Assembly (NCBI RefSeq): GCF_009936215.1
Contig: NZ_AP019551.1
Coordinates: 1,140,708 to 1,204,707, forward strand
Direction: 5' to 3'
Length of the DNA: 64,000 nucleotides
DNA from: Athalassotoga saccharophila
GTDB taxonomy: Bacteria > Thermotogota > Thermotogae > Mesoaciditogales > Mesoaciditogaceae
Shown here: in pieces, positions 1-64,000 of the stretch
Layout: every line of letters starts with the position of its first letter
Position numbering within the stretch: position 1 is the stretch's first letter
Translations under genes and position numbers: made by a program
Notes under the pieces: model-generated
Databases searched by the model: none
What the model saw: the letters and a program-made list of their open reading frames with translations, nothing else
Told to the model about the DNA's origin: nothing

Positions 1-201
1 GACAGGCGCATAAACATCGCTTGCGGATTTAACTGATTCAACTGAGCAAAAGACCTCTCCCGCTTTGACGGTTTTTCCGACTTCGGGCAGATTTACGTAA
101 ACAACATCTCCAAGTTGTTCTTGAGCGTGGTTTGATATTCCAACCGTCGCGATCTTTCCATCTAATTCTGCCCATTCATGTGTTTTCAAATATTTTTTCA
201 T
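1..201 (-). CDS. gcvH: Glycine cleavage system H protein, N-terminal part
   Basis: Lipoyl carrier protein that shuttles the aminomethyl group between the P, T and L proteins of the glycine cleavage system. The 67 visible codons start at an ATG with a perfect AGGAGG 9 nt upstream and read [20 protein letters not shown], then the lipoylation segment [13 protein letters not shown] with the modified lysine. The gene runs off the left window edge, so its C-terminus is not seen. It lies 16 nt downstream of gcvT in the same direction. The P-protein genes are probably further left, outside the window. Confidence 0.93.
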
Positions 202-217
202 TCCAACTACCTCCTGA

Positions 218-1315
218 TCATTTTGATTTAACGCTTCCTCTATAGAAAGGTGTCTTGACAACAGTTGCCTTCACCTTTTTACCGTGTACATCAACAAGGA
301 CTTCCGTACCTATTTTGGAATATTCATTTTCAACGTATCCCAAAGCGAGAGATCTGTTCAAGGTTGGAGATTTGGTTCCGCTCGTTATATGACCTATCTT
401 TTTTTCTCCATCGAAGATTTCGTAGCCATGACGCGCTATTCCCCCGTCTATCTCAAATCCTCTCAACCTTTTTGAGACCCCATTTTCTTTTTGTTTTAAA
501 AGTACCTCTTTGCCATTGAAGACGGGTTTTGTAAAATCAACGGTCCATCCAAGACCGGCTTCGAGAGGCGTTGTAGTATCGTCTATATCATTGCCATAAA
601 GCATGTATGTTGCCTCAAATCTAAGTGTGTCTCTTGATCCGAGACCGCAGGGCTTTACCTCTTTTCCGCCTATCTCGATCAATTTTCTCCACAAGGCCAC
701 CGCGGCGTCAGGTTGAAAATACATCTCAAACCCATCTTCGCCGGTATAACCCGTTCTTGAAACTATGCAGTTTATCCCATTTATCTGTCCAAGAGTGAAG
801 GTGTAAAATGAAATTTTAGAAAGGTCTACCCCGGAAATCTTTTTTAGAATCTGCTCGGCCTTTGGCCCCTGAAACGCTATCTGGGCATAATCACTTGAGA
901 GATTTTTTACATTGACATTGTAGTTATCTTTTTGGGAAAGAATCCACTCGTAATCTTTGTCTGTATTTGACGCATTAACCACAAGAAGTATTTTGCTTTC
1001 TGAAAATCTATAAGCGAGCAGATCATCGACTATTGTGGCATTCTCGTAGCACATCGGACTATAACATATCTCTCCATTTTTGAGTTTTGAGACGGAATTC
1101 GTTATTATCTTATCGACAAAGCGCAGTGCATCGTGTCCTTCGACAAGGATCTCGCCCATGTGGGAGACATCGAAAATTCCGGCCGATTCCCTGACAGTCT
1201 TGTGCTCTTCGATTATGGAAGTGTACTGAAGAGGCATCTCCCAGCCTCCGAATTCGACCATCTTTGCCCCTAACCTTTTATGTTCGGCCCATAAAGGCGT
1301 TTTTTTCAATTCCAT
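218..1315 (-). CDS. gcvT: Aminomethyltransferase, glycine cleavage T protein
   Basis: Tetrahydrofolate-dependent T protein, which releases ammonia from the aminomethyl-lipoyl H protein and forms methylene-tetrahydrofolate. At 365 residues it has normal length for the family. It opens with [27 protein letters not shown] and carries the folate-binding segments FDVSHMGE and [11 protein letters not shown], and ends with the usual barrel domain (residues about 285-360). The ATG is preceded by a GGAGG-type site. It is the third gene of a tdh-kbl-gcvT-gcvH run, so glycine made from threonine can be oxidised directly to C1 units, CO2 and ammonia. Confidence 0.95.
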
Positions 1316-1333
1316 GATCTTTTCCTCCCCTTT

Positions 1334-2509
1334 TTATTTTATGACTCCGAGTTTTTTACCTATCTTTGCGAATTTTTCAAGGGCAAAGTCGAGAGAGTTA
1401 CGCGTGTGAACTGCGCTTATCATTACACGTATCCTCGCCTTGCCTTTTGGCACCGTCGGATATCCTATAGACTGGGCAAAGACGCCTTCTTCGAATAACA
1501 TCTTGCTAAAATTGGAAGATACCTGAGCATCGTAAAGCATAACTGGCGTTATAGGCGTCTGACTGTGGCCTATGTCAAATCCCATAGATTTCATCTGATC
1601 TTTGAAGTAATTGGCATTATCCCATAATCTTTTCACAAGTTCATCACTTTGATCGAGTATCTTTACGGCCGCAAGAATTGCCCCAACATCTGGCGGAGTG
1701 GGAGCGCTCGAGAATAAAAATGGCCTCGCCTTTTGCTTGAGATAATCGATGAGTACTTTGTTCCCCGCGACGTATCCACCTATAACTCCGAAGGCCTTTG
1801 ACATCGTCCCTATGTCTATATCAACCTGTCCTTCAAGTTTAAAGTGGGCCACTATACCTTTTCCAGAAGGGCCGAGAACTCCTTCACCGTGCGCGTCGTC
1901 GACCATCACGAGGGCATTGTACTTCTTCCCAAGTTCGACGATTCCTTTAAGTGGCGCAATGTCTCCATCCATACTGAAGACTCCATCGGTAACTATTAAT
2001 TTTCTGCGCGCATCGTTGGACTTTAACTTATCTTCCAGATCGTTTAGATCAAGGTGATTCCATCTTATTATCTTGGCCCCGGAAAGTCTGCACCCGTCTA
2101 TTATAGAGGCATGGTTCAACTCATCGCTGAAGATTAGATCTTCTTTGGAGACCAGTGGAGGAATTACTGCCTGATTGGCGTTAAAGCCAGATTGCACTAA
2201 CATTGCGGCCTCGGCACCTTTAAATTTTGCGAGGGCTTTCTCGGCTTCTTCATGAATCGAGAGCGTCCCTGCGATCGTTCTCACAGCGCCCGGGCCTACC
2301 CCCCATTTTTCTATTGCCTCTATCGCGGCCTTTTTTAGTCTTTCATCGTTGGCAAATCCGAGATAATTGTTGGAGCAAAGATTCAAAACCTTTTTACCGG
2401 ATATATTTAGCCATTCGCCTTGAGGAGTCTCTATGGTCTTTATGTTGTTGTAAAGGCCTGACTTTTTAAGTTCTTCAAGTTCGTCTGAAAGTTCCTTCCA
2501 GTTAAACAT
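1334..2509 (-). CDS. kbl: Glycine C-acetyltransferase (2-amino-3-ketobutyrate CoA ligase)
   Basis: PLP enzyme of the alpha-oxoamine synthase family that cleaves 2-amino-3-ketobutyrate with CoA into glycine and acetyl-CoA. It has 391 residues, typical for the family, with [11 protein letters not shown] near the N-terminus, [25 protein letters not shown] (PLP-binding aspartate and histidine) and the PLP lysine in [15 protein letters not shown]. Related enzymes such as BioF or HemA share this fold. The adjacent threonine dehydrogenase is what decides for Kbl. The ATG follows GGAGGTGG. It lies 12 nt downstream of tdh. Confidence 0.94.
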
Positions 2510-2521
2510 AAATCCACCTCC

Positions 2522-3577
2522 TCACAGTTTCAAAACGACCTTACCACATTTGCCCTCTTCCATCAACTTAAAGCCTTTTTCGTAATCATCGAAGTCAAGG
2601 ACATGCGTAATTATCTTTGAAAGATCTAACTTTTTATTTTTAAGAAGTTCCGCTCCCTTGTACCACGTTTCAAACATCTTTCTTCCCGTTATTCCGTAAA
2701 CTCTTATGGCTTTGAAGATCACGAGATCGTTTAAATTTATCTGAACATCTTTATCGTAAACGCCCAGCAATGAGGCTCTTCCCGCATTCGTCAAAGAGGC
2801 TAAACCATCATGAAGCGCCTGCGGATTGCCACTCATTTCTATAAGCACATCCGCGCCATCTCCGTCTGTCTCTTTTTTCACGATATCCACCAAAGATTGA
2901 TTCTTAGGATTCACAACTACATCTGCACCTATTTCTTTTGCAAGATTCCTTCTGTATTCGTTAACCTCGCTTACGATTATCTTGGCCGCTCCGGCCGTCT
3001 TTAAAACGCCTATCGCAAGCAAACCTATGGGACCCGCTCCCGTAACGAGTACATTCTTTCCCGTAACGTCCTCTGTGAAGATCGTGTGGATCGCGTTGCC
3101 CAGCGGCTCCTGAACAGAGGCCCATATCGAGGGAATAGATGGATCGTTTTTCCAGAGCACGATCTCGGGTACCTTGACATATTCGGCAAAAGCGCCATTC
3201 ATATCAACACCGAGAATTTTAAGGTTCTGGCATACATGCATATTTCCAGTCCTGCATTGTTTGCAATGACCGCAGGGAATGTGCGTCTCGGAAGAGACGA
3301 AATCTCCGATTTTCACAAGAGAAACTTCAGATCCTACCGCAACAACCTCACCGGCGAATTCATGTCCGAGAACCTGTGGCACATTTATGTGTTCCTTCGC
3401 CCATTCATTCCACAGCCAGATGTGCAAATCAGTTCCGCATATCGACACAGCCTTTACTTTAACTAAAACCTCGTGCGCTTCGAGATCTTTGGGCACATCA
3501 ACGGTCATCATCTTTGCGCCGTAATGAGGCCCATCTTTAACTATTGCCTTCATTTTTGCAGGCAATTTTTCCATCAC
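2522..3577 (-). CDS. tdh: L-threonine 3-dehydrogenase
   Basis: Zinc-dependent medium-chain dehydrogenase oxidising L-threonine to 2-amino-3-ketobutyrate with NAD+. The 351 residues include the catalytic zinc site around ICGTDLHIW and GHEFAGEV, the four-cysteine structural zinc loop CGHCKQCRTGNMHVC, and the Rossmann motif GAGPIGLLAIG. The N-terminal GTG-ATG pair leaves a one-codon doubt about the start; the ATG at 3574 is equally good. It is the first gene of the threonine-to-glycine-to-C1 operon and is transcribed away from the DUF1659 cassette. Confidence 0.94.
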   Translation of the reverse strand: MMEKLPAKMKAIVKDGPHYGAKMMTVDVPKDLEAHEVLVKVKAVSICGTDLHIWLWNEWAKEHINVPQVLGHEFAGEVVAVGSEVSLVKIGDFVSSETHIPCGHCKQCRTGNMHVCQNLKILGVDMNGAFAEYVKVPEIVLWKNDPSIPSIWASVQEPLGNAIHTIFTEDVTGKNVLVTGAGPIGLLAIGVLKTAGAAKIIVSEVNEYRRNLAKEIGADVVVNPKNQSLVDIVKKETDGDGADVLIEMSGNPQALHDGLASLTNAGRASLLGVYDKDVQINLNDLVIFKAIRVYGITGRKMFETWYKGAELLKNKKLDLSKIITHVLDFDDYEKGFKLMEEGKCGKVVLKL

Positions 3578-3726
3578 CGTCTGTCATCTCCTCCAAATCA
3601 CTTTCTAATTCAGTGTACAAAGAAATTTTACCACTAAAGTTGAATTAAAATTAGTGATCAAAAATATACTATTTTTTTGTACAATAAAATTGAAGCGCGC
3701 TTCAAAAACAAAATGGGGGTGGTAAA
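3578..3726. promoter_or_regulatory. Divergent control region between tdh and the DUF1659 cassette
   Basis: The 149 bp between the two divergent start codons are AT-rich. On the plus strand a TTGAAT (3640-3645) and TATACT (3665-3670) 19 bp apart are a possible promoter for the cassette, and GGGGGTGG (3715-3722) is its ribosome site. An inverted pair of the 13-mer TGTACAAANAAAT lies at 3614-3626 (plus) and 3671-3683 (minus), with only the N position differing, which could be a shared operator. Confidence 0.4.
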
Positions 3727-3972
3727 GTGGCGGCAGGAACAAGACCTGTAAGTACGGTTTCAAAGGCACTTTCTTTGACGATTTCTCTCGACACAGGCAA
3801 TTTAAGACCAAATGGAAATCCCATCGTAAGCCGTGTAAGAATTAACGGCGTAAGGGAAGACGCAACATTTGAAGATCTTTACGATCTTGCGTACCTTTAT
3901 TCCAGCCTCGTCTCAAAACAAATAGCGGACATAACGGTAAATGAGAACTCGGCTTTAGGGCCGATAGACTGA
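3727..3972 (+). CDS. DUF1659 family protein
   Basis: An 81-residue protein starting at GTG behind GGGGGTGG. Its sequence (SKALSLTISLDTGNLRPNGN, then ASFEDLY-like ATFEDLYDLAYLYSSLVSKQI) matches what I know of DUF1659, a small family of unknown function found mostly in Firmicutes. There is no signal peptide and no membrane segment. It is the first gene of a four-gene plus-strand cassette and lies 11 nt before a DUF2922 gene, its usual neighbour. The role is unknown; family assignment is from memory, not from a search. Confidence 0.75.
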   Translation: MAAGTRPVSTVSKALSLTISLDTGNLRPNGNPIVSRVRINGVREDATFEDLYDLAYLYSSLVSKQIADITVNENSALGPID

Positions 3973-3983
3973 GGTGAAAGAAA

Positions 3984-4211
3984 ATGAGATATCTGAATAT
4001 GAGATGGATAAGTTCGTCAGATGGATCGACAAAAGCACTTAGAATAAACAACGTAAAAGAGAACATTACCCAAGATGAGATAATGGCCTTCATGGAAAAG
4101 GTGGCGACACTTCAACTTTTGAAGACTTCCAAAGGTTCTCCGGTCGATACGATCGATTCCGCAACGGTTGTGAATACCGATTCTACCCAGATATTCAACT
4201 TTGTCCAATGA
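3984..4211 (+). CDS. DUF2922 family protein
   Basis: A 75-residue protein beginning MRYLNMRWISSSDGSTKALR, with the central AMF-like stretch ITQDEIMAFMEKVATLQLL and an acidic, polar C-terminus. Length and pattern fit DUF2922, which is usually found beside DUF1659. The ATG is preceded by GAGGTGA. It appears soluble and cytoplasmic. A perfect GC-rich hairpin follows four bases after its stop codon, separating it from the next two genes of the cassette. Function unknown. Confidence 0.72.
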   Translation: MRYLNMRWISSSDGSTKALRINNVKENITQDEIMAFMEKVATLQLLKTSKGSPVDTIDSATVVNTDSTQIFNFVQ

Positions 4212-4214
4212 ATT

Positions 4215-4234
4215 AAGGGGGCACATGCCCCCTT
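4215..4234 (+). terminator. GC-rich hairpin inside the DUF1659 cassette
   Basis: A perfect 9-bp stem with a 2-base loop (AAGGGGGCA, CA, TGCCCCCTT) sits just after the DUF2922 stop. The stem is strong but the run of T after it is short (TTTCTG), so it may be a partial terminator or a processing and stability element that makes the first two genes more abundant than the last two. Confidence 0.55.
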
Positions 4235-4251
4235 TCTGAGAAGGTGATTCT

Positions 4252-4497
4252 GTGGAACTTCTAAAGATACTTTTGAATATAAAGAATTTCATAGAAATTG
4301 CAGTCATAATCGTGGAACATCCCGGAGATGGACCTGCAAAAAAGGAAAGGGCAATAAAGATCGTAAAAGAACTAATGAAGATAAATGACATACACCTGCC
4401 GGTACCGGACCAGATACTGGAGATGATTTTGGGATTTGCAATTGACGATTTTGTCGGATGGGCAAATGAGAAACTATGGGGAAATCAAAATGGTTGA
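4252..4497 (+). CDS. Small hydrophobic helical protein in the DUF1659 cassette
   Basis: An 81-residue protein starting at GTG behind AAGGTGA. The N-terminal third (LLKILLNIKNFIEIAVIIVEH) is hydrophobic enough for one membrane segment, followed by a charged stretch GPAKKERAIKIVKELMKIND and an amphipathic C-terminus. The layout resembles small phage-holin-like proteins, and the place in the cassette is that of YvrJ-type membrane peptides in Firmicutes, but I cannot assign a family. It overlaps the start of the sigma-like gene by 8 nt, so the two are probably translated together. Confidence 0.6.
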   Translation: MELLKILLNIKNFIEIAVIIVEHPGDGPAKKERAIKIVKELMKINDIHLPVPDQILEMILGFAIDDFVGWANEKLWGNQNG

Positions 4498-4927
4498 GAT
4501 GGAAAAAACGGTTAGAGCGATCGTCAAAAAATACGCACATTCGGTAAAGAGAGACGAATTTGAAGATCTGTGTCAGACCGTATGGTATCTTGTACTTCTT
4601 TCGGAAAAAACTTACGATAAACAAAAAGGAATGTCGCCACAATCTTACGCTTATTACTTTGCGGATATGAAATTGAGAGATCACTTCGACAGACAGATAA
4701 AGTTGCCCGGCACAGATGGAGAATTCTCGCTTTTAAGAATGAAAGCGATAAGTTTCGAAGACACAGACCAACTTCCAGACACAATTGAATTCACAATCGA
4801 AGATGAGATACCTTCGGCAATAAAGTTAAAATCAGAAGGATACACTCTCGAAGAAATATCTAAAATCCTTAAAGCATCTATGAGAAAAATAAGAAGAACG
4901 ATAAAAGAATACCAAAGATCAATCTAA
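4490..4927 (+). CDS. Small sigma-70-like transcription factor
   Basis: A 145-residue protein. Residues 10-60 (RDEFEDLCQTVWYLVLLSEK, then KGMSPQSYAYYFADMKLRDH) resemble sigma region 2, including the DFDDL/Q-like core-binding helix and the tyrosine-rich promoter-melting helix. The last 35 residues (EGYTLEEISKILKASMRKIR) form a helix-turn-helix of the region 4 kind. The linker is short and acidic, as in ECF or phage-type sigma factors. The start was chosen at 4490, 8 nt after GGGG; an upstream ATG at 4436 lies inside the preceding gene and a later one at 4499 is possible. It ends in a strong terminator. It may direct expression of its own cassette. Confidence 0.68.
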   Translation: MVEMEKTVRAIVKKYAHSVKRDEFEDLCQTVWYLVLLSEKTYDKQKGMSPQSYAYYFADMKLRDHFDRQIKLPGTDGEFSLLRMKAISFEDTDQLPDTIEFTIEDEIPSAIKLKSEGYTLEEISKILKASMRKIRRTIKEYQRSI

Positions 4928-4954
4928 AAGGCAGGCTCTCGCCTGCCTTTTTTA
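4926..4954 (+). terminator. Intrinsic terminator after the sigma-like gene
   Basis: An 11-bp stem (AAAAGGCAGGC / GCCTGCCTTTT) with a TCTC loop and a T-rich tail TTTTTTATTTT. It begins inside the stop codon of the sigma-like gene. The opposite strand has a weaker T run and may also end transcription of the convergent ferredoxin gene. Confidence 0.9.
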
Positions 4955-4956
4955 TT

Positions 4957-5163
<207 letters not shown>

Positions 5164-5180
5164 TCAATTATAGCATTTTT

Positions 5181-6344
5181 TTATTCTTGAGCCAAATGGG
5201 CACTTGGCGCGCTTTCTGCCGCTACTTCATCCAAGAAGATGGCATAAGGCCCTTCTATTCCATTGAAGTGCGTCTTGTAATCGAGAGTATATGCTCCGGC
5301 GTTCAGGAAATAGACGATATCTCCCATCGTTATATCTTCCGGCAGTTCAACCTCATCGTAGACGACGTCTATGCTATCACACGTAGGACCCGCAAGTGTG
5401 AAGGTCTTTTTCGGATGATCATCCTTTCCATCTACGACTATTCTGTATCTAAGGTTTTCTATAGTTTCCATTAAACCATGGTAAACGCCAGCATCGATGT
5501 AGACCCATTCTTTCTTTTCCTTCGATGATCTCAAAAGGACTCTCGATACGAGTATTCCGGCATTTCCAACCATCGAACGGCCCGGCTCTATGAATAGTAC
5601 TGGCCTTTCCATGAAGTTGAAGTATTCATCAACGCTTTCATTTATTACATCGGCAATCTCTGAGACAGTCGGGATATCCCTTACGTACTTGACTGGAATT
5701 CCTCCTCCGAGATTTATCGTCGTCATCTTTATGCCCTCGAGTTTTGCAAACCAGAAAATGTCCGCAACCTGCATTAAGGCATCTTTCCAACTGTACTTAT
5801 CGTAACACTGAGATCCAACGTGGAAAGAAACGCCTATCGGGGCAAGGCCGAGGTCTCTTGCGTAAATGACGAGTTTCTTGACATGATCTATGTTTGTTCC
5901 GAATTTCCTCGACAAAGGCCAGTCGCTATCAGATCCGTTCATCGCGAGTCTCAAATACACTTGAGCACCGGGAGCATTTCTTGCTATCTTCTCGAGTTCC
6001 ATCTCGGCATCTGCCGCAAAGTAATTTATGCCTTTGTTGTAAGCAAAACGGATATCTGCTTCTTTCTTTATCGTATTCCCAAAACTTAGCCTCGATCCGG
6101 GAATTCCCATGCTAAGAAGCAACTCTATCTCTCCACGGGATGCAACATCAAAAGAAGATCCCAGATCGTAGAGTCTTTTTATTATCTTTGGATGAGAATT
6201 CGCCTTCACAGCGTAAAAGACTCTTACACCGTTTATGTTGTTTATAAGTTGGTTGTAATTGTCCTCGATTATATCGAGGTCCATCACCACAAAAGGACTT
6301 TCATTTGAACGTGCTATTTCTCGCACACGCTCCGAAATGTCCAT
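5181..6344 (-). CDS. Ornithine/lysine decarboxylase, group IV PLP enzyme
   Basis: Fold-type III PLP decarboxylase of 387 residues that makes putrescine or cadaverine. The PLP lysine is K47 in FYAVKANSHP, the re-face loop is HVGSQ, the glycine-rich phosphate-binding loop is NLGGGIPVKY, EPGRS binds phosphate, and the active-site cysteine and aspartate lie in GPTCDSIDVV. This is the ornithine-decarboxylase-like branch rather than LysA; Thermotoga has a bifunctional ornithine/lysine enzyme of this size. The ATG is preceded by GAGGTGGGG. It stands alone between ferredoxin and a non-coding stretch with a dispersed repeat. Confidence 0.88.
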   Translation of the reverse strand: MDISERVREIARSNESPFVVMDLDIIEDNYNQLINNINGVRVFYAVKANSHPKIIKRLYDLGSSFDVASRGEIELLLSMGIPGSRLSFGNTIKKEADIRFAYNKGINYFAADAEMELEKIARNAPGAQVYLRLAMNGSDSDWPLSRKFGTNIDHVKKLVIYARDLGLAPIGVSFHVGSQCYDKYSWKDALMQVADIFWFAKLEGIKMTTINLGGGIPVKYVRDIPTVSEIADVINESVDEYFNFMERPVLFIEPGRSMVGNAGILVSRVLLRSSKEKKEWVYIDAGVYHGLMETIENLRYRIVVDGKDDHPKKTFTLAGPTCDSIDVVYDEVELPEDITMGDIVYFLNAGAYTLDYKTHFNGIEGPYAIFLDEVAAESAPSAHLAQE

Positions 6345-6488
6345 ATCACCCCACCTCTTTCATACAAGATTTCGAATAATGATAGAACCAAATATGTTAT
6401 GAATATAAGTACTTGAAGGTTAAGATTTTCTTTTATACGAAGGATTGAATTTCATCTTTTGAACTAAGTTTGATATACTTAGACAAAA

Positions 6489-6612
6489 GGCGTATGGCAA
6501 ATGGCATGTGGCAGATAGAAAATTGAGAATTAAAAATTGATAATCGAAAATTTGCAATTCTCAATTTAGATCTATTTACCCTTCACCTGTCACCAATTGT
6601 GCCATCTTGCCG
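6489..6612 (+). repeat. Copy of a dispersed AT-rich repeat with a GTGGCA-rich head
   Basis: In the 285-bp gap between the decarboxylase and mgsA lies a unit with a head rich in GGC and CGTATGGC words, a central inverted repeat (ATTGAGAATT ... AATTCTCAAT, 10-bp arms) and a tail ending TGCCATCTTGCC. The same architecture recurs near 8.6 kb, three times in tandem at 19.5-19.9 kb and partly at 20.95 kb. The rest of the gap (6345-6488) shows nothing recognisable. Confidence 0.6.
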
Positions 6613-6629
6613 AAGCGAGGAGTGATAAA

Positions 6630-7046
6630 ATGCCGAAACTCAGGGTTGCCCTTGTTGCACACGACAAAAAGAAGATAGACATGGTGATGTTTGTAAGAGA
6701 ACATTTAGACGTGCTTTCAAGGTGTGAATTGTACGCGACAAACACAACCGGAACGGTTTTAGAAGATAAATTGAAAATAAAAATAAATAAACTTCTCTCT
6801 GGTCCTCTCGGAGGGGATCTTCAAATAGGCTCAATGATAGCATCGGGAAAGATAGATTACGTGATCTTTCTAAGAGACCCTCTAACGGCCCAGCCTCATG
6901 AGCCAGACGTCTCTGCACTTTTGAGAGTTTGCGACGTTCACAACATTCCTCTGGCCACAAATTTGGCAAGCGCGACTGCGATAATAGAAAAGATAATAGC
7001 AGATCTTAACGATGAGAATTCCAAGAATAATAGCCCAAAATCTTGA
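6630..7046 (+). CDS. mgsA: Methylglyoxal synthase
   Basis: Converts dihydroxyacetone phosphate to methylglyoxal and phosphate, a bypass of lower glycolysis used when phosphate is short. The 138 residues begin PKLRVALVAHDKKK and carry the catalytic region GPLGGDLQIGSMIASGKID, the phosphate-binding TNTTGT, and FLRDPLTAQPHEPDVSALLR, all diagnostic. The ATG follows GAGGAGTGA; a possible start 11 codons upstream lacks a ribosome site. Its 3' end overlaps the next gene by 35 nt, so the two are co-transcribed. Confidence 0.94.
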   Translation: MPKLRVALVAHDKKKIDMVMFVREHLDVLSRCELYATNTTGTVLEDKLKIKINKLLSGPLGGDLQIGSMIASGKIDYVIFLRDPLTAQPHEPDVSALLRVCDVHNIPLATNLASATAIIEKIIADLNDENSKNNSPKS

Positions 7047-8007
7047 TGACCTTTTCGTCGTTGGAGGAGCCGTCAGAGACTTCCTTTTAGGGATAAATCC
7101 AAAAGAGTACGATCTTATAACGACCACTCCCCTTGACGAGATAAAATTCAGAACCTTTAAGGAATCAAAGACCGGCGAGACCGTCGGAGCCTTTATGAAT
7201 GGTGTCAAATACGATATCTCACATTATAAGTCCCTCGATCTCGACTTAAAAAGAAGGGATTTCACGATAAATTCGATGGCCTTCCCGGTCTCAAAGGATG
7301 GCAAGGTAATCGAAGAAATCGTAGATCTCTGCAACGGATTAAAAGACCTCAAAGATCGTATCCTTAGATCCTTCGATCCCGACACCAACATGAGATCGGA
7401 TCCGGTCAGAATTCTACGCGGATTAAGACTTATTGCGAATTATAATCTTGATGTTGAAAAAAATACATTGATCTCGATGAAGAAATACATGCCGCTTGTG
7501 GAAAATGTTTCGAAAGAGAGGTTATTTCAACCTCTGGATGGCTTTGTCAGGGGAAAGTACTTCGAAAAGTCTATTCCTGTGGCAAAAGATCTAAAAATAG
7601 AGATTCTTGGCATACCGTCTCAAAATTTGGAGATGGCATCAAAGGTCGATCCAAACTGCAGATGGCAGGCAATCTTTGCGGAATCAAATTCTGATGAATT
7701 CGCCATTAAGGTCTTTCCTCCAAAAGAAATTTTAAGATCGATCTTGAGAATGAATGAATTCGTGGATCAAATAAAAAACAAAAGATACGAATGGGCGGTA
7801 AAGATAAAACCTCACGAGGCCGGGTGCCTGTCCCAAATTTTAAATGCGCTTGGAATGGATGATGAAATCGTGCGAAAAAGAATGAGATCAAAATTGGGAA
7901 TATCGGCCGAGGCTCTAAAGTCTCAGGGCATCTCAGGAAGGGAGATAGGAAAAAGACTTGCCGAAGAATGGAAGAAGGTTTTAGAGGCACAACGTAATAT
8001 ATTGTAA
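7012..8007 (+). CDS. CCA-adding / poly(A) polymerase family nucleotidyltransferase
   Basis: Class II tRNA nucleotidyltransferase that builds or repairs the tRNA 3' CCA end. The head domain has GGAVRDFLLG (residues about 18-27), the second-strand acidic pair as EYD in NPKEYDLITT, RRDFTINSMAF, and the nucleotide-selecting RILRGLR. At 331 residues it is short for a bacterial enzyme, so it could be an A-adding or CC-adding member. The first metal ligand is Glu where Asp is usual (EYD for DxD). It starts inside mgsA, 35 nt before the mgsA stop. Many tRNAs here already encode CCA. Confidence 0.85.
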   Translation: MRIPRIIAQNLDDLFVVGGAVRDFLLGINPKEYDLITTTPLDEIKFRTFKESKTGETVGAFMNGVKYDISHYKSLDLDLKRRDFTINSMAFPVSKDGKVIEEIVDLCNGLKDLKDRILRSFDPDTNMRSDPVRILRGLRLIANYNLDVEKNTLISMKKYMPLVENVSKERLFQPLDGFVRGKYFEKSIPVAKDLKIEILGIPSQNLEMASKVDPNCRWQAIFAESNSDEFAIKVFPPKEILRSILRMNEFVDQIKNKRYEWAVKIKPHEAGCLSQILNALGMDDEIVRKRMRSKLGISAEALKSQGISGREIGKRLAEEWKKVLEAQRNIL

Positions 8008-8115
8008 AACATGATTAACAATTCAATATGCATTTGTTTTTCAATAATTTACAAATTGTGTGATAAAATCTTTTCAAAGTGGTTTCAAATTTTGAAAGAA
8101 CAGGAGGGATAACAT

Positions 8116-8580
8116 ATGTTTAAAAAGAGAAGAGAAGGTTTTACGCTTGTAGAACTTTTGATAGTTATGGCCGTTATAGCCGCTTTGATGGGCGCGCTTG
8201 TACCGGTGGCTTTGAGTGCAATAAGACATGCAAATGCAACGAGGGTGGCGGAGAATTTGCAATCACTTGTGACTCAGGTACAACAGTACGCGTATTCTGA
8301 GCATACTCTTCCAAGTATGAGCGCTTTGGCTACAAGTGTATCGGGCGGAAATACAACTGACTATGTAATTTATGGGGGGACATCTCCAAGCGCGATAACC
8401 CATGCAATTACTTCCGGAAGTAGTTCAATAACAGCACCTTTGACATATTTCGCTGTGGTTTATACTGGTGGATCAGTGAGTGCGGCGGATGTTTATAATG
8501 TCTGGAAAGGTGCTACAAGTACAATTAGTGGTATTACTGGCACAGTAATGGCAACTGGAGTTATAAATAAGTACTGGTAA
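8116..8580 (+). CDS. Type IV pilin or pseudopilin
   Basis: A 154-residue secreted pilus subunit. The class III leader MFKKRREG is followed by the N-methylated phenylalanine and the hydrophobic helix FTLVELLIVMAVIAALMGAL, with Glu5 present. The rest is rich in Ser, Thr, Ala and Gly and lacks a paired C-terminal disulphide. The ATG follows CAGGAGGGAT. It stands alone, 25 kb from the pil assembly operon in this window, and is the best candidate there for a major pilin; the prepilin peptidase and the PilB/PilT ATPases are not in the window. Confidence 0.88.
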   Translation: MFKKRREGFTLVELLIVMAVIAALMGALVPVALSAIRHANATRVAENLQSLVTQVQQYAYSEHTLPSMSALATSVSGGNTTDYVIYGGTSPSAITHAITSGSSSITAPLTYFAVVYTGGSVSAADVYNVWKGATSTISGITGTVMATGVINKYW

Positions 8581-8587
8581 TCAATCG

Positions 8588-8695
8588 ACCCGTGGCAAAT
8601 GGCACGTAGCGGGTGGCGTGTAGCACGTAGAAAATAGAGATTAGAGAAATTTGTGATTCGTAATCCAGCAAAAGCAGTCATTAGTGATTAGACAT
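8588..8695 (+). repeat. Diverged copy of the dispersed repeat downstream of the pilin
   Basis: The head CCCGTGGCAAATGGCACGTAG and GCGGGTGGCGTGTAGCACGT of the repeat family is recognisable, followed by a degraded AT-rich body (TAGAGATTAGAGAAATTTGTG). The central inverted repeat is no longer clear. It lies between the pilin gene and the terminator that ends the pilin transcript. Confidence 0.45.
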
Positions 8696-8748
8696 TAGAG
8701 AGAAAAGAGAAGATATTTAAAGTAATTTGAAGATAATCGAAGATAAAA

Positions 8749-8774
8749 TTAGGAGATCGTCAAAGATCTCCTAT
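8749..8774 (+). terminator. Hairpin between pilin and ABC exporter genes
   Basis: TAGGAGATC and GATCTCCTA form a 9-bp stem with a GTCAAA loop, followed by a weak T run (TTTCTG) on the plus strand. It is placed where both the pilin transcript and the convergent ABC operon could end. Confidence 0.55.
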
Positions 8775-8803
8775 TTCTGTTCGTAATCGTTCAAAATCGC
8801 CTT

Positions 8804-9982
8804 TTATGCCCTTTCGATTGATTTTTTCAAAAGCGCGAATGTCATCGATACTCCAAACCATATCGCAGGGACAAAGAAGTTCATCCACATTGGAGTTGGA
8901 GATTGGGAGACTCTTAAAAACTCTCTCATGGCATTTGTCGCGTACCACAAAGGATTCGCGTACACGAATATTTTTATGTACCACGGAAGGTTGAAAAGTG
9001 GAAAGTATATTCCGGCAAGGAATTCGAGAGGAAGGTTTACAACGCTCGAAAGTGCGCTCACGGCCACGGCGCTCGAGACTGCCATTCCTATTGCAAACCC
9101 CATCGCCGTGTAGACTGCGCAGGAGAAAAGATAATACAAAAATGCCTGAATCGAAAAGATATCAACACGTGCCTCCATTACAAAAACCGCAAAGATCGCA
9201 AGGCCTAAGTATTGAATTATCATGATGATTATTCTCGAGAAGGTGAATCCGAAAAAGAAACTCGGAGGGCTCATCGGCGTTGTCGAATATTTTTTTAAAA
9301 CCTTTCCGTATCTCAAAAAAGAAAGTTTGGGAGCGACCAAAATTAGGCCCGTTGTGAAAGAGGCTATAACGAGAATTCCCGGAGTTACAAAATCGGTGTA
9401 GGATGGTGAGCCCATTATCTCACCGAGTATTTTTGAGTTAACCGTTATGTTTTTTATACTTTGCCCAAGCGTTTTTGAAAAGAAGGTATTTATTTGCGAT
9501 GTAAGGCCCGATATCATGCCCTGCGCCAAAGCAGACGAGGCCCTGTTTGGTACATAATACGTCTCAAGGCTGACGGGAAAAAATTTAAGTCCCATTTTAG
9601 AAAGCAAAATCATCCTCGCTATGGACTGATCAAAATCTTGAGGGATGACAACTAAGATGTCATCTTGACCGTAGAGAATCTTCTCTATCGCTTGAGATTT
9701 TTGGGATGGATCCATAACCGTCAAGGTAAAGACGGCGCCCTTGTTTGGAAAGGACATCGATTTGAGTACCTGAACAACTTTATTTGAAAAGTCGAAATTC
9801 GACCCGGATTCGTTTATGAGAATCACGTTGAAATTCATTGATCCCTGCATTCCAAGATTTGAAAATGCCAAAACGAGAAGAACAAGCAAAAGAATTGGAA
9901 AGATGATAACCCAGAATATAGATCTCCTGTTTCTCAAATCTGAAAGCAAGTGAAATTTAAAGAACTTCCAGAATGCCTTCAA
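8804..9982 (-). CDS. ABC-2 type exporter permease
   Basis: Membrane subunit of an ABC exporter, 392 residues. One N-terminal membrane helix (RSIFWVIIFPILLLVLLVLAF), a large extracytoplasmic domain at about 45-185, then five or six helices from about residue 200 to 385, the layout of the ABC2_membrane_3 (YhgE/DrrB-like) families. The substrate cannot be told from sequence; lipids, drugs or a surface product are all possible. It overlaps the ATPase gene by 4 nt and is translated after it. Confidence 0.85.
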   Translation of the reverse strand: MKAFWKFFKFHLLSDLRNRRSIFWVIIFPILLLVLLVLAFSNLGMQGSMNFNVILINESGSNFDFSNKVVQVLKSMSFPNKGAVFTLTVMDPSQKSQAIEKILYGQDDILVVIPQDFDQSIARMILLSKMGLKFFPVSLETYYVPNRASSALAQGMISGLTSQINTFFSKTLGQSIKNITVNSKILGEIMGSPSYTDFVTPGILVIASFTTGLILVAPKLSFLRYGKVLKKYSTTPMSPPSFFFGFTFSRIIIMIIQYLGLAIFAVFVMEARVDIFSIQAFLYYLFSCAVYTAMGFAIGMAVSSAVAVSALSSVVNLPLEFLAGIYFPLFNLPWYIKIFVYANPLWYATNAMREFLRVSQSPTPMWMNFFVPAIWFGVSMTFALLKKSIERA

Positions 9983-10890
9983 TCTCTTAATCCCCTTCCG
10001 GTAAGAGTTAAAAATACATCCTCCAACGTTGGTTCAACAAGAGATATATCTGTTATCTTTACCGAATTTCTCTTTGACCATTCGACAAGTCCTTCGAGGG
10101 TTGTTGTGATATCATCCGTCTCTATTCTGAAATGATCGTCTACAACGTCAACAGATCTCAATTCTTCGATGATAGATTTTGAAGGCAATTCAGCGCACAT
10201 AAAATCTATCTCGCTCTTTCCTCCGTATTTTCTTATAAGGTTTTTCGGGGTGTCGCTTGCGACGATCCTTCCTCTGTCTATTATCGATATTCTATCGCAA
10301 AGGGTTTGAGCCTCTTCCATGTAATGAGTTGTCAAAAAGACAGTTTTGCCACTTTTTTTGAGATCTCTTACGAGTTGCCAGACTGATTCCCTCGATTGCG
10401 GATCGAGTCCAACTGTGGGCTCGTCTAAAAAGATAATGTCTGGATCGTTGACAAGAGCCGTTGCTATGGCAAGTCTCTGGCGTTGTCCGCCAGAAAGATT
10501 GTCTGTAAAATCCTCTGCCTTTTCTTCTATCTGAACCATCTTTATTATCTCTTCGGGAGATTTTGCATTTTTGAAAAAGGAGGCAAATAGTTCGATGACT
10601 TCTTTCACTTTTAGATGATCGAGAAACCTTGTCTCCTGAAGGACAACGCCTATTCTCTCCTTTACAAAAGATGGAGTTTGACCATGTATCTTATGACCAA
10701 AGAAGGTTATTTCGCCCTCGCCGGCCTTTCTGAGTCCTTCGAGTATCTCGACCGTCGTCGTTTTGCCGGCTCCATTTGGGCCGAGAAATCCAAAGATTTC
10801 CCCCTTGTAAAGATCTATATCTATCCCCTTCAAAGCCTCAAAACGTCCATATCTCTTCTTCAAATTTCTCACTTCTAAAACCTTCTCCAT
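9979..10890 (-). CDS. ABC transporter ATP-binding protein (DrrA/CcmA type)
   Basis: Nucleotide-binding subunit of 303 residues. Walker A is GPNGAGKTTTVEIL (from residue 39), the Q loop is VLQETRFLDHL, the signature NLSGGQRQRLAIATAL, Walker B DIIFLDEPTVGLDPQ, and the switch histidine TTHYMEEA. A C-terminal domain of about 80 residues after residue 220 is typical of the DrrA-like exporter class. It is the first gene of a two-gene operon; AT-rich TATAGT/TATAAT words upstream (10895-10915, minus strand) could serve as -10 elements. Confidence 0.92.
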   Translation of the reverse strand: MEKVLEVRNLKKRYGRFEALKGIDIDLYKGEIFGFLGPNGAGKTTTVEILEGLRKAGEGEITFFGHKIHGQTPSFVKERIGVVLQETRFLDHLKVKEVIELFASFFKNAKSPEEIIKMVQIEEKAEDFTDNLSGGQRQRLAIATALVNDPDIIFLDEPTVGLDPQSRESVWQLVRDLKKSGKTVFLTTHYMEEAQTLCDRISIIDRGRIVASDTPKNLIRKYGGKSEIDFMCAELPSKSIIEELRSVDVVDDHFRIETDDITTTLEGLVEWSKRNSVKITDISLVEPTLEDVFLTLTGRGLRD

Positions 10891-10984
10891 TTTATCACCT
10901 TGATAATTATACTATAATTTCTGCTTTTTCTACGTGTCATAAGCCACAGGTTCACTTCACGTATTTCGAGAGATTTCACAAAAA

Positions 10985-10993
10985 TGGTATAAT
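10985..10993 (+). promoter_or_regulatory. Extended -10 promoter element for the folE2 run
   Basis: TGG-TATAAT forms an extended -10 box 30 bp before the folE2 start. The -35 position has only a weak match (TTCGAG). AAAGGAG at 11009-11015 is the ribosome site. Confidence 0.5.
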
Positions 10994-11022
10994 TAGTCTG
11001 TTCTTACGAAAGGAGCATTTCG

Positions 11023-11808
11023 ATGGAACTTCCGGATGTACAAAGTGAGAGGGACGTAAGAAATGTTTACATAGATAAAGTTGGCGTGAGTGATATAATC
11101 TATCCAATTGTCGTTTTGGATAAGACAAATGATTATCAGAATACCGTTGGAAAGATAAACATGTACGTCGATCTGCCCAAGGACTTCAGGGGTACCCACA
11201 TGAGTAGATTTGTAGAGGTCTTAAACGCTCACATGGGAAAGATGACGATTCAAAATATGGAAAGAATCCTCGATGATATGAAATCAAAACTCAACGCCGA
11301 AGTTTCCCACCTTGAGGTTGAATTCGATTATTTCGTGATGCGTCAGGCACCAATTTCAAAGATATCGAGTTACACGCCTTACAAGGCAAAGTTCATCTCA
11401 AAAAAGGACAAAAATTTCGATTTCATCCTCGAGGTCATCGTACCGGTTCACACTTTGTGTCCATGCTCGAAAGAGATAAGCGAGAGAGGGGCACACAATC
11501 AAAGGGCGAAGGCAGATATATCTGTAAGGATGAACAAAATAGTGTGGATAGAAGATCTCATAGATGTGGCCGAAAGTTCGGCCTCGGCCCCGCTCTTTAC
11601 ACTCTTAAAGCGAGAAGACGAAAAATACGTAACTGAAAGTGCATACGATAATCCCAAATTCGTCGAAGATATAGTGAGAGACATCTCTTTAAAACTCGAA
11701 AGGGATGAAAGAATAACATGGTACAACATAAGAGTTACAAGTTATGAATCAATTCATCCTCACAATGCTTACGCGTGCCACGATCAATGGAAGGAGCTTG
11801 CAAAATGA
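11023..11808 (+). CDS. folE2: GTP cyclohydrolase FolE2 (type IB)
   Basis: Opens the GTP ring to give 7,8-dihydroneopterin triphosphate for folate and related pterins, using a metal other than strictly zinc. At 261 residues it matches the FolE2/MptA family: N-terminal DVQSERDVRNVYIDKVGV, RGTHMSRFVEVLN, and the metal and catalytic region VHTLCPCSKEISERGAHNQR with its active-site cysteine. It supplies the folate used by gcvT. It is the first gene of a long tight plus-strand run, and its TGA overlaps the ATG of amrS. Confidence 0.93.
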   Translation: MELPDVQSERDVRNVYIDKVGVSDIIYPIVVLDKTNDYQNTVGKINMYVDLPKDFRGTHMSRFVEVLNAHMGKMTIQNMERILDDMKSKLNAEVSHLEVEFDYFVMRQAPISKISSYTPYKAKFISKKDKNFDFILEVIVPVHTLCPCSKEISERGAHNQRAKADISVRMNKIVWIEDLIDVAESSASAPLFTLLKREDEKYVTESAYDNPKFVEDIVRDISLKLERDERITWYNIRVTSYESIHPHNAYACHDQWKELAK

Positions 11809-12791
11809 GAGAGGCTCTTTTTTTTGAGGTTTTAAAGGATGATAGGGTAAGATGCGATCTTTGTCCGCACCATTGCGTGTTAAAGGTTGGACAAAGCGGG
11901 ATATGCAACGCGCGCAAAAACATAGACGGGATATTGTACTCTCTCAACTATGGTCAGGTATCCGGTATCTCCATGGATCCGGTCGAAAAAAAGCCTCTTT
12001 TTCATTTCTTTCCGGGCGAAGGAATCCTATCCGTCGGAAGTTGGGGATGCAATATGTCATGCCCTTATTGCCAGAACTGGGAGATATCCCATGCCATTCC
12101 GCGGGTGAGAGAATTTCCTCCGGATCAAATAGCAACGCTTGCAAAGGATCATAAATCTTTTGGAATAGCCTACACATATTCCGAGCCGGTAGTCTGGTTT
12201 GAGTATGTCTTAGATTGTGCCCGCGTTGCGATGAAAGAAGGCCTTCACAACGTGCTTGTAACTAACGGTTTTATAGAGGAAAAACCCTTTAAACTTTTGA
12301 TCCAGTACTTTTCTGCCATGAACATAGACGTTAAATCCTTCAAAGAAGATTATTACAAAAAGGTCCTCGGTGGAAATAGAGACATCGTGATGAAAAATGT
12401 TGAGATGGCTTACAAGGCCGGCATTCATATAGAACTGACAACGCTTGTCGTTCCCGAAGACAACGATTCTGAAGAAGAGATAGAGGGCATAGCGAAATGG
12501 ATAAGCACGATAGACAAATCTATCCCTCTTCATCTTTCAAGATACTTTCCGAATTACAAGTACGATAGACCTCCCACAGATCCCGATAAACTCGAAAATC
12601 TTTGGCATGTTGCCAAAGAGTATCTCGATTACGTCTACATTGGAAATATTCCCGGAATGCATGAAGACACCGTGTGCCCGAAATGCGGTAATCTTGTGAT
12701 AAAACGCAATGGATACAATGTCGAAATAGTAGGTCTTGACAAGGAGGGGAACTGCACAAATTGTGGCCATCACATAGCGATAAGAAAGTGA
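11805..12791 (+). CDS. amrS: AmmeMemoRadiSam system radical SAM enzyme
   Basis: A 328-residue radical SAM protein. An N-terminal cysteine cluster CDLCPHHC precedes the radical SAM triad CNMSCPYC (around residue 85), and a C-terminal zinc ribbon CPKCG ... CTNCG closes the protein. This arrangement is that of AmrS/PflA-like proteins of the AmmeMemoRadiSam system, whose reaction is not established. A Memo partner lies far away at 32.8 kb; the AMMECR1 partner is not in the window. The start at 11805 is set by a GGAAGGAG site and the ATGA overlap with folE2. Confidence 0.9.
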   Translation: MREALFFEVLKDDRVRCDLCPHHCVLKVGQSGICNARKNIDGILYSLNYGQVSGISMDPVEKKPLFHFFPGEGILSVGSWGCNMSCPYCQNWEISHAIPRVREFPPDQIATLAKDHKSFGIAYTYSEPVVWFEYVLDCARVAMKEGLHNVLVTNGFIEEKPFKLLIQYFSAMNIDVKSFKEDYYKKVLGGNRDIVMKNVEMAYKAGIHIELTTLVVPEDNDSEEEIEGIAKWISTIDKSIPLHLSRYFPNYKYDRPPTDPDKLENLWHVAKEYLDYVYIGNIPGMHEDTVCPKCGNLVIKRNGYNVEIVGLDKEGNCTNCGHHIAIRK

Positions 12792-13801
12792 ATTTTTTAT
12801 CGGTCCGTAGCATTTTAATATCTGTTACTCTCATCTTGATCGTTTTGGTCGTGATCTTTGTCGCACTGACAAGAAAGCCTCCTCAGTATTACGTCCAATA
12901 TGGAACGGCGCTTGGAACCAATGTGAAGATCTCTTATGCGACTTCGAAGGGAAATGCAAAAGAGGTAGTCGATCAAATGTTTGCAATCCTCGATAAAGTC
13001 AACGACACTTTCAATCCATGGCTCGTTGGATCCGAACTTTACAATCTCAACCATTCGGACGGGAAGTGGGTCAAGGTAAGTCCACAGTTAATGGATGTTC
13101 TAAAATACTCAATCGCGATTGCCCAAGAAACGAATGGAAGTTTTGATCCAACAATAGGGAGACTTACAGATTTGTGGGGATTTAATTCGACTGATTCGAA
13201 AAAGTGGCATCTGCCATCTGCTTCCGAGATAGCGAATGCATTATCGCATGTGGGGTATCAAAATGTGCAGTTCGACGGAGACAAAGTAAGAATTTTAAAT
13301 GGCGCGTGGATAGATCTTGGTGGAATCGCTAAAGGATATGCAGTTGAACTTTTGGTCAAATTTGCAAAGGAAAATGATCCTTCATCTACAGGCTACGTTG
13401 ACATAGGAGGGGACATAGGAATAATAGGTCCAAAGTATGGGAACCAGCCGTGGAAGATAGGAGTAAGGAATCCCGACGGAGGTCCAAACGATGCTATAAC
13501 CTATGTTGATCTTTACAGTGGTTACATAGCGACTTCTGGTGATTATGAAAGATACATAACCGTGGGAGGAAGGAGATATTACCACATCCTAAATCCAAAG
13601 ACTGGATACTCTCAAAATTATTTCCAGTCAGTCACGTCAATTTCTGACAGCGGGATGCTTTCAGATGCTTTTGGTACGGCCGCCATGGTTTCTGGTCCGA
13701 ATTATTTGAATCAATGGGCAGCCGAAATGGGAGTGGCGTATCTTGCGATAAATAACGGTCAAATGCAATCGAATGAATTGTGGAACGAATATGCCCAGTG
13801 A
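12761..13801 (+). CDS. apbE: FAD:protein FMN transferase ApbE, apparently active copy
   Basis: Membrane-anchored flavin transferase that attaches FMN to Thr or Ser of extracytoplasmic proteins. One N-terminal helix (ILISVTLILIVLVVIFVAL) anchors it outside. Family motifs are intact: GSELYNLNHSDG, DPTIGRLTDLWGF, the signature DLGGIAKGYAVEL (near residue 185), YVDIGGDIGIIG, ATSGDYERY and the metal-binding SDAFGTA. The start is uncertain: TTG at 12761 has AAGGAGGGG upstream, while GTG at 12788 overlaps the amrS stop without a clear site. No FMN-binding target domain is seen in the window. Confidence 0.9.
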   Translation: MWPSHSDKKVNFLSVRSILISVTLILIVLVVIFVALTRKPPQYYVQYGTALGTNVKISYATSKGNAKEVVDQMFAILDKVNDTFNPWLVGSELYNLNHSDGKWVKVSPQLMDVLKYSIAIAQETNGSFDPTIGRLTDLWGFNSTDSKKWHLPSASEIANALSHVGYQNVQFDGDKVRILNGAWIDLGGIAKGYAVELLVKFAKENDPSSTGYVDIGGDIGIIGPKYGNQPWKIGVRNPDGGPNDAITYVDLYSGYIATSGDYERYITVGGRRYYHILNPKTGYSQNYFQSVTSISDSGMLSDAFGTAAMVSGPNYLNQWAAEMGVAYLAINNGQMQSNELWNEYAQ

Positions 13802-14312
13802 ATTAAGCGCAAAAAAGATAACAACTTACGGAATGCTCATAGCCGTTGGCTCGGCCATATACGTTCTCGAAAATTACGCGCCATTTCCAGTGCCGATTCC
13901 GGGCGCGAGATGGGGCTTTTCGAATATGGTCATAGTTTATGCTCTCTCTGATACTCCAATTTCTTGGCTTGTGGTTTTAACCATAGGTAAATCGCTCATA
14001 GGAAGTTTGCTCGGAGGAACCTTCCTTGCGCCAACATTTTTGATGGGATTTTTGGGATCGATTGGCTCAACCTTTGTAATGTATCTTTCATTTTTTGCCA
14101 TGAAAAATCGCACAGGTTTAGTTTTTCATAGCGTTCTTGGCGCTCTAACGAACAATTTTGTTCAGGTTTTGATAGGAGTTCAAATAGTCAACAGTTGGGC
14201 AATAATGTCTTATTTGCCTTACATGGAAATAATAGGTATTCTTTCCGGCATAGCCAATGCGGTGATAGCGGGTGTCCTTGTCAAAAGAGTGAAAAACGAA
14301 AGGAAGATATAG
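13791..14312 (+). CDS. Gx transporter / heptaprenyl diphosphate synthase component I family
   Basis: An integral membrane protein of 173 residues with about five hydrophobic segments. PVPIPGARWGFSNMVIVYAL and GTFLAPTFLMGFLGSIGS are typical of the HepI or Gx transporter family (PF07456 by recollection), whose members often lie with ApbE and NusG-II genes and resemble small-molecule ECF-type S components. The substrate is unknown; a flavin or a quinone precursor is a guess from context. The ATG at 13791 lies inside the end of apbE. It is flanked by two apbE paralogues. Confidence 0.82.
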   Translation: MPSELSAKKITTYGMLIAVGSAIYVLENYAPFPVPIPGARWGFSNMVIVYALSDTPISWLVVLTIGKSLIGSLLGGTFLAPTFLMGFLGSIGSTFVMYLSFFAMKNRTGLVFHSVLGALTNNFVQVLIGVQIVNSWAIMSYLPYMEIIGILSGIANAVIAGVLVKRVKNERKI

Positions 14313-15326
14313 GTGAAAAGAGGAGTCATAATAACGATCTTCACGATTGTCGTGGTTGGAGGGGTTATAAGTGCCATCCTTTTCATAAAACCCGCCCCCA
14401 AATATTACACCCGCTACGGGATCGAACTGGGCACGAATGTTGAAATAACATATGCAACATCTAAGGGTAATGCAAAACAGGTAGTTGACGAAATGTTCAA
14501 AAAATTCAATGATTACGAGGAGATCTTCGATCCATGGCTTGCGGGATCCGAACTTTACAATCTAAATCATTCAGATGGAAAATGGACAAAGGTATCTCCG
14601 GCACTTTTGACGGTCATAAGGGATTCGATTGACTTTGCAAAACTCACGAATGGGAGGTTCGATCCGACAATCGGCAGACTTGTGCCGCTTTGGGGATTCA
14701 ACACTGACAACACAAAGAACTGGCATTTACCCTCTTCTCAGGAGATAAAAGATGCTCTAAAGCACGTGGGTTATCAAAATGTCGAGATAAAAGGAGATGA
14801 GGTAAGGCTTTTGAACGGAGTCTGGCTCGATCTCAATGGCATGATGGAAGGGTACATCGCTCAATTGTTCGTTGAAATGGCAAAGCAAAATGATCCGAAT
14901 TCCACGGGATTTGTTGATATAGGTGGAACGATAGGCATAATTGGCCCAAAGAACGGAAATGAACCTTGGATAGTTGGAATTCAAGATCCGAGAGGCAATC
15001 CCAATCAAGCCATATCGTACGTTAAACTTTACAGCGGATACGTTGGCACCTCTGGAGATTACGAAAGGTACATAATAGTGAATGGTAAGAGATATTACCA
15101 CATATTCGATCCCAAAACCGGATATTCCAACGATTATCTTGAATCTGTCACAACGGTATCGACAAGATCGATATATTCAGATGGCTTTGGCGTTTTCTCA
15201 ATGGTGGCAGGCCAAGAGGCGATGAAAGAAATGGCACAAAAGATAGGCGTTGCGTATTATGCGATAGATGAAAATGGGCAGGTTATAAAGAGTGCAAACT
15301 GGGACGAATATGAATACAAAAAATAA
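14313..15326 (+). CDS. ApbE paralogue with degenerate catalytic motifs
   Basis: A 337-residue sister of the apbE gene 1.5 kb upstream, with the same N-terminal anchor (VIITIFTIVVVGGVISAILF) and shared blocks GSELYNLNHSDGKW, DPTIGRL..LWGFN and TSGDYERY. The family signature DLGGIAKGYA is changed to DLNGMMEGYIA (residues 173-183), and the metal-binding SDAFGTA to SDGFGVF (from residue 289), losing the Thr ligand. It is therefore probably not a working flavin transferase; it may bind flavin or partner the active copy. Its GTG start directly follows the Gx transporter stop, behind AAGGAAG. The frame is open and clearly maintained. Confidence 0.85.
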   Translation: MKRGVIITIFTIVVVGGVISAILFIKPAPKYYTRYGIELGTNVEITYATSKGNAKQVVDEMFKKFNDYEEIFDPWLAGSELYNLNHSDGKWTKVSPALLTVIRDSIDFAKLTNGRFDPTIGRLVPLWGFNTDNTKNWHLPSSQEIKDALKHVGYQNVEIKGDEVRLLNGVWLDLNGMMEGYIAQLFVEMAKQNDPNSTGFVDIGGTIGIIGPKNGNEPWIVGIQDPRGNPNQAISYVKLYSGYVGTSGDYERYIIVNGKRYYHIFDPKTGYSNDYLESVTTVSTRSIYSDGFGVFSMVAGQEAMKEMAQKIGVAYYAIDENGQVIKSANWDEYEYKK

Positions 15327-15723
15327 ATTCTTCTCAAAATGGGATCTTCTTTTGATAACACTTTTAGTCGTCGGTCTGGGAATATGGATAGGAGTTAAAC
15401 AATTCTCTCCGCCGGCGGCAAAGGCGGTTATCCTGCTCGATGGGAAGGTATACAAAGTTATCCCGCTTGACAAGAATGCTTATTACAAAATTTATCGCGG
15501 GGATACTTATCTTATGACCGTTGAAACTAAACCCGGCGCAATAAGGGCGACTTATTCGACGAACTGGATCTTTCCACAAACTGAGACAACTCAAGTTAGC
15601 GTCGCGACGGGATGGATTTCGAAGGAAGGTGAGACCATAATAAGCGTCCCAAATAAGATAGTCATATACACCGAAGGTTCAAAGGAAAAAACTTTGTACG
15701 ATGCGATGACATATCAAAATTAG
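15310..15723 (+). CDS. NusG domain II-like extracytoplasmic protein lacking cysteines
   Basis: A 137-residue protein with one N-terminal membrane helix (WDLLLITLLVVGLGIWIGV) and a small beta domain outside. The segment VSVATGWISKEGETIISVPN followed by KIVIYTEG matches the NusG domain II family (PF07009 by recollection), where the pattern normally reads C..KVCVHTGWIS..GQSIVCLPN. All three usual cysteines are replaced here by Ser or Thr. The start is the ATG at 15310, inside the end of the degenerate apbE. It forms a cassette with the two apbE genes and the transporter. Confidence 0.78.
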   Translation: MNTKNKFFSKWDLLLITLLVVGLGIWIGVKQFSPPAAKAVILLDGKVYKVIPLDKNAYYKIYRGDTYLMTVETKPGAIRATYSTNWIFPQTETTQVSVATGWISKEGETIISVPNKIVIYTEGSKEKTLYDAMTYQN

Positions 15724-15731
15724 GTGATAAG

Positions 15732-16283
15732 ATGATAACACTTGCCTCCTCTTCTCCAAGAAGAAAAGAACTCATAAAGAAGATCTTCAAAGAAGTCGAG
15801 ATAGTCAAGCCCGATGTTGATGAACAGGTAATAGAGGGCGAGAGTGCGATCGAGATGGTCAAAAGGCTTTCTACAATGAAGGCGAATTCTGTAAAGCGAG
15901 ATAACATAATCATAGCGGCAGATACAACCGTAGAAATAGATGAAACTATCCTCGGAAAGCCTTTAGACGAGGAAGATGCTTTCAGGATGATCTCGATGCT
16001 GTCTGGAAGATGGCACAAAGTTCATACCGGCGTCTGCATAAGGTATGGTAGTGAATGTATAAGTTTTGTAGAAACTACAAGAGTAAAGTTTCACGATCTC
16101 GATAGAGAGACGATCGTCAATTACGTAAAGTCCGGAGATCCTATGGACAAAGCCGGGGGGTATGGAGTCCAGGAAAATATGGGAATGGTCCTTGTTGAAA
16201 GAATAGAGGGAGATTTCTTCAACGTTGTGGGACTTCCCATCTCTCGAATATGGTGGGAGTTGAAAGGTAGAAAATGGATTTGA
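15732..16283 (+). CDS. maf: Maf family nucleoside triphosphate pyrophosphatase
   Basis: Hydrolyses non-canonical or excess nucleoside triphosphates (dTTP/UTP type) to monophosphates. The 183 residues start ITLASSSPRRKELIKKIF, the phosphate-binding N-terminal motif of Maf, and contain AADTTVEIDETILGKP, RWHKVHTGVC and DKAGGYGVQ with the conserved Gln. The ATG follows AGGTGAT, 8 nt after the NusG-II-like stop. Maf genes commonly sit among housekeeping neighbours, so no special link to the flavin cassette is implied. Confidence 0.92.
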   Translation: MITLASSSPRRKELIKKIFKEVEIVKPDVDEQVIEGESAIEMVKRLSTMKANSVKRDNIIIAADTTVEIDETILGKPLDEEDAFRMISMLSGRWHKVHTGVCIRYGSECISFVETTRVKFHDLDRETIVNYVKSGDPMDKAGGYGVQENMGMVLVERIEGDFFNVVGLPISRIWWELKGRKWI

Positions 16284-16331
16284 TATTATGATTCTTTTAT
16301 GATAAAATCTTATTGAGAATTGATCTCAATA
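16279..16331 (+). promoter_or_regulatory. feoAB promoter with palindromic operator
   Basis: TTGATA (16279-16284) and TAAAAT (16303-16308), 18 bp apart, form a promoter overlapping the end of maf. Just downstream is the palindrome TATTGAGA-ATTGA-TCTCAATA (16311-16331), perfect 8-bp arms around 5 bp, sitting on the expected transcription start. Its position before iron-uptake genes suggests an iron-responsive repressor site (Fur-like half-site TGAGAAT); the exact family is inferred. Confidence 0.6.
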
Positions 16332-16336
16332 AGGGG

Positions 16337-16798
16337 ATGATCTCTATAATATCTCTCAACAAATGTCCAGAAAATACACGATGTATAATTGTAGAATCCG
16401 ATTTGCCAGATTCTTTCAGATCAAGGCTTATGGGTCTTGGGTGGCTTCCGGGACGTGAGATAAAGGTTTTGAGAAAGGCTCCATTTGGAGATCCAACGAT
16501 ATACCTTGTAGATTCAACAGAAATCTCTCTAAGAGAGGACGACAGCAAATTGATAAAGGTTGAGCCTGTGTATCCCGCTCCTTTATCTATCGTAAGTGAA
16601 GGAAGGTACATCGTACTTTACTTTGAAGGTGGAAGGGTCTTTGCCCAAAAAATAAACTCTCTCGGGATTAAAATTGGACAGGAAATAACGGTTTTGCCTC
16701 ATGAGGAAGGCTGCAAGATAAATATCTCCGTCGGTGGTGAAAATATCTTCATAGGCTACGGTATGGCAAACAAAATCTTTGTAGAGAAGAAAAAATGA
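16337..16798 (+). CDS. feoA: FeoA protein with two FeoA/SH3-like domains
   Basis: Cytoplasmic partner of the ferrous iron transporter FeoB. The 153 residues hold two SH3-like FeoA domains: residues 1-75 (ISIISLNKCPENTRCIIVES, RSRLMGLGWLPGREIKVLR) and about 76-153, the second being more diverged. The duplication makes it about twice the usual length. The start at 16337 gives the normal FeoA beginning, but AAGGGG lies directly against the ATG; a TTG at 16313 inside the operator palindrome is less likely. Its stop overlaps the feoB start (ATGA). Confidence 0.85.
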   Translation: MISIISLNKCPENTRCIIVESDLPDSFRSRLMGLGWLPGREIKVLRKAPFGDPTIYLVDSTEISLREDDSKLIKVEPVYPAPLSIVSEGRYIVLYFEGGRVFAQKINSLGIKIGQEITVLPHEEGCKINISVGGENIFIGYGMANKIFVEKKK

Positions 16799-18711
16799 AA
16801 GAGATAACTATAGCGCTCATAGGAAATCCAAATGTCGGCAAGACATCATTTTTCAACGCTTTGACCGGATCTCACCAGTACGTCGCAAACTGGCCCGGCG
16901 TTACAGTTGAAAAGAAGACGGGTTTTTTTAAATGGAAGGATTACAACGTCAAGGTTGTTGATTTGCCCGGCATATACACTCTTAACGCGAGAAGTATAGA
17001 CGAGAGGATTGCGCGTGATTTTTTGATAAACGAAAGGCCGGATCTTGTCTTCAACGTTGTCGATGGGACGAATCTGAAAAGGAATCTTTACCTTACGATT
17101 CAGGTTATAGAGACAGGCGTTAAGACCATTCTTATTTTGAATCAAATGGACGAGGTAAAAAATCTCGACATAAAGATAGATACACGGGAACTTTCAAAGA
17201 GACTTGGTATACCGGTTATAGAAACCATTGCGACAAAGAGCGTCGACATAGACAGTATAATGAGATCGGCATTGGCCGATAGTTCACGTCAGATAAGATA
17301 CGAAATATACCCAAAAGAACTTGAAGACATTTTTTCTTCTGTTAGCCGTGAAATTCAAAATGATGAAAATTTGAAGAAATATCCTTCGAGATGGCTTGCG
17401 ATATCTGTGATCGAAGGAGATAACTTCGCAAAGGGACTGGTTCAAAACCGTCTTGTCGTCCCTCAAGAAAAAGATGTGTCTTTAAAGATCGCAAAGGCGA
17501 GGTATGATTTCATAGACTCGGTTGTAAAACAGATTGAGCAACGTCCAAAGGAAATATGGACGATAACTGACGCGCTTGATCACGTATTCACGCATAAAAT
17601 TTTGGGTATTCCGATCTTTATATCGATAATGTGGATGATCTTCGAATTTACATTCTCCATTTCGACACCCTTTAGCGATCTTTTGAGCACTGGATTCAGC
17701 GATCTTGGAAATTACGCCCATTCAATACCCGGATGGGCCGGATCTCTTATTGGAGATGGACTCATCTCTGGCGTCGGTTCTGTTCTTACATTTGTTCCGC
17801 TCATCTTCTTCCTCTTTTTTTCTATGGGAATACTCGAGGACTCCGGTTACATGTCGAGAGCGGCCTTTTTGATAGACAGGTTGATGCACAGGTTCAAATT
17901 AAGTGGAAGGGCATTCATACCTTTGCTTTTGGGATTCGGGTGCAACGCCTCGGCGATAATGACGACAAGAACTCTTGAGGGAGAAAAAGAGAGACTCATA
18001 TCGATTCTTATAAACCCATTCACAACGTGCAGCGCGAGATTGCCAATCTATGCCGTCATTTCGGCCGCATTCTTTGGGGCTTTTGGAGGTTTTGCGATCT
18101 TTTCCATTTACATGATAAGCATTGCCGTCGCTTTATCCATGGCTATAATCTTCAATTTCATAATGAAGAATAAGGAGACCACTCCTTTGATAATAGAAAT
18201 GCCAAGGTACAAAACTCCAACGGCAAAAGGCCTTGCAATCTACACATGGTCAAGAGGAAAACATTTTTTGAAAAAAGCCGGTGGAATAATACTCGGCGCA
18301 ACTGTGGTTGTATGGCTTCTTTCTAATTTGCCTTTCAACGCTCCAATTCAGGACTCTCTTGCCGCCCAAATGGGAAAGGCCATCGCCCCGATCTTCAAGC
18401 CATTGGGATTTGACTGGCACGTAACGCTTGCGTTGATTTTTGGAGGAATTGCAAAAGAGGTAACTGTCACGACGCTTGGCACCTTTGCAAATGGAAATCT
18501 TGAACAATTCCTTGGAACTATACTCAACCCGGTTAGCGCCTACGCTTTGATGCTTTTTGCTTTGCTTTACATACCATGCGTCGCGACTCAGGCAACGATG
18601 AAGATGGAGACTGGAAGTTACAAATGGCCGATATTTTCTGTAGTCTGGAGTTTATCGCTTGCATATGCAGTCACATTTTTATTTGAAAAGATAGCGTATC
18701 TGGTGATATGA
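16795..18711 (+). CDS. feoB: Ferrous iron transport protein B
   Basis: Inner-membrane Fe(II) transporter with a cytoplasmic G domain, 638 residues. G1 is GNPNVGKTSFF (residue 10), G3 DLPGIYTL, G4 NQMD, then a helical guanine-dissociation-inhibitor-like region (about 160-265), and the membrane part from about residue 275 with two Gate motifs: SGRAFIPLLLGFGCNASAIM with the conserved cysteine, and the nucleoside-gate-like segment GIAKEVTVTTL near the end. No FeoC gene follows; a small unknown membrane gene does. Confidence 0.96.
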   Translation: MKEITIALIGNPNVGKTSFFNALTGSHQYVANWPGVTVEKKTGFFKWKDYNVKVVDLPGIYTLNARSIDERIARDFLINERPDLVFNVVDGTNLKRNLYLTIQVIETGVKTILILNQMDEVKNLDIKIDTRELSKRLGIPVIETIATKSVDIDSIMRSALADSSRQIRYEIYPKELEDIFSSVSREIQNDENLKKYPSRWLAISVIEGDNFAKGLVQNRLVVPQEKDVSLKIAKARYDFIDSVVKQIEQRPKEIWTITDALDHVFTHKILGIPIFISIMWMIFEFTFSISTPFSDLLSTGFSDLGNYAHSIPGWAGSLIGDGLISGVGSVLTFVPLIFFLFFSMGILEDSGYMSRAAFLIDRLMHRFKLSGRAFIPLLLGFGCNASAIMTTRTLEGEKERLISILINPFTTCSARLPIYAVISAAFFGAFGGFAIFSIYMISIAVALSMAIIFNFIMKNKETTPLIIEMPRYKTPTAKGLAIYTWSRGKHFLKKAGGIILGATVVVWLLSNLPFNAPIQDSLAAQMGKAIAPIFKPLGFDWHVTLALIFGGIAKEVTVTTLGTFANGNLEQFLGTILNPVSAYALMLFALLYIPCVATQATMKMETGSYKWPIFSVVWSLSLAYAVTFLFEKIAYLVI

Positions 18712-18712
18712 A

Positions 18713-19084
18713 ATGAGAAAATACATGATCGCAGGGATGGCTGGATTTATAACGTTAGGCGTCCTTATGATAATTTACCACGATTACATGAATGCCTTCG
18801 TTTCCATAACAGTAACTTTTATCTTCATATTTGGCCTTACGGAAAATTCGTCAAAGACTGCCCTCGCCCATCTTTTAAGTGGAAACATAATAGGCATGAT
18901 CTTCAACGTGTATTACATGATAAGCGTTCTTGCAAATGCCTTTGATACCCTTATAAATGACGGTAAATTCGAATTCACTCCTGTTATAACCTTTTTAATA
19001 ACTGTAATCGTGCTTTTCTTTAACGTCGTATCTTTCTTCAAATTCAGAGATCAATTCAAGAAAAAAGATGGTATAATAAAATAA
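18713..19084 (+). CDS. Small four-helix membrane protein after feoB
   Basis: Not recognised. It has 123 residues with about four hydrophobic segments (MIAGMAGFITLGVLMIIY, AFVSITVTFIFIFGL, LLSGNIIGMIFNVYYMISVL, FLITVIVLFFNVVSFF) and a basic C-terminus (FRDQFKKKDG). The ATG is 1 nt after the feoB stop, so it belongs to the same transcript and occupies the place where feoC often lies, but it has no winged-helix character. A role in iron transport is possible by context only. Confidence 0.75.
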   Translation: MRKYMIAGMAGFITLGVLMIIYHDYMNAFVSITVTFIFIFGLTENSSKTALAHLLSGNIIGMIFNVYYMISVLANAFDTLINDGKFEFTPVITFLITVIVLFFNVVSFFKFRDQFKKKDGIIK

Positions 19085-19107
19085 AAGTGTAGAAATGGGG
19101 TGGTAAA

Positions 19108-19335
19108 ATGAGAATAGATGCCGCAAATCTTCCACCTGTAGATTATATAGTTATGTCGAGAGTAAATCCAGTTGTTTCTGTCACGCATGCGCCTCAAAGC
19201 GGTGTGAGACCTCAGGATCTTAACAAGTTGATGAGGATGTCGACATATGACGAGCGTGGCAATGTCAAAACCACGAATATGGTAACGAATTTTGGAGATA
19301 TATTCAACGGAGGGAAAATAGACGTAAGGGCTTGA
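19108..19335 (+). CDS. Small hypothetical protein, 75 residues
   Basis: Not recognised. It begins MRIDAANLPPVDYIVMSRVN and continues through a polar stretch (SGVRPQDLNKLMRMSTYDERGNVKTT) to FGDIFNGGKIDVRA. There is no signal peptide, membrane segment or metal-binding cysteine. The ATG is preceded by a strong GGGGTGGT site, and codon use looks like that of neighbours, which supports a real gene. It is the last gene before tRNA-Cys and may be read from the feo transcript. Confidence 0.65.
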   Translation: MRIDAANLPPVDYIVMSRVNPVVSVTHAPQSGVRPQDLNKLMRMSTYDERGNVKTTNMVTNFGDIFNGGKIDVRA

Positions 19336-19373
19336 CCTTTTTGCATTTTAAATGATAATATAAAATGTGTTTC

Positions 19374-19450
19374 GGCGACGTAGCCAAGGGGTCAAAGGCG
19401 AGGGTCTGCAAAATCCTTATTCATGGGTTCAAATCCCATCGTCGCCTCCA
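19374..19450 (+). tRNA. tRNA-Cys (GCA)
   Basis: The cloverleaf has acceptor GGCGACG / CGTCGCC, anticodon loop CTGCAAA with GCA, T-arm GGGTTCAAATCCC, U discriminator and an encoded CCA (19448-19450). Confidence 0.95.
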
Positions 19451-19480
19451 GCGATTAGATCAATTTGAACTTTTACAAAT

Positions 19481-19510
19481 AAAAAAGTCTCCTGTTGGGG
19501 ACTTTTTTTA
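19481..19510 (+). terminator. Terminator after tRNA-Cys
   Basis: AAAAAAGTCTCC pairs with GGGGACTTTTTT (one G-T pair) around a TGTT loop, followed by more T. Confidence 0.85.
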
Positions 19511-19527
19511 TTTATAGAATGCAACTT

Positions 19528-19932
19528 GAGCACGTGGCTCGTGGCATGTAGTAAAAAATGGAGAATTGAAAATGAACAATTTTCAATTTTTAATTTGCAA
19601 TTATCAATTAGTTCCATTCACTGCTCACCGGTGCCATTGGCCATAGGCCATGCGCCGAATTAAGCACGTAGCGGGTGGCTCGTGGCATGTAGTAAAAAAT
19701 GGAGAATTGAAAATGGACAATTTTCAATTTTTAATTTGCAATTATCAATTAGTCCCATTCACTTCTCACTGGAGCCATTGGCCATAAGCCATGCACCGAA
19801 TTAAGCACGTAGCACGTAGCTTGTGGCACGTAGAATAAAATTGAGAATTGAAAATGGACAATTTTCAATTTGCAATTATCAATTAGTTCCACTCACTGCT
19901 CACTAGAGCCATTGGCCATAGGCCATGCGCCA
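19528..19932 (+). repeat. Three tandem 141-bp copies of the dispersed repeat
   Basis: Three units in direct repeat. The marker GTGGCAYGTAG falls at 19541, 19682 and 19823, exactly 141 bp apart. Each unit has a GC-rich head built of GCACGTAGC/GTGGC words, an AT-rich middle with an inverted repeat (AATTGAAAAT ... ATTTTCAATT) and a tail with the near-palindrome TTGGCCATAGGCCATGCGCC. The third unit has a 12-bp deletion in the AT-rich part, offset by the longer head. No open frame is kept. It lies between tRNA-Cys and the CRISPR array; single copies occur at 6.5 and 8.6 kb. Confidence 0.85.
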
Positions 19933-19967
19933 ACTCATTCCTCTTCTGCTGTCTTTTGCAGGCTGCG

Positions 19968-20528
19968 AAGGCAGTAAGGTAGGATAGAAACTCTGGATGA
20001 AGGCAAAATATCAAAGATGACTGTTGTTGTTTTCATTCCTCAAAGGTAGGATAGAAACGAGAAACTTTACCTTAAAAGGAGGAGATACTATGTATAGGTT
20101 TTCATTCCTCAAAGGTAGGATAGAAACGAAGTTTAACAGATTTTTAACACAAGGCATTCAAATTCAGTTTTCATTCCTCAAAGGTAGGATAGAAACTGTA
20201 GATTTTCAACGAGAGGTTTCATTTTATTATGTTTTCATTCCTCAAAGGTAGGATAGAAACAAAAACGTAATTAAAATTGAAATACCCGGATATTATAGTT
20301 TTCATTCCTCAAAGGTAGGATAGAAACGTTTACCCTTGACAACGTTAAGCGGAGTGAGTATGCTGTTTTCATTCCTCAAAGGTAGGATAGAAACAATATT
20401 GTAAGTACTGAAAGAGGTGATAATATAAAAGTTTTCATTCCTCAAAGGTAGGATAGAAACAAGATAATTTGACACCTCTTCACGTTCTACATATGCAAGT
20501 TTTCATTCCTCAAAGGTAGGATAGAAAC
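19968..20528 (-). CRISPR. CRISPR array: eight 30-bp repeats plus one degenerate end repeat
   Basis: Eight identical 30-bp repeats start at 20029, 20098, 20167, 20231, 20298, 20365, 20431 and 20499. Read on the minus strand they begin GTTTCTATCCTACC and end GAGGAATGAAAAC, which fits type I-B/III repeats of Clostridia and Thermotogota (GAGGAATNGAAAC ending), so the array is probably transcribed leftwards. Spacers are 34-39 bp. A ninth, degenerate repeat (kept only as AAGGTAGGATAGAAAC on the plus strand) ends at 19991, as expected at the leader-distal end. No cas gene lies in the window. No spacer match was noticed within the window. Confidence 0.97.
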
Positions 20529-20720
20529 TCGTTGACATAGTATAACATAAGGATTTCTAAAAGTCAATTTTGGGAAAAAGTATGTGAACTTGTATACATA
20601 AAAGTGAGATAAAAGCTTTAGTGATAATTATTTATGTAAGAAATCCGATCGTCGTCGATCTCCGGGGGTTTTTCGAGTATCGTAGGTCGACGACGATGGT
20701 AAATGAAGTATGAATGATGT
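20529..20720 (-). promoter_or_regulatory. Probable CRISPR leader
   Basis: AT-rich non-coding sequence follows the last perfect repeat on the side opposite the degenerate one. With leftward transcription this is the leader, next to the newest spacer (20461-20498). It contains a strong inverted repeat at 20648-20697. The following 20721-21089 holds no gene I can support, only AT-rich sequence and a partial dispersed repeat. Confidence 0.6.
20648..20697. repeat. Inverted repeat ATCGTCGTCGA / TCGACGACGAT
   Basis: Two perfect 11-bp arms (20648-20658 and 20687-20697), extendable by a G-T and a C-G pair, enclose a 24-bp loop containing CCGGGGGTTTTT. It is strikingly GC-rich for this AT-rich non-coding stretch and lies 120 bp from the last CRISPR repeat. 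Confidence 0.8.
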
Positions 20721-20949
20721 TAAGAGAAAAGGAGGCGATGGAAATGATCTGTGGATATATGTAAATATATTTAATTATTGGAGATAATTAATATGAGTTC
20801 TTATGTGATTGAATGTTAAGGGTCGGGTGTGTAACAAAAGAGGTGGGGAAAAGAGGCTGAATTTAGAACAAAAGAATATATATTCGCAATCCAATGGTAA
20901 AATATGAGAGGTTATTCACCTATGCTGTAACATACCAGATCAAAATAAT

Positions 20950-21002
20950 TGGCGGGTAGCGGGTGGCACGTAGAAAAAATTGAGAATTGATAATGAACGA
21001 CT
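20950..21002 (+). repeat. Partial copy of the dispersed repeat
   Basis: The head GGCGGGTAGCGGGTGGCACG and the first AT-rich words (TTGAGAATTGATAATGAACGA) are present; the second arm and tail are missing. It ends about 90 bp before the radical SAM gene. Confidence 0.55.
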
Positions 21003-21089
21003 AAATATTCTTACCAATCACAATATGTAAATCTTTACATTTCTCTTATTGTTTTTGTGATATAATACCTAAAATAGGTACTCTAAGAG

Positions 21090-22620
21090 GTGAGATGTTT
21101 GAAAGTTTTAATGGTTTACCCTCAGTACCCAACGACATTTTGGAGTTTCAATTACGCGCTTAAATTCATCTCCAAGAAAGCAGCACTTCCGCCGCTGGGA
21201 CTTATAACAGTCGGATCTTATCTTCCCAAAGAATGGGATGTCAAACTGGTAGATATGAACTGTGAGAAATTGAAAGATGAAGATATAAAAAACTCCGATT
21301 ACGTCTTCATAAGTGCGATGACAGTCCAGAGAGAATCTTCAATAGAGGTTATCAAAAAGTGCAACGATTTCGGTGTCCCTGTTATTGCCGGAGGGCCGCT
21401 TTTTACGATGGAGCCCGATACTTTTCACGATACAGTCGATTATTTCGTGCTTGGTGAAGCCGAAGAGATTATGGACAATCTTGTCAAGGACATGGAAAAA
21501 AGAAATGTAAAAAGATATTACGTGAAAACGACTTTTTGTGATATAGAAAAGACGCTCCCACCACGGTGGGAACTTTTGAATTTAAAATGGTATGCATCCA
21601 TGATGCATACAATATTCGAGAGGATGCCCTTACAATTGCGAATTTTGCGATATAGGCGCGCTAAGCGGAAGAGTGCCAAGGCAGAAAAATGCAAAACAGA
21701 TAGTCAATGAGTTGCAATCACTTTACGATAGTGGATGGAGAAAATCGATTTTCTTCGTGGATGACAATTTCATAGGCAACAAAAACAAATTGAAGCGAGA
21801 TGTCCTTCCCGCTATAATAGAATGGCAAAAATCACACAAGTATCCTTTCACATTCTACACGGAGGTTTCGATAGACTTCGCAGATGATGACGAACTCATG
21901 ACACTTATGTCCGATGCCGGATTTGACAGGGTATTCGTAGGGATAGAAACGCCGGATCCGGAAAGTTTAAAAGAAGCAAACAAATATCAAAATATAAAAC
22001 ACGATCTTGAAAAATCGATACGTAAGATTCAATCATTCGGATTCGAAGTTCAAGGCGGATTCATAGTAGGGTTTGACAGCGATATGCCGACTATCTTCAA
22101 AAGGCAATTTGATTTCATTCAGGGAAATGGCATAGTAACTGCCATGGTTGGCCTTTTGAATGCCCCGCGCGGAAGTCAATTGTACGAAAGATTGAGAAAT
22201 GAAAATAGACTGCGCGGGGAGATGACCGGCGATAACGTTGATGTCATGACCAACATAGTACCTAAGATGGACTCAAATTTGCTTGTGAACGGTTATAAAT
22301 CTCTTGTTGCATCTCTTTACAATCCGAAGAACTATTACAAGAGGTTAAAAGAGTTTCTATCTGTCTACAAAGTTCCAAAATTCATAAAATCAAGAATAAG
22401 TTTGCCGGAAATAGGAGCCTTTTTAAGATCTATCTTTGTTCTTGGAATCTTTGGAAAGGAAAGGAAAGAATACTGGAAATTACTTACTTGGAGCCTCTTC
22501 AAAAAACCCAAGACCTTTTCAAAGGCCGTTTCATTCGCCATATATGGCTATCATTTTAGGAAGGTCGCCGAAAAGATAGCCAAACCACCTAAAATAAGGA
22601 AGAGAATCCCTGCAACATGA
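21090..22620 (+). pseudogene. B12-binding radical SAM protein, frameshifted
   Basis: One gene split by a single-base shift. The first part (21090-21605) is a cobalamin-binding-like domain: VLMVYPQYPTTFW, PPLGLITVGSYLP, VFISAMTVQRESS, VIAGGPLFT, DYFVLGEAEE. After ATGATG at 21600-21605 an extra C (21606) breaks the frame. In the other frame it continues QYSRGCPYNCEFCDIG, which holds the radical SAM CxxxCxxC, then FFVDDNFIGNK, FYTEVSIDFADD and VFVGIETPDPESL, and a C-terminal DUF4070-like region to 22620. The intact protein would have about 510 residues. A true mutation or a sequence error could explain this; I see no slippery site. It overlaps the protease gene by 4 nt. -10-like TATAAT lies at 21060-21065. 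Confidence 0.85.
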
Positions 22621-25370
22621 AAAAGATTTTTTCACTTTTAATACCAGTTATTCTTTTGACTTTAATCCTGTCTTCCTGCTTTTATTTGCGAAATTTCACC
22701 TTAAGCATTCAGTCAAATCCGGAAAATGTGAATATATCAATCGACGGGCAGGATTACATAACCCCGTTCTCTTCAAATCTCACATTTGGCCAGCACACAA
22801 TTGAGGTTTTTCCAACTTATTCGACATTTGGCAGTTACGGAGGATCTCCTAATGTGGAATATTTATTCTCAAACTGGTCAGATGGCTCAACACAAAATCC
22901 GAGAATCGTCAATTTGGAAGGTAATTTATCCTTAACTGCGAATATGATCGCGTATTACGCTGTAAAAGCGTCTTCGAACATTGGAATTACGATCGCTTCG
23001 TCTCCATACTACGCTAACGGCTTCTACCCCGCTTATACATTCGTTCAGTTAACCGCTCCTTCGGAATCAGGATTTGTATTTGATTACTGGATCGTAAATG
23101 GTCAGACAACAACCGGTAATCCCCTTTCTCAGTACGTGAGTCTTCCGATCGAAGCAACGGCCATTTACGTCCAAATAGTTCCACCTTCGATCGCTTCGAG
23201 TGTGTATCCGGAAAGTGGAAGCGTCGGCCTTCCGATATCTTTAAATCTCAGATGGTCGGCCTACGATTCAAACAATTTTCCTATCACATATTCGCTCTAT
23301 TTTGGCACTTCTCAAAATCCTCCACTTATCGCTTCGGGCCTTTCGACCTCAACTTACGAGGTCTCAAACCTCAACTATTCGACGACCTATTATTGGTACG
23401 TGATCGCAACCAACGGTTATGCCTCGACAAAGGGGCCTTTATGGTCTTTCACAACGCAGAATACTTCTCCCTCCAATCCGACCGGCCTCTATTACACGAA
23501 CGTAACGTCTAATTCGGTAAGTCTCGCATGGTCTCCATCACCTCTCGCGTCCGGATACAACATTTACAGATCTACAAATGGCGTTAATTTCTCAAAGATT
23601 TCGTCTACACCTAATACCTACTACACAGACACGAATTTATCTCCTTCGACGACCTATTATTACGCTGTTACGGCATACAATCCCTTTGGAGAATCGGGAT
23701 ATTCAAACCAAATAACTGTCACAACGCAATCAGCCCCCGAGCCGGCCGCGTACGGGATCGTGAATGGAAGGGTAAGCGTTTATACGGGTCAGAGTGCTTT
23801 TGTTTCATCTGCACCGGTTTATCAAAATAAATGGCAAATACAAAAATACACAGGCCCCGATTACGTTCCGGGACAGATAATCGTTGGATTCAAAAGCGGC
23901 ATAAGACCAAATACACTCTCTTTGTATCCATCTCCATTCAAATACAACATTGTAAGCACACTTCAGACTCCAAATTATGAAGTTAACGCCTCTTTGATAA
24001 CCGTCTCGACGTCCGTCGAAAGGGCTATCGATTATTTCAAATCCCTTCCAAATGTCGCCTACGCCGAGCCAAATTACATAGTTCATGCTTTATCGATTCC
24101 TAACGATCCTGATTTTGGCAAACAATGGTATTTGCAAAATATAGAGGCGCCGCAGGCATGGAATGTATCAACGGGCGCAAACACGGTGATAGTTGCCGTA
24201 GTGGATACCGGCGTTTCGTCTACGCACCCGGATCTTCAAAACATACTCGTGCCCGGCTACAACTTTGTCAACAACACGACGAACACGATGGACGATTTTG
24301 GCCACGGCACATTTGTTGCCGGCATAATAGACGCGGATACAAATAACGGCGTTGGAATTGCCGGAATAAACTGGGGAGGTCCCAATTCGACAAAGATAAT
24401 GCCAATAGTCGTTCTCGGTCCGGACGGATCTGGATCGGTTTATAACGTAAGCGAGGGAATAATTTACTCGGTCGAACACGGTGCAAAGGTTATAAATTTA
24501 AGCCTTGGCGGGCCCAATTACACGCAAACTGAAGAACTCGCGTGTCAGTACGCATACAACAACAACGTTGTGGTCGTTGCCGCTGCCGGAAATAATTCGA
24601 GTAACACTTTGGATTATCCCGCCGCATTTCCCACAGTCATTCCGGTCGCATCTGTCGCGCCTTCGGGATCTTCATACACACTTGCATACTATTCGAATTA
24701 CAGTTCAACGGTAATATGTGCGCCCGGAGGACAGATGAATTCTCAAAATGATCCCAATGGAGTTTTTAGCACGACCTATTCAACATCTACGAACACGAAC
24801 GGATACGGATACAATCAGGGAACTTCCTTTGCCGCGCCGCAAGTATCGGCCATAGCGGCACTTATGATAGCACACAACATAACCGGCGTTGCCAATATAA
24901 CAAAGATACTCGAGAATACGGCCACATACATAGGTCCTCAATCAACCTTCGGATACGGTCTTGTCAACGCCTATAACGCCGTAACGTACAATGGAGGATG
25001 GGAACCGATGATCGTGTGGGCACAAAATGCTTCCGGAATTGTGGCGACTGCAGTTGTCTCTCCGAATGGAAGTTTTTCAATGAAAGTGCCCGTAGGAAAT
25101 TATTACGTATACGCATGGCAGGATTTTAACGGCGATAATCAGATAGATCAGGGCGATCTGTATGGATATTACGGATATTCGGGTACCCAATCGACACCAT
25201 TGACTTTGAGCGTTAACGCAAACCAGACTTACAACTTAAACATACAGGTAAGTCCAGAAGTCAGCACACCGCCATCTGTTTATGGAATATCCGTCCTTGA
25301 TGATTTCATCCAAAACGTTGTAAAGGCACATTATCAAAATCTTAGATCCTCTTTACAATCCAGTCGATGA
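22617..25370 (+). CDS. Subtilisin-like (S8) lipoprotein protease with Fn3 domains
   Basis: A 917-residue secreted serine protease. The N-terminus is a lipoprotein signal with lipobox LSSC (Cys about residue 21). It is followed by a beta-rich region with an internal bacterial-repeat-like segment (residues 30-180), two fibronectin type III-like domains (about 190-375), a fervidolysin-type propeptide (PGQIIVGFKSGIRPN, about 420-500), and the S8 domain with the triad D530 (VVDTGVSSTHPDL), H563 (GHGTFVAG) and S737 (GTSFAAPQVS). A small beta domain ends the protein. The order differs from classical subtilases in placing Fn3 before the propeptide. It starts within the stop of the radical SAM frame (ATGA) and overlaps a convergent hydrolase gene by 29 nt. 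Confidence 0.93.
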   Translation: MKKIFSLLIPVILLTLILSSCFYLRNFTLSIQSNPENVNISIDGQDYITPFSSNLTFGQHTIEVFPTYSTFGSYGGSPNVEYLFSNWSDGSTQNPRIVNLEGNLSLTANMIAYYAVKASSNIGITIASSPYYANGFYPAYTFVQLTAPSESGFVFDYWIVNGQTTTGNPLSQYVSLPIEATAIYVQIVPPSIASSVYPESGSVGLPISLNLRWSAYDSNNFPITYSLYFGTSQNPPLIASGLSTSTYEVSNLNYSTTYYWYVIATNGYASTKGPLWSFTTQNTSPSNPTGLYYTNVTSNSVSLAWSPSPLASGYNIYRSTNGVNFSKISSTPNTYYTDTNLSPSTTYYYAVTAYNPFGESGYSNQITVTTQSAPEPAAYGIVNGRVSVYTGQSAFVSSAPVYQNKWQIQKYTGPDYVPGQIIVGFKSGIRPNTLSLYPSPFKYNIVSTLQTPNYEVNASLITVSTSVERAIDYFKSLPNVAYAEPNYIVHALSIPNDPDFGKQWYLQNIEAPQAWNVSTGANTVIVAVVDTGVSSTHPDLQNILVPGYNFVNNTTNTMDDFGHGTFVAGIIDADTNNGVGIAGINWGGPNSTKIMPIVVLGPDGSGSVYNVSEGIIYSVEHGAKVINLSLGGPNYTQTEELACQYAYNNNVVVVAAAGNNSSNTLDYPAAFPTVIPVASVAPSGSSYTLAYYSNYSSTVICAPGGQMNSQNDPNGVFSTTYSTSTNTNGYGYNQGTSFAAPQVSAIAALMIAHNITGVANITKILENTATYIGPQSTFGYGLVNAYNAVTYNGGWEPMIVWAQNASGIVATAVVSPNGSFSMKVPVGNYYVYAWQDFNGDNQIDQGDLYGYYGYSGTQSTPLTLSVNANQTYNLNIQVSPEVSTPPSVYGISVLDDFIQNVVKAHYQNLRSSLQSSR

Positions 25371-26154
25371 TCTTTTTACGAAATTCCGACGAATACTTTG
25401 GATCGCAAAAGATCTCATGGTATGCGCCATCAAAGATTTTCAATTCCTTGTCCTTCGAAGCGATGAGAGAGAATAACTTTTGAGTTCCTTCAAATGGGAC
25501 GATCCTGTCATTCGATCCGGCGATCATAAGCACGGGTGTCGTGAAGGCGGACGCCCTTTCGAAAACTATTTCTATGTTTTTGAACAATTCGGCCGAGAGC
25601 CTTGCCGTTATTTTGTTGTGAACAAGGGGGTCTTTTGTGTAATCCGAAACAACCTCCTCATTTCTCGAGATCGTCTTTGGATCTATACCGTTGTTAAAGG
25701 TCAACCTCGGACTTAAAACCGAGAAAAATTTTGCCATAGCCTTTGTCATACCCGAGACATTTTTAGAAGAAAACGCACCGCTTGAAAGTACCGTACCTTT
25801 AAGGCGTCCGTGAAATTCTTCATTGTATCTCGCGGCAATAAGGCCTCCAAGGCTGTGGCCCAGCATGAAAATTGGGAGTTCCGTCTTTTGCATCTTTATA
25901 AAATCGTCTATATCCTTTAGGAAATCTTCGAAGCGGTCAACATGTCCTTTTACACCTGGATTTCTTCCATGACCTCTCTGATCGAATCCTATCATCTCAA
26001 GCCCTGCATCGTTGAACTCTTTGGATATGACATCGTACCTTGAGACATGCTCGCCGAGGCCGTGAATTATAACAACGATTGCGCGTGTACTTTTTGCCGG
26101 CCACCTGAAAGCATCTGTTTTTCTGCCATTCAAAGTTATCTCGTAAGATTCCAT
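25342..26154 (-). CDS. Alpha/beta hydrolase, monoacylglycerol lipase-like
   Basis: A 270-residue serine hydrolase of the Hydrolase_4 group. It has the oxyanion segment HGLGEHVSRYD, the GFDQRGHGRNPG block, the nucleophile elbow GHSLGG (Ser near residue 98), a lid region after it, an acid in AGSNDRIVPF and the catalytic His in GAYHEIFCD. Substrates are probably monoacylglycerols or similar lysolipid esters. It has no signal peptide. Its 3' end overlaps that of the S8 protease gene on the other strand. It is 9 nt downstream of tsaC. Confidence 0.88.
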   Translation of the reverse strand: MESYEITLNGRKTDAFRWPAKSTRAIVVIIHGLGEHVSRYDVISKEFNDAGLEMIGFDQRGHGRNPGVKGHVDRFEDFLKDIDDFIKMQKTELPIFMLGHSLGGLIAARYNEEFHGRLKGTVLSSGAFSSKNVSGMTKAMAKFFSVLSPRLTFNNGIDPKTISRNEEVVSDYTKDPLVHNKITARLSAELFKNIEIVFERASAFTTPVLMIAGSNDRIVPFEGTQKLFSLIASKDKELKIFDGAYHEIFCDPKYSSEFRKKIIDWIVKRI

Positions 26155-26163
26155 TTTGTCCTC

Positions 26164-26793
26164 CTATGAACTTACCTTGCCTATTACTTTTTCTATCTCT
26201 TCAACGCTTATTGCCCCTATTCTCAATATTTTCGGAGGATTTGCGGTCATATCTATAACCGTCGATGGAAGGCCTTTTTCAACAGGACCATCGTCGACGT
26301 AGAGATCTACAGAATCTTTAAGGTAATTGTAAGCATCCATGCACGTTAAAGGATCTTTCTGGCCTGAAAGATTTGCGCTTGTTGCCGCGATTGGACCTAC
26401 CAAATCTCCAAGATCTTTAAAAAATTTGTTAGAAGGCATTCTCAATCCAACAGTGTAGCCGTAAGAAATGGCCGATCTTGGAACTGCACAGGACGCCTCA
26501 AGAATTATTGAAATCGGACCTGGCCAGAAGGTCTTCATGAGATCAGAAGCCTTGTCTGGGACGTATCTGGAAAGATCGAAAACGTAGGCCATTTTTGAGA
26601 TGTGAATTAGCAAAGGCTTTTTAAAATCCCTTCCCTTTATCTCGTATATTCTTTTTATCGAATTTTCATTGTCCAAAAGTGCTCCGACTCCGTAGACGGT
26701 TTCTGTCGGAAAAACGATGACACCGCCATCTTTCAAAATATCCGAGGCTATTTTTAAAGTTTGTGCATCTTTAGAAGATAATATCTTGGCCAT
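26164..26793 (-). CDS. tsaC: L-threonylcarbamoyladenylate synthase (YrdC/Sua5 family)
   Basis: Makes threonylcarbamoyl-AMP for the t6A37 modification of ANN-decoding tRNAs. The 209 residues contain GGVIVFPTETVYGVGALLDN, KGRDFKKPLLIHI, FWPGPISIIL, VGLRMPSN and AATSANLSG, all standard. It lacks the C-terminal Sua5 domain, so it is the short form. The start was set at the ATG at 26793 behind GGAGGG; an in-frame start five codons earlier overlaps that site. The partners TsaB, TsaD and TsaE are not in the window. Confidence 0.93.
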   Translation of the reverse strand: MAKILSSKDAQTLKIASDILKDGGVIVFPTETVYGVGALLDNENSIKRIYEIKGRDFKKPLLIHISKMAYVFDLSRYVPDKASDLMKTFWPGPISIILEASCAVPRSAISYGYTVGLRMPSNKFFKDLGDLVGPIAATSANLSGQKDPLTCMDAYNYLKDSVDLYVDDGPVEKGLPSTVIDMTANPPKILRIGAISVEEIEKVIGKVSS

Positions 26794-26839
26794 TTTTTCC
26801 CTCCGCATACAAAAATGAGTCGCTCATCGCGACTCTTAT

Positions 26840-26926
26840 TGGTGCCGAGGGCGGGACTTGAACCCGCACGAGCGTGTGCCCACATGCCCCTCAAGCATGC
26901 GTGTCTGCCAGTTCCACCACCTCGGC
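26840..26926 (-). tRNA. tRNA-Leu (GAG)
   Basis: Minus-strand class II tRNA with acceptor GCCGAGG / CCTCGGC, anticodon stem CATGC/GCATG around loop TTGAGGG (anticodon GAG), a long variable arm, T-arm CGGGTTCAAGTCCCG and encoded CCA. Confidence 0.93.
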
Positions 26927-26974
26927 AAACTATTAAATATCATACCAGAGAAATACCTATATGTCAATACCTAA

Positions 26975-27050
26975 TGGTCAGGGCGACTGGATTTGAACCA
27001 GCGGCCTCCAAGTCCCGAACCTGGCGTTCTACCATCTGAACTACGCCCTG
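26975..27050 (-). tRNA. tRNA-Pro (CGG)
   Basis: Minus-strand tRNA with acceptor CAGGGCG / CGCCCTG, anticodon loop TTCGGGA (anticodon CGG), T-arm CTGGTTCAAATCCAG, A discriminator and encoded CCA. Confidence 0.93.
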
Positions 27051-27099
27051 TCTCGAAAATTATATCATGAATACTTAAAAAAATCAATGTTAACGTATA

Positions 27100-27128
27100 T
27101 TGACTTTAGGATTTTGAATGTGTATAAT
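27100..27128 (+). promoter_or_regulatory. Sigma-70-type promoter of spoVS
   Basis: TTGACT (27100-27105) and a perfect TATAAT (27123-27128) with a 17-bp spacer, 44 bp before the spoVS ATG; GGGAGGC is the ribosome site. This is the best promoter match in the window. Confidence 0.85.
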
Positions 27129-27172
27129 TATCTTGATCTTTTCTCTAACGAACGCCAAGGGAGGCAGAAAAT

Positions 27173-27436
27173 ATGGAAGCTCTGAAAGTTTCTTCGAAAT
27201 CGAAACCTACAGCGGTAGCAGGCGCACTTGCTGGAGTACTTAGAGAAAACGGCAAGGCCGAATTGCAATCTATCGGCGCAGGGGCGGTAAATCAGGCGGT
27301 AAAGGCAGTCGCTATAGCGAGAGGGTATGTAGCCCCAAGCGGAATGGATCTTGTGTGCATCCCATCCTTCGTTGATATCGAAATAGATGGGGAAATGAGA
27401 ACGGCCATAAAATTTGTCATAGAACCAAGAAAATAA
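27173..27436 (+). CDS. spoVS: SpoVS family protein
   Basis: An 87-residue Alba-like nucleic-acid-binding protein: LKVSSKSKPTAVAGALAGVL, QSIGAGAVNQAVKAVAIARG and IPSFVDIEIDGEMRTAIKF match SpoVS nearly end to end. In Bacillus it affects sporulation and septation, but it is also conserved in non-spore-forming thermophiles, where its role is not known. It is a single-gene unit with a strong promoter and terminator, which suggests high expression. Confidence 0.95.
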   Translation: MEALKVSSKSKPTAVAGALAGVLRENGKAELQSIGAGAVNQAVKAVAIARGYVAPSGMDLVCIPSFVDIEIDGEMRTAIKFVIEPRK

Positions 27437-27438
27437 CT

Positions 27439-27462
27439 AAAAGCGCCGGAAGGCGCTTTTTC
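27439..27462 (+). terminator. Terminator of spoVS
   Basis: AAAAGCGCC and GGCGCTTTT form a 9-bp stem around GGAA, followed by T. It touches the stop codon of the convergent dppA gene. Confidence 0.88.
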
Positions 27463-28312
27463 ATTTGCCAATTTCTGTGCCTATTTTAGCCGTGTAGACA
27501 ACAGCAAGCATTGTCTGAAGAAGTGTTTCGTAAGATTCACATGTGTATTTAACATGTCTTCCATCTATTCTTTTCAAACCGGGCATAAGCATCGATTGAT
27601 CCGCCATTTCGGTAGAATTGAACTCTATATCGAGTTCGTAGGGTGGGGTGAATTTATAAATTTTTATCGAATTGTCATGAGTCCTATCGAGTGCCGTTTT
27701 TACTCCTTCGATAACCTCTTTTCTAAGAAGTGCTTTTGGTTTCATTATGGCTGCAAATCTGCTTAAACCTTTTTTGGTCTCGATCAAAACGGTATCTTTG
27801 AGGACATCTCTTAACTCTTCAACAAGTGCATGATCTCCTATCACCAAAGAGACGGGTATTCCCATTTCTCCGGCAAAAGCGGCATTTATCAACGTTTCAT
27901 TCATTCTCATTCCATTTATCTTCATCGTGTGAACCGATGCGGAAGAGTATGTGTGATCCATTATTCCATGAATGGCACCAACGCCGGCGTGATAGCCGAC
28001 AAAAAAGACAGTTGAAAATGTATTGTCAAGGCCGGCCATCATGTAATAATCTCGAAGACCTCCCCTTACGAGGTAAATTCTGTCATCGTATTCCGTAAAA
28101 TCGTAAGATATATTTTCTCCGAGTGCATGAGAATCACAGATAAGTATCTGATCTACATTTGAATTTTGATTCGATGCTTTTACTCCATCAACAACCCATT
28201 GAAGCGTTTCCTCAAGATACCTATTTAAAAATCGCGGATCTTTATCGCTTACTTGATGCCATGAATTTATTCCGGGCAATCCTTCCATATCCGTAGAAAT
28301 GTAGATTTTCAT
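27461..28312 (-). CDS. M55 family D-aminopeptidase, DppA-like
   Basis: Zinc-dependent peptidase of 283 residues. The N-terminus KIYISTDMEGLPGIN holds the Asp-x-Glu metal ligands, with further ligands in CDSHALGEN and VGYHAGVG, and the nucleophile region MRMNETLINAAFAGEMGIPV. DppA-type enzymes release D-amino acids from D-Ala peptides, forming a self-compartmentalised decamer. Here the gene is monocistronic; no dipeptide transporter lies beside it, so it may serve peptidoglycan fragment recycling or general peptide use. The terminator of tRNA-Asn precedes it. Confidence 0.9.
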   Translation of the reverse strand: MKIYISTDMEGLPGINSWHQVSDKDPRFLNRYLEETLQWVVDGVKASNQNSNVDQILICDSHALGENISYDFTEYDDRIYLVRGGLRDYYMMAGLDNTFSTVFFVGYHAGVGAIHGIMDHTYSSASVHTMKINGMRMNETLINAAFAGEMGIPVSLVIGDHALVEELRDVLKDTVLIETKKGLSRFAAIMKPKALLRKEVIEGVKTALDRTHDNSIKIYKFTPPYELDIEFNSTEMADQSMLMPGLKRIDGRHVKYTCESYETLLQTMLAVVYTAKIGTEIGK

Positions 28313-28328
28313 AATTCCTCCTCAATCA

Positions 28329-28356
28329 AAAAAGTCCTGTTTGAACAGGACTTTTT
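28329..28356 (-). terminator. Terminator after tRNA-Asn
   Basis: A 13-bp stem (AAAAAGTCCTGTT / AACAGGACTTTTT) with a minimal TG loop, T-rich on both sides, between tRNA-Asn and dppA, both on the minus strand. Confidence 0.85.
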
Positions 28357-28366
28357 GAAATCTCGG

Positions 28367-28442
28367 TGGCTCCACCAGTAGGACTCGAACCTACAACCCT
28401 CCGGTTAACAGCCGGATGCTCTACCGGTTGAGCTATGGTGGA
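28367..28442 (-). tRNA. tRNA-Asn (GTT)
   Basis: Minus-strand tRNA with acceptor TCCACCA / TGGTGGA, anticodon loop CTGTTAA (anticodon GTT), T-arm GTAGGTTCGAGTCCTAC, G discriminator and encoded CCA. Confidence 0.95.
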
Positions 28443-28494
28443 AGGTACAAAAGAATTGTACTACAATGTCTTGTGTTTTGTCAATAGGCCAAAA

Positions 28495-28869
28495 TCACTT
28501 ACTGCTTTTCTCCACACTTCTTGTCGCGATCAAATTCGTGCCTGTGTTAAGGAAATTTTCGATGATGATATCTTCAACCTTAACGGGTGCCTCAACGCTT
28601 GTAGATTTTATAACCTTCATGGCTTCCCCGATAAGCCTTTTGGGAATAGATCTGTCTGTTTTTACCGAAACGAGAGGCATTTTCCCGTTTATAACTTTAA
28701 CGCTCGATGTTAACACTCTCTTGGGATCTGTTACCTCGTCTTTCGCGTAAATTTCGCCCTTAGGACATCTGTTGCCTTTAACGGATAAAAACTTTCCATC
28801 ATCATCTAACGTAACTTTCAAAGCACATCCAACGGGACAAATTATACAAGTCATCTGTATCTCTTTCAT
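28495..28869 (-). CDS. DUF1667 protein, partner of glycerol-3-phosphate dehydrogenase-like flavoproteins
   Basis: A 124-residue protein with an N-terminal cysteine motif CIICPVGCALKV and a later CPKGEIYAKDEVTDPKR, a likely iron-sulphur site, then a beta-rich region (VLTSSVKVINGKMPLVSVKT). This is DUF1667, which nearly always follows two flavoprotein genes homologous to GlpA and a Nox/GltD-like oxidoreductase, as here. It may pass electrons from the dehydrogenase to an acceptor. It overlaps the preceding gene by 4 nt. Confidence 0.88.
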   Translation of the reverse strand: MKEIQMTCIICPVGCALKVTLDDDGKFLSVKGNRCPKGEIYAKDEVTDPKRVLTSSVKVINGKMPLVSVKTDRSIPKRLIGEAMKVIKSTSVEAPVKVEDIIIENFLNTGTNLIATRSVEKSSK

Positions 28870-30086
28870 TTCTTTACCCCTTTTGCGGATACTATTATCT
28901 TACCTTTAAGATCTATCTTTTGAGGATTAAGCGTTAACTCTATCATCTCGCTTGGTCTTGCGTTCACCGCGGCCTTTACAGGTTTGTCATTGATATTTAT
29001 TGTCGCGATCTCCATGGGCCTGTCAACCCTTACGTACAATTTGAAAGGTTCTGTGGCCGTCGTGTAATGTATACTCAAAATCCTTATGCCACTGCCGGCG
29101 ATTATAATGCCAGCCCTTGGTGGCAAACTTTCTCCTTTAGCGACCAGGGCCGCGTTTTTTCCCGCTATCTCTCCTTCGGTAGTCGTGAAATCAACAAGAT
29201 CGTGAATACATACGTTATTTCCACATGCGAATACATTTTCGTAATTCGTTCTCATCAGATCATCGACAAAGATTCCATCGTCAGAGCCTGTCTCTATCTT
29301 TCCCTTCACGAGATCATTTTCCGGTATCAAACCAACAGATGCCACAAGCGTATCACACTCGATAAACCTTTCACTTCCTTCAATTGGTGAGTTGTTTTCG
29401 AATTTCGCGACTGTAACACCTTCCAATCTCCTTTTTCCATGTATTTTGACAACGCTTGTCGAAAGATGAAGTGGTATGTTGAAATCCTCCAAACATTGTG
29501 CCACATTTCTCGTGAGTCCTCCCGGATAGGGCATTATTTCGTAAACGCCTTCGACTTCAACTCCTTCGAGAAATAACCTTCTTGCCATTATCATTCCTAT
29601 ATCTCCAGACCCGATTATGACGGCTCTGTGACCGGGTAAATGATTCTCAAGGTTAACGAACTTTTGTGCAAGTCCTGCCGTGAAGATGCCAGCCGGTCTT
29701 GTGCCGGGCACCCTCAACGCCTCAAATGGCCTCTCCCTTGCTCCTGTAGCGAGCACGAGAGCACCATATTCTATTTCATGAATTCCGTCCGAATTCATTG
29801 CCTTGATTTTGTTTCCATCAAAGTCTATATTAAGGACCATTGTCTCGTAGAGGGCATCGAATTTGCCTATTTTGTTTCTGTAAAATTCATGGTATTCGGG
29901 CCCGGTAAGTTCCATTTTGAATACCTGAAGTCCAAATCCGGTATGTATGCATTGATTTAAGACCCCGCCTGTGAATGGCTCACGTTCTATAAGTAAGACG
30001 GACGATCCAAGATCCTTTGCACCTTTGGCCGCTCCCATTCCGGCAGCCCCTCCGCCAAGTACAACGACATCGTATCTCATTTTCAT
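28866..30086 (-). CDS. FAD/NAD-dependent oxidoreductase of the glycerol-3-phosphate dehydrogenase operon
   Basis: A 406-residue flavoprotein. FAD-binding GGGAAGMGAAKGAKDLG at the N-terminus, the ATGAREREPF-like ATGARERPFEALRVPG, a second nucleotide-binding fold (AVIIGSGDIGMIMARRLF) and the late FAD motif TNYENVFACGN. Cysteines are present in FTGGVLNQCIHTGFG, unlike the redox CxxC of thioredoxin reductases. It is the middle gene of a GlpA-like / NAD(P)-FAD / DUF1667 operon and probably hands electrons between NAD(H) and the dehydrogenase. It overlaps both neighbours by 4 nt. Confidence 0.88.
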   Translation of the reverse strand: MKMRYDVVVLGGGAAGMGAAKGAKDLGSSVLLIEREPFTGGVLNQCIHTGFGLQVFKMELTGPEYHEFYRNKIGKFDALYETMVLNIDFDGNKIKAMNSDGIHEIEYGALVLATGARERPFEALRVPGTRPAGIFTAGLAQKFVNLENHLPGHRAVIIGSGDIGMIMARRLFLEGVEVEGVYEIMPYPGGLTRNVAQCLEDFNIPLHLSTSVVKIHGKRRLEGVTVAKFENNSPIEGSERFIECDTLVASVGLIPENDLVKGKIETGSDDGIFVDDLMRTNYENVFACGNNVCIHDLVDFTTTEGEIAGKNAALVAKGESLPPRAGIIIAGSGIRILSIHYTTATEPFKLYVRVDRPMEIATININDKPVKAAVNARPSEMIELTLNPQKIDLKGKIIVSAKGVKK

Positions 30087-31492
30087 CTGATCTCACCGTC
30101 CACAACTTTAGATGATGGGAGATTTTTCTCTATCTCCCCAAAATCAATTCCTGTCTCTCTTTTTATTATTTTCATTATATTGACCGTGCAAAAAGAACCC
30201 TGACATCTTCCAAACATCGCGGTAGTTCTCAATTTTACGCCATCGAGAGTTCGCGCTCCCCTTTTTATAGCCTCGATTACCTCTCCTTCTGTAACCTTGT
30301 TACACCTGCATATAACCCTTCCAAAGGCAGGATTTTCCTTTATGAGTTTTTCCCTTTCTTTATCTTCCATCTCGTAAGGTCTTGGAATGGGCTTACGATA
30401 AGGATTGAAATTCTTGTTCAATTTAAGGCCACCGATCTGTACAATCCAATCTGCGATCTCTTCAGCCATCGCAGGGGCAGAGGTCAGACCCGGTGATCTT
30501 GTAGCGACCACATTTACCATGCTTTCTTCTTTTACCACAACGAAGTCTTTTAGATCATTTTCAGGTCTTAGCCCGGCGAAGGTTCTTATCGATTTTGAAA
30601 GGTTTATCGATGGAACCAATTTTTTTGTATTCTCGATTATTTTTTGTATTCCCTCTCTTGTCGTTTCATTTCTGTCTCTCCAATCTGGAGGTAAGTCTTC
30701 AGAAGTTGGGCCGAGTAAGGTGGTATTGTGTATGGTCGGTAAAACAAGAATTCCCTTTCCGGCCTTTGAAGGAACCGGAAATATAACTGTTCTTACAAGG
30801 TCTGACTGATCAAGAAGAATGTACTCTCCCTTTCTCGGATGAAGAGGCGTAACCTTTACGCCTGCCGATTCTGCAAGCACATCGGCCCAAAGCCCGGAGG
30901 CGTTAACGACGAAATCGAATTCGTAATCTCGATCATCTACTTCGACAAATACTTTTTTGTTTTCCTTCTTTATCCCCTTTACCTCTGTCGAAAGATGGAT
31001 CTTTGCACCATTCTCTATCGCATTCTCTATAGCGGCCTGAGCAACTTCCCACGGCCCAACTATACCGGTAGATGGAGCCCAAAGGGCCGCCACAATCATT
31101 TTTGATAAATTCGGCTCTTTTTCGAGCGATTTATATTTATCGAGTATTTGCAAGCCTTCAACACCATTTTGTTTACCGTAATCGAGAAGTTTTTCAAGCA
31201 CCCTAACCTCTTCATCATCGAAAGCGACGACGAGAGATCCCGTTCTTTTTATTGGAAAGCCGAGTTCGTAAGAAAGTTTTGTATAAAGTGAGTTACCGCG
31301 CGCGCAGTATTTGGATCTGACAGTGCCGGGCTCGTCGTCGTATCCGGCGTGTATGACACCGGAATTCGCCTTTGTTACACCCCAACCTACGTCTGGATAT
31401 TTCTCAAAGATTTCTACTTCTGCTTCGTACTTTGTCAACTCTCTCGCGATAAGAGAGCCGACAACGCCGGCACCTATTATTGCTACTCTCAT
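30083..31492 (-). CDS. Glycerol-3-phosphate dehydrogenase-like flavoprotein with BFD-type [2Fe-2S] domain
   Basis: A 469-residue DAO-fold enzyme: FAD-binding AIIGAGVVGSLIAREL at the start, WGVTKANSGVIHAGYDDEPG, NASGLWADVLAE and TFAGLRPENDLKDFVV. A C-terminal bacterioferritin-associated-ferredoxin-like domain (about 385-455) holds ICRCNKVTEGEV and FGRCQGSFC, four cysteines for a [2Fe-2S] cluster. This is the GlpA-type layout and it probably oxidises glycerol 3-phosphate. The start is the ATG behind GGAGGTGTG at 31492; longer reading upstream crosses a terminator. Likely controlled by GlpP. Confidence 0.88.
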   Translation of the reverse strand: MRVAIIGAGVVGSLIARELTKYEAEVEIFEKYPDVGWGVTKANSGVIHAGYDDEPGTVRSKYCARGNSLYTKLSYELGFPIKRTGSLVVAFDDEEVRVLEKLLDYGKQNGVEGLQILDKYKSLEKEPNLSKMIVAALWAPSTGIVGPWEVAQAAIENAIENGAKIHLSTEVKGIKKENKKVFVEVDDRDYEFDFVVNASGLWADVLAESAGVKVTPLHPRKGEYILLDQSDLVRTVIFPVPSKAGKGILVLPTIHNTTLLGPTSEDLPPDWRDRNETTREGIQKIIENTKKLVPSINLSKSIRTFAGLRPENDLKDFVVVKEESMVNVVATRSPGLTSAPAMAEEIADWIVQIGGLKLNKNFNPYRKPIPRPYEMEDKEREKLIKENPAFGRVICRCNKVTEGEVIEAIKRGARTLDGVKLRTTAMFGRCQGSFCTVNIMKIIKRETGIDFGEIEKNLPSSKVVDGEIR

Positions 31493-31501
31493 TTCACACC
31501 T

Positions 31502-31541
31502 CCAAAAATAAAAAAGCCACACACAAAAATGTGCGTGGCTT
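31502..31541 (-). terminator. Terminator between glpP and the GlpA-like gene, probable GlpP attenuator
   Basis: Read on the minus strand, AAGCCACGCACA pairs with TGTGTGTGGCTT (one G-U) around TTTT and is followed by TTTTATTTTT and directly by the GGAGG of the next gene. It fills the 76-bp gap after glpP. GlpP is an RNA-binding antiterminator in Bacillus, so this hairpin is the natural target for glycerol-3-phosphate-dependent read-through; that role is inferred. Confidence 0.8.
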
Positions 31542-31568
31542 CTCTTATTCTCTGCCGAACGTACTTTT

Positions 31569-32126
31569 TTAATTATACCACAAATTTTTATTGCTTGTCG
31601 AGACGGCAAATATCCCTCTTTTTAAAAGTTCGTCAACGTGATCTTTTTTGCTTATAAGTCCTCCTGCAATTAGCGGGAAGCCAAAATTTATCTCCAAAGA
31701 AAGCATCACAAGTCCCGGCAATATTTCAACGAAATCTGGCCGGGTTGACCGAATGAGTTGTTCGCCATTTTTCAAGGCTTCGGAATCGATCAAAAATACC
31801 CTGTAAATTTGCATTAATCCCTGCTTTTTTGCCCATTCTAAAGTAGATTTGTGCGTACTTATTATTCCCGAAGGCCTTTCAGTCAAAATGAATTCAGACC
31901 CAAATTCATCCATCTTAAGTCCCTTTATTAGATCGGCATGAACAAAAATGATATGGCCCGCGTCTTTGAGTTTTCTCACACAATCCTGATACTTTCCAAC
32001 AGATGTCTCGAGCAAAAATACAACGCGATCCTTTAATTTCAAGACTTCATCTAAATCTTCAGAAGTTCTCAACGCAGGGATAACCGGATTTTTTCTAAGA
32101 AATGATTTCACTTCATTTAAGTTCAT
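31569..32126 (-). CDS. glpP: Glycerol-3-phosphate responsive antiterminator
   Basis: A 185-residue protein with TIM-barrel-like fold that binds mRNA leaders when charged with glycerol 3-phosphate. Family landmarks: NPVIPALRTSEDLDEVL, VVFLLETSVG, IIFVHADLIKGL, GIISTHKSTLEWAKKQGL, RVFLIDSEAL, PDFVEILPG, PLIAGGLISKKD and AVSTSNKNLWY. The start is the ATG at 32126 behind GGGGGAAA, overlapping the comF end by 14 nt. It directly precedes a terminator and the GlpA-like operon, an arrangement that suggests cis control of that operon. Confidence 0.93.
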   Translation of the reverse strand: MNLNEVKSFLRKNPVIPALRTSEDLDEVLKLKDRVVFLLETSVGKYQDCVRKLKDAGHIIFVHADLIKGLKMDEFGSEFILTERPSGIISTHKSTLEWAKKQGLMQIYRVFLIDSEALKNGEQLIRSTRPDFVEILPGLVMLSLEINFGFPLIAGGLISKKDHVDELLKRGIFAVSTSNKNLWYN

Positions 32127-32787
32127 ATATTTCCCCCAATTTTGTCTTCGCGATCGTGTAGACGTAAAGACTCTGTGCCCCGCCGTCTTTGAGAATTCTT
32201 GCACATTCGTTGACAGTCGCCCCAGTTGTGAAGACGTCATCAAGGATGACTATCTTCCCATTTGTCCTGTAAAGTTCTTCGATCCTTACTCTGTACTTTC
32301 CCTTCACGAGTTCCTTCCTCTCTTCGAAGGTCGAGTTTACCTGTTGCTTCTTTTGTTTTACGACCTCTATCAGATCAAGGAATTGAATTCCTCTTTTTTT
32401 AGAAAACGATCTTCCTATCTTTTTCATGTGATCGAACCCCTTATTTTTAAAGGAATTAAAGGTTATTGGAACGGTTGTGATAACGGAATCCGATGGGGGA
32501 GGAAAATAATCGAACAATTCGTCAAAAATATCCACAAAGTACTTGTACAAAGATATGGCACCGCCATATTTGTAAGATCGGATCATCTCTTTTATCTTTC
32601 CCTCGTAAATGGCGAAATAAAAGAATTTATCGAAATTCCATCTTCCCTTGAGATTTTGATCCATGATCATCGGTGGAATTTCCATTTTGCATTTGTAGCA
32701 TATCACCTGATCATGAGAAATAATCCTGCCACACAAAGGACAGGATTTGGGAAAGAGAAGATCCAATAAATCAAGATATGCAGGCAC
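32113..32787 (-). CDS. ComF family phosphoribosyltransferase-like protein
   Basis: A 224-residue protein with an N-terminal zinc ribbon (CPLCG ... CYKCK, residues 17-34) and a C-terminal phosphoribosyltransferase domain with the PRPP loop VILDDVFTTGATVNE. ComF proteins act in DNA uptake with the ComFA helicase and type IV pili; here the gene is downstream of pilQ in the same direction, which supports that link. It starts at GTG within the end of the memo gene (17-nt overlap). No comFA is in the window. Confidence 0.9.
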   Translation of the reverse strand: MPAYLDLLDLLFPKSCPLCGRIISHDQVICYKCKMEIPPMIMDQNLKGRWNFDKFFYFAIYEGKIKEMIRSYKYGGAISLYKYFVDIFDELFDYFPPPSDSVITTVPITFNSFKNKGFDHMKKIGRSFSKKRGIQFLDLIEVVKQKKQQVNSTFEERKELVKGKYRVRIEELYRTNGKIVILDDVFTTGATVNECARILKDGGAQSLYVYTIAKTKLGEIYELK

Positions 32788-33595
32788 TCATGTAACCTAC
32801 TTCCCTTTCGAAATCATCTGATATCTCTCCGCTTGTGGAATGTTTGAGAACTTTTGGCATTCCAAGGTCCATGGCCATAACAGTTGCGACACATCCGGGC
32901 CCGCACATAGTTATGTGTTCTTTTTCTATCGATGCGTAAAGTTCTTCGATGTTATTCGATGATATCGCATCGATTATCATCTTATCCTTGTAAAGGGTCG
33001 TTTCATGATCTTCGTAATGGTTGAGATCTGTGGATGCAACGATCCAGAATCTTTTTCCCTGTAAAACCTTTTTTAGAGCGATGCCCAATTCTTTCGAAAT
33101 CTCTTTTCTCTGATCAAGCATACAGATGGGAACTATTTTGAAGCCGGTGCCTATTGTGAATTGAAGAAAGGGTATATGAACCTCTATCGAATGTTCAAAA
33201 AGATGGGCCTCGTAATCGAGTGATGCCAACTTGAAATTTTCGACGATAACGCTTGCAACGCTTTGATCTACCTCTACATTTCCGAGAGGAGTTTTCCATA
33301 CACCAATTGGCCATATAGAAATCGGTTTACCGTATCCGGTGTGATTGGGACCTATTATGACCACGATATCCGGCTTTCCCCACTCGGAGGCGGCAAGATA
33401 CGCGTAGGCGGCCGTAGATCCGGAGTAGACGTATCCGGCATGCGGGGCTATTATTCCCACATTTCCTCTAAATCCATCTGGATCTGGCAATTCTCCCGGC
33501 CCTCTTTTGGAAAGGAACAATTCTCTTATGTAATCTCTCAGATCTTCAGGATCTGATGGGTAAAAACTTCCAGATGCGACAGGTTTCCTGTCCAT
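32771..33595 (-). CDS. MEMO1 family protein (AmmeMemoRadiSam system protein B)
   Basis: A 274-residue metal-binding protein of the extradiol-dioxygenase-like fold. Motifs: RKPVASGSFYP, IIAPHAGYVYSGSTAAYAY, IIGPNHTGYG, FEHSIEVHIPFLQ, STDLNHYED and CGPGCVATVMAMD. The conserved His residues and a Cys form the copper/iron site described in human MEMO1. Its system partner AmrS is 20 kb away. The ATG immediately follows the pilQ stop (TAA-ATG), so it is in the pil transcript. Confidence 0.93.
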   Translation of the reverse strand: MDRKPVASGSFYPSDPEDLRDYIRELFLSKRGPGELPDPDGFRGNVGIIAPHAGYVYSGSTAAYAYLAASEWGKPDIVVIIGPNHTGYGKPISIWPIGVWKTPLGNVEVDQSVASVIVENFKLASLDYEAHLFEHSIEVHIPFLQFTIGTGFKIVPICMLDQRKEISKELGIALKKVLQGKRFWIVASTDLNHYEDHETTLYKDKMIIDAISSNNIEELYASIEKEHITMCGPGCVATVMAMDLGMPKVLKHSTSGEISDDFEREVGYMSACIS

Positions 33596-36412
33596 TTATC
33601 TCACCACCGAAGCAGTTATGAATATATCGAGATTATCCGTTGAATCCTGAAAGGTTGTAGAGGTGAAGAATTGGCCTATGAAGGGAAGATCTCCCAAAAA
33701 CGGAACTTTGGTGACGTTTTCAGATCTGTTCTGTTTTGTCAATCCTCCTATTAAAAGGGTTTGCCCGCTCGATATGACGACCTTCACACTCGCATTTCTC
33801 GTAACGACGGCCGGCACACCGTTGACAGCATGACCCCAGTCAGCGTCGCTAACCTGAATAGTTATTGTTAAGGATATCTGTCCGTTGGAAAGCACGACTG
33901 GCAAAATGTTGAGTTGAATGCCTGTGGTCAAGAATTGAAGTTGCTGGGCAGTCTGGCCGGTCTGACTGTTCACAACGGTTGTAACAAGGTACGGATATTG
34001 TTCTCCTATCGTTATCTGTGCGGGCTCTCCGCTTTGAGTCATTATGTTTGGAGCAGAAAGGACCGATCCCTCTCCCGTGGTTTTAGAAAAGTTCGCCGTA
34101 ACGGTTGCCTTCGAAGAAAGAATTTGATCTGCGATTCCCGAGACAAAATTAGATGGATTGGTCGTATTCAGAAGGTTAAAGGATAAGTTCAATCCATTGT
34201 TGAATATCAACTGAGGAGTTATAAGTGTGGAGTTCACAGAGTCGCTTATCGATTTGTTTCCCGTAACGTCGACGATCTTTGCCATTATCTGAACATTCGG
34301 TCTTGGATTTTGAAGTTTTTGCATCTCGTTATCGAGTACACTCGCGGCATATTGGCTAAGACCGTTAACGACGACGATACCCGTATTTGGATCTGAATAA
34401 ACATTTCCACCCAAGAATTTTGCCAGAGACATTATTTGATCTATATTTCCGCTTGCCATGTATATTCTTGTCAAACCCGTTGTGTTTTTGTCAACTATTG
34501 TAACTGCCGTTCCGGAGAATGAAAGGCCGTAAGAACTTGCGATCGTTTGATCAAATTGATCAATAGTTACATTTGAAAGATTCAACGTTACATTTGGAAG
34601 GTTCTGATATGCAAAAACGATGTTCTTTGAAAGTGCGGCATAGACTCTCTGAATAAGATCGTAGAGTGGATAGTCCTTTACACTCAAAGTTATAAGGCCA
34701 TTCTTGACATCGACGATCTGATTTGATGTCTGGGCTACTTCCCGGACTTTGCTTTGAATGAGGCCGCTTACGCTTAAAAGGGAGGTTAATTTGTTAACGG
34801 CGCTTTCAGATCCAACTATCGCCACGGCAGTTACCGTCGAAGATGTTGACGGAATAGAAGGTCCAAGCATCGTGAGATTGTTAGCCTGTATCAAAGATTT
34901 AACCGTCTGGTAATCCTGATTTCTAACGGTAACTATGTTCGTTATCGACGTTGACGTAGACGAATAGGTTTTATTCTCTATGAATTTTTGAGTCTGATCG
35001 ACTGAATTCGGATCCGTGCCGTAGATCAGAGCCTCTCCAAGGGAGGGTAGGTAGGTCATTTTAACGTCAGGATAGATTATCGAAATGACCTTCGAAAGAT
35101 CCAAAAAGGCGCTGTCATTTGGGATAGAGACAAAGTTGAAATGAATGAATTGCGGACTTACGTTCACAAGTGTGCTCGCGATTGAAGCCACCGCTTTTGC
35201 AAAGTCATAAATTCTATTCTTTGGCCCCATCGCAAGGTAGGTAATCTTCGTCGAATTGGTTGTTGGCGATCCATAGATTGTTATGCCTGCAAAGTTTTTT
35301 GCAAATTGCATGAAAGCCTGAACATTTTGATTTGAAACTACAAAGGGCACGGTTATCTTTGGGCCTATACTCTCTATTATTTTTCCGTATTCTGCTATTA
35401 CTTTGGAAGCACCATCGATATCACTTTTACTTCCACTTAAAATCAATGTAGAAAAACTTGAAAGGTACGTAACTTTTAAGTTGGGATACATCATCGAAAT
35501 GAGACTTTCAAGATCTTTGACCGAAGATTGATCGCTCCACTGGACATCTTTAAAACTTTCGCTTTCCTTGACGAAATTCATCAGATCTTCTATCGTTTTT
35601 TGCTGTTCAACGGTGGCGTTGACTATCTGGTACGATCCTATGTTCCCTATGATCTTATTCTGTCCGAATAAATTCTCAACCAAACTCTTGAAATCCTGCG
35701 CGCTTATATTCGTCGAGGACAGATTGTAAAAACTAACAACGTTGTTGTAGGTGCCAGTTCCGAGTTTTCCGAAATTTTGAATTAAGGTTGAAACTGGCGC
35801 TATGTAATATGTGCCATCCGGCAGAATTGCGTATCCTATCCCTGGCGAAGATATCATTATATCGTAAAAGGCCTCGGCAGGAGTTACGTCCTTTAGGGTT
35901 ATGTTAACGGGATTATTCGCTATGGAAGGATCTATTATGAGATTTCTATTCAAAATCCTCGACAGGTATTTGATGGCAAGGCTGAAATTAGACCCTTGCT
36001 GGCCAGAAAAGTCTATTGATATTTTAGAAGCAGGACCGGTCAGAGGAAGATTTTGAGAAATTCCAAGGGTTGTAAAGTTTATCTCGAGATGATCGTCTAT
36101 CTGATTTATAGAAGCGCTTACGACAAATGGAAAGGTGAAGGCGATTTCCGAAGTCGATCTATTTGTCGAGATCGAAAGATTCACGTCTTTCCATGATAAA
36201 TTGTTTGAAATCGAATTGGATACTTTGCCCTGAAAGACAAATGTTATCTGATTCCCCATTTGGTTTTGGATCTTCCAGTTGGGAATCGAATCGAAAATTA
36301 AGGTAGTTATTATGTGATTTTGGGTGGAAGAGAAGGTCAAATTTTGTAAAGTCGAACCAAAAGAAAGCGTTCCAATCAAAATCATTAAGAGTAAAAAGTA
36401 TATCTTTTTCAC
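33596..36412 (-). CDS. pilQ: Type IV pilus secretin PilQ
   Basis: Outer-membrane secretin of 938 residues through which the pilus passes. A signal peptide (IYFLLLMILIGTLSFGS) is followed by an AMIN-like beta domain (about 25-130), an STN-like domain (about 140-215, with LIIDPSIANNPVNITLKDV), several secretin N repeats (about 215-650), and the secretin core from about 700, with the end VPFLGDLPFIGQFF and DNLDIFITASVV. It is longer than proteobacterial PilQ because of additional N-type repeats. It is the last of the pil genes, 13 nt after the PilP-position gene. Confidence 0.92.
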   Translation of the reverse strand: MKKIYFLLLMILIGTLSFGSTLQNLTFSSTQNHIITTLIFDSIPNWKIQNQMGNQITFVFQGKVSNSISNNLSWKDVNLSISTNRSTSEIAFTFPFVVSASINQIDDHLEINFTTLGISQNLPLTGPASKISIDFSGQQGSNFSLAIKYLSRILNRNLIIDPSIANNPVNITLKDVTPAEAFYDIMISSPGIGYAILPDGTYYIAPVSTLIQNFGKLGTGTYNNVVSFYNLSSTNISAQDFKSLVENLFGQNKIIGNIGSYQIVNATVEQQKTIEDLMNFVKESESFKDVQWSDQSSVKDLESLISMMYPNLKVTYLSSFSTLILSGSKSDIDGASKVIAEYGKIIESIGPKITVPFVVSNQNVQAFMQFAKNFAGITIYGSPTTNSTKITYLAMGPKNRIYDFAKAVASIASTLVNVSPQFIHFNFVSIPNDSAFLDLSKVISIIYPDVKMTYLPSLGEALIYGTDPNSVDQTQKFIENKTYSSTSTSITNIVTVRNQDYQTVKSLIQANNLTMLGPSIPSTSSTVTAVAIVGSESAVNKLTSLLSVSGLIQSKVREVAQTSNQIVDVKNGLITLSVKDYPLYDLIQRVYAALSKNIVFAYQNLPNVTLNLSNVTIDQFDQTIASSYGLSFSGTAVTIVDKNTTGLTRIYMASGNIDQIMSLAKFLGGNVYSDPNTGIVVVNGLSQYAASVLDNEMQKLQNPRPNVQIMAKIVDVTGNKSISDSVNSTLITPQLIFNNGLNLSFNLLNTTNPSNFVSGIADQILSSKATVTANFSKTTGEGSVLSAPNIMTQSGEPAQITIGEQYPYLVTTVVNSQTGQTAQQLQFLTTGIQLNILPVVLSNGQISLTITIQVSDADWGHAVNGVPAVVTRNASVKVVISSGQTLLIGGLTKQNRSENVTKVPFLGDLPFIGQFFTSTTFQDSTDNLDIFITASVVR

Positions 36413-36425
36413 AAATTCATCCCCT

Positions 36426-36935
36426 TTACCTTAATATGAATCCCTGAGAATTAACAACGTAAAGATTTCCCGTCGATGAATCCATTATAACCGCACTGCT
36501 GAAAGATGGCGCTATGTATGTCACAAGATACCTTTTACCCTGAAAGTAGAAGACCGAATTGTCGCTCAAATTCAAAGTGAGTATTTCTCCGCTTACGTAC
36601 AAAGTTACCATGTTAGCAATGCCCTTTGCCATCCCTACGACGTATATTCCTCTGTCCAGATTAGTCGAGAGCGCGGAACTTTTTATGAGATTTTCAAATG
36701 AATTTTCATTCAATTTGATCGCAAGAGGTAAAAATGGATTCGAATTCAGTTGCACAGGATTTATCTTGTCCGTTTTTACCGGTTGATTTACTATGACGGA
36801 AACCTGAGGCGTTTGATTCGATCTTATGATATTTCCCCCTCCCTTTGGAAAGAAGAGTACATATCCGAGATAGAGGAAGATGCCTATTATGAATATGACA
36901 AGTATTGGAACTAAAACCTTATTTCTACCCGCCAT
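36426..36935 (-). CDS. Inner-membrane protein in the PilP position
   Basis: A 169-residue protein with one N-terminal membrane helix (VLVPILVIFIIGIFLYLGYVLFF), a polar linker rich in Asn, Pro and Gln, and a small beta domain with YVVGMAKGIANMVTLYVSGE and VTYIAPSFSSAVIMDSSTGN. It lies between pilO and pilQ, where PilP is found in other systems, and its anchor-linker-beta domain layout fits that role of linking PilN/PilO to the secretin. Sequence similarity to PilP itself is not evident to me. Confidence 0.7.
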   Translation of the reverse strand: MAGRNKVLVPILVIFIIGIFLYLGYVLFFPKGGGNIIRSNQTPQVSVIVNQPVKTDKINPVQLNSNPFLPLAIKLNENSFENLIKSSALSTNLDRGIYVVGMAKGIANMVTLYVSGEILTLNLSDNSVFYFQGKRYLVTYIAPSFSSAVIMDSSTGNLYVVNSQGFILR

Positions 36936-37395
36936 ATATTCTCACCGACAATTTCGTTAAAGTGTAATTTTTCTTCAAACTTAAAATTTTACCTTCGTAC
37001 TCGTAAGAGACCGGAGAGTTCGATTCAAAGTAAAGGTTCAAAACGTATATATTCGTGTAGGAAGAAAGAAGATTTACGAGATCGTACGGATCCACCTCGA
37101 CCGAATTTTGAAGCGTTACAGTATCACCCGAAATCTTGAGATCTGCATCTGGAGCGATCTTCAAAAGCGCACTTTTAAAGCCTGCGAGGTTTATCTTTTG
37201 CGAGTTTAGCATCTTACCGTACTGATTTATCTGCTTTGTAATCTCGTTGTTTTGATTGTAAAGAACTTGAAACTTTGAAATCGATCCAACGACTTTGTTT
37301 AAAGATCCCGAGAAAGAAAGAAACTCGAAGATATCTATCGTACCTGCCAGTATTATCGTTGCAAAGATTATCGCTATGGCCAATTTTCTGTTCAT
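36925..37395 (-). CDS. pilO: PilO-like pilus assembly protein
   Basis: A 156-residue bitopic inner-membrane protein: helix ILAGTIDIFEFLSFSG-like at residues 8-30, a coiled-coil part (LNKVVGSISKFQVLYNQNNE), and a ferredoxin-like periplasmic domain. PilO forms the alignment subcomplex with PilN. Assignment rests on size, topology and order pilM-pilN-pilO; sequence is weakly conserved in this family. It overlaps pilN by 4 nt and the next gene by 11 nt. Confidence 0.75.
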   Translation of the reverse strand: MNRKLAIAIIFATIILAGTIDIFEFLSFSGSLNKVVGSISKFQVLYNQNNEITKQINQYGKMLNSQKINLAGFKSALLKIAPDADLKISGDTVTLQNSVEVDPYDLVNLLSSYTNIYVLNLYFESNSPVSYEYEGKILSLKKNYTLTKLSVRIYGG

Positions 37396-37958
37396 TTAAG
37401 ACCCCCTATCGAAATAGTCTGTTCGTAAGTCTTAAACCACGTCTGGAATTGAGAGTCAGAAACGGAAAATTTGTATCCTTCGCTTTCGGCTATTTTTCTT
37501 TCAACATCTGCAACATTCGAGTTGTTAACATCTATGATTTGTGAGAAGACCAGAGGAGTTGAAGAATTTGCAGAATAAGAAAATGAAACTATGGTAAAGG
37601 TTGCGCTGTCGGCCATTTCACGAATCAGAGATACTGCCGAATGAAATTCGTTTACTCCGTTGATATAATCCTTTATTTGGTAGAGAATCTTTGACTGAAG
37701 ATCTAAATTTTTGGAATAATCATTTATAACGGCATCGAGTCGATTTTGAATCTGATCCTGCCTCATCGAAAGGTAAATACCTGCATTTTCGAGCAAATTT
37801 TTCTGGCCCGAGATTGCCTGAGTGTAAAGGCCGTTTATGAAAAGATCTATAAAAAGGTACGAGGCAATCCCTATCCCGATGATCATAACCATAAGTACGA
37901 TGAATTTTGAAAATTTTATCTTTCTACGCTTCTTTGTGTAAAAGTTTACCCTTGGCAT
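37392..37958 (-). CDS. pilN: PilN-like pilus assembly protein
   Basis: A 188-residue bitopic protein. The N-terminus MPRVNFYTKKRRKIK resembles the PilN cytoplasmic peptide that binds PilM (INLLP-type), followed by a membrane helix (FIVLMVMIIGIGIASYLFI) and a coiled coil with a ferredoxin-like domain. It overlaps pilM by 35 nt. Role: connects the cytoplasmic PilM ring to PilO in the periplasm. Confidence 0.82.
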   Translation of the reverse strand: MPRVNFYTKKRRKIKFSKFIVLMVMIIGIGIASYLFIDLFINGLYTQAISGQKNLLENAGIYLSMRQDQIQNRLDAVINDYSKNLDLQSKILYQIKDYINGVNEFHSAVSLIREMADSATFTIVSFSYSANSSTPLVFSQIIDVNNSNVADVERKIAESEGYKFSVSDSQFQTWFKTYEQTISIGGLK

Positions 37959-38895
37959 TCTCTAACGCTCCCCTCATGGCCATGCTGTAAGCGCCCGCGG
38001 GTATCTCCCTTTTCAAAGACACGAAATCGTAATAATCGCTTACCTTTCCGAGATCCATCTCCTTCAGGCTTTCCACCCATTCGTTTAGGTATTCATTTCT
38101 TTCCGAAATGCAAATAAAATTTTCTATATTTTCGTTAGAAAGGCCATATCTCGATATTAGAATTCTTGTAAGCCTTTGAACGTCATCCGAAAGTTGAAGG
38201 TAATGCATCCTCGCGTCAATGTCATTATTTAACTCTTCAGATCCTCCAGTTACGCTGTCTATGGAAAGGAATTTCCCATTTCTGAAGATCTGCAGATAGG
38301 TCGACATGCTGTCTTCAAATGCAAAGAAGGAAAGACCATGTCTTACTTTCTCTTCCAAAAGATAGTTAAACTTGAAATATCCCGCGTCTAAAATGTCTGG
38401 TATCGGAAGATTTGATCTGACAAAAAAACTTTTGAATTTCTCTATATCCTCATTTCTCACTATAAAGGCCGAAATGCTAAGTCCATTTCCTTCTCCCAAA
38501 AGATCGACGTCTACCGTTATATTCGAGGATGATATAGAAAGTTCCTTGACTATCTGAAATTTTGACGCCTCTATGATTTGTCTCTTGTTCCTCATATTTG
38601 GCATCTTCAATTGTCTGAAGAGCACCTTATCGCTGAAGATGGCCGTCGTTATAAAATCTTCGATGTCTATTTTTAGAGATCTTCCAATCTCCGCAAGACC
38701 ATTTATTATTTCATTTTCATTTACGAGTTCGTCTCCATCGAAAACCTTGTTCGAATAAGGAACGGAATGAACGGCGATTATCTCGGATCTTTTGCCGTTG
38801 TGCTTTATCTTTACACCGTCTATTTTATACCTTCCTATGTCTATTCCAACGTAAAAGTTGGAAAAGATATTCAAATTCGTCTTTACCATCCCCAT
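37924..38895 (-). CDS. pilM: PilM-like actin-fold pilus assembly protein
   Basis: A 323-residue cytoplasmic ATPase-fold protein. YVGIDIGRYKIDGVKI is the phosphate 1 motif, SVTGGSEELNNDI corresponds to the second phosphate loop, and residues 75-120 (MRNKRQIIEASKFQI) to the 1C subdomain. It recruits PilN to the pilus base. The C-terminal end of the gene overlaps pilN by 35 nt, and its start overlaps the pseudopilin by 13 nt. Confidence 0.85.
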   Translation of the reverse strand: MGMVKTNLNIFSNFYVGIDIGRYKIDGVKIKHNGKRSEIIAVHSVPYSNKVFDGDELVNENEIINGLAEIGRSLKIDIEDFITTAIFSDKVLFRQLKMPNMRNKRQIIEASKFQIVKELSISSSNITVDVDLLGEGNGLSISAFIVRNEDIEKFKSFFVRSNLPIPDILDAGYFKFNYLLEEKVRHGLSFFAFEDSMSTYLQIFRNGKFLSIDSVTGGSEELNNDIDARMHYLQLSDDVQRLTRILISRYGLSNENIENFICISERNEYLNEWVESLKEMDLGKVSDYYDFVSLKREIPAGAYSMAMRGALENAKGKLLHKEA

Positions 38896-39317
38896 TCTAC
38901 CCTTACAAGGCCGGTCACAGGTCTCAAAACCACAGTTGCAATTTGGGAATTTCTCAAATATATCTTTACCTTTCCAGTCAAATCCGGATAGTACGGAATG
39001 CCATTTGAAAAAGCCAGATCAACGTTCGATCCCTTGTAAATCATCTCGGTCTTTGGAACGATAAGACTCAATCTTCCCTTATCGATGTAACCAGACGGCG
39101 TGATTATCTTTATTTCTTTGGATATGCGTACCGTCACCTTGCCTTTCAAATTTGCAGAAAGAAACTTCGCGTATCTTATGGATGAGACGATCTTGTTTAC
39201 TTCCGCCCTCGCGATTATCCTGTCGATCCAGTGCTTGGAAAGTGGAAAGATAATAGACAAAAGCAATGAAAGAATCAATATCAAAATGATCAACTCAACG
39301 AGGGTATATCCTTTCAT
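38883..39317 (-). CDS. GspH/FimT-like pseudopilin
   Basis: A 144-residue minor pilin. The short leader MKG precedes YTLVELIILILILSLLLSII (Glu5 retained; the residue after the cleaved glycine is Tyr instead of the usual Phe). The body is beta-rich (VTVRISKEIKIITPSGYIDK) like GspH/FimT. It starts 1 nt after the pilC stop and lacks a good ribosome site, so it is probably coupled to pilC translation. Confidence 0.85.
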   Translation of the reverse strand: MKGYTLVELIILILILSLLLSIIFPLSKHWIDRIIARAEVNKIVSSIRYAKFLSANLKGKVTVRISKEIKIITPSGYIDKGRLSLIVPKTEMIYKGSNVDLAFSNGIPYYPDLTGKVKIYLRNSQIATVVLRPVTGLVRVEWGW

Positions 39318-39318
39318 G

Positions 39319-40518
39319 TTAAAAATGCTGTCCGACACCCTGCTCAAGGTTAAACATGGTCTGGTAAAGGCTAAATACAAGGATCCCCACAAATAACCCT
39401 ATGATCGCTATCATCGCAGGTTCTATCATCGAGACAAGTTGCTTTAATTTGACAGAGGCTTCCTGATCGTAAAATTCAGAGACCTTTGAAAGCATCTCGT
39501 CAACCCTGCCAGTCTCCTCTCCAGTGCCGACCATCTCAACGAGCAATTGGGGGAAAAATTTCGTCTTCTCCATGGCGCTTTTCAAAGTTCCGCCATTTTT
39601 TAAGATATCCACCATTACCGGTACTTTTTTCATTAACCTTCTGCTTCCAGTCGCCCTTGCGGCCATGTCGACTGCCTCTATTATACTAACTCCACTCGAG
39701 ATCAAAGTAGAGAGCGTTTTGCTGAAATTAGATGAATCTTGAAGATGCTTAAGAGCCTTTATTGGCGGTATCAAATTCCCAACGAATTCTTTCGTGGCGG
39801 CACCGTAAGAGGTCCTAAAAAAGTAGATCAAAAAGATAAGAATAGAAACAACTATAATCGTAGCGTAAAACCAGTTTGCGGCGAGAAAATCGTTGGCTCC
39901 CATCAACATCGCGACTATGCCACCCACCTTCGCACCGCCAAATGCCCTGAAAAGGCTCGGCAATATGAAAAGACTTATTATCATCAGAATGAAAAATGCG
40001 AAGATGGAAACAAAAAGAGGGTAAGCCATCGCAGATCTTACCTCATCGCGCGTTTTCTTGACATGTTCGTAAAATTCGGACACTTTATTTAGGGTGTTAT
40101 CGAGGACTCCGCCGCTCTCTCCGGCCCTTACGAGGTTAACGAAAATAGGCTCGAAGGCATTTGTTTCTTCTATCGCCTCGGAAAGAGAAGAACCGCTGTC
40201 TATGGATACCAAGACGTTGACAAGGATCTTTCTAAAAGAAGGCGTAAAGGCATTTTGCTTTGAAAGAAGAGTCAACGCATCCCTTATTCGCACACCGGCA
40301 TTTATCATTGTTGCCAACTGGCGCGTAAAAAGCACGAGATCGGCTAACTTTGCCCGCAAAGTTATACGCCTTTTTCTTTCCTTGGTAGGCTTTACCCCCA
40401 GAACGATATAACCCTGCTGGGAAAGTTTACTGACAAGGCTTATCTCACTTTCCGCCTCTAACCTTCCGGTAGCGGGTTTCCCGTTAGGCGTTATAACCCT
40501 ATAAACGTACAAAGGCAA
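39319..40518 (-). CDS. pilC: Type IV pilus inner-membrane platform protein PilC (GspF family)
   Basis: A polytopic platform protein of about 399 residues with the two GspF repeats: LVLFTRQLATMINAGVRIRD (about 60-80) and SNFSKTLSTLISSGVSIIEA (about 260-280), three membrane helices (around 165-190, 215-235 and 365-390), and the ending LFVGILVFSLYQTMFNL. The TTG at 40518 gives the usual start MPLYVYRV and lies 10 nt after GGGGAG; a TTG three codons earlier touches that site. First gene of the pil operon; the PilB and PilT motors are not in the window. Confidence 0.92.
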   Translation of the reverse strand: MPLYVYRVITPNGKPATGRLEAESEISLVSKLSQQGYIVLGVKPTKERKRRITLRAKLADLVLFTRQLATMINAGVRIRDALTLLSKQNAFTPSFRKILVNVLVSIDSGSSLSEAIEETNAFEPIFVNLVRAGESGGVLDNTLNKVSEFYEHVKKTRDEVRSAMAYPLFVSIFAFFILMIISLFILPSLFRAFGGAKVGGIVAMLMGANDFLAANWFYATIIVVSILIFLIYFFRTSYGAATKEFVGNLIPPIKALKHLQDSSNFSKTLSTLISSGVSIIEAVDMAARATGSRRLMKKVPVMVDILKNGGTLKSAMEKTKFFPQLLVEMVGTGEETGRVDEMLSKVSEFYDQEASVKLKQLVSMIEPAMIAIIGLFVGILVFSLYQTMFNLEQGVGQHF

Positions 40519-40599
40519 AATAACCAACTCCCCGGGTTGATCATTGATTCACGCGATCATATATAGTTTACCATTTTTTAGGAAAGATCGATAACATAA

Positions 40600-40621
40600 A
40601 GGGAACTCCAAAGAGTTCCCT
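40600..40621 (-). terminator. Terminator after the tRNA cluster
   Basis: AGGGAACTC and GAGTTCCCT (9 bp) around CAAA, just downstream of tRNA-Phe on the minus strand. The T run is short. Confidence 0.65.
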
Positions 40622-40628
40622 ATTTCTG

Positions 40629-40701
40629 TGCCGAGACCTGGAGTCGAACCAGGGACACGAGGATTTTCAGTCCACTGCTCTACCACCTGAGCTATCTCGG
40701 C
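40629..40701 (-). tRNA. tRNA-Phe (GAA)
   Basis: Minus-strand tRNA with acceptor GCCGAGA / TCTCGGC, anticodon loop ACTGAAAAT-region with GAA, T-arm CCTGGTTCGACTCCAGG and A discriminator. CCA is not encoded (CAG follows), unlike the other tRNAs here. Confidence 0.94.
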
Positions 40702-40703
40702 AA

Positions 40704-40781
40704 TGGCGGGGACGACGAGGCTCGAACTCGCGACCACCGGTGTGACAGACCGGCATGCTAACCAGGCTGCACCACGTCCCC
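40704..40781 (-). tRNA. tRNA-Asp (GTC)
   Basis: Minus-strand tRNA with acceptor GGGGACG / CGTCCCC, anticodon loop CTGTCAC (GTC), T-arm GCGAGTTCGAGCCTCGT, G discriminator and encoded CCA. Confidence 0.94.
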
Positions 40782-40787
40782 ACGCTG

Positions 40788-40862
40788 TGGTGGGAATGGC
40801 AGGGATTGAACCTGCGACCTCTTGCTTGTAAGGCAAGCGCTCCCCCACTGAGCTACATTCCC
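40788..40862 (-). tRNA. tRNA-Val (TAC)
   Basis: Minus-strand tRNA with acceptor GGGAATG / CATTCCC, anticodon loop CTTACAA (TAC), T-arm GCAGGTTCAATCCCTGC, A discriminator and encoded CCA. Confidence 0.95.
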
Positions 40863-40870
40863 GAAATTCT

Positions 40871-40946
40871 TGGCGCCCTCATGGGGATTCGAACCCCAGC
40901 TGCCGGCGTGAAAGGCCGATGTCCTAGGCCTCTAGACGATGAGGGC
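40871..40946 (-). tRNA. tRNA-Glu (TTC)
   Basis: Minus-strand tRNA with acceptor GCCCTCA / TGAGGGC, anticodon loop CTTTCAC (TTC), T-arm TGGGGTTCGAATCCCCA, G discriminator and encoded CCA. First of a four-tRNA transcript Glu-Val-Asp-Phe. Confidence 0.95.
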
Positions 40947-41017
40947 AATCCTCTTAACGGAAATATATTACCTTAACAGACAGTACTTTGTCAAGTGGTA
41001 AATTTGTGAAATCGACT

Positions 41018-41623
41018 TTACGGTATTTGCCTTATAAGCCATGAGGTGTAAGTTGATCCCGTCGTTGAAAAGATCACGTTAGAAACGGCACTTGCGTATT
41101 GCGTTGCTACGACGTAATTTGGGAAAACTCCCACAAAAAGACTGTACTGCGATCCGTATTGGATATCAAAGGCAGGGATATTCTGACCTCTTAGATTGTT
41201 GATTATCTTCATAACCCTGTCAGAATAAGGCGACGATAATACTTGAATCGAAAAGGTAGATCCACCAACGGCCGGATAGGCGAGAAAATATCTGTCACCG
41301 AATTTTGTGATCTCGTAATATTCGTTCATCGAAAGCACTTTGCTAAAATTCTGTAAATTCGTCGATTCGAGTGTGTTCAAAGGAAGAGATGGAAGAGTCC
41401 TCGGAGCATTTTGAAAGAGTATATCGTATTTTAGAAAAGATGGTGTTATACTGACGGGATTCAAAGTGGATTGAAGTTCTTTTACCTGATCTTTTAGCGC
41501 ACTTATCATTGCGGAATTGTTCGAGATCTCGCTCTTCATGCTTTGCACTGTCATGTTTAGAGAGGAAAAAAGTACCAACAAAAGGATCGAAAGTACAAGT
41601 AATACCGTCTCGTAAATTGACAT
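41018..41623 (-). CDS. Membrane-anchored protein with SPOR-like C-terminus
   Basis: A 201-residue protein with one N-terminal helix (VLLVLSILLLVLFSSLNMTV), a coiled-coil stretch (MKSEISNNSAMISALKDQVK), and a C-terminal region (FSIQVLSSPYSDRVMKIINN ... YSLFVGVFPNYVVATQYASA) that has the two-beta-repeat look of a SPOR domain, which binds denuded peptidoglycan. This is weak similarity by eye. It stands alone upstream of the tRNA cluster with GGTGATGAT before the ATG. Confidence 0.7.
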   Translation of the reverse strand: MSIYETVLLVLSILLLVLFSSLNMTVQSMKSEISNNSAMISALKDQVKELQSTLNPVSITPSFLKYDILFQNAPRTLPSLPLNTLESTNLQNFSKVLSMNEYYEITKFGDRYFLAYPAVGGSTFSIQVLSSPYSDRVMKIINNLRGQNIPAFDIQYGSQYSLFVGVFPNYVVATQYASAVSNVIFSTTGSTYTSWLIRQIP

Positions 41624-41733
41624 ATCATCACCTCAAGAGTATTTTACAACGAGTAAATGCAATTTGAGAACTTTATTGCGAACTTGCATCCAGATCCATT
41701 TCAATATACTGAACCAGTTTTAAATTCCGAATC

Positions 41734-41806
41734 ATCGCTCCGGCAGGCGCCCCACTCGATGTCTGGTCCTCGCTGCGCCGGACTTGGAGGCATCCTGCCC
41801 TCCGCT
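41734..41806. other. GC-rich non-coding patch in an AT-rich intergenic region
   Basis: Within the 283-bp gap before the large lipoprotein gene, about 70 bp are distinctly GC-rich and partly self-complementary: GGCAGG near 41742 pairs with CCTGCC near 41796, and GTCTGG with CCGGAC inside. It has no open frame of note and does not look like a tRNA. It may be a dispersed repeat or a small structured RNA; neither can be shown here. Confidence 0.35.
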
Positions 41807-41906
41807 TAAATTAAATGAACATTCGACTTTTAAAGTGAATTCAGTTATGATACTATAGAGATATACCAATTACTCTCCACACCTTCGATAATAAGGGAGG
41901 AATTAA

Positions 41907-44900
41907 ATGAATAAGTACAAGTACTTAACTTTTATTTTCTCAGTTATTCTTATAGTTCTCGTGCTGTCGGGGTGTTTTCTTTTACCCAAACCAACACTTA
42001 TCAAGCCACAACTTCTTTCTCCAACCAATGGCGCCACAAACGTATCGACAACGGCAACTTTGACATGGAAACCTTCGAATGTGTCTCAGACAACATATGA
42101 AGTCTTCTTAGGCAAAAGCGCATCAAACACTGCGTATATAGCCACTACCGGACAGACCTCTTTTGTAGTTAACAACTTAAGTTATAGCACGACTTATTAC
42201 TGGAAGGTTGTATCTATGGCAAACGATCAAACTGCGACAAGCGATACATGGTCATTTACAACCGTTAAAGCACCTGCACCATCCAAACCATTTTTAAGTA
42301 TTACAGGCGTTTCTACCAGTTCAGTTGCGTTAGGATGGACTCAATCAATAGGTGCGTCCATGGTAACGCTTTACGGATCCACATCTACGGTATTCAATCA
42401 ATACGCAATTCTGTCCGGATCATCTACATCTTACATGGTGAATAATTTGACTCCATCGACGGTATATAAATTCTTTGTCGTAGCGATAAATCCATCCGGA
42501 CGCGCGACGTCTAACACGGTAACTGCGACAACGCTTTCTTATACACCGGTAATTCCTGTCCTGCCCGTTATAAAGAGTTTTGGAGTAACATCTGTGTCGA
42601 CAGATACGATAACTTTGGGATTTCAAACACAGAATGCCTCGGTGATATACATTTACAATCCACCGTCCGCATTACTCGCGACGTTAAGCGGGAATGCAAC
42701 CTTTTATACGATAACAGGTCTTAAGCCTTCAACCTCATACAGTTATTTCATAGTTGGAATAAATCCATCCGGACGTGCGACATCTAACACGGTAACCGCT
42801 GTAACACAATCATACGTACCTACGACATCTTTTCCAATATACATAGGAGACAAACCTGTATCGCCATCCTTGATTCAACATCTCTACGTTACCTTGACTG
42901 GATTCTCAATTCATGCAACCTTTGAAGGGACATCCGAATGGTACACGTCTTCTGCAAGCGGGACATGCGATCTAACGACTCTTGTCGGGACTTCGACTAA
43001 ATTCACAAATATAACTCTTCCGGCATCGGCGATAATCACACAGATAAGGTTTGAGGTATCTTCGGCGACAATAGTGATAAATGGCAACTCTTATCCTTTG
43101 AACATTCCAAGTTCAACGATATACATGAACATGAATAGCATAAATGCGTTAGAATCAGGAGGAGTTTATTTTGACTTTGACATTTCACAATCTGTAGAAC
43201 AGACAGGACAGGGATACTTATTCAAACCTGTGATTCACAGCGTGATGGGGAATGTACGATCATCTGTTATAGGGCAGGTAATGTATAACTCGATGCCAGT
43301 TCCAATGGCCGTGGTGTCTTTGAGCAATTCATCTACTGTGGTAGCAGAAACGTATACAAAGCCGAACGGGAAGTTCATGATATCTGCAGTGCAAACTGGG
43401 AATTACACGCTTACGATAAGTGCAAGCGGTTTAACTTCATATTCAACCTCTGTAACACTTTCAAAGGGTATGAATAATATCGGAACGATAAATCTTTCAA
43501 TTCTTCCGCCTGCGACTCCCGTGCTTAGAATCTCAACACCTAATCCGTATCTTGCCGTTTTGACATGGACGCAGAGTGCTCAAAATGCAAGTGGATTTCA
43601 CGTATGGGAGAGCACATCTCCAATGCAGGCATATACCCAAATTGCGACGTTACCGGGGAGTGCGACTTATTACAATGCGAGCATAAGGCCTGCGGTTAAT
43701 TATTACTTTATGGTCAGCGCGTACAACTCATCTGGACATGCGTGGTCGAATATTGTAGCGACGAAGACAACCCTGACAAATAACATCGTTTTGAAGATAA
43801 CAATGCTTGCCACGATCGGAATATCGACCACCCAAACTTCAACAAACGCAACGATAACTGTATATGCGACAGTTGGAAACACAGAAGGTGGAAACAGAAT
43901 TGAATCTGTAGTTATTAAGAATCAACCTGCGACCCGACAATCTGCAAATGTGTGGACTGCTCGAGTACCGCTTAGCGCCGGTTCAAATACAATTGAAGCA
44001 ACAGCAACAGATCTGTATGGAAACACAATTAGTACTTCAACACCGATATACGTTGATAATGCTACTCCAACGATTGAAGTTACTCTGACAGGTGGAACAG
44101 GTAAAACTATATCACCTTACACCCTGACAAATAATTCATCTGTAACCATATACACCAATTCAACAAAAGTGCCACCGGTGAGTGGAAGTATAATAATTAC
44201 TGATAATTCAAAGATGCCAGTTACAGCAAAGGCAACAGAAATCACTAACGTATCAACGGCACTTAAATTCACGACAACTTCTGATGCATCTGAAGCAACA
44301 TTCAATGCCACATCTTCTCAAAGATACACGATAAAAGTCTTTGCAACCGATGCCTTTGGGCATACATCGACATACATCGCGACATTTACACTTGTTGTCG
44401 ATACAGTATCACCGACAATAAAAATAACTGCTCCTGCAACGGTCGGATCAGGTCAAAGATTTACGGCGACAGTAACGGCCACAGATTTGCAAAGCGAGAT
44501 CATCTCTACTGTTGCAACGCACTATGGAGTGACATTGACAGATCCAACAATAACACCTATTTCAAACGGATATGAATTTACATTCACTCTTACGGCGCCG
44601 AAGGTTAACACTTCTGAATACACATATATAACGGCGAAAGTGGAAGAAAATGCAGGAAACACTCAAATGATATCTATTCCTGTTTATGTTGATGGTCAGG
44701 CGCCGGTGATCGAAGTAAATCTGGCAGGCGGAAATGCAGGATCGACCACATTGGCAGATGGTTCGAATATAACCATTCAATCTGTGAAAAAACTTAAAGG
44801 ATCTATATCCATAACTGACGATTCTGGATTGCCGATCACGGCTTACGCTACAGAGATAACCACATCATCTGCCGGACTTTTATTTACGGGGTTACGAGAG

Positions 44901-45905
44901 TTAAATTCAACATTCGATGCAAGTTATTACTATGTAACATACACGGTAAAAGTCTCTGCAACAGATCCTTTTGGAAATAAATCGACGTATCTCGTAACAT
45001 TTACGATAATTCCTGTCACGATAGGAGTCGGAAGTAACCCAATGGGAGTGGGGGTAGATCCGATCACACATATGGTTTACGTTGCCAATTATGGCAGTAA
45101 CACGGTTAGCGTGATAGATGGAAATAACATTAACGCCCTTCCCAAAACTATATCCGTAGAAAATCATCCATATGTTGTGGGAATCTCTTCCTCGACAAAC
45201 GGGAGTACGATCTACGTCTCTAACGGTAATAACGCAATCAGCGTTATAAACAGCCAGAAAAATTACGTCGTTCGAAATGTAATTGTTGGGAATAATCCAG
45301 TAGGTATAGGAATACATTCAATAATGAACATGATCTATGTCGCTAATTATGGCAGTAACACAGTTAGCGTGATAAATGGCAGAACAAACTCCGTCATTCA
45401 AAATATAAATGTTGGAAAATATCCAAGAGACGTAGGAATAGACACGACGACAGGCATGGTCTATGTTACCAATTATGGCAGTAACACGATCAGTGTCATA
45501 AGTGGAAAGACGAATTCCGTTATTCAAACTATACCTGTCGGAAAAATGCCAAGAAATATAGGAGTAAATCCGGCAACGGGCATGATCTACATTTCCAATT
45601 CTGGTATTAACACGATCAGCGTGATAAATGGTAATGATCTTAACGCTTCAAAAAGTATAAATGTGGGAGATAGTCCATGGGGAGTAGGAGTGGATCCGGC
45701 AAGAGACATAATTTACGTCGTTAATTCCGGAAGTAACACGGTTAGCGTGATAGATGGAAAAACTAATTCCGTTATTCAAACTATACCTGTCGGAAAATGG
45801 CCAAGAAACGTAGGAGTAGACACGGCAACAGGTATGATCTACGTTACCAATTTCGGCGATAACACGATCAGTGCGATAAATGGGAACATGATACTCGATC
45901 GATAA
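41907..45905 (+). CDS. Large surface lipoprotein with Fn3-like domains and a seven-bladed YVTN propeller
   Basis: A 1332-residue lipoprotein. The signal ends in lipobox LSGC (about residue 23). Then come Fn3-like domains (about 30-310; paired words SGRATSNTVTA), a unique region to about 440, a carboxypeptidase-regulatory-like domain (IGQVMYNSMPVPMAVVSLSN, 450-530), another Fn3 (about 535-625), Ig-like repeats (about 630-1040), and a C-terminal beta-propeller from about 1045. The propeller has exactly seven blades with cores such as VYVANYGSNTVSVI, IYVTNFGDNTISAI. Ser, Thr and Asn are very frequent. Adhesion or carbohydrate binding is likely by analogy; no catalytic motif is visible. GGGAGG precedes the ATG. 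Confidence 0.9.
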   Translation: MNKYKYLTFIFSVILIVLVLSGCFLLPKPTLIKPQLLSPTNGATNVSTTATLTWKPSNVSQTTYEVFLGKSASNTAYIATTGQTSFVVNNLSYSTTYYWKVVSMANDQTATSDTWSFTTVKAPAPSKPFLSITGVSTSSVALGWTQSIGASMVTLYGSTSTVFNQYAILSGSSTSYMVNNLTPSTVYKFFVVAINPSGRATSNTVTATTLSYTPVIPVLPVIKSFGVTSVSTDTITLGFQTQNASVIYIYNPPSALLATLSGNATFYTITGLKPSTSYSYFIVGINPSGRATSNTVTAVTQSYVPTTSFPIYIGDKPVSPSLIQHLYVTLTGFSIHATFEGTSEWYTSSASGTCDLTTLVGTSTKFTNITLPASAIITQIRFEVSSATIVINGNSYPLNIPSSTIYMNMNSINALESGGVYFDFDISQSVEQTGQGYLFKPVIHSVMGNVRSSVIGQVMYNSMPVPMAVVSLSNSSTVVAETYTKPNGKFMISAVQTGNYTLTISASGLTSYSTSVTLSKGMNNIGTINLSILPPATPVLRISTPNPYLAVLTWTQSAQNASGFHVWESTSPMQAYTQIATLPGSATYYNASIRPAVNYYFMVSAYNSSGHAWSNIVATKTTLTNNIVLKITMLATIGISTTQTSTNATITVYATVGNTEGGNRIESVVIKNQPATRQSANVWTARVPLSAGSNTIEATATDLYGNTISTSTPIYVDNATPTIEVTLTGGTGKTISPYTLTNNSSVTIYTNSTKVPPVSGSIIITDNSKMPVTAKATEITNVSTALKFTTTSDASEATFNATSSQRYTIKVFATDAFGHTSTYIATFTLVVDTVSPTIKITAPATVGSGQRFTATVTATDLQSEIISTVATHYGVTLTDPTITPISNGYEFTFTLTAPKVNTSEYTYITAKVEENAGNTQMISIPVYVDGQAPVIEVNLAGGNAGSTTLADGSNITIQSVKKLKGSISITDDSGLPITAYATEITTSSAGLLFTGLRELNSTFDASYYYVTYTVKVSATDPFGNKSTYLVTFTIIPVTIGVGSNPMGVGVDPITHMVYVANYGSNTVSVIDGNNINALPKTISVENHPYVVGISSSTNGSTIYVSNGNNAISVINSQKNYVVRNVIVGNNPVGIGIHSIMNMIYVANYGSNTVSVINGRTNSVIQNINVGKYPRDVGIDTTTGMVYVTNYGSNTISVISGKTNSVIQTIPVGKMPRNIGVNPATGMIYISNSGINTISVINGNDLNASKSINVGDSPWGVGVDPARDIIYVVNSGSNTVSVIDGKTNSVIQTIPVGKWPRNVGVDTATGMIYVTNFGDNTISAINGNMILDR

Positions 45906-45965
45906 GCCTAATTTTTAGCCCCATTTCAGGAATTTTATGGTAAAATCCCAATTGGGAGGTTAACG

Positions 45966-46553
45966 ATGAAAGACGAAGATCTCATGAAAATAATAGAAGA
46001 GAGAATATCCCATTGTACAGCCTGTGATCTGAGCAAGACGAGGACAAAAGTTGTGCCCGGAGAGGGGAATATTCACTCTCCCATAGTTTTTGTCGGAGAA
46101 GGTCCCGGAGAGGATGAAGACCTTTCGGGAAGGCCATTCGTTGGTAGGGCGGGACAGTTATTCGACAAGATACTCGAATCGGCAGGGTTCGTAAGAAAAG
46201 ATCTCTACATAACAAATGTCGTCAAATGCAGGCCGCCTGACAACAGGGTACCGCATCAGGAAGAGATCCTCGCGTGTTCGCATTTTTTGATGGCTCAGAT
46301 TGCCGTCATAAATCCGAAGATAATCGTTCCGCTCGGATCGACGGCGCTTAATTTTTTTATCAATGGTTCTATAAGTGAGATGAGGGGAAAGTTTTTCGAT
46401 TGGAAGGGAGAGATAAAGATCTTTCCAATGTTTCATCCGAGTTATTTGCTTAGAAACCAGTCGAAGGCTCCCGGATCGCCCAAGGCTTTGACGTGGGACG
46501 ATATAAGGATTTTAAAAAAAGCGTACGATGAGATAAAGGAGAAAATGAAATGA
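45966..46553 (+). CDS. Family 4 uracil-DNA glycosylase
   Basis: A 195-residue [4Fe-4S] enzyme that removes uracil from DNA, typical of thermophiles. Cluster cysteines are C17 and C20 in CTACDLSKTR, one in VVKCRPPDN and one in ILACSHFL. Catalytic motif A is GEGPGEDEDLSGRPFVGRAG and motif B the late HPSYLLRN. GGGAGG precedes the ATG and a TAAAAT -10-like box lies upstream. Its stop overlaps hisS (ATGA), so repair and translation genes share a transcript. Confidence 0.94.
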   Translation: MKDEDLMKIIEERISHCTACDLSKTRTKVVPGEGNIHSPIVFVGEGPGEDEDLSGRPFVGRAGQLFDKILESAGFVRKDLYITNVVKCRPPDNRVPHQEEILACSHFLMAQIAVINPKIIVPLGSTALNFFINGSISEMRGKFFDWKGEIKIFPMFHPSYLLRNQSKAPGSPKALTWDDIRILKKAYDEIKEKMK

Positions 46554-47785
46554 TATCGAGGATAAAGGGAACGGAAGACACGATCGAAGAATCCTGGCTT
46601 TGGGAGTGGATAGAGGAAAGATTCAAAGGGGTGGCCACAAACTTTGGCTTTACCCAGATAAGGACGCCTACCTTCGAGGCGACAGAACTCTTCGATAGAG
46701 GCGTTGGAAATGAGACTGACATAGTCCAAAAAGAGATGTACACCTTCGAAGACAAGGGAGGAAGATCTATAACTCTCAGGCCGGAGGGAACGGCTCCGGT
46801 GATGAGGGCATTCATAGAGCATAACCTTTCATCTAAAGGCCTTCCTCAGAAATTGTTTTACTACGGCCCGATGTTCAGGTACGAAAAGCCGCAGAGCGGA
46901 AGGTTAAGAGAGTTCCACCAGTTTGGAGCCGAACTCATAGGATCGGCACTTCCGATAGCAGATGTTTTCGTGATTTCAATGGCCATAGAGATGTTAAACT
47001 CCGTGGGACTTACGAATTTCAAACTCAAGATAAATTCGACGGGAGACGAAAATTGCAGGCCAGAATACGTGAAGGCACTCAAGGATTATTACAGAGATCT
47101 GCTTCCAAAACTCTGCGACGATTGTAAAGTCAGATACGAAAGAAATGTTCTAAGGCTTTTAGACTGCAAAAAGGATGCGGAATATGCAAAAGATGCTCCA
47201 AAGATAACGGATTACCTTTGTAACGATTGCAAAACGCATTTTGACACTCTCAAAAGATATCTTGATGAACTCGATATAGAGTACGAGGTCGATCCATCTA
47301 TCGTAAGGGGCCTTGATTACTACACGAGGACGGTCTTTGAGTTCAAATATCCAGCCCTCGGTGCACAAGACGCTATCGGTGGCGGTGGAAGGTACGATAG
47401 ACTTATAGAAGAACTTGGAGGTAGCAAAACTCCTTCAGTGGGTTTTGCCTTTGGAATAGAGAGGATCATTCTTGCACTTAAGATGGAAAATAAAATTCCC
47501 GAATCCAAAGGCATAGATATCTACGTCATCGCGGTCGACGATGCTCAAAGGATGGAGTCTTTAAAAATCGCGAAGGCACTTTCGAAATTCTTCAGAGTAG
47601 ACGTGGACATCATGGGAAGAAATCTAAAGGGCCAGTTCTCGCAGGCATCGAAAGAAAATGCGAGATTCGTCATCGTAATCGGTGAGGAGGAGATAAAAGA
47701 GGGCCTTTACACGGTAAAAAACATGAAAAGCGGGGAACAGAAAAGAGTGAGATTTTCGGATATAATCGAAATGGTAAAGGCATAA
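46550..47785 (+). CDS. hisS: Histidine--tRNA ligase
   Basis: Class II aminoacyl-tRNA synthetase, 411 residues. Motif 1 around FGFTQIRTPTFEATELF, LRPEGTAPVMRAFIEH, motif 2 RYEKPQSGRLREFHQFGAEL, the histidine-specific signatures RGLDYYTRTVFEF and GGGGRYDRLIEELGG, motif 3 SVGFAFGIERI, and a C-terminal anticodon-binding domain from about residue 320. All HisRS hallmarks are intact. It lies between udg4 and kamD in one compact operon. Confidence 0.97.
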   Translation: MISRIKGTEDTIEESWLWEWIEERFKGVATNFGFTQIRTPTFEATELFDRGVGNETDIVQKEMYTFEDKGGRSITLRPEGTAPVMRAFIEHNLSSKGLPQKLFYYGPMFRYEKPQSGRLREFHQFGAELIGSALPIADVFVISMAIEMLNSVGLTNFKLKINSTGDENCRPEYVKALKDYYRDLLPKLCDDCKVRYERNVLRLLDCKKDAEYAKDAPKITDYLCNDCKTHFDTLKRYLDELDIEYEVDPSIVRGLDYYTRTVFEFKYPALGAQDAIGGGGRYDRLIEELGGSKTPSVGFAFGIERIILALKMENKIPESKGIDIYVIAVDDAQRMESLKIAKALSKFFRVDVDIMGRNLKGQFSQASKENARFVIVIGEEEIKEGLYTVKNMKSGEQKRVRFSDIIEMVKA

Positions 47786-47801
47786 AGAGGAGGAGAGCAC
47801 T

Positions 47802-49361
47802 TTGCGCCTTGAACTTGACGGTGAGATGGTAGAGAGAGCGAGAAAACTCGCCAAAGAAGTAACGGATGAGGTTCAAAAGTTCATCGATTTGAGAAGCACC
47901 GATTCCGTCGAGAGGACAGTCTCAAGGCTATTTGGAATAGACGGCGTGAATTCCGAAGGCGCGCCGCTTCCAAATGTCGTCGTCGACGATGTAAAGATCG
48001 GCGGAGGTTTGAAAAGGGGCATAGCCTACTGGATCGCGAATGGGTGTGTTGCGAAGAATTTGGATCCTCAAGGACTCGCCGAAGCCGTCGGAAGAAAGGA
48101 ATTTTCACTTGTCAAAATACCCCCGCAGAATGAGGGACTCGTTGATCAAAAAATGGACGAATTGGCGGCAAAAGCGATCGAAAAGATTGAAGATGTAAGG
48201 AACAAAAGGGACAAAATGCTTGAAGAACTCGGAGATCCCAAAAAGCCTTACATCTACGTCATAGTTGCGACCGGCAATATATACGAAGATGTTGTTCAGG
48301 CAAGGGCCGCCGTCAGAGAAGGTGCGGACATAATAGCGGTGATAAGATCAACGGCCCAATCTTTGCTTGATTTTATTCCCTATGGGCCGACGACCGAAGG
48401 ATATGGTGGCACATACGCGACACAGGCCAACTTCAAGATAATGAGAGAGGCCCTTGACGATATCGCTCCCAAAGTTGGAAGGTATGTAAGGCTTACGAAT
48501 TACGCGTCAGGCCTTTGTATGCCAGAAATAAGCGCCATCGCCGCTCTCGAAGGACTTGACATGCTTCTGAATGATTCTATGTACGGAATCCTCTTTAGAA
48601 ACATAAACATGATGAGAACCTTCGTCGATCAGTACACATCGAGGCTTATATGCGCATTCTCGCACATAACGATAAATACCGGAGAGGACAATTACATAAA
48701 GACCTCCGATCCTATAGAACGGGCCCACACCGTTACAACATCTCAACTTATAAATGAACAATTCGCGATCAAGGCAGGAATGGATCCCAAGTACATGGGA
48801 ATAGGCCACGCATTTGAAATAGATCCAGACGTGGAAAACGGATTTCTTTACGAAGTATCCCACGCGTTGCTTACAAGAACGCTCTTTCCTTATGCGACGC
48901 CGAAGTACATGCCACCGACAAGGTACATGACGGGAAATATCTTCAAAGGATATGCCCAGAATACCCTCTACAATTTGGTTTCCATAATGACAGATCAATC
49001 AATTCATTTGCTCGGAATGCTTACCGAGGCAATTCACACGCCTTTGGTCCAAGACAGGTATCTCGCCATCTCTAACGCGAAGTACGTCTTCAACAACGCC
49101 GCGAATTTCGGATCTGAGATCGAGTTGAAAAAAGATGGGTTTATCCAGCGCGAGGCCCAAAAGGTCCTTGAGAATGCCGTTTCTTTGCTCGAGCACGTCA
49201 AAGAGGTGGGCCTTATGGCGGCCATAGAGGAGGGTACCTTTGGAGACATTTCAAGAAGGATGGACGAAGGAAAGGGATCAGATGGCGTATTCGTCAAAGG
49301 GGAGGATTATTCCAATCCTCTCATAGAAGAGATGGAAAGGCTTTTGGGGGTGAGAAGATGA
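47802..49361 (+). CDS. kamD: D-lysine 5,6-aminomutase alpha subunit
   Basis: Large subunit of the adenosylcobalamin- and PLP-dependent aminomutase that shifts the terminal amino group of D-lysine (or L-beta-lysine). The 519 residues match KamD in length (516-520) and carry blocks such as GGGLKRGIAYWIANG, VRAAVREGADIIAVIRST-like ARAAVREGADIIAVIRST, YGPTTEGYGGTYATQ and GEDNYIKTSDPIERAHTVTT. OraE-type ornithine mutases are much longer, so lysine is the better call. Starts at TTG behind AGGAGGAG and overlaps kamE by 4 nt. Confidence 0.93.
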   Translation: MRLELDGEMVERARKLAKEVTDEVQKFIDLRSTDSVERTVSRLFGIDGVNSEGAPLPNVVVDDVKIGGGLKRGIAYWIANGCVAKNLDPQGLAEAVGRKEFSLVKIPPQNEGLVDQKMDELAAKAIEKIEDVRNKRDKMLEELGDPKKPYIYVIVATGNIYEDVVQARAAVREGADIIAVIRSTAQSLLDFIPYGPTTEGYGGTYATQANFKIMREALDDIAPKVGRYVRLTNYASGLCMPEISAIAALEGLDMLLNDSMYGILFRNINMMRTFVDQYTSRLICAFSHITINTGEDNYIKTSDPIERAHTVTTSQLINEQFAIKAGMDPKYMGIGHAFEIDPDVENGFLYEVSHALLTRTLFPYATPKYMPPTRYMTGNIFKGYAQNTLYNLVSIMTDQSIHLLGMLTEAIHTPLVQDRYLAISNAKYVFNNAANFGSEIELKKDGFIQREAQKVLENAVSLLEHVKEVGLMAAIEEGTFGDISRRMDEGKGSDGVFVKGEDYSNPLIEEMERLLGVRR

Positions 49362-50104
49362 TAAACAATCTCGATCTCGAACATCTCAGACCTTACGGTG
49401 ATCAGTTAAATGATGGGGTCATCCAGCTGTCCTTCACCCTTCCCGTTCCGGCCGGCGCAAAGGCGAGAGAGGCCGCAAAACGGCTGATAGAATCGATGAA
49501 CTTTTCGGATGTTCAAATAGTTCATTCTGAAGATATCGGAGAGGATTTCACATTTTTTGTCGTCTACGCTAAAACAACGAGAGATGTGAATTACAAAGAG
49601 ATAAAAACTCTCGAGGTAGAAGTGCCAAAGATGGGAATGGAAGAGATAAACGAAAAGGTTTTCAAATATCTAAAAAGACAGATCGTAATCGTCGGAGCCA
49701 CTATCGGATCTGACGCACACACGGTCGGACTCGATTCCATTCTCAACATGAAAGGATACCACGGCGATTCTGGCCTTGAAAGGTACAGGGCCTTCAAAGT
49801 ATACAACCTTGGAAGTCAGGTTCCGCCTATCGAACTCGTTAAAAAGGCGAGGGAATACAATGCTGACGTCATTTTGGTCTCTCAGGTTGTAACTCAAAGA
49901 GACATACATATAAAGCAATTGACAGAACTTGCCGATATATTAGATGCAGAGAAATTAAGAGACAGGGTGCTTCTTGTAGTCGGTGGTCCGAGAATAACAC
50001 ACGAACTTGCCGTAGAACTCGGATACGATGCCGGCTTCGGATCGGGCACAATGCCTTCTGAAGTTGCATCTTACATAGTGGAGAAGATGGTAAAGATTTC
50101 ATGA
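49358..50104 (+). CDS. kamE: D-lysine 5,6-aminomutase beta subunit
   Basis: Small subunit (248 residues) that binds adenosylcobalamin base-off and holds the PLP lysine. The B12 motif DxHxxG is present as GSDAHTVGLDSILNMKGYHG (from about residue 118), followed by SQVVTQRDIHIKQL and the nucleotide-tail loop VVGGPRITHELAVELG, as in KamE. It pairs with kamD by ATGA overlap and also overlaps the next gene, for a binding protein, by 4 nt. Other lysine-fermentation genes (kamA, kdd, kce, kal) are absent from the window. Confidence 0.94.
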   Translation: MINNLDLEHLRPYGDQLNDGVIQLSFTLPVPAGAKAREAAKRLIESMNFSDVQIVHSEDIGEDFTFFVVYAKTTRDVNYKEIKTLEVEVPKMGMEEINEKVFKYLKRQIVIVGATIGSDAHTVGLDSILNMKGYHGDSGLERYRAFKVYNLGSQVPPIELVKKAREYNADVILVSQVVTQRDIHIKQLTELADILDAEKLRDRVLLVVGGPRITHELAVELGYDAGFGSGTMPSEVASYIVEKMVKIS

Positions 50105-51129
50105 GAAAATATCTTATCATCTCTGTTATCATCATCGCGATCGCGGTGGTGGCAATAGTGTTCTTCTTCGAGAAGAATCAAAAACCCGTCGTGGGGATCC
50201 TTTTTCCGGTTGATTCCGCCACAAGTTATTCGGATAGAATGGCCGGGGTTTTGATCGCGATAAGGTCCCTTCCCGATGAGGTCAAATTCGTCGATATCGA
50301 TTTTAACTCCTCCGATCTTTCAACGGTTGTTTCCAAATCCATAAACTCGGGGATAAGGTACTTCGTGACCTTTCTTACATCCTCTCAGGCATCGGAATTG
50401 AGAAGTGTGGTAAACGGTAAAAATGTCATCCTGGTTGATTCTCAGGTTACGAATCCATTTGTCATAAATGAGATAAAGAACTTCTACACCATCTCTCCAA
50501 CTGACACAATTCAAGCCTCGGCCATAGCGAATTATATTCATGCACAAAATTACAAAAATGTCCTGATAATAAAAGGCGATCAAAATCCAATCTACGAAAA
50601 TTATCTTTCATCTCAAATTGCAAAGGATCTCAACAATTACGGGATCAATTCGGTAATAAAGGAGTTCGATCAAAATTTAGACGCGACGGCCGATAGCGTT
50701 GTTCTTATCATGTCTTCGGAAAGAGTGCTCAACATCATGCCACGGATAAGATCTAAATACGGAAATGTGCCCGTTATAGGAAGCGACTGGACTTTGGATC
50801 AGACACTTCTTAACTCGAAAAAATCTAACGGGATGATTGCTACATGCTTTGCAGATCTTTCAGATCTTCCCCAATCATTCAAAGAATCGCTTTACAAAAT
50901 AAAGATGTTTCCAGATCCTTCAATGCTTCTTGCCTATAACGCCACGATCGTCGTATTTATATTGGCAAAAAATGATGTTGGATCGAATGATGCTCAAAAA
51001 TTCCTCGATTCTCGAGTCTTTGTGGGATCAAATGGGGAATTCACCTTTTCGAATAAATCGGCCTCTTCCAAAGTTTACTTTTACAAGATATCCGGTGAAA
51101 ACCTTACCCTTTTGTGGTCTTGGAGGTAA
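50101..51129 (+). CDS. Membrane-anchored periplasmic binding protein-like sensor
   Basis: A 342-residue protein with one uncleaved N-terminal helix (LIISVIIIAIAVVAIVFFF) and a type 1 periplasmic-binding fold (LivJ/LacI-like): VVGILFPVDSATSYSDRMAG, VNGKNVILVDSQVT, the inter-lobe segment YTISPTDTIQASAIANYI, NVLIIKGDQNPIYENY and VPVIGSDWTLDQ. No transporter genes adjoin it. It overlaps kamE by 4 nt and is followed 2 nt later by a GGDEF-domain membrane protein, so it may deliver a ligand signal to that protein; an amino-acid ligand would fit the kamDE context. Confidence 0.8.
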   Translation: MRKYLIISVIIIAIAVVAIVFFFEKNQKPVVGILFPVDSATSYSDRMAGVLIAIRSLPDEVKFVDIDFNSSDLSTVVSKSINSGIRYFVTFLTSSQASELRSVVNGKNVILVDSQVTNPFVINEIKNFYTISPTDTIQASAIANYIHAQNYKNVLIIKGDQNPIYENYLSSQIAKDLNNYGINSVIKEFDQNLDATADSVVLIMSSERVLNIMPRIRSKYGNVPVIGSDWTLDQTLLNSKKSNGMIATCFADLSDLPQSFKESLYKIKMFPDPSMLLAYNATIVVFILAKNDVGSNDAQKFLDSRVFVGSNGEFTFSNKSASSKVYFYKISGENLTLLWSWR

Positions 51130-51131
51130 AG

Positions 51132-52820
51132 ATGACTTTTAAAAGATTTGTGATCTTTCTTGTTGTAATATCCGTCGCATTCGCAATTTTCGATCTTTAC
51201 TTTCAATTTGTGAATATCCAAAATGAGATGAATGAAGAATTAACAAACTTGTCTGCGGCGTTCTCCGAAAGAATAGAGGGCATAACACAGTTCATCTCGA
51301 TAATGCAACTTTCAAAAAACATCACACTTCCGTCGGGGATAAAAGGAATCATTGAAATAAACGATGACGGAAATGTTGTGAAATCTTACGGTCTTGAAAA
51401 TTACACGAGGGCCCTTTACGATTTTTCGGCACTGAGCGGAACGTACATCTCTCCGATTACCAATGTGGATGGGAATCCCGTTATAACGATCGCGACAAAA
51501 TCCCCTTCTGGAATCATAGCGGTCGAAATCGATCCACGCGTTGCCCTATCCAATGCAAACCTTTACATAGTCGATCAATCTGGTTTTGGTGTGAATTTAT
51601 CCAGCAACGAATGGAAGACCTTTATATCTGTACTTGCAAAGAATTCGAACTTCATAATCGACTGGCCATACCTTTTCGTGAAAGAGCCAACGTATGGGAA
51701 TTACACACTTGTAAATCAGGTTAGAATCTCTTCAATTATCTACTCGGCCTTGGGTGCGAGTTTGCCTTCCTACATCTTAATTCTTGCGATCTTTTTTCTA
51801 ACGGGGTTTTTGTACCTCCATTTAAAGAAGAAAGATAAGCCGGTCGAAGAATTTCTGGACTTTTTAAGCGAAATAAAGACCTTCAGAAGGTATGAAGGAA
51901 GTGAAGATCAAAAGTTCGTAAAGAATTACAACGATCTTGTTAATGAATGGGACAGAGTGTCCAAAAGTTATGCCTCCGTCATAGATGAGATCAGCCAGAC
52001 GAATACAGACCTTATAAAATTCAACGATTTGTATGCCGAACTTCCTATGATCTTTGAAAGAATAGACAATGAAGAATCATTTAAAGATGCGATAAGGATC
52101 GTGGCAAGAAGGATACTCGACCTTTCAAAGTGCGTAAAAGGAGTTGGAATAAAGTACGGTCAACAAATATTCAACATAGGAACGATAACGCCTTACGATT
52201 TTCAAAGCAACACAAAATTCACTCTCGGAATCAAGACACATTCGAGCACACTCGATTTTGTCCTCGATTTGGATAAGTTCACAACGACAGACATATTCAA
52301 AGAATTGCTTGTCTCTCTTTTGCACCATGTCGGATCCGTAGTGTCTATGTACGAATTAAGAACCGAAAGAAATGAATCGGCAAGATACGATCCTCTCACC
52401 GAATTGCTAACTCGACAGGAATTTTCAAATCTCGTATTCAGAGAGATTGAGATTTTAAAAAGAGAAAATGAACAATCTGCCTTTGTTCTCGTAGACATAA
52501 AGGACTTCAAAGAATTCAACGATAGATACGGGCACTTTGAGGGAGATGTGCTCATGAAATACATTGCCAAAGTGATAAAGAACAGCACAAGAATAACGGA
52601 CATAAGTTGCAGGTGGGGGGAGGACAGTTTCGCGATCTACTTCGCGAATTTCAAAAAGACGGACATGAAGACAAAAGAATCGGAGATAATCGGAAAGATA
52701 AAAGAATTCAAAAGATCGGTGAATGTAAAGATTGGCGTCTCTTACTATCCTCAGGATGGAGAAACCTTTGAAGAACTCATGAAAATGGCCGAAGAAAGAA
52801 GCAATACTCAAAGCGAATAA
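51132..52820 (+). CDS. Membrane sensor protein with degenerate GGDEF domain
   Basis: A 562-residue protein: helix FVIFLVVISVAFAIFDLYFQF, an extracytoplasmic sensor domain (about 35-215), a second helix (YILILAIFFLTGFLYLHL), a linker with coiled-coil, a GAF-like part (about 310-410) and a C-terminal GGDEF domain. The domain keeps DIKDFKEFNDRYGHFEGD, but the signature GGDEF reads GEDSF (in RWGEDSFAIYF), losing the second Gly and the catalytic Glu. It is probably not a cyclase and may act as a c-di-GMP or GTP receptor. GGAGG precedes the ATG at 51132. Confidence 0.88.
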   Translation: MTFKRFVIFLVVISVAFAIFDLYFQFVNIQNEMNEELTNLSAAFSERIEGITQFISIMQLSKNITLPSGIKGIIEINDDGNVVKSYGLENYTRALYDFSALSGTYISPITNVDGNPVITIATKSPSGIIAVEIDPRVALSNANLYIVDQSGFGVNLSSNEWKTFISVLAKNSNFIIDWPYLFVKEPTYGNYTLVNQVRISSIIYSALGASLPSYILILAIFFLTGFLYLHLKKKDKPVEEFLDFLSEIKTFRRYEGSEDQKFVKNYNDLVNEWDRVSKSYASVIDEISQTNTDLIKFNDLYAELPMIFERIDNEESFKDAIRIVARRILDLSKCVKGVGIKYGQQIFNIGTITPYDFQSNTKFTLGIKTHSSTLDFVLDLDKFTTTDIFKELLVSLLHHVGSVVSMYELRTERNESARYDPLTELLTRQEFSNLVFREIEILKRENEQSAFVLVDIKDFKEFNDRYGHFEGDVLMKYIAKVIKNSTRITDISCRWGEDSFAIYFANFKKTDMKTKESEIIGKIKEFKRSVNVKIGVSYYPQDGETFEELMKMAEERSNTQSE

Positions 52821-52823
52821 CTT

Positions 52824-52871
52824 TTGTGAAATGACAAAATTGTTGTATAATTGATAACGATAATGATTATT
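52824..52871 (+). promoter_or_regulatory. Promoter and Fur-box-like site before the VIT1-type transporter
   Basis: TTGTGA (52824-52829) and TATAAT (52846-52851) form a promoter with 16-bp spacer. Directly after it, 52853-52871 reads GATAACGATAATGATTATT, 16 of 19 matches to the classical Fur box with its three GATAAT-type hexamers. The site covers the expected transcription start and ends one base before AGGAGG, so repressor binding would block expression. Confidence 0.75.
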
Positions 52872-52881
52872 AGGAGGAAAA

Positions 52882-53688
52882 ATGAAGTTAGACGATAGGC
52901 AAAAAATCGCGAGAGAGGCTTTCAAAAGAAGAGATATGTCTCTTCATCAGGAAGCCCATTCGAAAGAAAGTATCTCCAATGAGGTATGGCACAAAACCTC
53001 TCAAGGCAGATACATGACGCCTCTTGTCTACGGTGCAAGCGATGGGATAATAACGACCTTTGCCGTTGTGGCAGGAGCGATGGGAGCCCATCTTAGCCCG
53101 CAAATAGTCCTGATAATGGGCCTTGCGAATCTTTTCGGAGATGGTTTTTCGATGGCCGTTGGAGATTACATGTCTCAAAGAACGACCGTCAAATACAACC
53201 AAAGCGAGAGAGAACGCGAAGAATGGGAGGTCGAAATAGATCCCCGGTCGGAAAAGGAAGAACTCATCGAGATATACAAAGCCAAAGGCCTTGAAGAGGA
53301 AAAGGCACGCCAACTTGTCGAGATACTCAGTTCAAACAAAAAATTGTGGGTTGAGACAATGATGCACGAAGAGTTGAACATACTCGAGGACAAGGACAGT
53401 TCTCCTCTCAAAGACGCGCTTGTAACCTTCTTTTCCTTTGTCTTTTTCGGATTCATGCCCCTTGTCACATACATACTCGCAACCTTCATACCTTTCTTTG
53501 CACAAAACACGTTTTCTACGGCCACCTTTTTGACGATTGTAACGCTATTCTTGGTTGGGGCTTTGAGAAATATAGTTACAAACATTAACTGGATAAAGAG
53601 TGGAATTGAGATGCTTTTGACCGGAGGGGCAGCGGCAATCATCGCGTATGTTGTCGGTTACATGATAAAGTACATAACGACCCTGTGA
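52882..53688 (+). CDS. VIT1/CCC1 family metal transporter
   Basis: A 268-residue membrane protein exporting or sequestering Fe(II)/Mn(II). The first helix motif YGASDGIITTFAVVAGAMGA and GLANLFGDGFSMAVGDYMSQ are hallmark VIT1 segments, followed by a cytoplasmic helical metal-binding domain rich in Glu (about 100-170; EREREEWEVEIDP, MMHEELNILEDKD) and three C-terminal helices. The N-terminal 40 residues are polar. It is preceded by a Fur-box-like operator, fitting a role in iron handling. Confidence 0.92.
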   Translation: MKLDDRQKIAREAFKRRDMSLHQEAHSKESISNEVWHKTSQGRYMTPLVYGASDGIITTFAVVAGAMGAHLSPQIVLIMGLANLFGDGFSMAVGDYMSQRTTVKYNQSEREREEWEVEIDPRSEKEELIEIYKAKGLEEEKARQLVEILSSNKKLWVETMMHEELNILEDKDSSPLKDALVTFFSFVFFGFMPLVTYILATFIPFFAQNTFSTATFLTIVTLFLVGALRNIVTNINWIKSGIEMLLTGGAAAIIAYVVGYMIKYITTL

Positions 53689-53702
53689 AAGGAGTGATTT
53701 AG

Positions 53703-54659
53703 ATGGAATACAGGAAGGTAGGAAAATGGGGATTGAAGATAAGCGAATTGGGATTTGGTACATGGCTGACATTCGGGCCCCAGTTAGACGTTGACACATC
53801 GAAGAAGATAATAAGAGAAGCGTTTAAAAACGGGATAAACTTTTTTGACACGACCGAGGCGTATCAGGGAGGGATGGCCGAATACATATTGAGTCAATCT
53901 CTCAAAGAGTTTAGAAGGGAAGACCTTGTGGTATCGACGAAGATATTCTGGGGAGGGTCTGGACCAAATGACACGGGGTTATCGAGGAAGCATCTTGTGG
54001 AAGGTTTGAGGAATTCACTAAAGAGGCTTGAGATGGAATATGTGGACATAGTGTACTGTCACAGGCCGGACCCGACGGTGCCGATGGAAGAGGTAGTAAT
54101 GGGGATGGATTATCTGATAAGAAGCGGTATGGCTCTGTACTGGGGGACATCTGAATGGAGCGCGGCCGAGATAGAGGAGGCGCACAAGGTATGCAGGGAA
54201 TGGAAATGCATCGAGCCTATAGTTGAACAGCCGCAGTACAACATGCTCAAAAGAGACAGAGTCGAGAAGGAATACCTTCCTATATACGAAAAGTATGGAA
54301 TGGGACTGACAACCTTTAGTCCTCTTGCCTCGGGAATTCTTACCGGCAAATACAACGCTGGGATTCCCAAAGGAAGCAGGCTCGATCTCTTTCCAGATTT
54401 AAAAAAGAGATTCGAAGAGGATGGCCGTTTTTCAAAAGAGAGAATTGAAAAGGTAAAATCTCTTGAGAAGATTGCAAAATCATTGAATGTAAAACTTTCC
54501 CAACTTGCCATTGCGTGGGTTTTGAAAAATGACCATGTGAGCAGTGTACTTTTGGGAGTTAGTAATATCGATCAATTCAAAGAGAATTTGGCTGCGGCCG
54601 AGATAAAGAACAAAATTACGGACGATATAATGAAAGAAATTGACAGGATAGTTTTATGA
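53703..54659 (+). CDS. Aldo/keto reductase
   Basis: A 318-residue NAD(P)H-dependent reductase of the AKR fold, close to the Kv-beta/YghZ-like group: YRKVGKWGLKISELGFGTWL, the catalytic Asp-Tyr in FFDTTEAYQGGMAEYIL, STKIFWG with the lysine, YCHRPDP with the histidine, and the cofactor segment SVLLGVSNIDQFKENL. Substrate unknown. It lies 14 nt after the metal-transporter stop behind AAGGAGTGA and overlaps the ubiA-like gene by 4 nt. Confidence 0.92.
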   Translation: MEYRKVGKWGLKISELGFGTWLTFGPQLDVDTSKKIIREAFKNGINFFDTTEAYQGGMAEYILSQSLKEFRREDLVVSTKIFWGGSGPNDTGLSRKHLVEGLRNSLKRLEMEYVDIVYCHRPDPTVPMEEVVMGMDYLIRSGMALYWGTSEWSAAEIEEAHKVCREWKCIEPIVEQPQYNMLKRDRVEKEYLPIYEKYGMGLTTFSPLASGILTGKYNAGIPKGSRLDLFPDLKKRFEEDGRFSKERIEKVKSLEKIAKSLNVKLSQLAIAWVLKNDHVSSVLLGVSNIDQFKENLAAAEIKNKITDDIMKEIDRIVL

Positions 54660-55537
54660 AGTACTTTTTAGCCACGCGTCCTTACGTTGTAGGTGCAAGT
54701 TTAATCCCGTTTACGATAGGGGCATTTTTGGCACTAAGAGAAGGCCACTTTTCTTTGATTCTTTACATACTCGGTGGCCTTTCTTTGGTCTTGATACATC
54801 TTGCATCAAACAGTGCGAATGATTATTTCGACTACAAGCATGGCATAGACAGACCCGGAACCTTCGGATCGAGCGGAAGTAGACTCTTGATAAATGGCAA
54901 GATAACCCTGAAAGAAGAAAAATACGTCATGATAACGACCTTTGTACTTGCGATCTTCTTTGGAATATTAACCGTTGTACTCTCGACGCCTTACATACTC
55001 ATCTTTGGCGCTTTAGGACTTGCGGGAGGATATTTTTACACGGCCGATCCCGTGAATTTGAAATATCACGGACTTTCTGTGCCATCGATCTTTTTGATAT
55101 ACGGAATCCTTATAACTCTCGGTGGTTACTTTTTGATGGCCCGCACGATCTCTGCAAATGCCATTTTATTTGCCGTTATAATAGGCCTTCCCGTTACGAA
55201 CATAGTGTTAGCGAATGAAATAAGAGATACCCAAAATGACAGGGTTATTGGAATAAAGTCTCTCACCCTCATCTTTGGAGACATAGCCGGATCGGTAATC
55301 TATCTTGTCTTCACAATTGCCCAGTTTGTGCTGGCACTCTATGCGCTTTATCTAAAAGACGTATCGGCATGGTCTTTGATCTCTTTGGCGTCTGTGCCTT
55401 TGTACGTAAGAATTATAGTGAAACTTTTCTCAAAATCGTATGGTAAAATAAGTGGTAAAGAAATAATGAACATAGATGTCGAAAGTTCAAATGCGATGTT
55501 GGTCTTTGGAATAGGAATATTGATCGGTCTGATTTAA
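54656..55537 (+). CDS. UbiA family prenyltransferase, MenA-like
   Basis: A 293-residue membrane enzyme with eight to nine helices. The first Asp-rich motif is NSANDYFDYKHGIDRPG and the second ANEIRDTQNDRVIGIKSL. The early YVVGASLIPFTIGAFLA and SGSRLLINGKI blocks resemble MenA (1,4-dihydroxy-2-naphthoate polyprenyltransferase) more than protohaem or chlorophyll synthases. It would make a quinone precursor, but no other menaquinone gene is in the window. Next gene: an NDH-2-like dehydrogenase. Confidence 0.85.
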   Translation: MKYFLATRPYVVGASLIPFTIGAFLALREGHFSLILYILGGLSLVLIHLASNSANDYFDYKHGIDRPGTFGSSGSRLLINGKITLKEEKYVMITTFVLAIFFGILTVVLSTPYILIFGALGLAGGYFYTADPVNLKYHGLSVPSIFLIYGILITLGGYFLMARTISANAILFAVIIGLPVTNIVLANEIRDTQNDRVIGIKSLTLIFGDIAGSVIYLVFTIAQFVLALYALYLKDVSAWSLISLASVPLYVRIIVKLFSKSYGKISGKEIMNIDVESSNAMLVFGIGILIGLI

Positions 55538-55548
55538 GGAGGTGTGCA

Positions 55549-56745
55549 ATGCCCAAGGTAGTAGTGGTTGGTGGAGGATTTGGAGGAGTTGAATTCGTTC
55601 AAAGGCTTCACAAAATGTCCAAGACAATAGACATAACGCTTTTCGAAAAAGAAGGAGATCAGACATTCAGAACTGAATTGCACAAATTCGCGTGCGAAAG
55701 GATCCCGCCCGAGGCCATAAAAATACCTCTCTCAAGAGTCCTTCCTCAATCCGTCAAAATCGAGAGAGTGGCCGTGGATAAGGTAGACATTAAGGGCCAA
55801 AAGGTCTTTGCAAAGGGCAAATCCTACGATTACGATTTTTTAGTCGTGGCAGCAGGGAGCGATCCCAACTTCTTTGGAATACCCGGAATGAAGGAAAATG
55901 CACTCTCCTTCTGGACATTGGAAGATGCAATGAAAATAAACTCCCGAATAAAGCAGATCTTCAAAGATGTGAAGAATGTTCAAGACCCATCCGAAAGGCA
56001 AAAGATGCTCACTATAATCGTCGGCGGAGGAGGCTTTACAGGCGTTGAACTTATGGGAGAGATTATGGAATGGGTCGATAAGTTGTGCAAAGAGAATGGA
56101 ATACTGAGAAAATCCGTGAAGTTGATGATAGTCGAGGCATTGCCGAGAATCCTTCCTAATATAGAAAAAGAAGAGGTTGTAAATCAGGCCATAAAGTACA
56201 TGAATGAACATGGTGTTGAAATAAAGACCAACTCCATGATAGTCAACGTGACGGCCGATGGCATTACTCTCAAATCTGGAGAATTCATCCCTACAAAAAC
56301 GCTTATATGGTCTGGCGGAGTTCAGGCAAACTCATTCAGCAATTTATTGGATTTGCAAAAAGACAAAAGGGGCAGGATAATCGTCAACGAATTCATGGAA
56401 ACATCCGATCCGCACGTGTACGCGATAGGCGATATAGCCTCTTACGTTGATAAATCTAATAAACCCATGCCCGGACTTGTTGAATCTGCGATGCAATCGG
56501 CAAAAATAGCGGCGCATAACATCTTCGTTGCGATAAATGGTGGAGAGAAAGAGCCTCTCGATTTGAACCTTCACGGTAACATAGTCTACATAGGGAAAAG
56601 ATACGGGGTTGTGAACGTAAAATCGATTGGCACCTTTGCGGGCTACAGGGCTATAATCATGAAACATATAGTCAACATGCAACATATGTTGCACGCCGGC
56701 GGATTTGGACTCATGTGGAAGTATGTCAAAGATCAGATATTATAA
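55549..56745 (+). CDS. NDH-2-type NAD(P)/FAD-dependent dehydrogenase
   Basis: A 398-residue two-dinucleotide-binding flavoprotein: VVVVGGGFGGVEFVQRLHKM for FAD, VVAAGSDPNFFGIPGM, the NADH-binding IIVGGGGFTGVELMGEI, and the late FAD segment VYAIGDIASYVDKSNKPMPG followed by the quinone-site-like SAMQSAKIAAHNI. The C-terminal amphipathic helix (LHAGGFGLMWKYVKDQIL) suits membrane binding. Type II NADH:quinone oxidoreductase is the best guess, strengthened by the UbiA-like neighbour 11 nt upstream. AGGAGGTG precedes the ATG. Confidence 0.88.
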   Translation: MPKVVVVGGGFGGVEFVQRLHKMSKTIDITLFEKEGDQTFRTELHKFACERIPPEAIKIPLSRVLPQSVKIERVAVDKVDIKGQKVFAKGKSYDYDFLVVAAGSDPNFFGIPGMKENALSFWTLEDAMKINSRIKQIFKDVKNVQDPSERQKMLTIIVGGGGFTGVELMGEIMEWVDKLCKENGILRKSVKLMIVEALPRILPNIEKEEVVNQAIKYMNEHGVEIKTNSMIVNVTADGITLKSGEFIPTKTLIWSGGVQANSFSNLLDLQKDKRGRIIVNEFMETSDPHVYAIGDIASYVDKSNKPMPGLVESAMQSAKIAAHNIFVAINGGEKEPLDLNLHGNIVYIGKRYGVVNVKSIGTFAGYRAIIMKHIVNMQHMLHAGGFGLMWKYVKDQIL

Positions 56746-56768
56746 AAGGAGGGTCAAGCCCTCCTTTC
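56745..56768. terminator. Bidirectional terminator between the NDH-2-like gene and wrbA
   Basis: AAAGGAGGG and CCCTCCTTT (9 bp) around TCAAG, T-rich on both strands, between convergent genes. Confidence 0.85.
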
Positions 56769-56769
56769 T

Positions 56770-57384
56770 TTATCCGAACAACTTTTTTGTGATTTCTGCA
56801 ACCCGTCTTCCTTGAGCACGGGCGATTTTGAGTTCAACATCACTTATTTTTCTATCAGATCCAGTTATCGTGGAGGCCCCGTAAGGACTGCCACCAGACA
56901 CACCGTCGACATAGCCCAATTCCGGTATTGTGTAAGGAACTCCAACTATCACCATACCATGGTGCAAAAGGACCGTGTGAAAATTCAAAATAGTCGATTC
57001 CTGACCGCCGTGCTGGGTTTGTGATGATGTAAAAACGCTCCCGACCTTGCCGGCAAGCGCGCCCTTTGAAAACAAAGGCCCTGTGGAATCAAGGAATTCT
57101 TTCATCTGCGCGCTCATCATTCCAAACCTTGTAGGAGTGCCAAAGATGATTCCATGAGATTCGGCAAGAGTATCAAGAGTCGCCACGGGAATATGTGCAA
57201 ACGCTTTCTTTGCCTGAGTTGCATGCATTGCCTCTATGATATTCGGCGGCAAAAATTCTTCGACCTGATAAATTCCCACTTCCACTCCTTCGACCTCTTT
57301 TGCGCCTTCTGCCTCAGCAAGCGCTAATTGATAAATATGACCATAAATACTGTGAAAAATGATATTTACCTTTACAAATTTCAT
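56770..57384 (-). CDS. wrbA: NAD(P)H:quinone oxidoreductase, WrbA family
   Basis: A 204-residue flavodoxin-fold FMN enzyme: KVNIIFHSIYGHIYQLALAE is the phosphate loop, GIIFGTPTRFGMMSAQMKEF, FTSSQTQHGGQESTILNFHT and GSPYGASTITG are all WrbA-specific. It reduces quinones by two electrons to prevent redox cycling. It converges on the UbiA/NDH-2 pair, so three quinone-linked genes lie together. AGGTGAATTG precedes the ATG. Confidence 0.93.
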   Translation of the reverse strand: MKFVKVNIIFHSIYGHIYQLALAEAEGAKEVEGVEVGIYQVEEFLPPNIIEAMHATQAKKAFAHIPVATLDTLAESHGIIFGTPTRFGMMSAQMKEFLDSTGPLFSKGALAGKVGSVFTSSQTQHGGQESTILNFHTVLLHHGMVIVGVPYTIPELGYVDGVSGGSPYGASTITGSDRKISDVELKIARAQGRRVAEITKKLFG

Positions 57385-57407
57385 CTCAATTCACCTTTCT
57401 TTTTGGA

Positions 57408-57436
57408 ATAAAGCAGGGCAAAAAGCCCTGCTTTAT
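57408..57436 (-). terminator. Terminator of the 37-codon gene
   Basis: A perfect 12-bp stem (ATAAAGCAGGGC / GCCCTGCTTTAT) with an A5/T5 loop starts at the last base of the small gene's stop codon. In minus orientation it is followed by TATTCCAAAAAG, so its T run is within the stem. Confidence 0.75.
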
Positions 57437-57549
57437 CATAGCCTTGATCCGTATATCGTGATTTTTATAAGATTCTCTATTAAAACCTTTTCGGCAATTT
57501 CTTTCCTTGATGCTTTCTCTACCAACCCGTCGATGTTGTTCTTCTTCAT
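57436..57549 (-). CDS. 37-residue small protein with own promoter
   Basis: Not recognised. The 37 codons read MKKNNIDGLVEKASRKEIAE and continue KVLIENLIKITIYGSRL. The ATG lies 8 nt after GGAGG, a consensus promoter is 40-70 bp upstream and a strong hairpin follows the stop, so all parts of a real gene are present. The peptide is basic and probably helical, with a hydrophobic C-terminal third; it could be membrane-active or a regulatory peptide. Nothing else can be said from sequence. Confidence 0.6.
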   Translation of the reverse strand: MKKNNIDGLVEKASRKEIAEKVLIENLIKITIYGSRL

Positions 57550-57590
57550 TTTTAAGGCCTCCTCCACTTTCAATCGTCCTTTGATTATAT

Positions 57591-57618
57591 TGTATACCTT
57601 TTTAGTCTACTTTGTCAA
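57591..57618 (-). promoter_or_regulatory. Promoter of the 37-codon gene
   Basis: On the minus strand TTGACA (57613-57618) and TATACA (57591-57596) have a 16-bp spacer; a second TATAAT lies 7 bp further downstream. Confidence 0.7.
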
Positions 57619-57633
57619 GGCCAATTCATATTT

Positions 57634-57971
57634 CTATTCACTGAATTCATAGAATGATATTCCGAGTAAGCACGGGCCTGCGTGGACGGCGAGCACCGGA
57701 CTTATCTGACCAATGAAAAGTTTGTTTACATTTATTCCCGATTCTTTTACCCTCAGAATGAATTCGTTTGCCTCTTCCTGATCTTCACCGTTCATGACGG
57801 CTAAATTCACTTTTTGGTTTTGGGTATCTCTTTTTAAAGCAGATCATAAACCTCTTGAGATTTTATCTCGATCTTGTCTCTTTAGGTTTTGTCCTTGTAC
57901 ACGATAAACAAAGGCAAAATTTTTATAACATACTCAGAAATATTTTCCTTGACAATTGGTATTTTTTCCAT
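57634..57971 (-). pseudogene. Decayed DegV family fatty-acid-binding protein gene
   Basis: A remnant of a DegV gene (fatty acid kinase binding subunit family). The N-terminal piece reads ILPLFIVYKDKT, then a TAA where DegV has Tyr, RDKIEIKSQEVYDLL, a second TAA, and KEIPKT, so at least two nonsense changes. The middle of the protein is deleted. The C-terminal piece in another frame reads FIGQISPVLAVHAGPCLLGI and ends FYEFSE, typical of the DegV end. An intact gene would be about 850 bp. The start (57971) has GGAGAT before it. Clearly non-functional. Confidence 0.85.
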
Positions 57972-58077
57972 TGTATCTCCCTAAGAAAAAGTTTAGACTT
58001 ATGATACCAATATGATACATAGAATGTCACTTTGTATGCAATTGCCAATTTATTAAGAGAGGATTGTAGTTGTATAT

Positions 58078-58105
58078 TTGATCTTCAACTTAGATATGAT
58101 ATAAT
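58078..58105 (+). promoter_or_regulatory. Promoter of the glycan-modification operon
   Basis: TTGATC (58078-58083) and TATAAT (58100-58105), 16-bp spacer, 34 bp before the first gene. The stretch 57972-58077 shows nothing else. Confidence 0.6.
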
Positions 58106-58138
58106 TTTTTTGTTATTGCCAGAAAAGAAGTGATATCA

Positions 58139-58852
58139 ATGGAATTTTCTTTCAACTTTTACAAAGAAGTTCTAAATAAACTAACTGAATTTTTAAAGCC
58201 TTCATTTTTTCAAGATTACTCAGAAAAGGGAAAACTCTTTCTAAGACATGATGTTGATATTTTTGCTGAAAATGTAATAAACATGGCAAAAATTGAAAAC
58301 AACTGCGGAATACATTCCACTTTTTTCTTTCAGCCTAACAATGATTTTTATAACATACTTTCATCAAAAACGGTAACAATAATCGATGAATTGTCACAAA
58401 TGGGTCATCAAATAGGTCTCCATATCGATTCGCCATTTGAAGAATCTGTGGAAGATCTTCAATCAGCGATTGAGAGACTTTACGATTTTTATTCAAAATA
58501 TATACCTCTTACAAATGTCATTTCTTTTCACCATCCACCTCAAAAAGTCATGAATGGTTTTGAGACAGGACCTTTTATAAATGTGTATGGAGACAAATAT
58601 TTCAAACAGATAAGATATTTTTCTGATTCAAAAAGGAGAGAGTTTGCAGATCAATTGTTTTCAAGTTTTGATCAGGATAAAGAAAGGTCAATTCAACTTT
58701 TGACCCATCCTTTCTGGTGGGATCACTTCTCAATGAATTTATGGGAAGCATGGGAGCGTTTTCTCGATGTTAAAAAAGCAGGGTTTAAAGAATCATTGAA
58801 AGAGGGATTCGAACCTTACAGGAATTTTTTTGACGAAAGGTTTGGGAAATGA
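58139..58852 (+). CDS. NodB-like polysaccharide deacetylase family protein
   Basis: A 237-residue protein of the deacetylase TIM-barrel-like fold: LFLRHDVDIFAENVINMAKI holds the metal Asp pair, then IHSTFFFQPNND, MGHQIGLHIDSPFEES with the metal His, VISFHHPPQ and LLTHPFWW near the end. There is no signal peptide, so it acts in the cytoplasm, probably on a nucleotide-linked or lipid-linked sugar. The ATG at 58139 follows AAGAAGTGA. First gene of an AT-rich five-gene operon and 4 nt overlapping the next. Confidence 0.82.
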   Translation: MEFSFNFYKEVLNKLTEFLKPSFFQDYSEKGKLFLRHDVDIFAENVINMAKIENNCGIHSTFFFQPNNDFYNILSSKTVTIIDELSQMGHQIGLHIDSPFEESVEDLQSAIERLYDFYSKYIPLTNVISFHHPPQKVMNGFETGPFINVYGDKYFKQIRYFSDSKRREFADQLFSSFDQDKERSIQLLTHPFWWDHFSMNLWEAWERFLDVKKAGFKESLKEGFEPYRNFFDERFGK

Positions 58853-59856
58853 CAGAGAAGAAATTTACTTTCAATCTAATGAATTTGAAAAGCATAGAGG
58901 GATTACCAAACTTAAACTTTAAAGATATAGAAATATACAACGTTGCTCCTTTTAGTAATCCCCAAAATTGTTCTATGATCTTTTCTAAAAAGTGGATTTC
59001 AGACTCGTCATGGCAGGAAGAGGCCGAAAACAAACTTAAGACATTAAAAGGATGCCTTATAATTTTACCTGTGAATGCTAAGATTAAAAATAAAGAAATC
59101 GAATCGAACAATCAAATTTTGTTGACCGAAAATCCAAGAAAAATTTACGCTATCATACTTCAGTACATATTAGATCACCAGCAAACAGAAAACTTCAAAT
59201 ACACAAAAAGTGAATTAGAATCTGTCATATGCACGAATTCTATCATCGAAGATGGTACAAAAATAGAACCATTTGTTTTCATCGATCACGACGTGAAAAT
59301 AGGTAAAAATTGTCTTATAAGTGCAGGGGCTAAGATAGGACCTTACGTTTCAATTGGAAATAATACTACAATAAGAGAAAATTCAGTTATAGGGAATCCG
59401 GGCTTTGGAATAGAAAGGGATCCAGACGGAACCACTTACAGAATTCCACATCTCGGAGGAGTTAAAATAGGAGACAACGTAGAAATAGGGGCCTTAAGTG
59501 TTGTCGATGCCGGTACAATAGATCCGACCATAATTGAAGATTATGCCAAAATAGACGATCAAACTCATATATCACATAATTGTAAAATAGGAAAAGGTAC
59601 CTTGATAGCATCTGGTGCTACTTTAAGTGGTAGCGTTTCTGTAGGCAAAAATTGCTGGATAGGCCCAAATGTATCTATTGTAAATGGATTAAAAATAGAA
59701 GACGAAGCATGGATTACAATCGGATCTGTTGTCGTTGAAAATGTTAAAAAAGGTCAAAAGGTTACAGGCAATTTTGCCATAGATCATGATTTTTTCGTGA
59801 AACAATATGTGAAAACACTTATGGAAAAAAATAAAGATTCAAAAACTCGGGGGTGA
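58849..59856 (+). CDS. LpxD/NeuD-like left-handed beta-helix acyltransferase
   Basis: A 335-residue protein. The N-terminal 120 residues are an LpxD-like uridine-binding-type domain (KGCLIILPVNAKIKNKEIES), followed by about ten hexapeptide turns (SAGAKIGPYVSIGNNTTIRE, HISHNCKIGKGTLIASGATL, WIGPNVSIVNGLKIEDEAWI) and a C-terminal helix. The HISHN motif contains the catalytic His of LpxD-type enzymes. It likely transfers an acyl group from the ACP of this operon to an amino sugar. True lipid A synthesis is unlikely from a single gene. Confidence 0.85.
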   Translation: MTEKKFTFNLMNLKSIEGLPNLNFKDIEIYNVAPFSNPQNCSMIFSKKWISDSSWQEEAENKLKTLKGCLIILPVNAKIKNKEIESNNQILLTENPRKIYAIILQYILDHQQTENFKYTKSELESVICTNSIIEDGTKIEPFVFIDHDVKIGKNCLISAGAKIGPYVSIGNNTTIRENSVIGNPGFGIERDPDGTTYRIPHLGGVKIGDNVEIGALSVVDAGTIDPTIIEDYAKIDDQTHISHNCKIGKGTLIASGATLSGSVSVGKNCWIGPNVSIVNGLKIEDEAWITIGSVVVENVKKGQKVTGNFAIDHDFFVKQYVKTLMEKNKDSKTRG

Positions 59857-59861
59857 CTTTT

Positions 59862-61496
59862 ATGAAGATCGCTATTTTGTCAAACGTAAATGTTGACAGT
59901 ATGGGCGAAAAATTAAATGACCACTTTCAAGTATACACTCCGCCTGGATTTAACACATGGATAAATGAGATTTCTAACGATAATTCAGGTCTCAATCTTT
60001 TTGATCCGGATGTGGTATTTATTTTAATAGACGGGATAAGTTTATTCCCGGAAACAAGATTTGAAGATGCAATACCAATCATAGATGATCTTATGAGTTT
60101 TATAGGCAAGTATTCCGAAAAAAATTCAAAAAAGAGAATCATAATTTCAAATATAGATGTGAAAGACCCAAGATTAGTGCCATTCAAATATTATAAAGAT
60201 ACATCCCGCATTGAAAATGCCTGGGTTGAAAAAATAAAATCGTTAAACAGAGAAAATATATACATTTTTGATCTTCAAGGACTTATAAGAGACAACGGAA
60301 GAAACTCAATGTACAGTGATAAAGGATGGTATTTCGGCGGCATGAGATTTTCCATGAATGGAGAAAAGATAATCGTTTCTGAAGTCTCGAAGATATTTTT
60401 TGCCTTTAAAGGCGGACAGAAAAAGTGCATAGTGCTTGATCTCGATAACACGCTATGGGGCGGTATAATAGGCGAAGATGGGATAAATGGGATATCATTG
60501 AGTGATGTGAAAGAAGGATCCCAGTACAAAGATTTCCAAAAAAGATTGAAGGATTTGAAGAACATGGGAGTGCTTCTTGCGATAGCGTCCAAAAACAATT
60601 TCGATGATGCAATAGAGGTAATAAGAAACCATCCTCATATGGTTCTCAAAGAAGAAGATTTTGTATCGATGAAGATAAACTGGGATCCCAAATATGTCAA
60701 TATTCAAAAAATAGCGGAAGATTTGAATATAGGTCTGAATTCTATTGTTTTCATAGATGACGATAAATTTGAAAGAGAATCTGTTAAAACTCAATTGCCG
60801 GAAGTAGAAGTACCGGACTTTCCGCAGGATTCAACCATGTTAGCAAAATGGATAACGCAATTGCAAAAAGATTATTTCGAATTTATTGAGGTAACGGAAG
60901 AGGATCTTGAAAAAACAGAAATGTACAAATCTCAGGAAAAAAGAAAGACCCTTTTGGAGCAGAGCGCAAGTTTTGAAGATTACCTTTCCTCTCTTGAAAT
61001 GAAATTAAAAATATGGAATTTGAAAAAAGAAGATCTTCCAAGAGCCGCCCAACTTACTCAAAAGACAAATCAATTCAACGTTACGACAAAAAGATACACG
61101 GAATTTGACCTTGAAAAGATGATGGCAGATCCCAACTTCTCGGTGTACATAGGAAGTGTTGCAGACAAATTCGGAGACAATGGCAAGGTTGTGTTTCTTA
61201 TAGTTAAGAAAGACAAAGATATTGCCTACATTGATACATTCTTAATGAGTTGCAGGGTTATGGGAAGACATATAGAAGATCACGTCATGGATTTTGTCGA
61301 GGAAGAGATGAAAAAGCAAGGCATAAAAAAGATAAGGGCTTCTTACATCCCAACAAAGAAAAACATTTCTGTTAAAAATCTTTGGGATGATCTCGGGTAC
61401 AAAAGAATTTCTGAAGGTCAAAACGGTGAGGTATCTTATGAAATAGATCTTGAAAACAAACCCGAAAGAAAAGTATATTCACAACTGGTGATCTGA
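59862..61496 (+). CDS. FkbH-like HAD-IIIC phosphatase/glyceryltransferase
   Basis: A 544-residue three-part protein: an N-terminal SGNH-hydrolase-like domain (to about 170), a HAD domain with DLDNTLWGGIIGEDG (about 185) and later SIVFIDDDKFERE, and a C-terminal GNAT-like domain (DTFLMSCRVMGRHIEDHVMD). FkbH proteins take 1,3-bisphosphoglycerate, dephosphorylate it and load glyceryl on an ACP. The ACP gene lies two genes downstream. The start was taken at 59862 behind GGGGGTGA; a GTG three codons earlier overlaps that site. Confidence 0.88.
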   Translation: MKIAILSNVNVDSMGEKLNDHFQVYTPPGFNTWINEISNDNSGLNLFDPDVVFILIDGISLFPETRFEDAIPIIDDLMSFIGKYSEKNSKKRIIISNIDVKDPRLVPFKYYKDTSRIENAWVEKIKSLNRENIYIFDLQGLIRDNGRNSMYSDKGWYFGGMRFSMNGEKIIVSEVSKIFFAFKGGQKKCIVLDLDNTLWGGIIGEDGINGISLSDVKEGSQYKDFQKRLKDLKNMGVLLAIASKNNFDDAIEVIRNHPHMVLKEEDFVSMKINWDPKYVNIQKIAEDLNIGLNSIVFIDDDKFERESVKTQLPEVEVPDFPQDSTMLAKWITQLQKDYFEFIEVTEEDLEKTEMYKSQEKRKTLLEQSASFEDYLSSLEMKLKIWNLKKEDLPRAAQLTQKTNQFNVTTKRYTEFDLEKMMADPNFSVYIGSVADKFGDNGKVVFLIVKKDKDIAYIDTFLMSCRVMGRHIEDHVMDFVEEEMKKQGIKKIRASYIPTKKNISVKNLWDDLGYKRISEGQNGEVSYEIDLENKPERKVYSQLVI

Positions 61497-61895
61497 GTGA
61501 ATTTGAAAATTCATCATGTTGGATATGCCGTTGATTCCATAGAAGAAGGAATAAAAACATTTGAAGCACTTGGATTCAAAGTCGATTCGGATACATTCAA
61601 CGATGTCAAAAGAAAAGTTGAAATAGTCTTTATGTCAAAAGGCGAAATGAAAATAGAACTTGTAGCACCTTTAAGCGTTGACTCGCCTGTAAGTAAATTC
61701 TTATCTAAAAATGGACCATCTCCTTATCATATTTGTTACTCAACAGATGATATTTACAAAACTGTAGATAAACTCAAACAATTTAAATTCATACAAATTT
61801 CTGAGATTGAAGAAGCCTTGGCAATTTCAAATAAAAAAGTCGTTTTCATGTATTCAAAGCCGATTGGAATTTTAGAACTTGTAGAAGGAGCATAA
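61497..61895 (+). CDS. VOC-fold protein, methylmalonyl-CoA epimerase-like
   Basis: A 132-residue vicinal-oxygen-chelate protein: LKIHHVGYAVDSIEEGIKTF (metal His), KIELVAPLSVDSPVSKFL (metal Glu), GPSPYHICYSTDDI (metal His) and a final GILELVEG (metal Glu). True epimerases share these residues; in an FkbH/ACP operon it more likely acts on an acyl-ACP intermediate. It begins at GTG directly after the FkbH stop. Confidence 0.88.
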   Translation: MNLKIHHVGYAVDSIEEGIKTFEALGFKVDSDTFNDVKRKVEIVFMSKGEMKIELVAPLSVDSPVSKFLSKNGPSPYHICYSTDDIYKTVDKLKQFKFIQISEIEEALAISNKKVVFMYSKPIGILELVEGA

Positions 61896-61897
61896 AA

Positions 61898-62113
61898 ATG
61901 AAAAAAGAAGAGATAATAAATGTTATAAGCGAAGTCTTAAACAGAAAAGTGGATGAAAATACCAGTAAAGAAGAAATTCAGGAATGGGATTCCCTTAAGC
62001 ACTTACAAATTATAATGGAAATAGAAGAAAGATTTAACGTAGCAATCTCGATAAATGATCTTTCAAAAATAAACTCTGTTAAAGATATCTTGAATATTCT
62101 TAAAATCAGTTAG
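61898..62113 (+). CDS. Acyl carrier protein
   Basis: A 71-residue carrier with the 4'-phosphopantetheine serine in EEIQEWDSLKHLQIIMEIEE. The DSLKHL form, with Lys in place of the usual Val/Leu after the Ser-Leu pair, is typical of dedicated ACPs of FkbH and polysaccharide clusters rather than of fatty acid synthesis. It ends the operon, 2 nt after the VOC gene. Confidence 0.92.
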   Translation: MKKEEIINVISEVLNRKVDENTSKEEIQEWDSLKHLQIIMEIEERFNVAISINDLSKINSVKDILNILKIS

Positions 62114-62137
62114 CATTTCTAAGAATAGTCTTGTATT

Positions 62138-62521
62138 TTATTTTAAATTGGTCAGTTCTTTTAAAGCATTTATTATATTATCAAGCACAACATCACCAGA
62201 AAATCTCTTAGCAGTTTCTGCTATTTTTTCTGGTGTCTCGAATTTAAGTTTACCATCTATAACATCATTAACAATCTTTACAAACGCATTCATATCTCCT
62301 TCAGGATAAAGATAGCCATTTATATCTTTGATAACTATATCAGAAGGTCCTACTTCACAATCAGATGAAATAACAGGTATTCCCCTTTGGTTTGCCTCTG
62401 CTAATACCATTCCGAATCCTTCAAATCTTGATGTTAAAAGCAATGCAGTTACTCCTTCATCTAAATTCTCGTAAGGATCTTTTTTAAATCCCCTCCATTC
62501 TATTCTTTGAGATGAGTAAAT
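62138..62521 (-). pseudogene. C-terminal fragment of a GT4 glycosyltransferase
   Basis: A truncated gene. The readable frame on the minus strand begins at the edge of the IS element with RIEWRGFKKDPYENLDEG, then ALLLTSRFEGFGMVLAEANQ and GIPVISSDCEVGPSDIVIKD, the donor-binding EX7E region of family 4 glycosyltransferases, and ends with a helix. About 230 N-terminal residues are missing; a stop codon at 62522-62524 closes the frame at the junction. It converges on the ACP gene. It may once have served the neighbouring glycan cluster. Confidence 0.82.
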
Positions 62522-62524
62522 TCA

Positions 62525-63900
62525 ATTTTGAAACTTCTTGCTATTCCTCAATTCTTTTTTTGCCCTCACCCCACAACAACCTGTCATCAGGGTGTAAAAT
62601 TTTTTTGTCCCAAAAATTCTTTCAACCGAGGTGACAGGTATGTTGCGGAGCTCTTCAGATGTGTTTCTTTTCAAATTTCCTTCTTCAGACACTGTTTTTA
62701 ATCTCGTATTCTTTACTTTTCAGCAAATGAACTTTGACTCCATTTCTTCAGAACTCCTTCGGTCTTATTCTCCCATTCAAAATAAGAATCGTCCTTATGA
62801 CCCTTCTTCTTTGCTCAGACTCTTTTTCATCTTAAATCTTTTCAATTTGGAATATGACTTTTACAAATCGAAGCGCATTGATTCTGTCCTGCCTCGCAAT
62901 TACCTCTATCTTTGTGGTTTCTCAGATCAATTCCCCTGCTATACAACTTATTTTTATTTCAAGCAGCGCTTTGATTTCCCTGTCCTTTTCCAATACCTTA
63001 ACTTGTTTCTTGTACTCTTTCTTAACTCCATAATCTCTTCTTTCAAAGACGAAATCAATGATTCTGACGGCCTTGTTATTGCGGCCGATTCGAAACCTAT
63101 CGCCGCTTACGGCAATGTCCCCCTCGGACCCATTCATTCTTACAATAAAACTCTCAACGGCAAGTTTGGCTTCAAAGTCTTCTGGTTAGCGGTTGTTTAT
63201 CCTTTTTATTTTCCCTTCTACTTCTCTTTTGACAAAGCCTCTGCACATGATAACCCTATGCTTTTGAATTCGTTTAAGTATCTCAAATTACTTGACGTCA
63301 AAACTTCCAACATCTTTTTTACCGCTGACAAAGGCTTCGATTCACTCGAGACGTTTTACAAACTTATCTCTGCCGGCTTTATCCCTTTCATTAAAACAAA
63401 AAAGTTTCATCTCAAAGATCATTTCTATCTTCAAAACGTCAATATCTTCTGTAAAGTCTCAAATAAAAAATTATTGTCTGAAGGAAACGACTATTCAAAA
63501 CATCGCCACAAGTTCTTCTGTCACAACAGAACTGCTTTATGCCCTAAAAATTGTTCTGGTATCTTTTGGATGAAATACACACCTGAATTATCTCTTTTCA
63601 GACTTTCATTCCAGACCAACCCATCTTTTAAACAGTTCTACAACTTCAGACCGAGAATTGAAACTCTTAACTCTTCCCTCACAAGATGGTTTAATCTGAA
63701 AAATGTAATCTATTTCCCAAGCATCGGCGCTTACGATAGATTCAAATTGAAACTTATTTCAAAAACGATTAGCCATTATACTTTCGAATCTAACGTTTCT
63801 TTTCTTAAAAGGCTGAAAGGAGAAACTCATGACAGAAAACGTATTTGTTTAAATCCAAAATTTGCTTTTCAAAGATCCTGAACGTATTCAGACTCAATCT
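62525..63900 (+). mobile_element. IS4-like insertion sequence, limits approximate
   Basis: Begins near the point where the glycosyltransferase frame is lost and contains one transposase gene. I could not recognise terminal inverted repeats; the right end may be beyond 63900 or outside the window. The base composition is rich in T on the plus strand. Confidence 0.6.
62640..63881 (+). CDS. DDE transposase, IS4-like
   Basis: A 413-residue transposase with the catalytic triad in AADSKPIAAYGN (D), FFTADKGFDS (D) and FRPRIETLNSSL (E); the last fits the Y-(2)-R-(3)-E signature of IS4-type elements (YNFRPRIE). It is very rich in Phe and Tyr. The ATG at 62640 follows GAGGTGA; GTG at 62631 would overlap that site. 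The frame is complete, so the element may still be active. Confidence 0.88.
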   Translation: MLRSSSDVFLFKFPSSDTVFNLVFFTFQQMNFDSISSELLRSYSPIQNKNRPYDPSSLLRLFFILNLFNLEYDFYKSKRIDSVLPRNYLYLCGFSDQFPCYTTYFYFKQRFDFPVLFQYLNLFLVLFLNSIISSFKDEINDSDGLVIAADSKPIAAYGNVPLGPIHSYNKTLNGKFGFKVFWLAVVYPFYFPFYFSFDKASAHDNPMLLNSFKYLKLLDVKTSNIFFTADKGFDSLETFYKLISAGFIPFIKTKKFHLKDHFYLQNVNIFCKVSNKKLLSEGNDYSKHRHKFFCHNRTALCPKNCSGIFWMKYTPELSLFRLSFQTNPSFKQFYNFRPRIETLNSSLTRWFNLKNVIYFPSIGAYDRFKLKLISKTISHYTFESNVSFLKRLKGETHDRKRICLNPKFAFQRS

Positions 63901-64000
63901 CATCTGCAATGTCTGAATGCATCCTTCTGTATGATGCATTTTGATTCTGCAACTGTTCTTCTGTATCTTCCTCTGTTTTTAAAAGACCATGTATTGGGGT
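63882..64000. other. Window end after the transposase
   Basis: The last 119 bp have no supported gene. They may hold the right end of the insertion sequence and, further on, the missing part of the glycosyltransferase gene. Confidence 0.3.

Follow-up and report, generated by a model that had tools for sequence, protein, structure and literature searches.

A 64,000-nucleotide stretch of the Athalassotoga saccharophila genome (here called the window) carries a four-gene cassette encoding a DUF1659 protein, a DUF2922 protein, a small helical protein and a sigma region 2 protein. We read it, at a probability of roughly 50%, as a holin-type release or lysis module, acting on the envelope and belonging to cells and plasmids, rather than as a phage remnant. 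The cassette layout, the leaderless peptidoglycan hydrolases linked to it in other genomes and the holin match of YvrJ, its third protein in Bacillota, are the grounds for this reading.

All four genes lie on the plus strand. The first (positions 3727 to 3972) encodes an 81-residue protein with a match to DUF1659 (Pfam PF07872, E 2e-12; 47.3 bits against a curated cut-off of 24.1), and the second (3984 to 4211) a 75-residue protein with a match to DUF2922 (PF11148, E 5.3e-16; 58.7 bits against 25.5). The third (4252 to 4497) starts with GTG and encodes an 81-residue helical protein with the motif LVExPGxGxxKK, and the fourth (4490 to 4927) encodes the sigma region 2 protein of 145 residues. 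Between the window and a close relative, L057, dN/dS is 0.02 to 0.08 in every one of them, so we regard the four genes as real and under selection. An earlier note, made from the letters of this DNA, had described four small plus-strand genes and had named the first two families; the reading frames, their purifying selection and the Pfam scores bear it out on both counts. The cassette is flanked by housekeeping-type genes, and the same two upstream neighbors recur in most same-family relatives, which argues for a stable chromosomal locus and not a prophage. Further downstream, at 8116 to 8580, the window encodes a protein starting MFKKRREGFTLVELLIVMAVIAALMGALVPVALSAIRHANATRV that has the look of a type IV pilin-like prepilin, and a similar prepilin-like protein lies near the cassette in L039.

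DUF1659 is present in 61 of 103 Thermotogota genomes and in 196 of 399 sampled Bacillota genomes. Our own profiles, run on 60 Thermotogota stretches plus the window, detected DUF1659 in all 61 and DUF2922 in 60; the third protein was present in 50 of them and the sigma2 protein in 35. The gene caller was simple and missed the window's third gene, so the absence of small genes from other loci is uncertain. Gene order is nearly always constant among the Thermotogota cassettes, and the surrounding genes vary widely. The 72 Bacillota loci that were read, for which matches on P. sordellii plasmids were left out as potential toxin plasmids and other plasmids used, contain DUF1659 (71 loci), DUF2922 (72) and YvrJ (57) in that order. 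DUF1659 thus precedes DUF2922 in about 60 Thermotogota and 71 Bacillota loci, and the conserved linkage that the earlier note had postulated proved strong in this survey, in which association counts take no account of phylogeny. In one genus (g18), other short genes stand in for the third and fourth genes; the third encodes a coiled-coil protein, and the fourth has no relatives among solved structures. Some loci show local departures. An insertion-like gene of about 125 codons lies on the opposite strand between DUF2922 and the third gene in genus g13 (L061 to L063, L067, and L071), and 7 of 71 Bacillota loci have a small CxxC (zinc-ribbon-like) gene separating DUF2922 from YvrJ (for example, L166 3780 to 4043, L175 3286 to 3498, and L099 10294 to 10530). 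Enterococcus sp. 669A (G109) has eight DUF1659 copies, some next to DUF2922 proteins with long C-terminal extensions, and in L090 (7887 to 8080, minus strand) the DUF1659 gene is spread over two frames, being either broken or affected by a sequencing error in the record.

In our literature search, no experimental work on proteins of the DUF1659 or DUF2922 families came up. Structure models predict a beta-beta-alpha-beta fold for both proteins (mean pLDDT 70 for DUF1659 and 82 for DUF2922). The two are likely of common descent; the window's DUF2922 protein matches the DUF1659 profile weakly (E 1.8e-4, below the cut-off), and a comparison of the two family alignments was unconvincing. Searches with the models gave no significant match among PDB or viral structures, the DUF1659 model being weakly and not significantly similar to T7 Gp2 (probability 0.89, E 0.54) and to YkzG (E 0.31). 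With a median maximum hydropathy of 0.7, both proteins appear soluble and have no membrane segment.

The earlier note had called the third gene product a small membrane protein and had mentioned YvrJ-type peptides as frequent neighbors of the DUF pair. The family name holds for Bacillota, where the third gene is YvrJ (PF12841, for example at E 4.7e-17), but not for the window, whose third protein has no match to YvrJ in Pfam; the membrane location is likely in the window, judged from one marginal hydrophobic helix with a maximum mean hydropathy of 1.94 over 19 residues. The window protein has weak matches to holin_LLH (E 0.0058) and to the holin family phrog_6918 (E 0.0075). Against the LL-H holin family (TIGR01673) it scores 17.1 bits where the cut-off is 34.75, and 3 of 19 relatives match that family at E values up to 0.05. 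The Thermotogota third protein belongs to a family distinct from YvrJ, with faint similarity to holins. YvrJ of Bacillota matches phrog_4898, annotated holin, at E 2.1e-9, and Bacillus phage KonjoTrouble has a YvrJ homologue that carries a holin annotation and whose gene lies directly upstream of an endolysin gene. Weak YvrJ matches were also seen in two Gokushovirus records (KT264782 and KT264783), where they fall in unannotated sequence close to the end of the record, and may reflect chance or contamination.

A peptidoglycan hydrolase gene adjoins the cassette in 25 of 71 Bacillota loci, and the other 46 have none adjacent. In position counts made with profiles seeded from cassette-linked hydrolases, 26 of the 27 hydrolase hits in the Bacillota stretches fell within the cassette zone; the Pfam control list covered 25 families only, so that single hydrolase hits among the controls are possible, and the position counts are independent of that list. 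None of 24 linked hydrolases tested has a signal-like N terminus, and the linked amidases match phage lysis families. Among Thermotogota, a GH73-type gene lies directly 3' of the cassette in all seven loci read from two genera (g34 and g35). The copy in G090, of the Thermotoga maritima lineage, matches PDB 4qdn across all 136 residues, and we take it to be TM0633. TM0633 is a proven N-acetylglucosaminidase (PMC8943055), and the G090 copy is this enzyme if our assignment holds. No hydrolase gene is adjacent to the window's cassette or to most of the Thermotogota cassettes read. The genome containing the window (91.6% complete) yielded no GH73 and no Amidase_2 protein, and the Amidase_3 proteins that it does encode have signal peptides.

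The earlier note's view of the last gene as sigma-like is upheld. Residues 6 to 69 of its product (about 4505 to 4696, plus strand) match Sigma70_r2 with 31.2 bits (E 1.9e-7) against a cut-off of 24, as do 21 of 25 relatives, and in a search of PDB with the family profile all 34 solved-structure hits were sigma factors, the best being FliA (E 3.9e-7). The family has an invariant DLxQ motif, which contacts core polymerase in sigma factors. Residues 110 to 143 (about 4817 to 4918, plus strand) form a possible helix-turn-helix (HTH) part, matching HTH_23 at E 1.6e-4, below the cut-off; the window protein matches Sigma70_r4 weakly (E 0.2), and 2 of 25 relatives match it. Only 8 of 36 family members have at least 145 residues and are long enough for a C-terminal HTH like that of the window protein. 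The rest, of 95 to 137 residues, are essentially sigma2-only, most having no C-terminal domain, and loss of the HTH by frameshift in same-genus relatives was rejected, as visual inspection of the other frames revealed no HTH. Bacillota cassettes have other regulators beside them. A ComK-like gene adjoins 23 of 71, 13 of these also having a hydrolase gene; of 16 ComK-like proteins, 4 match the ComK family at E 0.05 or better, and one on a Peribacillus plasmid scores over the Pfam ComK cut-off. A sigma factor gene is adjacent in five of the 71 loci, and it lies immediately upstream in L188, L189, L195, and L199. Judged by sequence, then, the cassette core is constant while the activator gene varies among sigma2, ComK-like and full sigma types. 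The sigma-like gene is one of several interchangeable regulators, the short g18 gene included. Neither of the two results that the earlier note had named as refuting its regulatory unit turned up, and what stands of that unit is the sigma2 protein and its linkage; the constant core points to holin-type release or lysis more than to a pure signaling unit, and the idea that the sigma-like protein responds to a membrane signal found no support.

Upstream of DUF1659, a by-eye comparison showed an AT-rich promoter-like stretch, AAAAATATACTATTTTTTTGTACAATAAAA (3660 to 3689, plus strand), which is conserved in same-family relatives; no sigma70-consensus promoter was found there. It is followed by a perfect, loopless and GC-rich 16-base palindrome, TTGAAGCGCGCTTCAA (3690 to 3705, with no strand assigned). 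Other Thermotogota have GGGCTGCGCAGCCC, GTCAGCGCTGAC, TGGGAGCGCTCCCA and others at the corresponding place, the symmetry being kept while the sequence drifts. Palindrome scores upstream of DUF1659 exceed those of 202 control genes (p 8.5e-13, uncorrected for phylogeny), and hairpin scores there are not raised (p 0.08). An RNA hairpin was ruled out on these scores and on the instability of the RNA fold, and the palindrome is probably, on the simplest reading, an operator for a dimer. No further exact copy of TTGAAGCGCGCTTCAA exists in the genome, and near copies are no more frequent than chance would give (7, with 6 in a reversed control).

The internal hairpin and end terminator noted earlier were both recovered by folding. 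Between DUF2922 and the third gene lies a terminator-like hairpin with a GGGGGC-ACAT-GCCCCC core (4215 to 4234, plus strand; -17.1 kcal/mol, z -2.6), and the cassette ends at an intrinsic terminator (4926 to 4951, plus strand; -18.7 kcal/mol, z -6.8). In Thermotogota, 15 of 17 DUF2922-to-third-gene gaps of 30 to 200 bases hold such a hairpin, compared with 19 of 139 other same-strand gaps in the same loci; for Bacillota the corresponding figures are 26 of 41 and 27 of 121. There is none in 41 DUF1659-DUF2922 gaps, and shuffled sequences almost never form one. The stem sequences vary by lineage, and many Thermotogota gaps are too short to hold a hairpin. The hairpin after DUF2922 is probably an attenuator, and as such it would put the DUF pair in excess over the holin and the activator.

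We propose that the two DUF proteins, small and without signals, would be produced in excess, and that permeabilization of the inner membrane would fall to the short membrane-active protein, which is YvrJ in Bacillota and the LVExPGxG protein in the window. A leaderless peptidoglycan hydrolase, if present, could then gain access to the wall. A dedicated activator would turn the cassette on, of sigma2 type in the window and many Thermotogota and ComK-like or a full sigma factor elsewhere, with the hairpin holding holin and activator below the level of the DUF pair. We infer the pore activity, the role of the DUF pair as released cargo and the activation by the linked regulator. The window's own copy is the weak point of the release reading, as no hydrolase gene adjoins it and its third protein resembles holins only weakly. 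By analogy, it is possible that it represents a hydrolase-free, non-lytic version of the cassette; non-lytic secretion through holins has been argued for clostridia (PMC9527704). More tentatively, the cassettes of both phyla may make up a previously undescribed release system, in which the DUF pair would be cargo or an extracellular assembly, the holin-type exporters would be lineage specific, the switches (half sigma factor or ComK-like) would be exchangeable and the attenuator would set the cargo-to-holin ratio.

An excess of the DUF pair fits cargo, or a holin antagonist instead. It is unlikely, in our estimate, that the pair is a soluble antiholin-like brake keeping the holin silent until triggered. 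The hairpin predicts the required surplus over holin, and no part of the cassette is more constant than the pair, which always lies immediately upstream of the holin-type gene; however, the pair is soluble and lacks a membrane segment, and the three unrelated third proteins (YvrJ, LVExPGxG, and the g18 coiled-coil protein) make direct holin binding less likely. We consider it distinctly unlikely that the cassette is an RNA polymerase unit, in which the sigma2 protein and a polymerase-binding DUF pair control distant genes and the membrane protein is a sensor. Such a unit would suit the invariant DLxQ motif and the resemblance of the DUF1659 model to T7 Gp2 and YkzG, but those resemblances lack significance, and beta-beta-alpha-beta folds of small size are widespread. 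A sigma-like gene is missing from many loci, and this reading leaves both the hydrolases beside the cassettes and the holin match of YvrJ without explanation.

ComK and ComX control competence. ComK-like and alternative sigma regulators being competence-type switches, the ComK-like genes beside 23 Bacillota cassettes, 13 of them with a hydrolase gene, and the sigma factor genes beside five would fit a competence-linked cassette that serves to lyse kin or to breach the wall while DNA is taken up. Few of the ComK-like members are recognizably close to ComK, however, and the family may control the cassette alone; the only linked DNA-uptake genes are of ComFC type, in three loci. We think this very improbable. 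Streptococcal competence fratricide modules likewise combine a competence-type activator, a peptidoglycan hydrolase and paired small proteins, and DUF cassettes resemble them in having all three. They differ in that the hydrolases have no signal peptides, the sequences of the DUF pair do not resemble bacteriocins and no competence genes are linked.

The holin-type release reading has its own precedent in clostridial cassettes of the UviA-UviB-Bcn5 type, which comprise a sigma factor, a BhlA-family holin, an amidase and signal-less cargo (PMC9527704). DUF cassettes share with them a sigma-type activator, a single-helix holin-type protein, small proteins without an export signal and, in many cases, a leaderless amidase. 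Here, in contrast, the holin families are YvrJ or LVExPGxG, two DUF proteins replace the bacteriocin or toxin, regulators of several kinds, sigma2-only and ComK-like among them, replace one another, and an adjacent endolysin gene, lacking in the window, is present in the 25 Bacillota and 7 Thermotogota loci described above. In Bacillus subtilis, RsoA provides sigma2 to SigO, and their targets are oxdC-yvrL, yvrJ and their own operon (PMC8103513). The earlier note's lead to SigO-RsoA and YvrJ was a good one: like RsoA, most relatives of the fourth protein consist of sigma2 alone, and Bacillota cassettes of this type have YvrJ as their third protein. Unlike in that system, no sigma4 partner gene adjoins the cassette in the loci read, and the window protein has a possible C-terminal HTH of its own. 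The cassette offers a testable role for DUF1659 and connects the two DUF proteins with holins and endolysins, as well as with half sigma factors and switches of ComK type. Its regulation can be approached directly through the conserved attenuator and palindrome, and in the Thermotoga lineage a hydrolase of solved structure lies within the same gene run.

Phage holin-endolysin cassettes resemble these loci in the YvrJ-like holin preceding the KonjoTrouble endolysin and in the lysis families of the linked amidases. Unlike phage lysis cassettes, DUF1659, DUF2922 and the ComK-like gene gave nothing by tblastn in 50,697 phage records, and a phage origin was rejected; two scans of viral contigs also found nothing, and none of the loci read showed phage structural genes beside the cassette. 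Weak PHROG families exist for both DUF1659 and DUF2922. A defense system was likewise rejected, there being no PADLOC match. Among the plasmid-borne loci, the 3.3-kb plasmid pRGI00625 (L100) has little besides DUF1659-like, YvrJ-like and replication-type genes, and on several Bacillaceae plasmids and contigs (L094, L095, L097, L101, and L104) the cassette is followed by a gene for a conserved tyrosine integrase of 189 to 190 residues.

Follow-up and report, generated by a model that had tools for sequence, protein, structure and literature searches.

In the active ApbE of Escherichia coli, residue E169 acts as a ligand of metal 2. In Listeria FmnB, the replacement of metal ligands by alanine greatly reduced or abolished activity, and mutation K190A, at the position equivalent to E179 of the protein described below, abrogated it (PMC8906456). 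According to PMC9973259, EetB, a protein of the PF07456 family, is responsible for FAD export in Listeria, and the deletion of eetA gave no phenotype. Our literature search returned no match for an ApbE acting as a pseudoenzyme or for an ApbE associated with a Gx transporter, and neither a paralog, nor two ApbEs, nor NusG is mentioned in PMC11334425.

The genome of Athalassotoga saccharophila, a hot-spring bacterium with a cultured type strain, was analysed along a window of 64,000 nucleotides, the whole stretch of DNA considered here. Two ApbE genes were located on either side of a Gx transporter gene (Table 1), in open frames and at the place given in the original prediction, and the motifs that it quoted were also present (DLGGIAKGYA and SDAFGTA in ApbE1; DLNGMMEGYIA and SDGFGVF in ApbE2). 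The frame of ApbE1 had been opened in that prediction at a TTG codon (12,761); its start is probably the GTG at 12,788, because the residues encoded upstream align poorly with relatives. ApbE2 is encoded by an open frame with a GTG start and has 337 amino acids. The genes of the ApbE1-Gx-ApbE2-NusG_II set overlap or touch, and the adjacency of ApbE, NusG_II and PF07456 genes identifies an EetB/NusG_II/ApbE FAD-trafficking cassette. We assume EetA to be a PF07009 protein.

Table 1. Features of the tandem ApbE locus and its neighbours (positions within the window).
Feature	Position	Strand	Evidence or remark
FolE2 GTP cyclohydrolase, upstream neighbour	11,023–11,808	+	PF02649
AmmeMemoRadiSam-system radical SAM enzyme, upstream neighbour	11,802–12,791	+	TIGR04337, 315.7 bits
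ApbE1, canonical FAD:protein FMN transferase, N-terminal membrane anchor	12,788 (probable start)–13,801	+	PF02424, 246 bits
Gx/EetB-type ECF-S flavin transporter component	13,791–14,312 (ORF from 13,773)	+	PF07456, 112 bits
ApbE2, ApbE paralogue, altered metal site 1	14,313–15,326	+	PF02424, 225 bits
ApbE2 residues 173–182 (DLNGMMEGYI)	14,829–14,858	+	Lys179 to Glu, codon 14,847–14,849
ApbE2 residue 206, Thr (Asn216 position of Listeria FmnB)	14,928–14,930	+	Asp/Asn/Gln/Glu in others
ApbE2 residue 294, Val replacing metal-1 ligand Thr	15,192–15,194	+	Val in 5/5 ApbE2
NusG_II protein, membrane-anchored, copy-2 lineage	15,310–15,723 (ORF from 15,292)	+	PF07009, 60.8 bits; tree
NusG_II stretch, three otherwise invariant Cys replaced (N, S, S)	15,562–15,645	+	Cys in 58/58 others and in 0/5 tandem genomes
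Maf, travelling with ApbE2-NusG_II in G009	15,732–16,283	+	PF02545; Maf tree

ApbE2 was compared with 89 other Thermotogota ApbEs and with 40 ApbEs from outside the phylum, the latter taken from the best-scoring matches to profile A1, a choice that favours canonical sequences. Among the 102 genomes of the phylum with a match, 13 were left out (G010, G012, G025, G029, G033, G045, G066, G069, G071, G072, G073, G088 and G095; several truncated), and the survey excludes the distant second paralogues of G011, G017, G023, G061 and G078, where degenerate copies are possible. ApbE2 is around 58% identical to ApbE1 and, as this one, a whole-domain match to PF02424 (curated cut-off of 25.6 bits). Of the 51 positions with a conservation of 90% or more across the Thermotogota set, it kept 43, and of the 27 invariant ones, 25. 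The only two departures from the latter, T294V and Lys179 to Glu, were identical in all five genomes that carry the tandem, so chance or a sequencing error can be excluded; the search in relatives that the original prediction had proposed found the same signature in 5/5. ApbE1 showed none at the 44 positions at least 95% conserved, and in the four genomes of group g1 it is near-pristine, with 0 or 1 departures of 44.

Position 294 corresponds to the Thr ligand of metal 1 (T284 in E. coli). It is occupied by Thr in 89/89 Thermotogota sequences and in 37 of the 40 others (two Ser and one Lys in the rest), adding up to Thr or Ser in 128 out of 129, and none of these 129 proteins presents the Val of ApbE2. 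At position 206, the Thermotogota base includes 74 Asp, 10 Gln, 4 Glu and a single Asn, and 5/5 ApbE2 have Thr. At the level of aligned residues, metal site 1 of ApbE2 is shown to be devoid of its Thr ligand and of the Asp/Asn at 206, with bulky or hydrophobic residues (M178, I182, V294 and F295) around it. In the predicted structures, a helix starts earlier in ApbE2 (residue 175) than in ApbE1 (178), and the metal ligand that the backbone provides at 176 may therefore be unavailable. In addition, 10 of the 20 ApbE2-specific residues lie at most three residues from one of 12 active-site positions from the literature (background 51 of 313; hypergeometric P = 0.0003).

The second departure affects a Lys present in 89/89 Thermotogota and 40/40 other ApbEs, with Glu in 5/5 ApbE2. 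This Glu of the EGY motif is no loss by itself, because the active ApbE of E. coli and that of Salmonella have Glu there, and the change was rejected as a mark of inactivity. The catalytic residues H263, S247 and D290 (H273, S257 and D301 in FmnB; H257 in Vc) were retained along with Thr246, Glu251, Arg252 and Asp173 in all five ApbE2, as was F129 in ApbE2 among the FAD-pocket or catalytic positions (D173, S247, E251, R252, H263 and D290). The original claim that this copy had lost its catalytic signature was therefore too strong: the metal-site change stands, but the catalytic His, Ser, Arg and Asp are all in place.

ApbE2 is under purifying selection, as is ApbE1 (dN/dS about 0.05–0.07). The values for ApbE2 were 0.053 and 0.057 (NG86) and 0.070 and 0.068 (YN00), and those for ApbE1 ranged from 0.041 to 0.067 (NG86) and from 0.066 to 0.135 (YN00), usable dS being limited to the own-G003 and G001-G002 pairs, with several pairs saturated in YN00. 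Relaxed selection, named beforehand as an argument against a maintained second copy, was not seen. The AlphaFold model of ApbE2, built without FAD or metal, was confident, with a pLDDT of 93.6; its best PDB match was the ApbE of Thermotoga maritima (1vrm, TM 0.86/0.94), corresponding to an ApbE fold, followed by FmnB bound to FAD, ADP, AMP or ATP.

A change in the neighbouring NusG_II protein had been missed in the original prediction. Three Cys present in 58/58 other Thermotogota homologues are found in 0/5 of the tandem genomes, the same five in which ApbE2 is altered. The gene order is apb-ng-gx in 58 cases versus apb-gx-apb-ng in five. Gene order and trees suggest that a cassette for FAD export and flavinylation (ApbE-NusG_II-Gx) was duplicated and that one NusG_II and one Gx were then reciprocally lost; in that lineage the remaining NusG_II would also have been stripped of all three Cys. 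The ApbE2-NusG_II pair would later have moved jointly, together with Maf, into the related genome G009. There, ApbE2 and NusG_II share a g1-like history in their trees, and the Maf tree indicates that Maf moves with them. As to the age of the duplication, ApbE2 groups beside the g1 ApbE1 (98/99), but the AU test does not reject a clade that unites all other f1 ApbEs (p = 0.155); the trees of the N- and C-terminal halves agree. No relatives were found in viral contigs, and a scan of named genomes retrieved only four of ApbE2, corresponding to the G001, G002, G003 and G009 records.

In G009, ApbE1 has lost Y250, R252, D290 and T294, while ApbE2 and an Rnf with flavinylation motifs persist; no third ApbE was found in this 87%-complete MAG. 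The loss of active-site residues in ApbE1 next to intact Rnf acceptors points to an ApbE2 that may still transfer flavin. In A. saccharophila, the only matches to PF04205 and PF03116 were RnfG and RnfD, which carry DVMTGAT and TTAT, respectively (acceptor motif D-x-x-S/T-G-A-T/S), candidate acceptors shared with ApbE1 and hence not specific to ApbE2. Of the genomes read, the three from g1 have the RnfD Asp and G009 does not. The absence of an acceptor was rejected as the reason for ApbE2, as the RnfG and RnfD motifs do not follow the tandem.

ApbE2 is probably re-tooled rather than simply broken, because its adjacent small partner protein has lost its cysteines. The explanation that we tentatively prefer, at less than even odds, is that of a maintained paralogue that works as an FAD-binding, one-metal flavin transferase, probably slower or differently controlled, together with the Cys-less NusG_II. 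The Gx transporter would hand FAD to ApbE2 outside the membrane, and ApbE2 would still bind it, rely mainly on the second metal site, where Glu179 matches the E. coli metal-2 ligand, and target the same RnfG and RnfD motifs. Against a one-metal transferase, the Val294 without counterpart in 129 ApbEs, the Thr ligand kept by the Glu-bearing E. coli enzyme and the severe impairment of FmnB metal-ligand and K190A mutants (PMC8906456) have to be considered, as well as the near-pristine ApbE1 of all four g1 genomes, from which it follows that ApbE2 is no simple substitute for ApbE1 there. The G009 argument rests on one MAG.

The non-catalytic role put forward in the original prediction is a serious if doubtful possibility: ApbE2 would be a flavin-binding partner that keeps exported FAD or passes it on, or that regulates ApbE1, with the dismantled metal site 1 blocking transfer. 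The loss of two otherwise invariant active-site residues in 5/5 genomes, the hydrophobic surroundings of the site, the earlier helix start, the sensitivity of FmnB to mutation in the same region (PMC8906456), the pristine ApbE1 kept alongside in g1 and the selection retaining ApbE2 all favour it; however, the reported catalytic residues are kept in 5/5, Glu at 179 is native to an active enzyme, and in G009 it is ApbE1 that is short of active-site residues, with Rnf intact. It is unlikely that ApbE1, ApbE2 and NusG_II form an obligate heteromer with a divided function, in which the Cys triad and a second full metal site would be unneeded. The single set of overlapping or touching genes, the alteration of ApbE2 and NusG_II in one lineage and their common history in G009 are consistent with it, and a review (PMC12052999) describes some ApbEs as dimers or tetramers in crystals but lists that of T. 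maritima as a monomer. Finally, the idea of a degenerating copy that is turning into a pseudogene, suggested by the missing metal ligand that all other Thermotogota ApbEs have, is most improbable and was rejected on dN/dS, as ApbE2 is intact in 5/5 genomes, keeps 25/27 invariant sites with both changes identical everywhere, and appears to have been transferred as a block into G009.

Returning to the re-tooled transferase, the matched loss of its metal site 1 and of the NusG_II Cys triad would mean, in a bolder version to which we give little credence, that an EetA-like NusG_II normally acts on the ApbE metal site, e.g., by supplying metal or as a switch that responds to redox state. ApbE2 and its NusG_II would in that case form the first pair for flavinylation to escape such control, a one-metal transferase able to replace ApbE1; if true, G009 may already have made this replacement. 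The locus offers a natural, selected ApbE whose metal site 1 looks dismantled and whose neighbours include a canonical sister and a Cys-less NusG_II, and bears on the roles of the two metal sites of ApbE and of the small NusG_II/EetA protein.

Compared with the ApbE/Ftp/FmnB family (PF02424; 1vrm, 7esa, 4ifu, 4xgv), ApbE2 has the same fold, pocket residues for FAD and catalytic His, Ser, Arg and Asp, and likewise an N-terminal membrane anchor and a neighbour for FAD export, but differs in metal-1 Thr to Val, Lys179 to Glu, Asp/Asn206 to Thr and the canonical copy alongside. Like the E. coli and Salmonella ApbE subclass, it has Glu, a ligand of metal 2, in place of Lys179, whereas at metal 1 its Val294 and Gly293 stand where the E. 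coli enzyme has retained Thr284 and Asp283. As in the EetB-EetA-ApbE clusters of Listeria EET and clostridial Rnf (PMC9973259), the genome contains Rnf, and ApbE has as neighbours a homologue of EetB (PF07456) and a small protein with a membrane anchor; the A. saccharophila locus differs from them in its two ApbEs, its rearranged order and a NusG_II without the three Cys.

The A. saccharophila genome comprises 2,044,999 bases over three contigs, the window belonging to the chromosome (first contig, 1,957,762 bases). On its forward strand, the genes for FolE2, an AmmeMemoRadiSam radical SAM enzyme, ApbE1, Gx (PF07456), ApbE2, NusG_II (PF07009), Maf and FeoA follow one another, with adjoining frames overlapping or abutting from 11023 to 15723; this order bore out the presence of a Gx transporter gene between two ApbEs. 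A 638-aa frame 3' of FeoA we take to resemble FeoB. Towards the window's right end, G+C drops to 0.33–0.35 from about 0.42, possibly marking a foreign segment.

Features of the window and of related loci
Feature	Sequence	Coordinates	Strand
ApbE1, canonical	window	12788–13801	+
ApbE2, altered paralogue, 337 aa	window	14313–15326	+
NusG_II stretch with replaced Cys	window	15562–15645	
Low-G+C right end	window	58000–64000	
ApbE2-NusG_II-Maf block of the window's type, flanked by other-lineage genes	L034 (G009 locus)	444–2424	
ApbE1 with active-site residues lost	L034 (G009 locus)	2997–4010	
RnfD with flavinylation motif (example)	L060	4594–5613	

The comparison set covered 89 of the 102 Thermotogota genomes with a match and comprised 95 ApbEs at 90 loci. 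The order ApbE-NusG_II-Gx was found in 58 of these loci, 26 had an ApbE with neither NusG_II nor Gx within the stretch fetched, one had ApbE-Gx, and five showed the tandem order ApbE1-Gx-ApbE2-NusG_II. The latter would be accounted for, we infer with the support of these orders, by a tandem copy of the ApbE-NusG_II-Gx cassette whose first unit then lost NusG_II and whose second unit lost Gx. The search in relatives recovered the same tandem in all four genomes of the window's genus and in one of six other family genomes (G009, of another genus). No adjoining pair of intact ApbE genes was detected among the other 93 phylum genomes; G018 carries two copies on separate contigs, those of G010 and G073 are split or broken, and no family genome showed three ApbEs.

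The motif contrast originally noticed is real, ApbE1 having DLGGIAKGYA and SDAFGTA versus DLNGMMEGYI and SDGFGVF in ApbE2. Across 89 Thermotogota ApbEs (the set minus the five ApbE2 and G009 ApbE1), 27 positions showed no variation, and ApbE2 departs at two of them, K179E and T294V, identically in 5/5 genomes. Among 40 non-Thermotogota ApbEs, chosen from the best profile matches and hence biased to canonical sequences, position 179 was Lys in all 40, and position 294 was Thr in 37, Ser in two, Lys in one and Val in none. At position 206 (FmnB N216), 89/89 other Thermotogota ApbEs have Asp, Asn, Gln or Glu; ApbE2 has Thr, as do 2/40 of the outgroup. Furthermore, 10 of the 20 ApbE2-specific residues (fixed in ApbE2, rare elsewhere) lie at most three residues from 12 literature active-site positions (background 51/313; P = 0.0003).

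ApbE2 had been described as maintained, and dN/dS in two genome pairs (own-G003 and G001-G002, all of the window's genus) gave values on par with those of ApbE1: 0.053 and 0.057 (NG86) or 0.070 and 0.068 (YN00) for ApbE2, and 0.041 and 0.067 or 0.066 and 0.135 for ApbE1, with adjoining genes at 0.025–0.124 (NG86). Constraint on ApbE2 is no weaker than on ApbE1.

NusG_II from all five tandem genomes falls into a single clade, separate from other family NusG_II (support 100/99). Three Cys present in 58/58 other Thermotogota NusG_II are all replaced in these five genomes only, and no second, Cys-bearing NusG_II was found in them, the ten family genomes having one match each. The triad is not universal beyond Thermotogota: where the Listeria innocua Lin0431 chain aligns, at least the second Cys is missing. 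Coincidence and shared history suggest that the ApbE2 change and the Cys loss may be linked, a link that stays tentative because both are single events in one lineage.

In G009, an 87%-complete MAG, FolE2 (on identity alone), AmmeMemoRadiSam, ApbE1 and Gx group by identities and trees with G006 and G008 of its own genus, the Gx grouping itself being unresolved but the Gx clade of the window's genus excluding G009. A FeoA fragment is 97% identical to that of G005 and 60% to that of the window. ApbE2, NusG_II and Maf group with the window's genus; because the flanking genes are of another lineage, the locus is probably a mosaic into which this block moved horizontally. G009 ApbE1 carries Y250H, R252K, D290N, T294M and G222S (5/44 departures versus 0 or 1 in the family's other non-ApbE2 copies). 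RnfC, RnfD and RnfG are present with intact motifs, and no third ApbE was found in this genome (a match on contig C192, E 0.44, was not significant). Rnf would be flavinylated there by ApbE2, by the altered ApbE1, or by the product of a gene in the missing 13%.

According to the available text of PMC9973259, Listeria EetB (PF07456) exports FAD for the ApbE-type FmnB, and 2,169 genomes have eetB adjoining apbE, frequently together with Rnf. Because of this precedent, and since RnfG and RnfD are the single FMN_bind and NQR2/RnfD matches in A. saccharophila, we read the locus as a unit that supplies FAD and attaches flavin for Rnf, in which a canonical ApbE with two metals is accompanied by a re-tooled copy. 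Within the window's genus, the RnfD flavinylation motif was D-V/M-A-T-T-A-T in all three genomes read; elsewhere in the family, the Asp position holds N, S or H. In G002 (96% complete, both ApbEs present), FMN_bind and NQR2/RnfD had no match and Rnf was not found, through assembly gap or loss.

In the literature searched, most subscription papers lying outside it, no account of a degenerate ApbE or a pseudo-ApbE was found, and neither "inactive" nor "paralog" occurs in the available text of review PMC12052999. The available part of PMC4767422 gives D280, the T166 backbone, T284 and D283 (apo) as metal 1 ligands of E. coli ApbE and E169 as a metal 2 ligand; these align with Asp290 (kept), Gly176 (backbone), Val294 and Glu179 of ApbE2 for D280, T166, T284 and E169, respectively. 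The proposed loss of the catalytic signature thus holds in part: Glu179 is not a loss, because E. coli ApbE has Glu there, but the metal 1 ligand equivalent to T284, retained in E. coli, is replaced by Val294. The AlphaFold model of ApbE2 is confident (93.6), with T. maritima ApbE as nearest structure, and its helix starts at residue 175 versus 178 in the ApbE1 model, a shift that, in ligand-free models, hints weakly that the metal 1 backbone ligand may no longer be presented. We tentatively favour ApbE2 as a transferase that would use metal 2 only; that it is instead a non-catalytic partner, as originally proposed, comes a close second. In Listeria FmnB, the available text of PMC8906456 reports D301, S257, H273, R262 and K190, besides metal ligands, as active residues, alanine at K190, R262 or H273 abrogating activity; compared with this enzyme, ApbE2 retains all reported active residues except K190 and the Thr beside S304.
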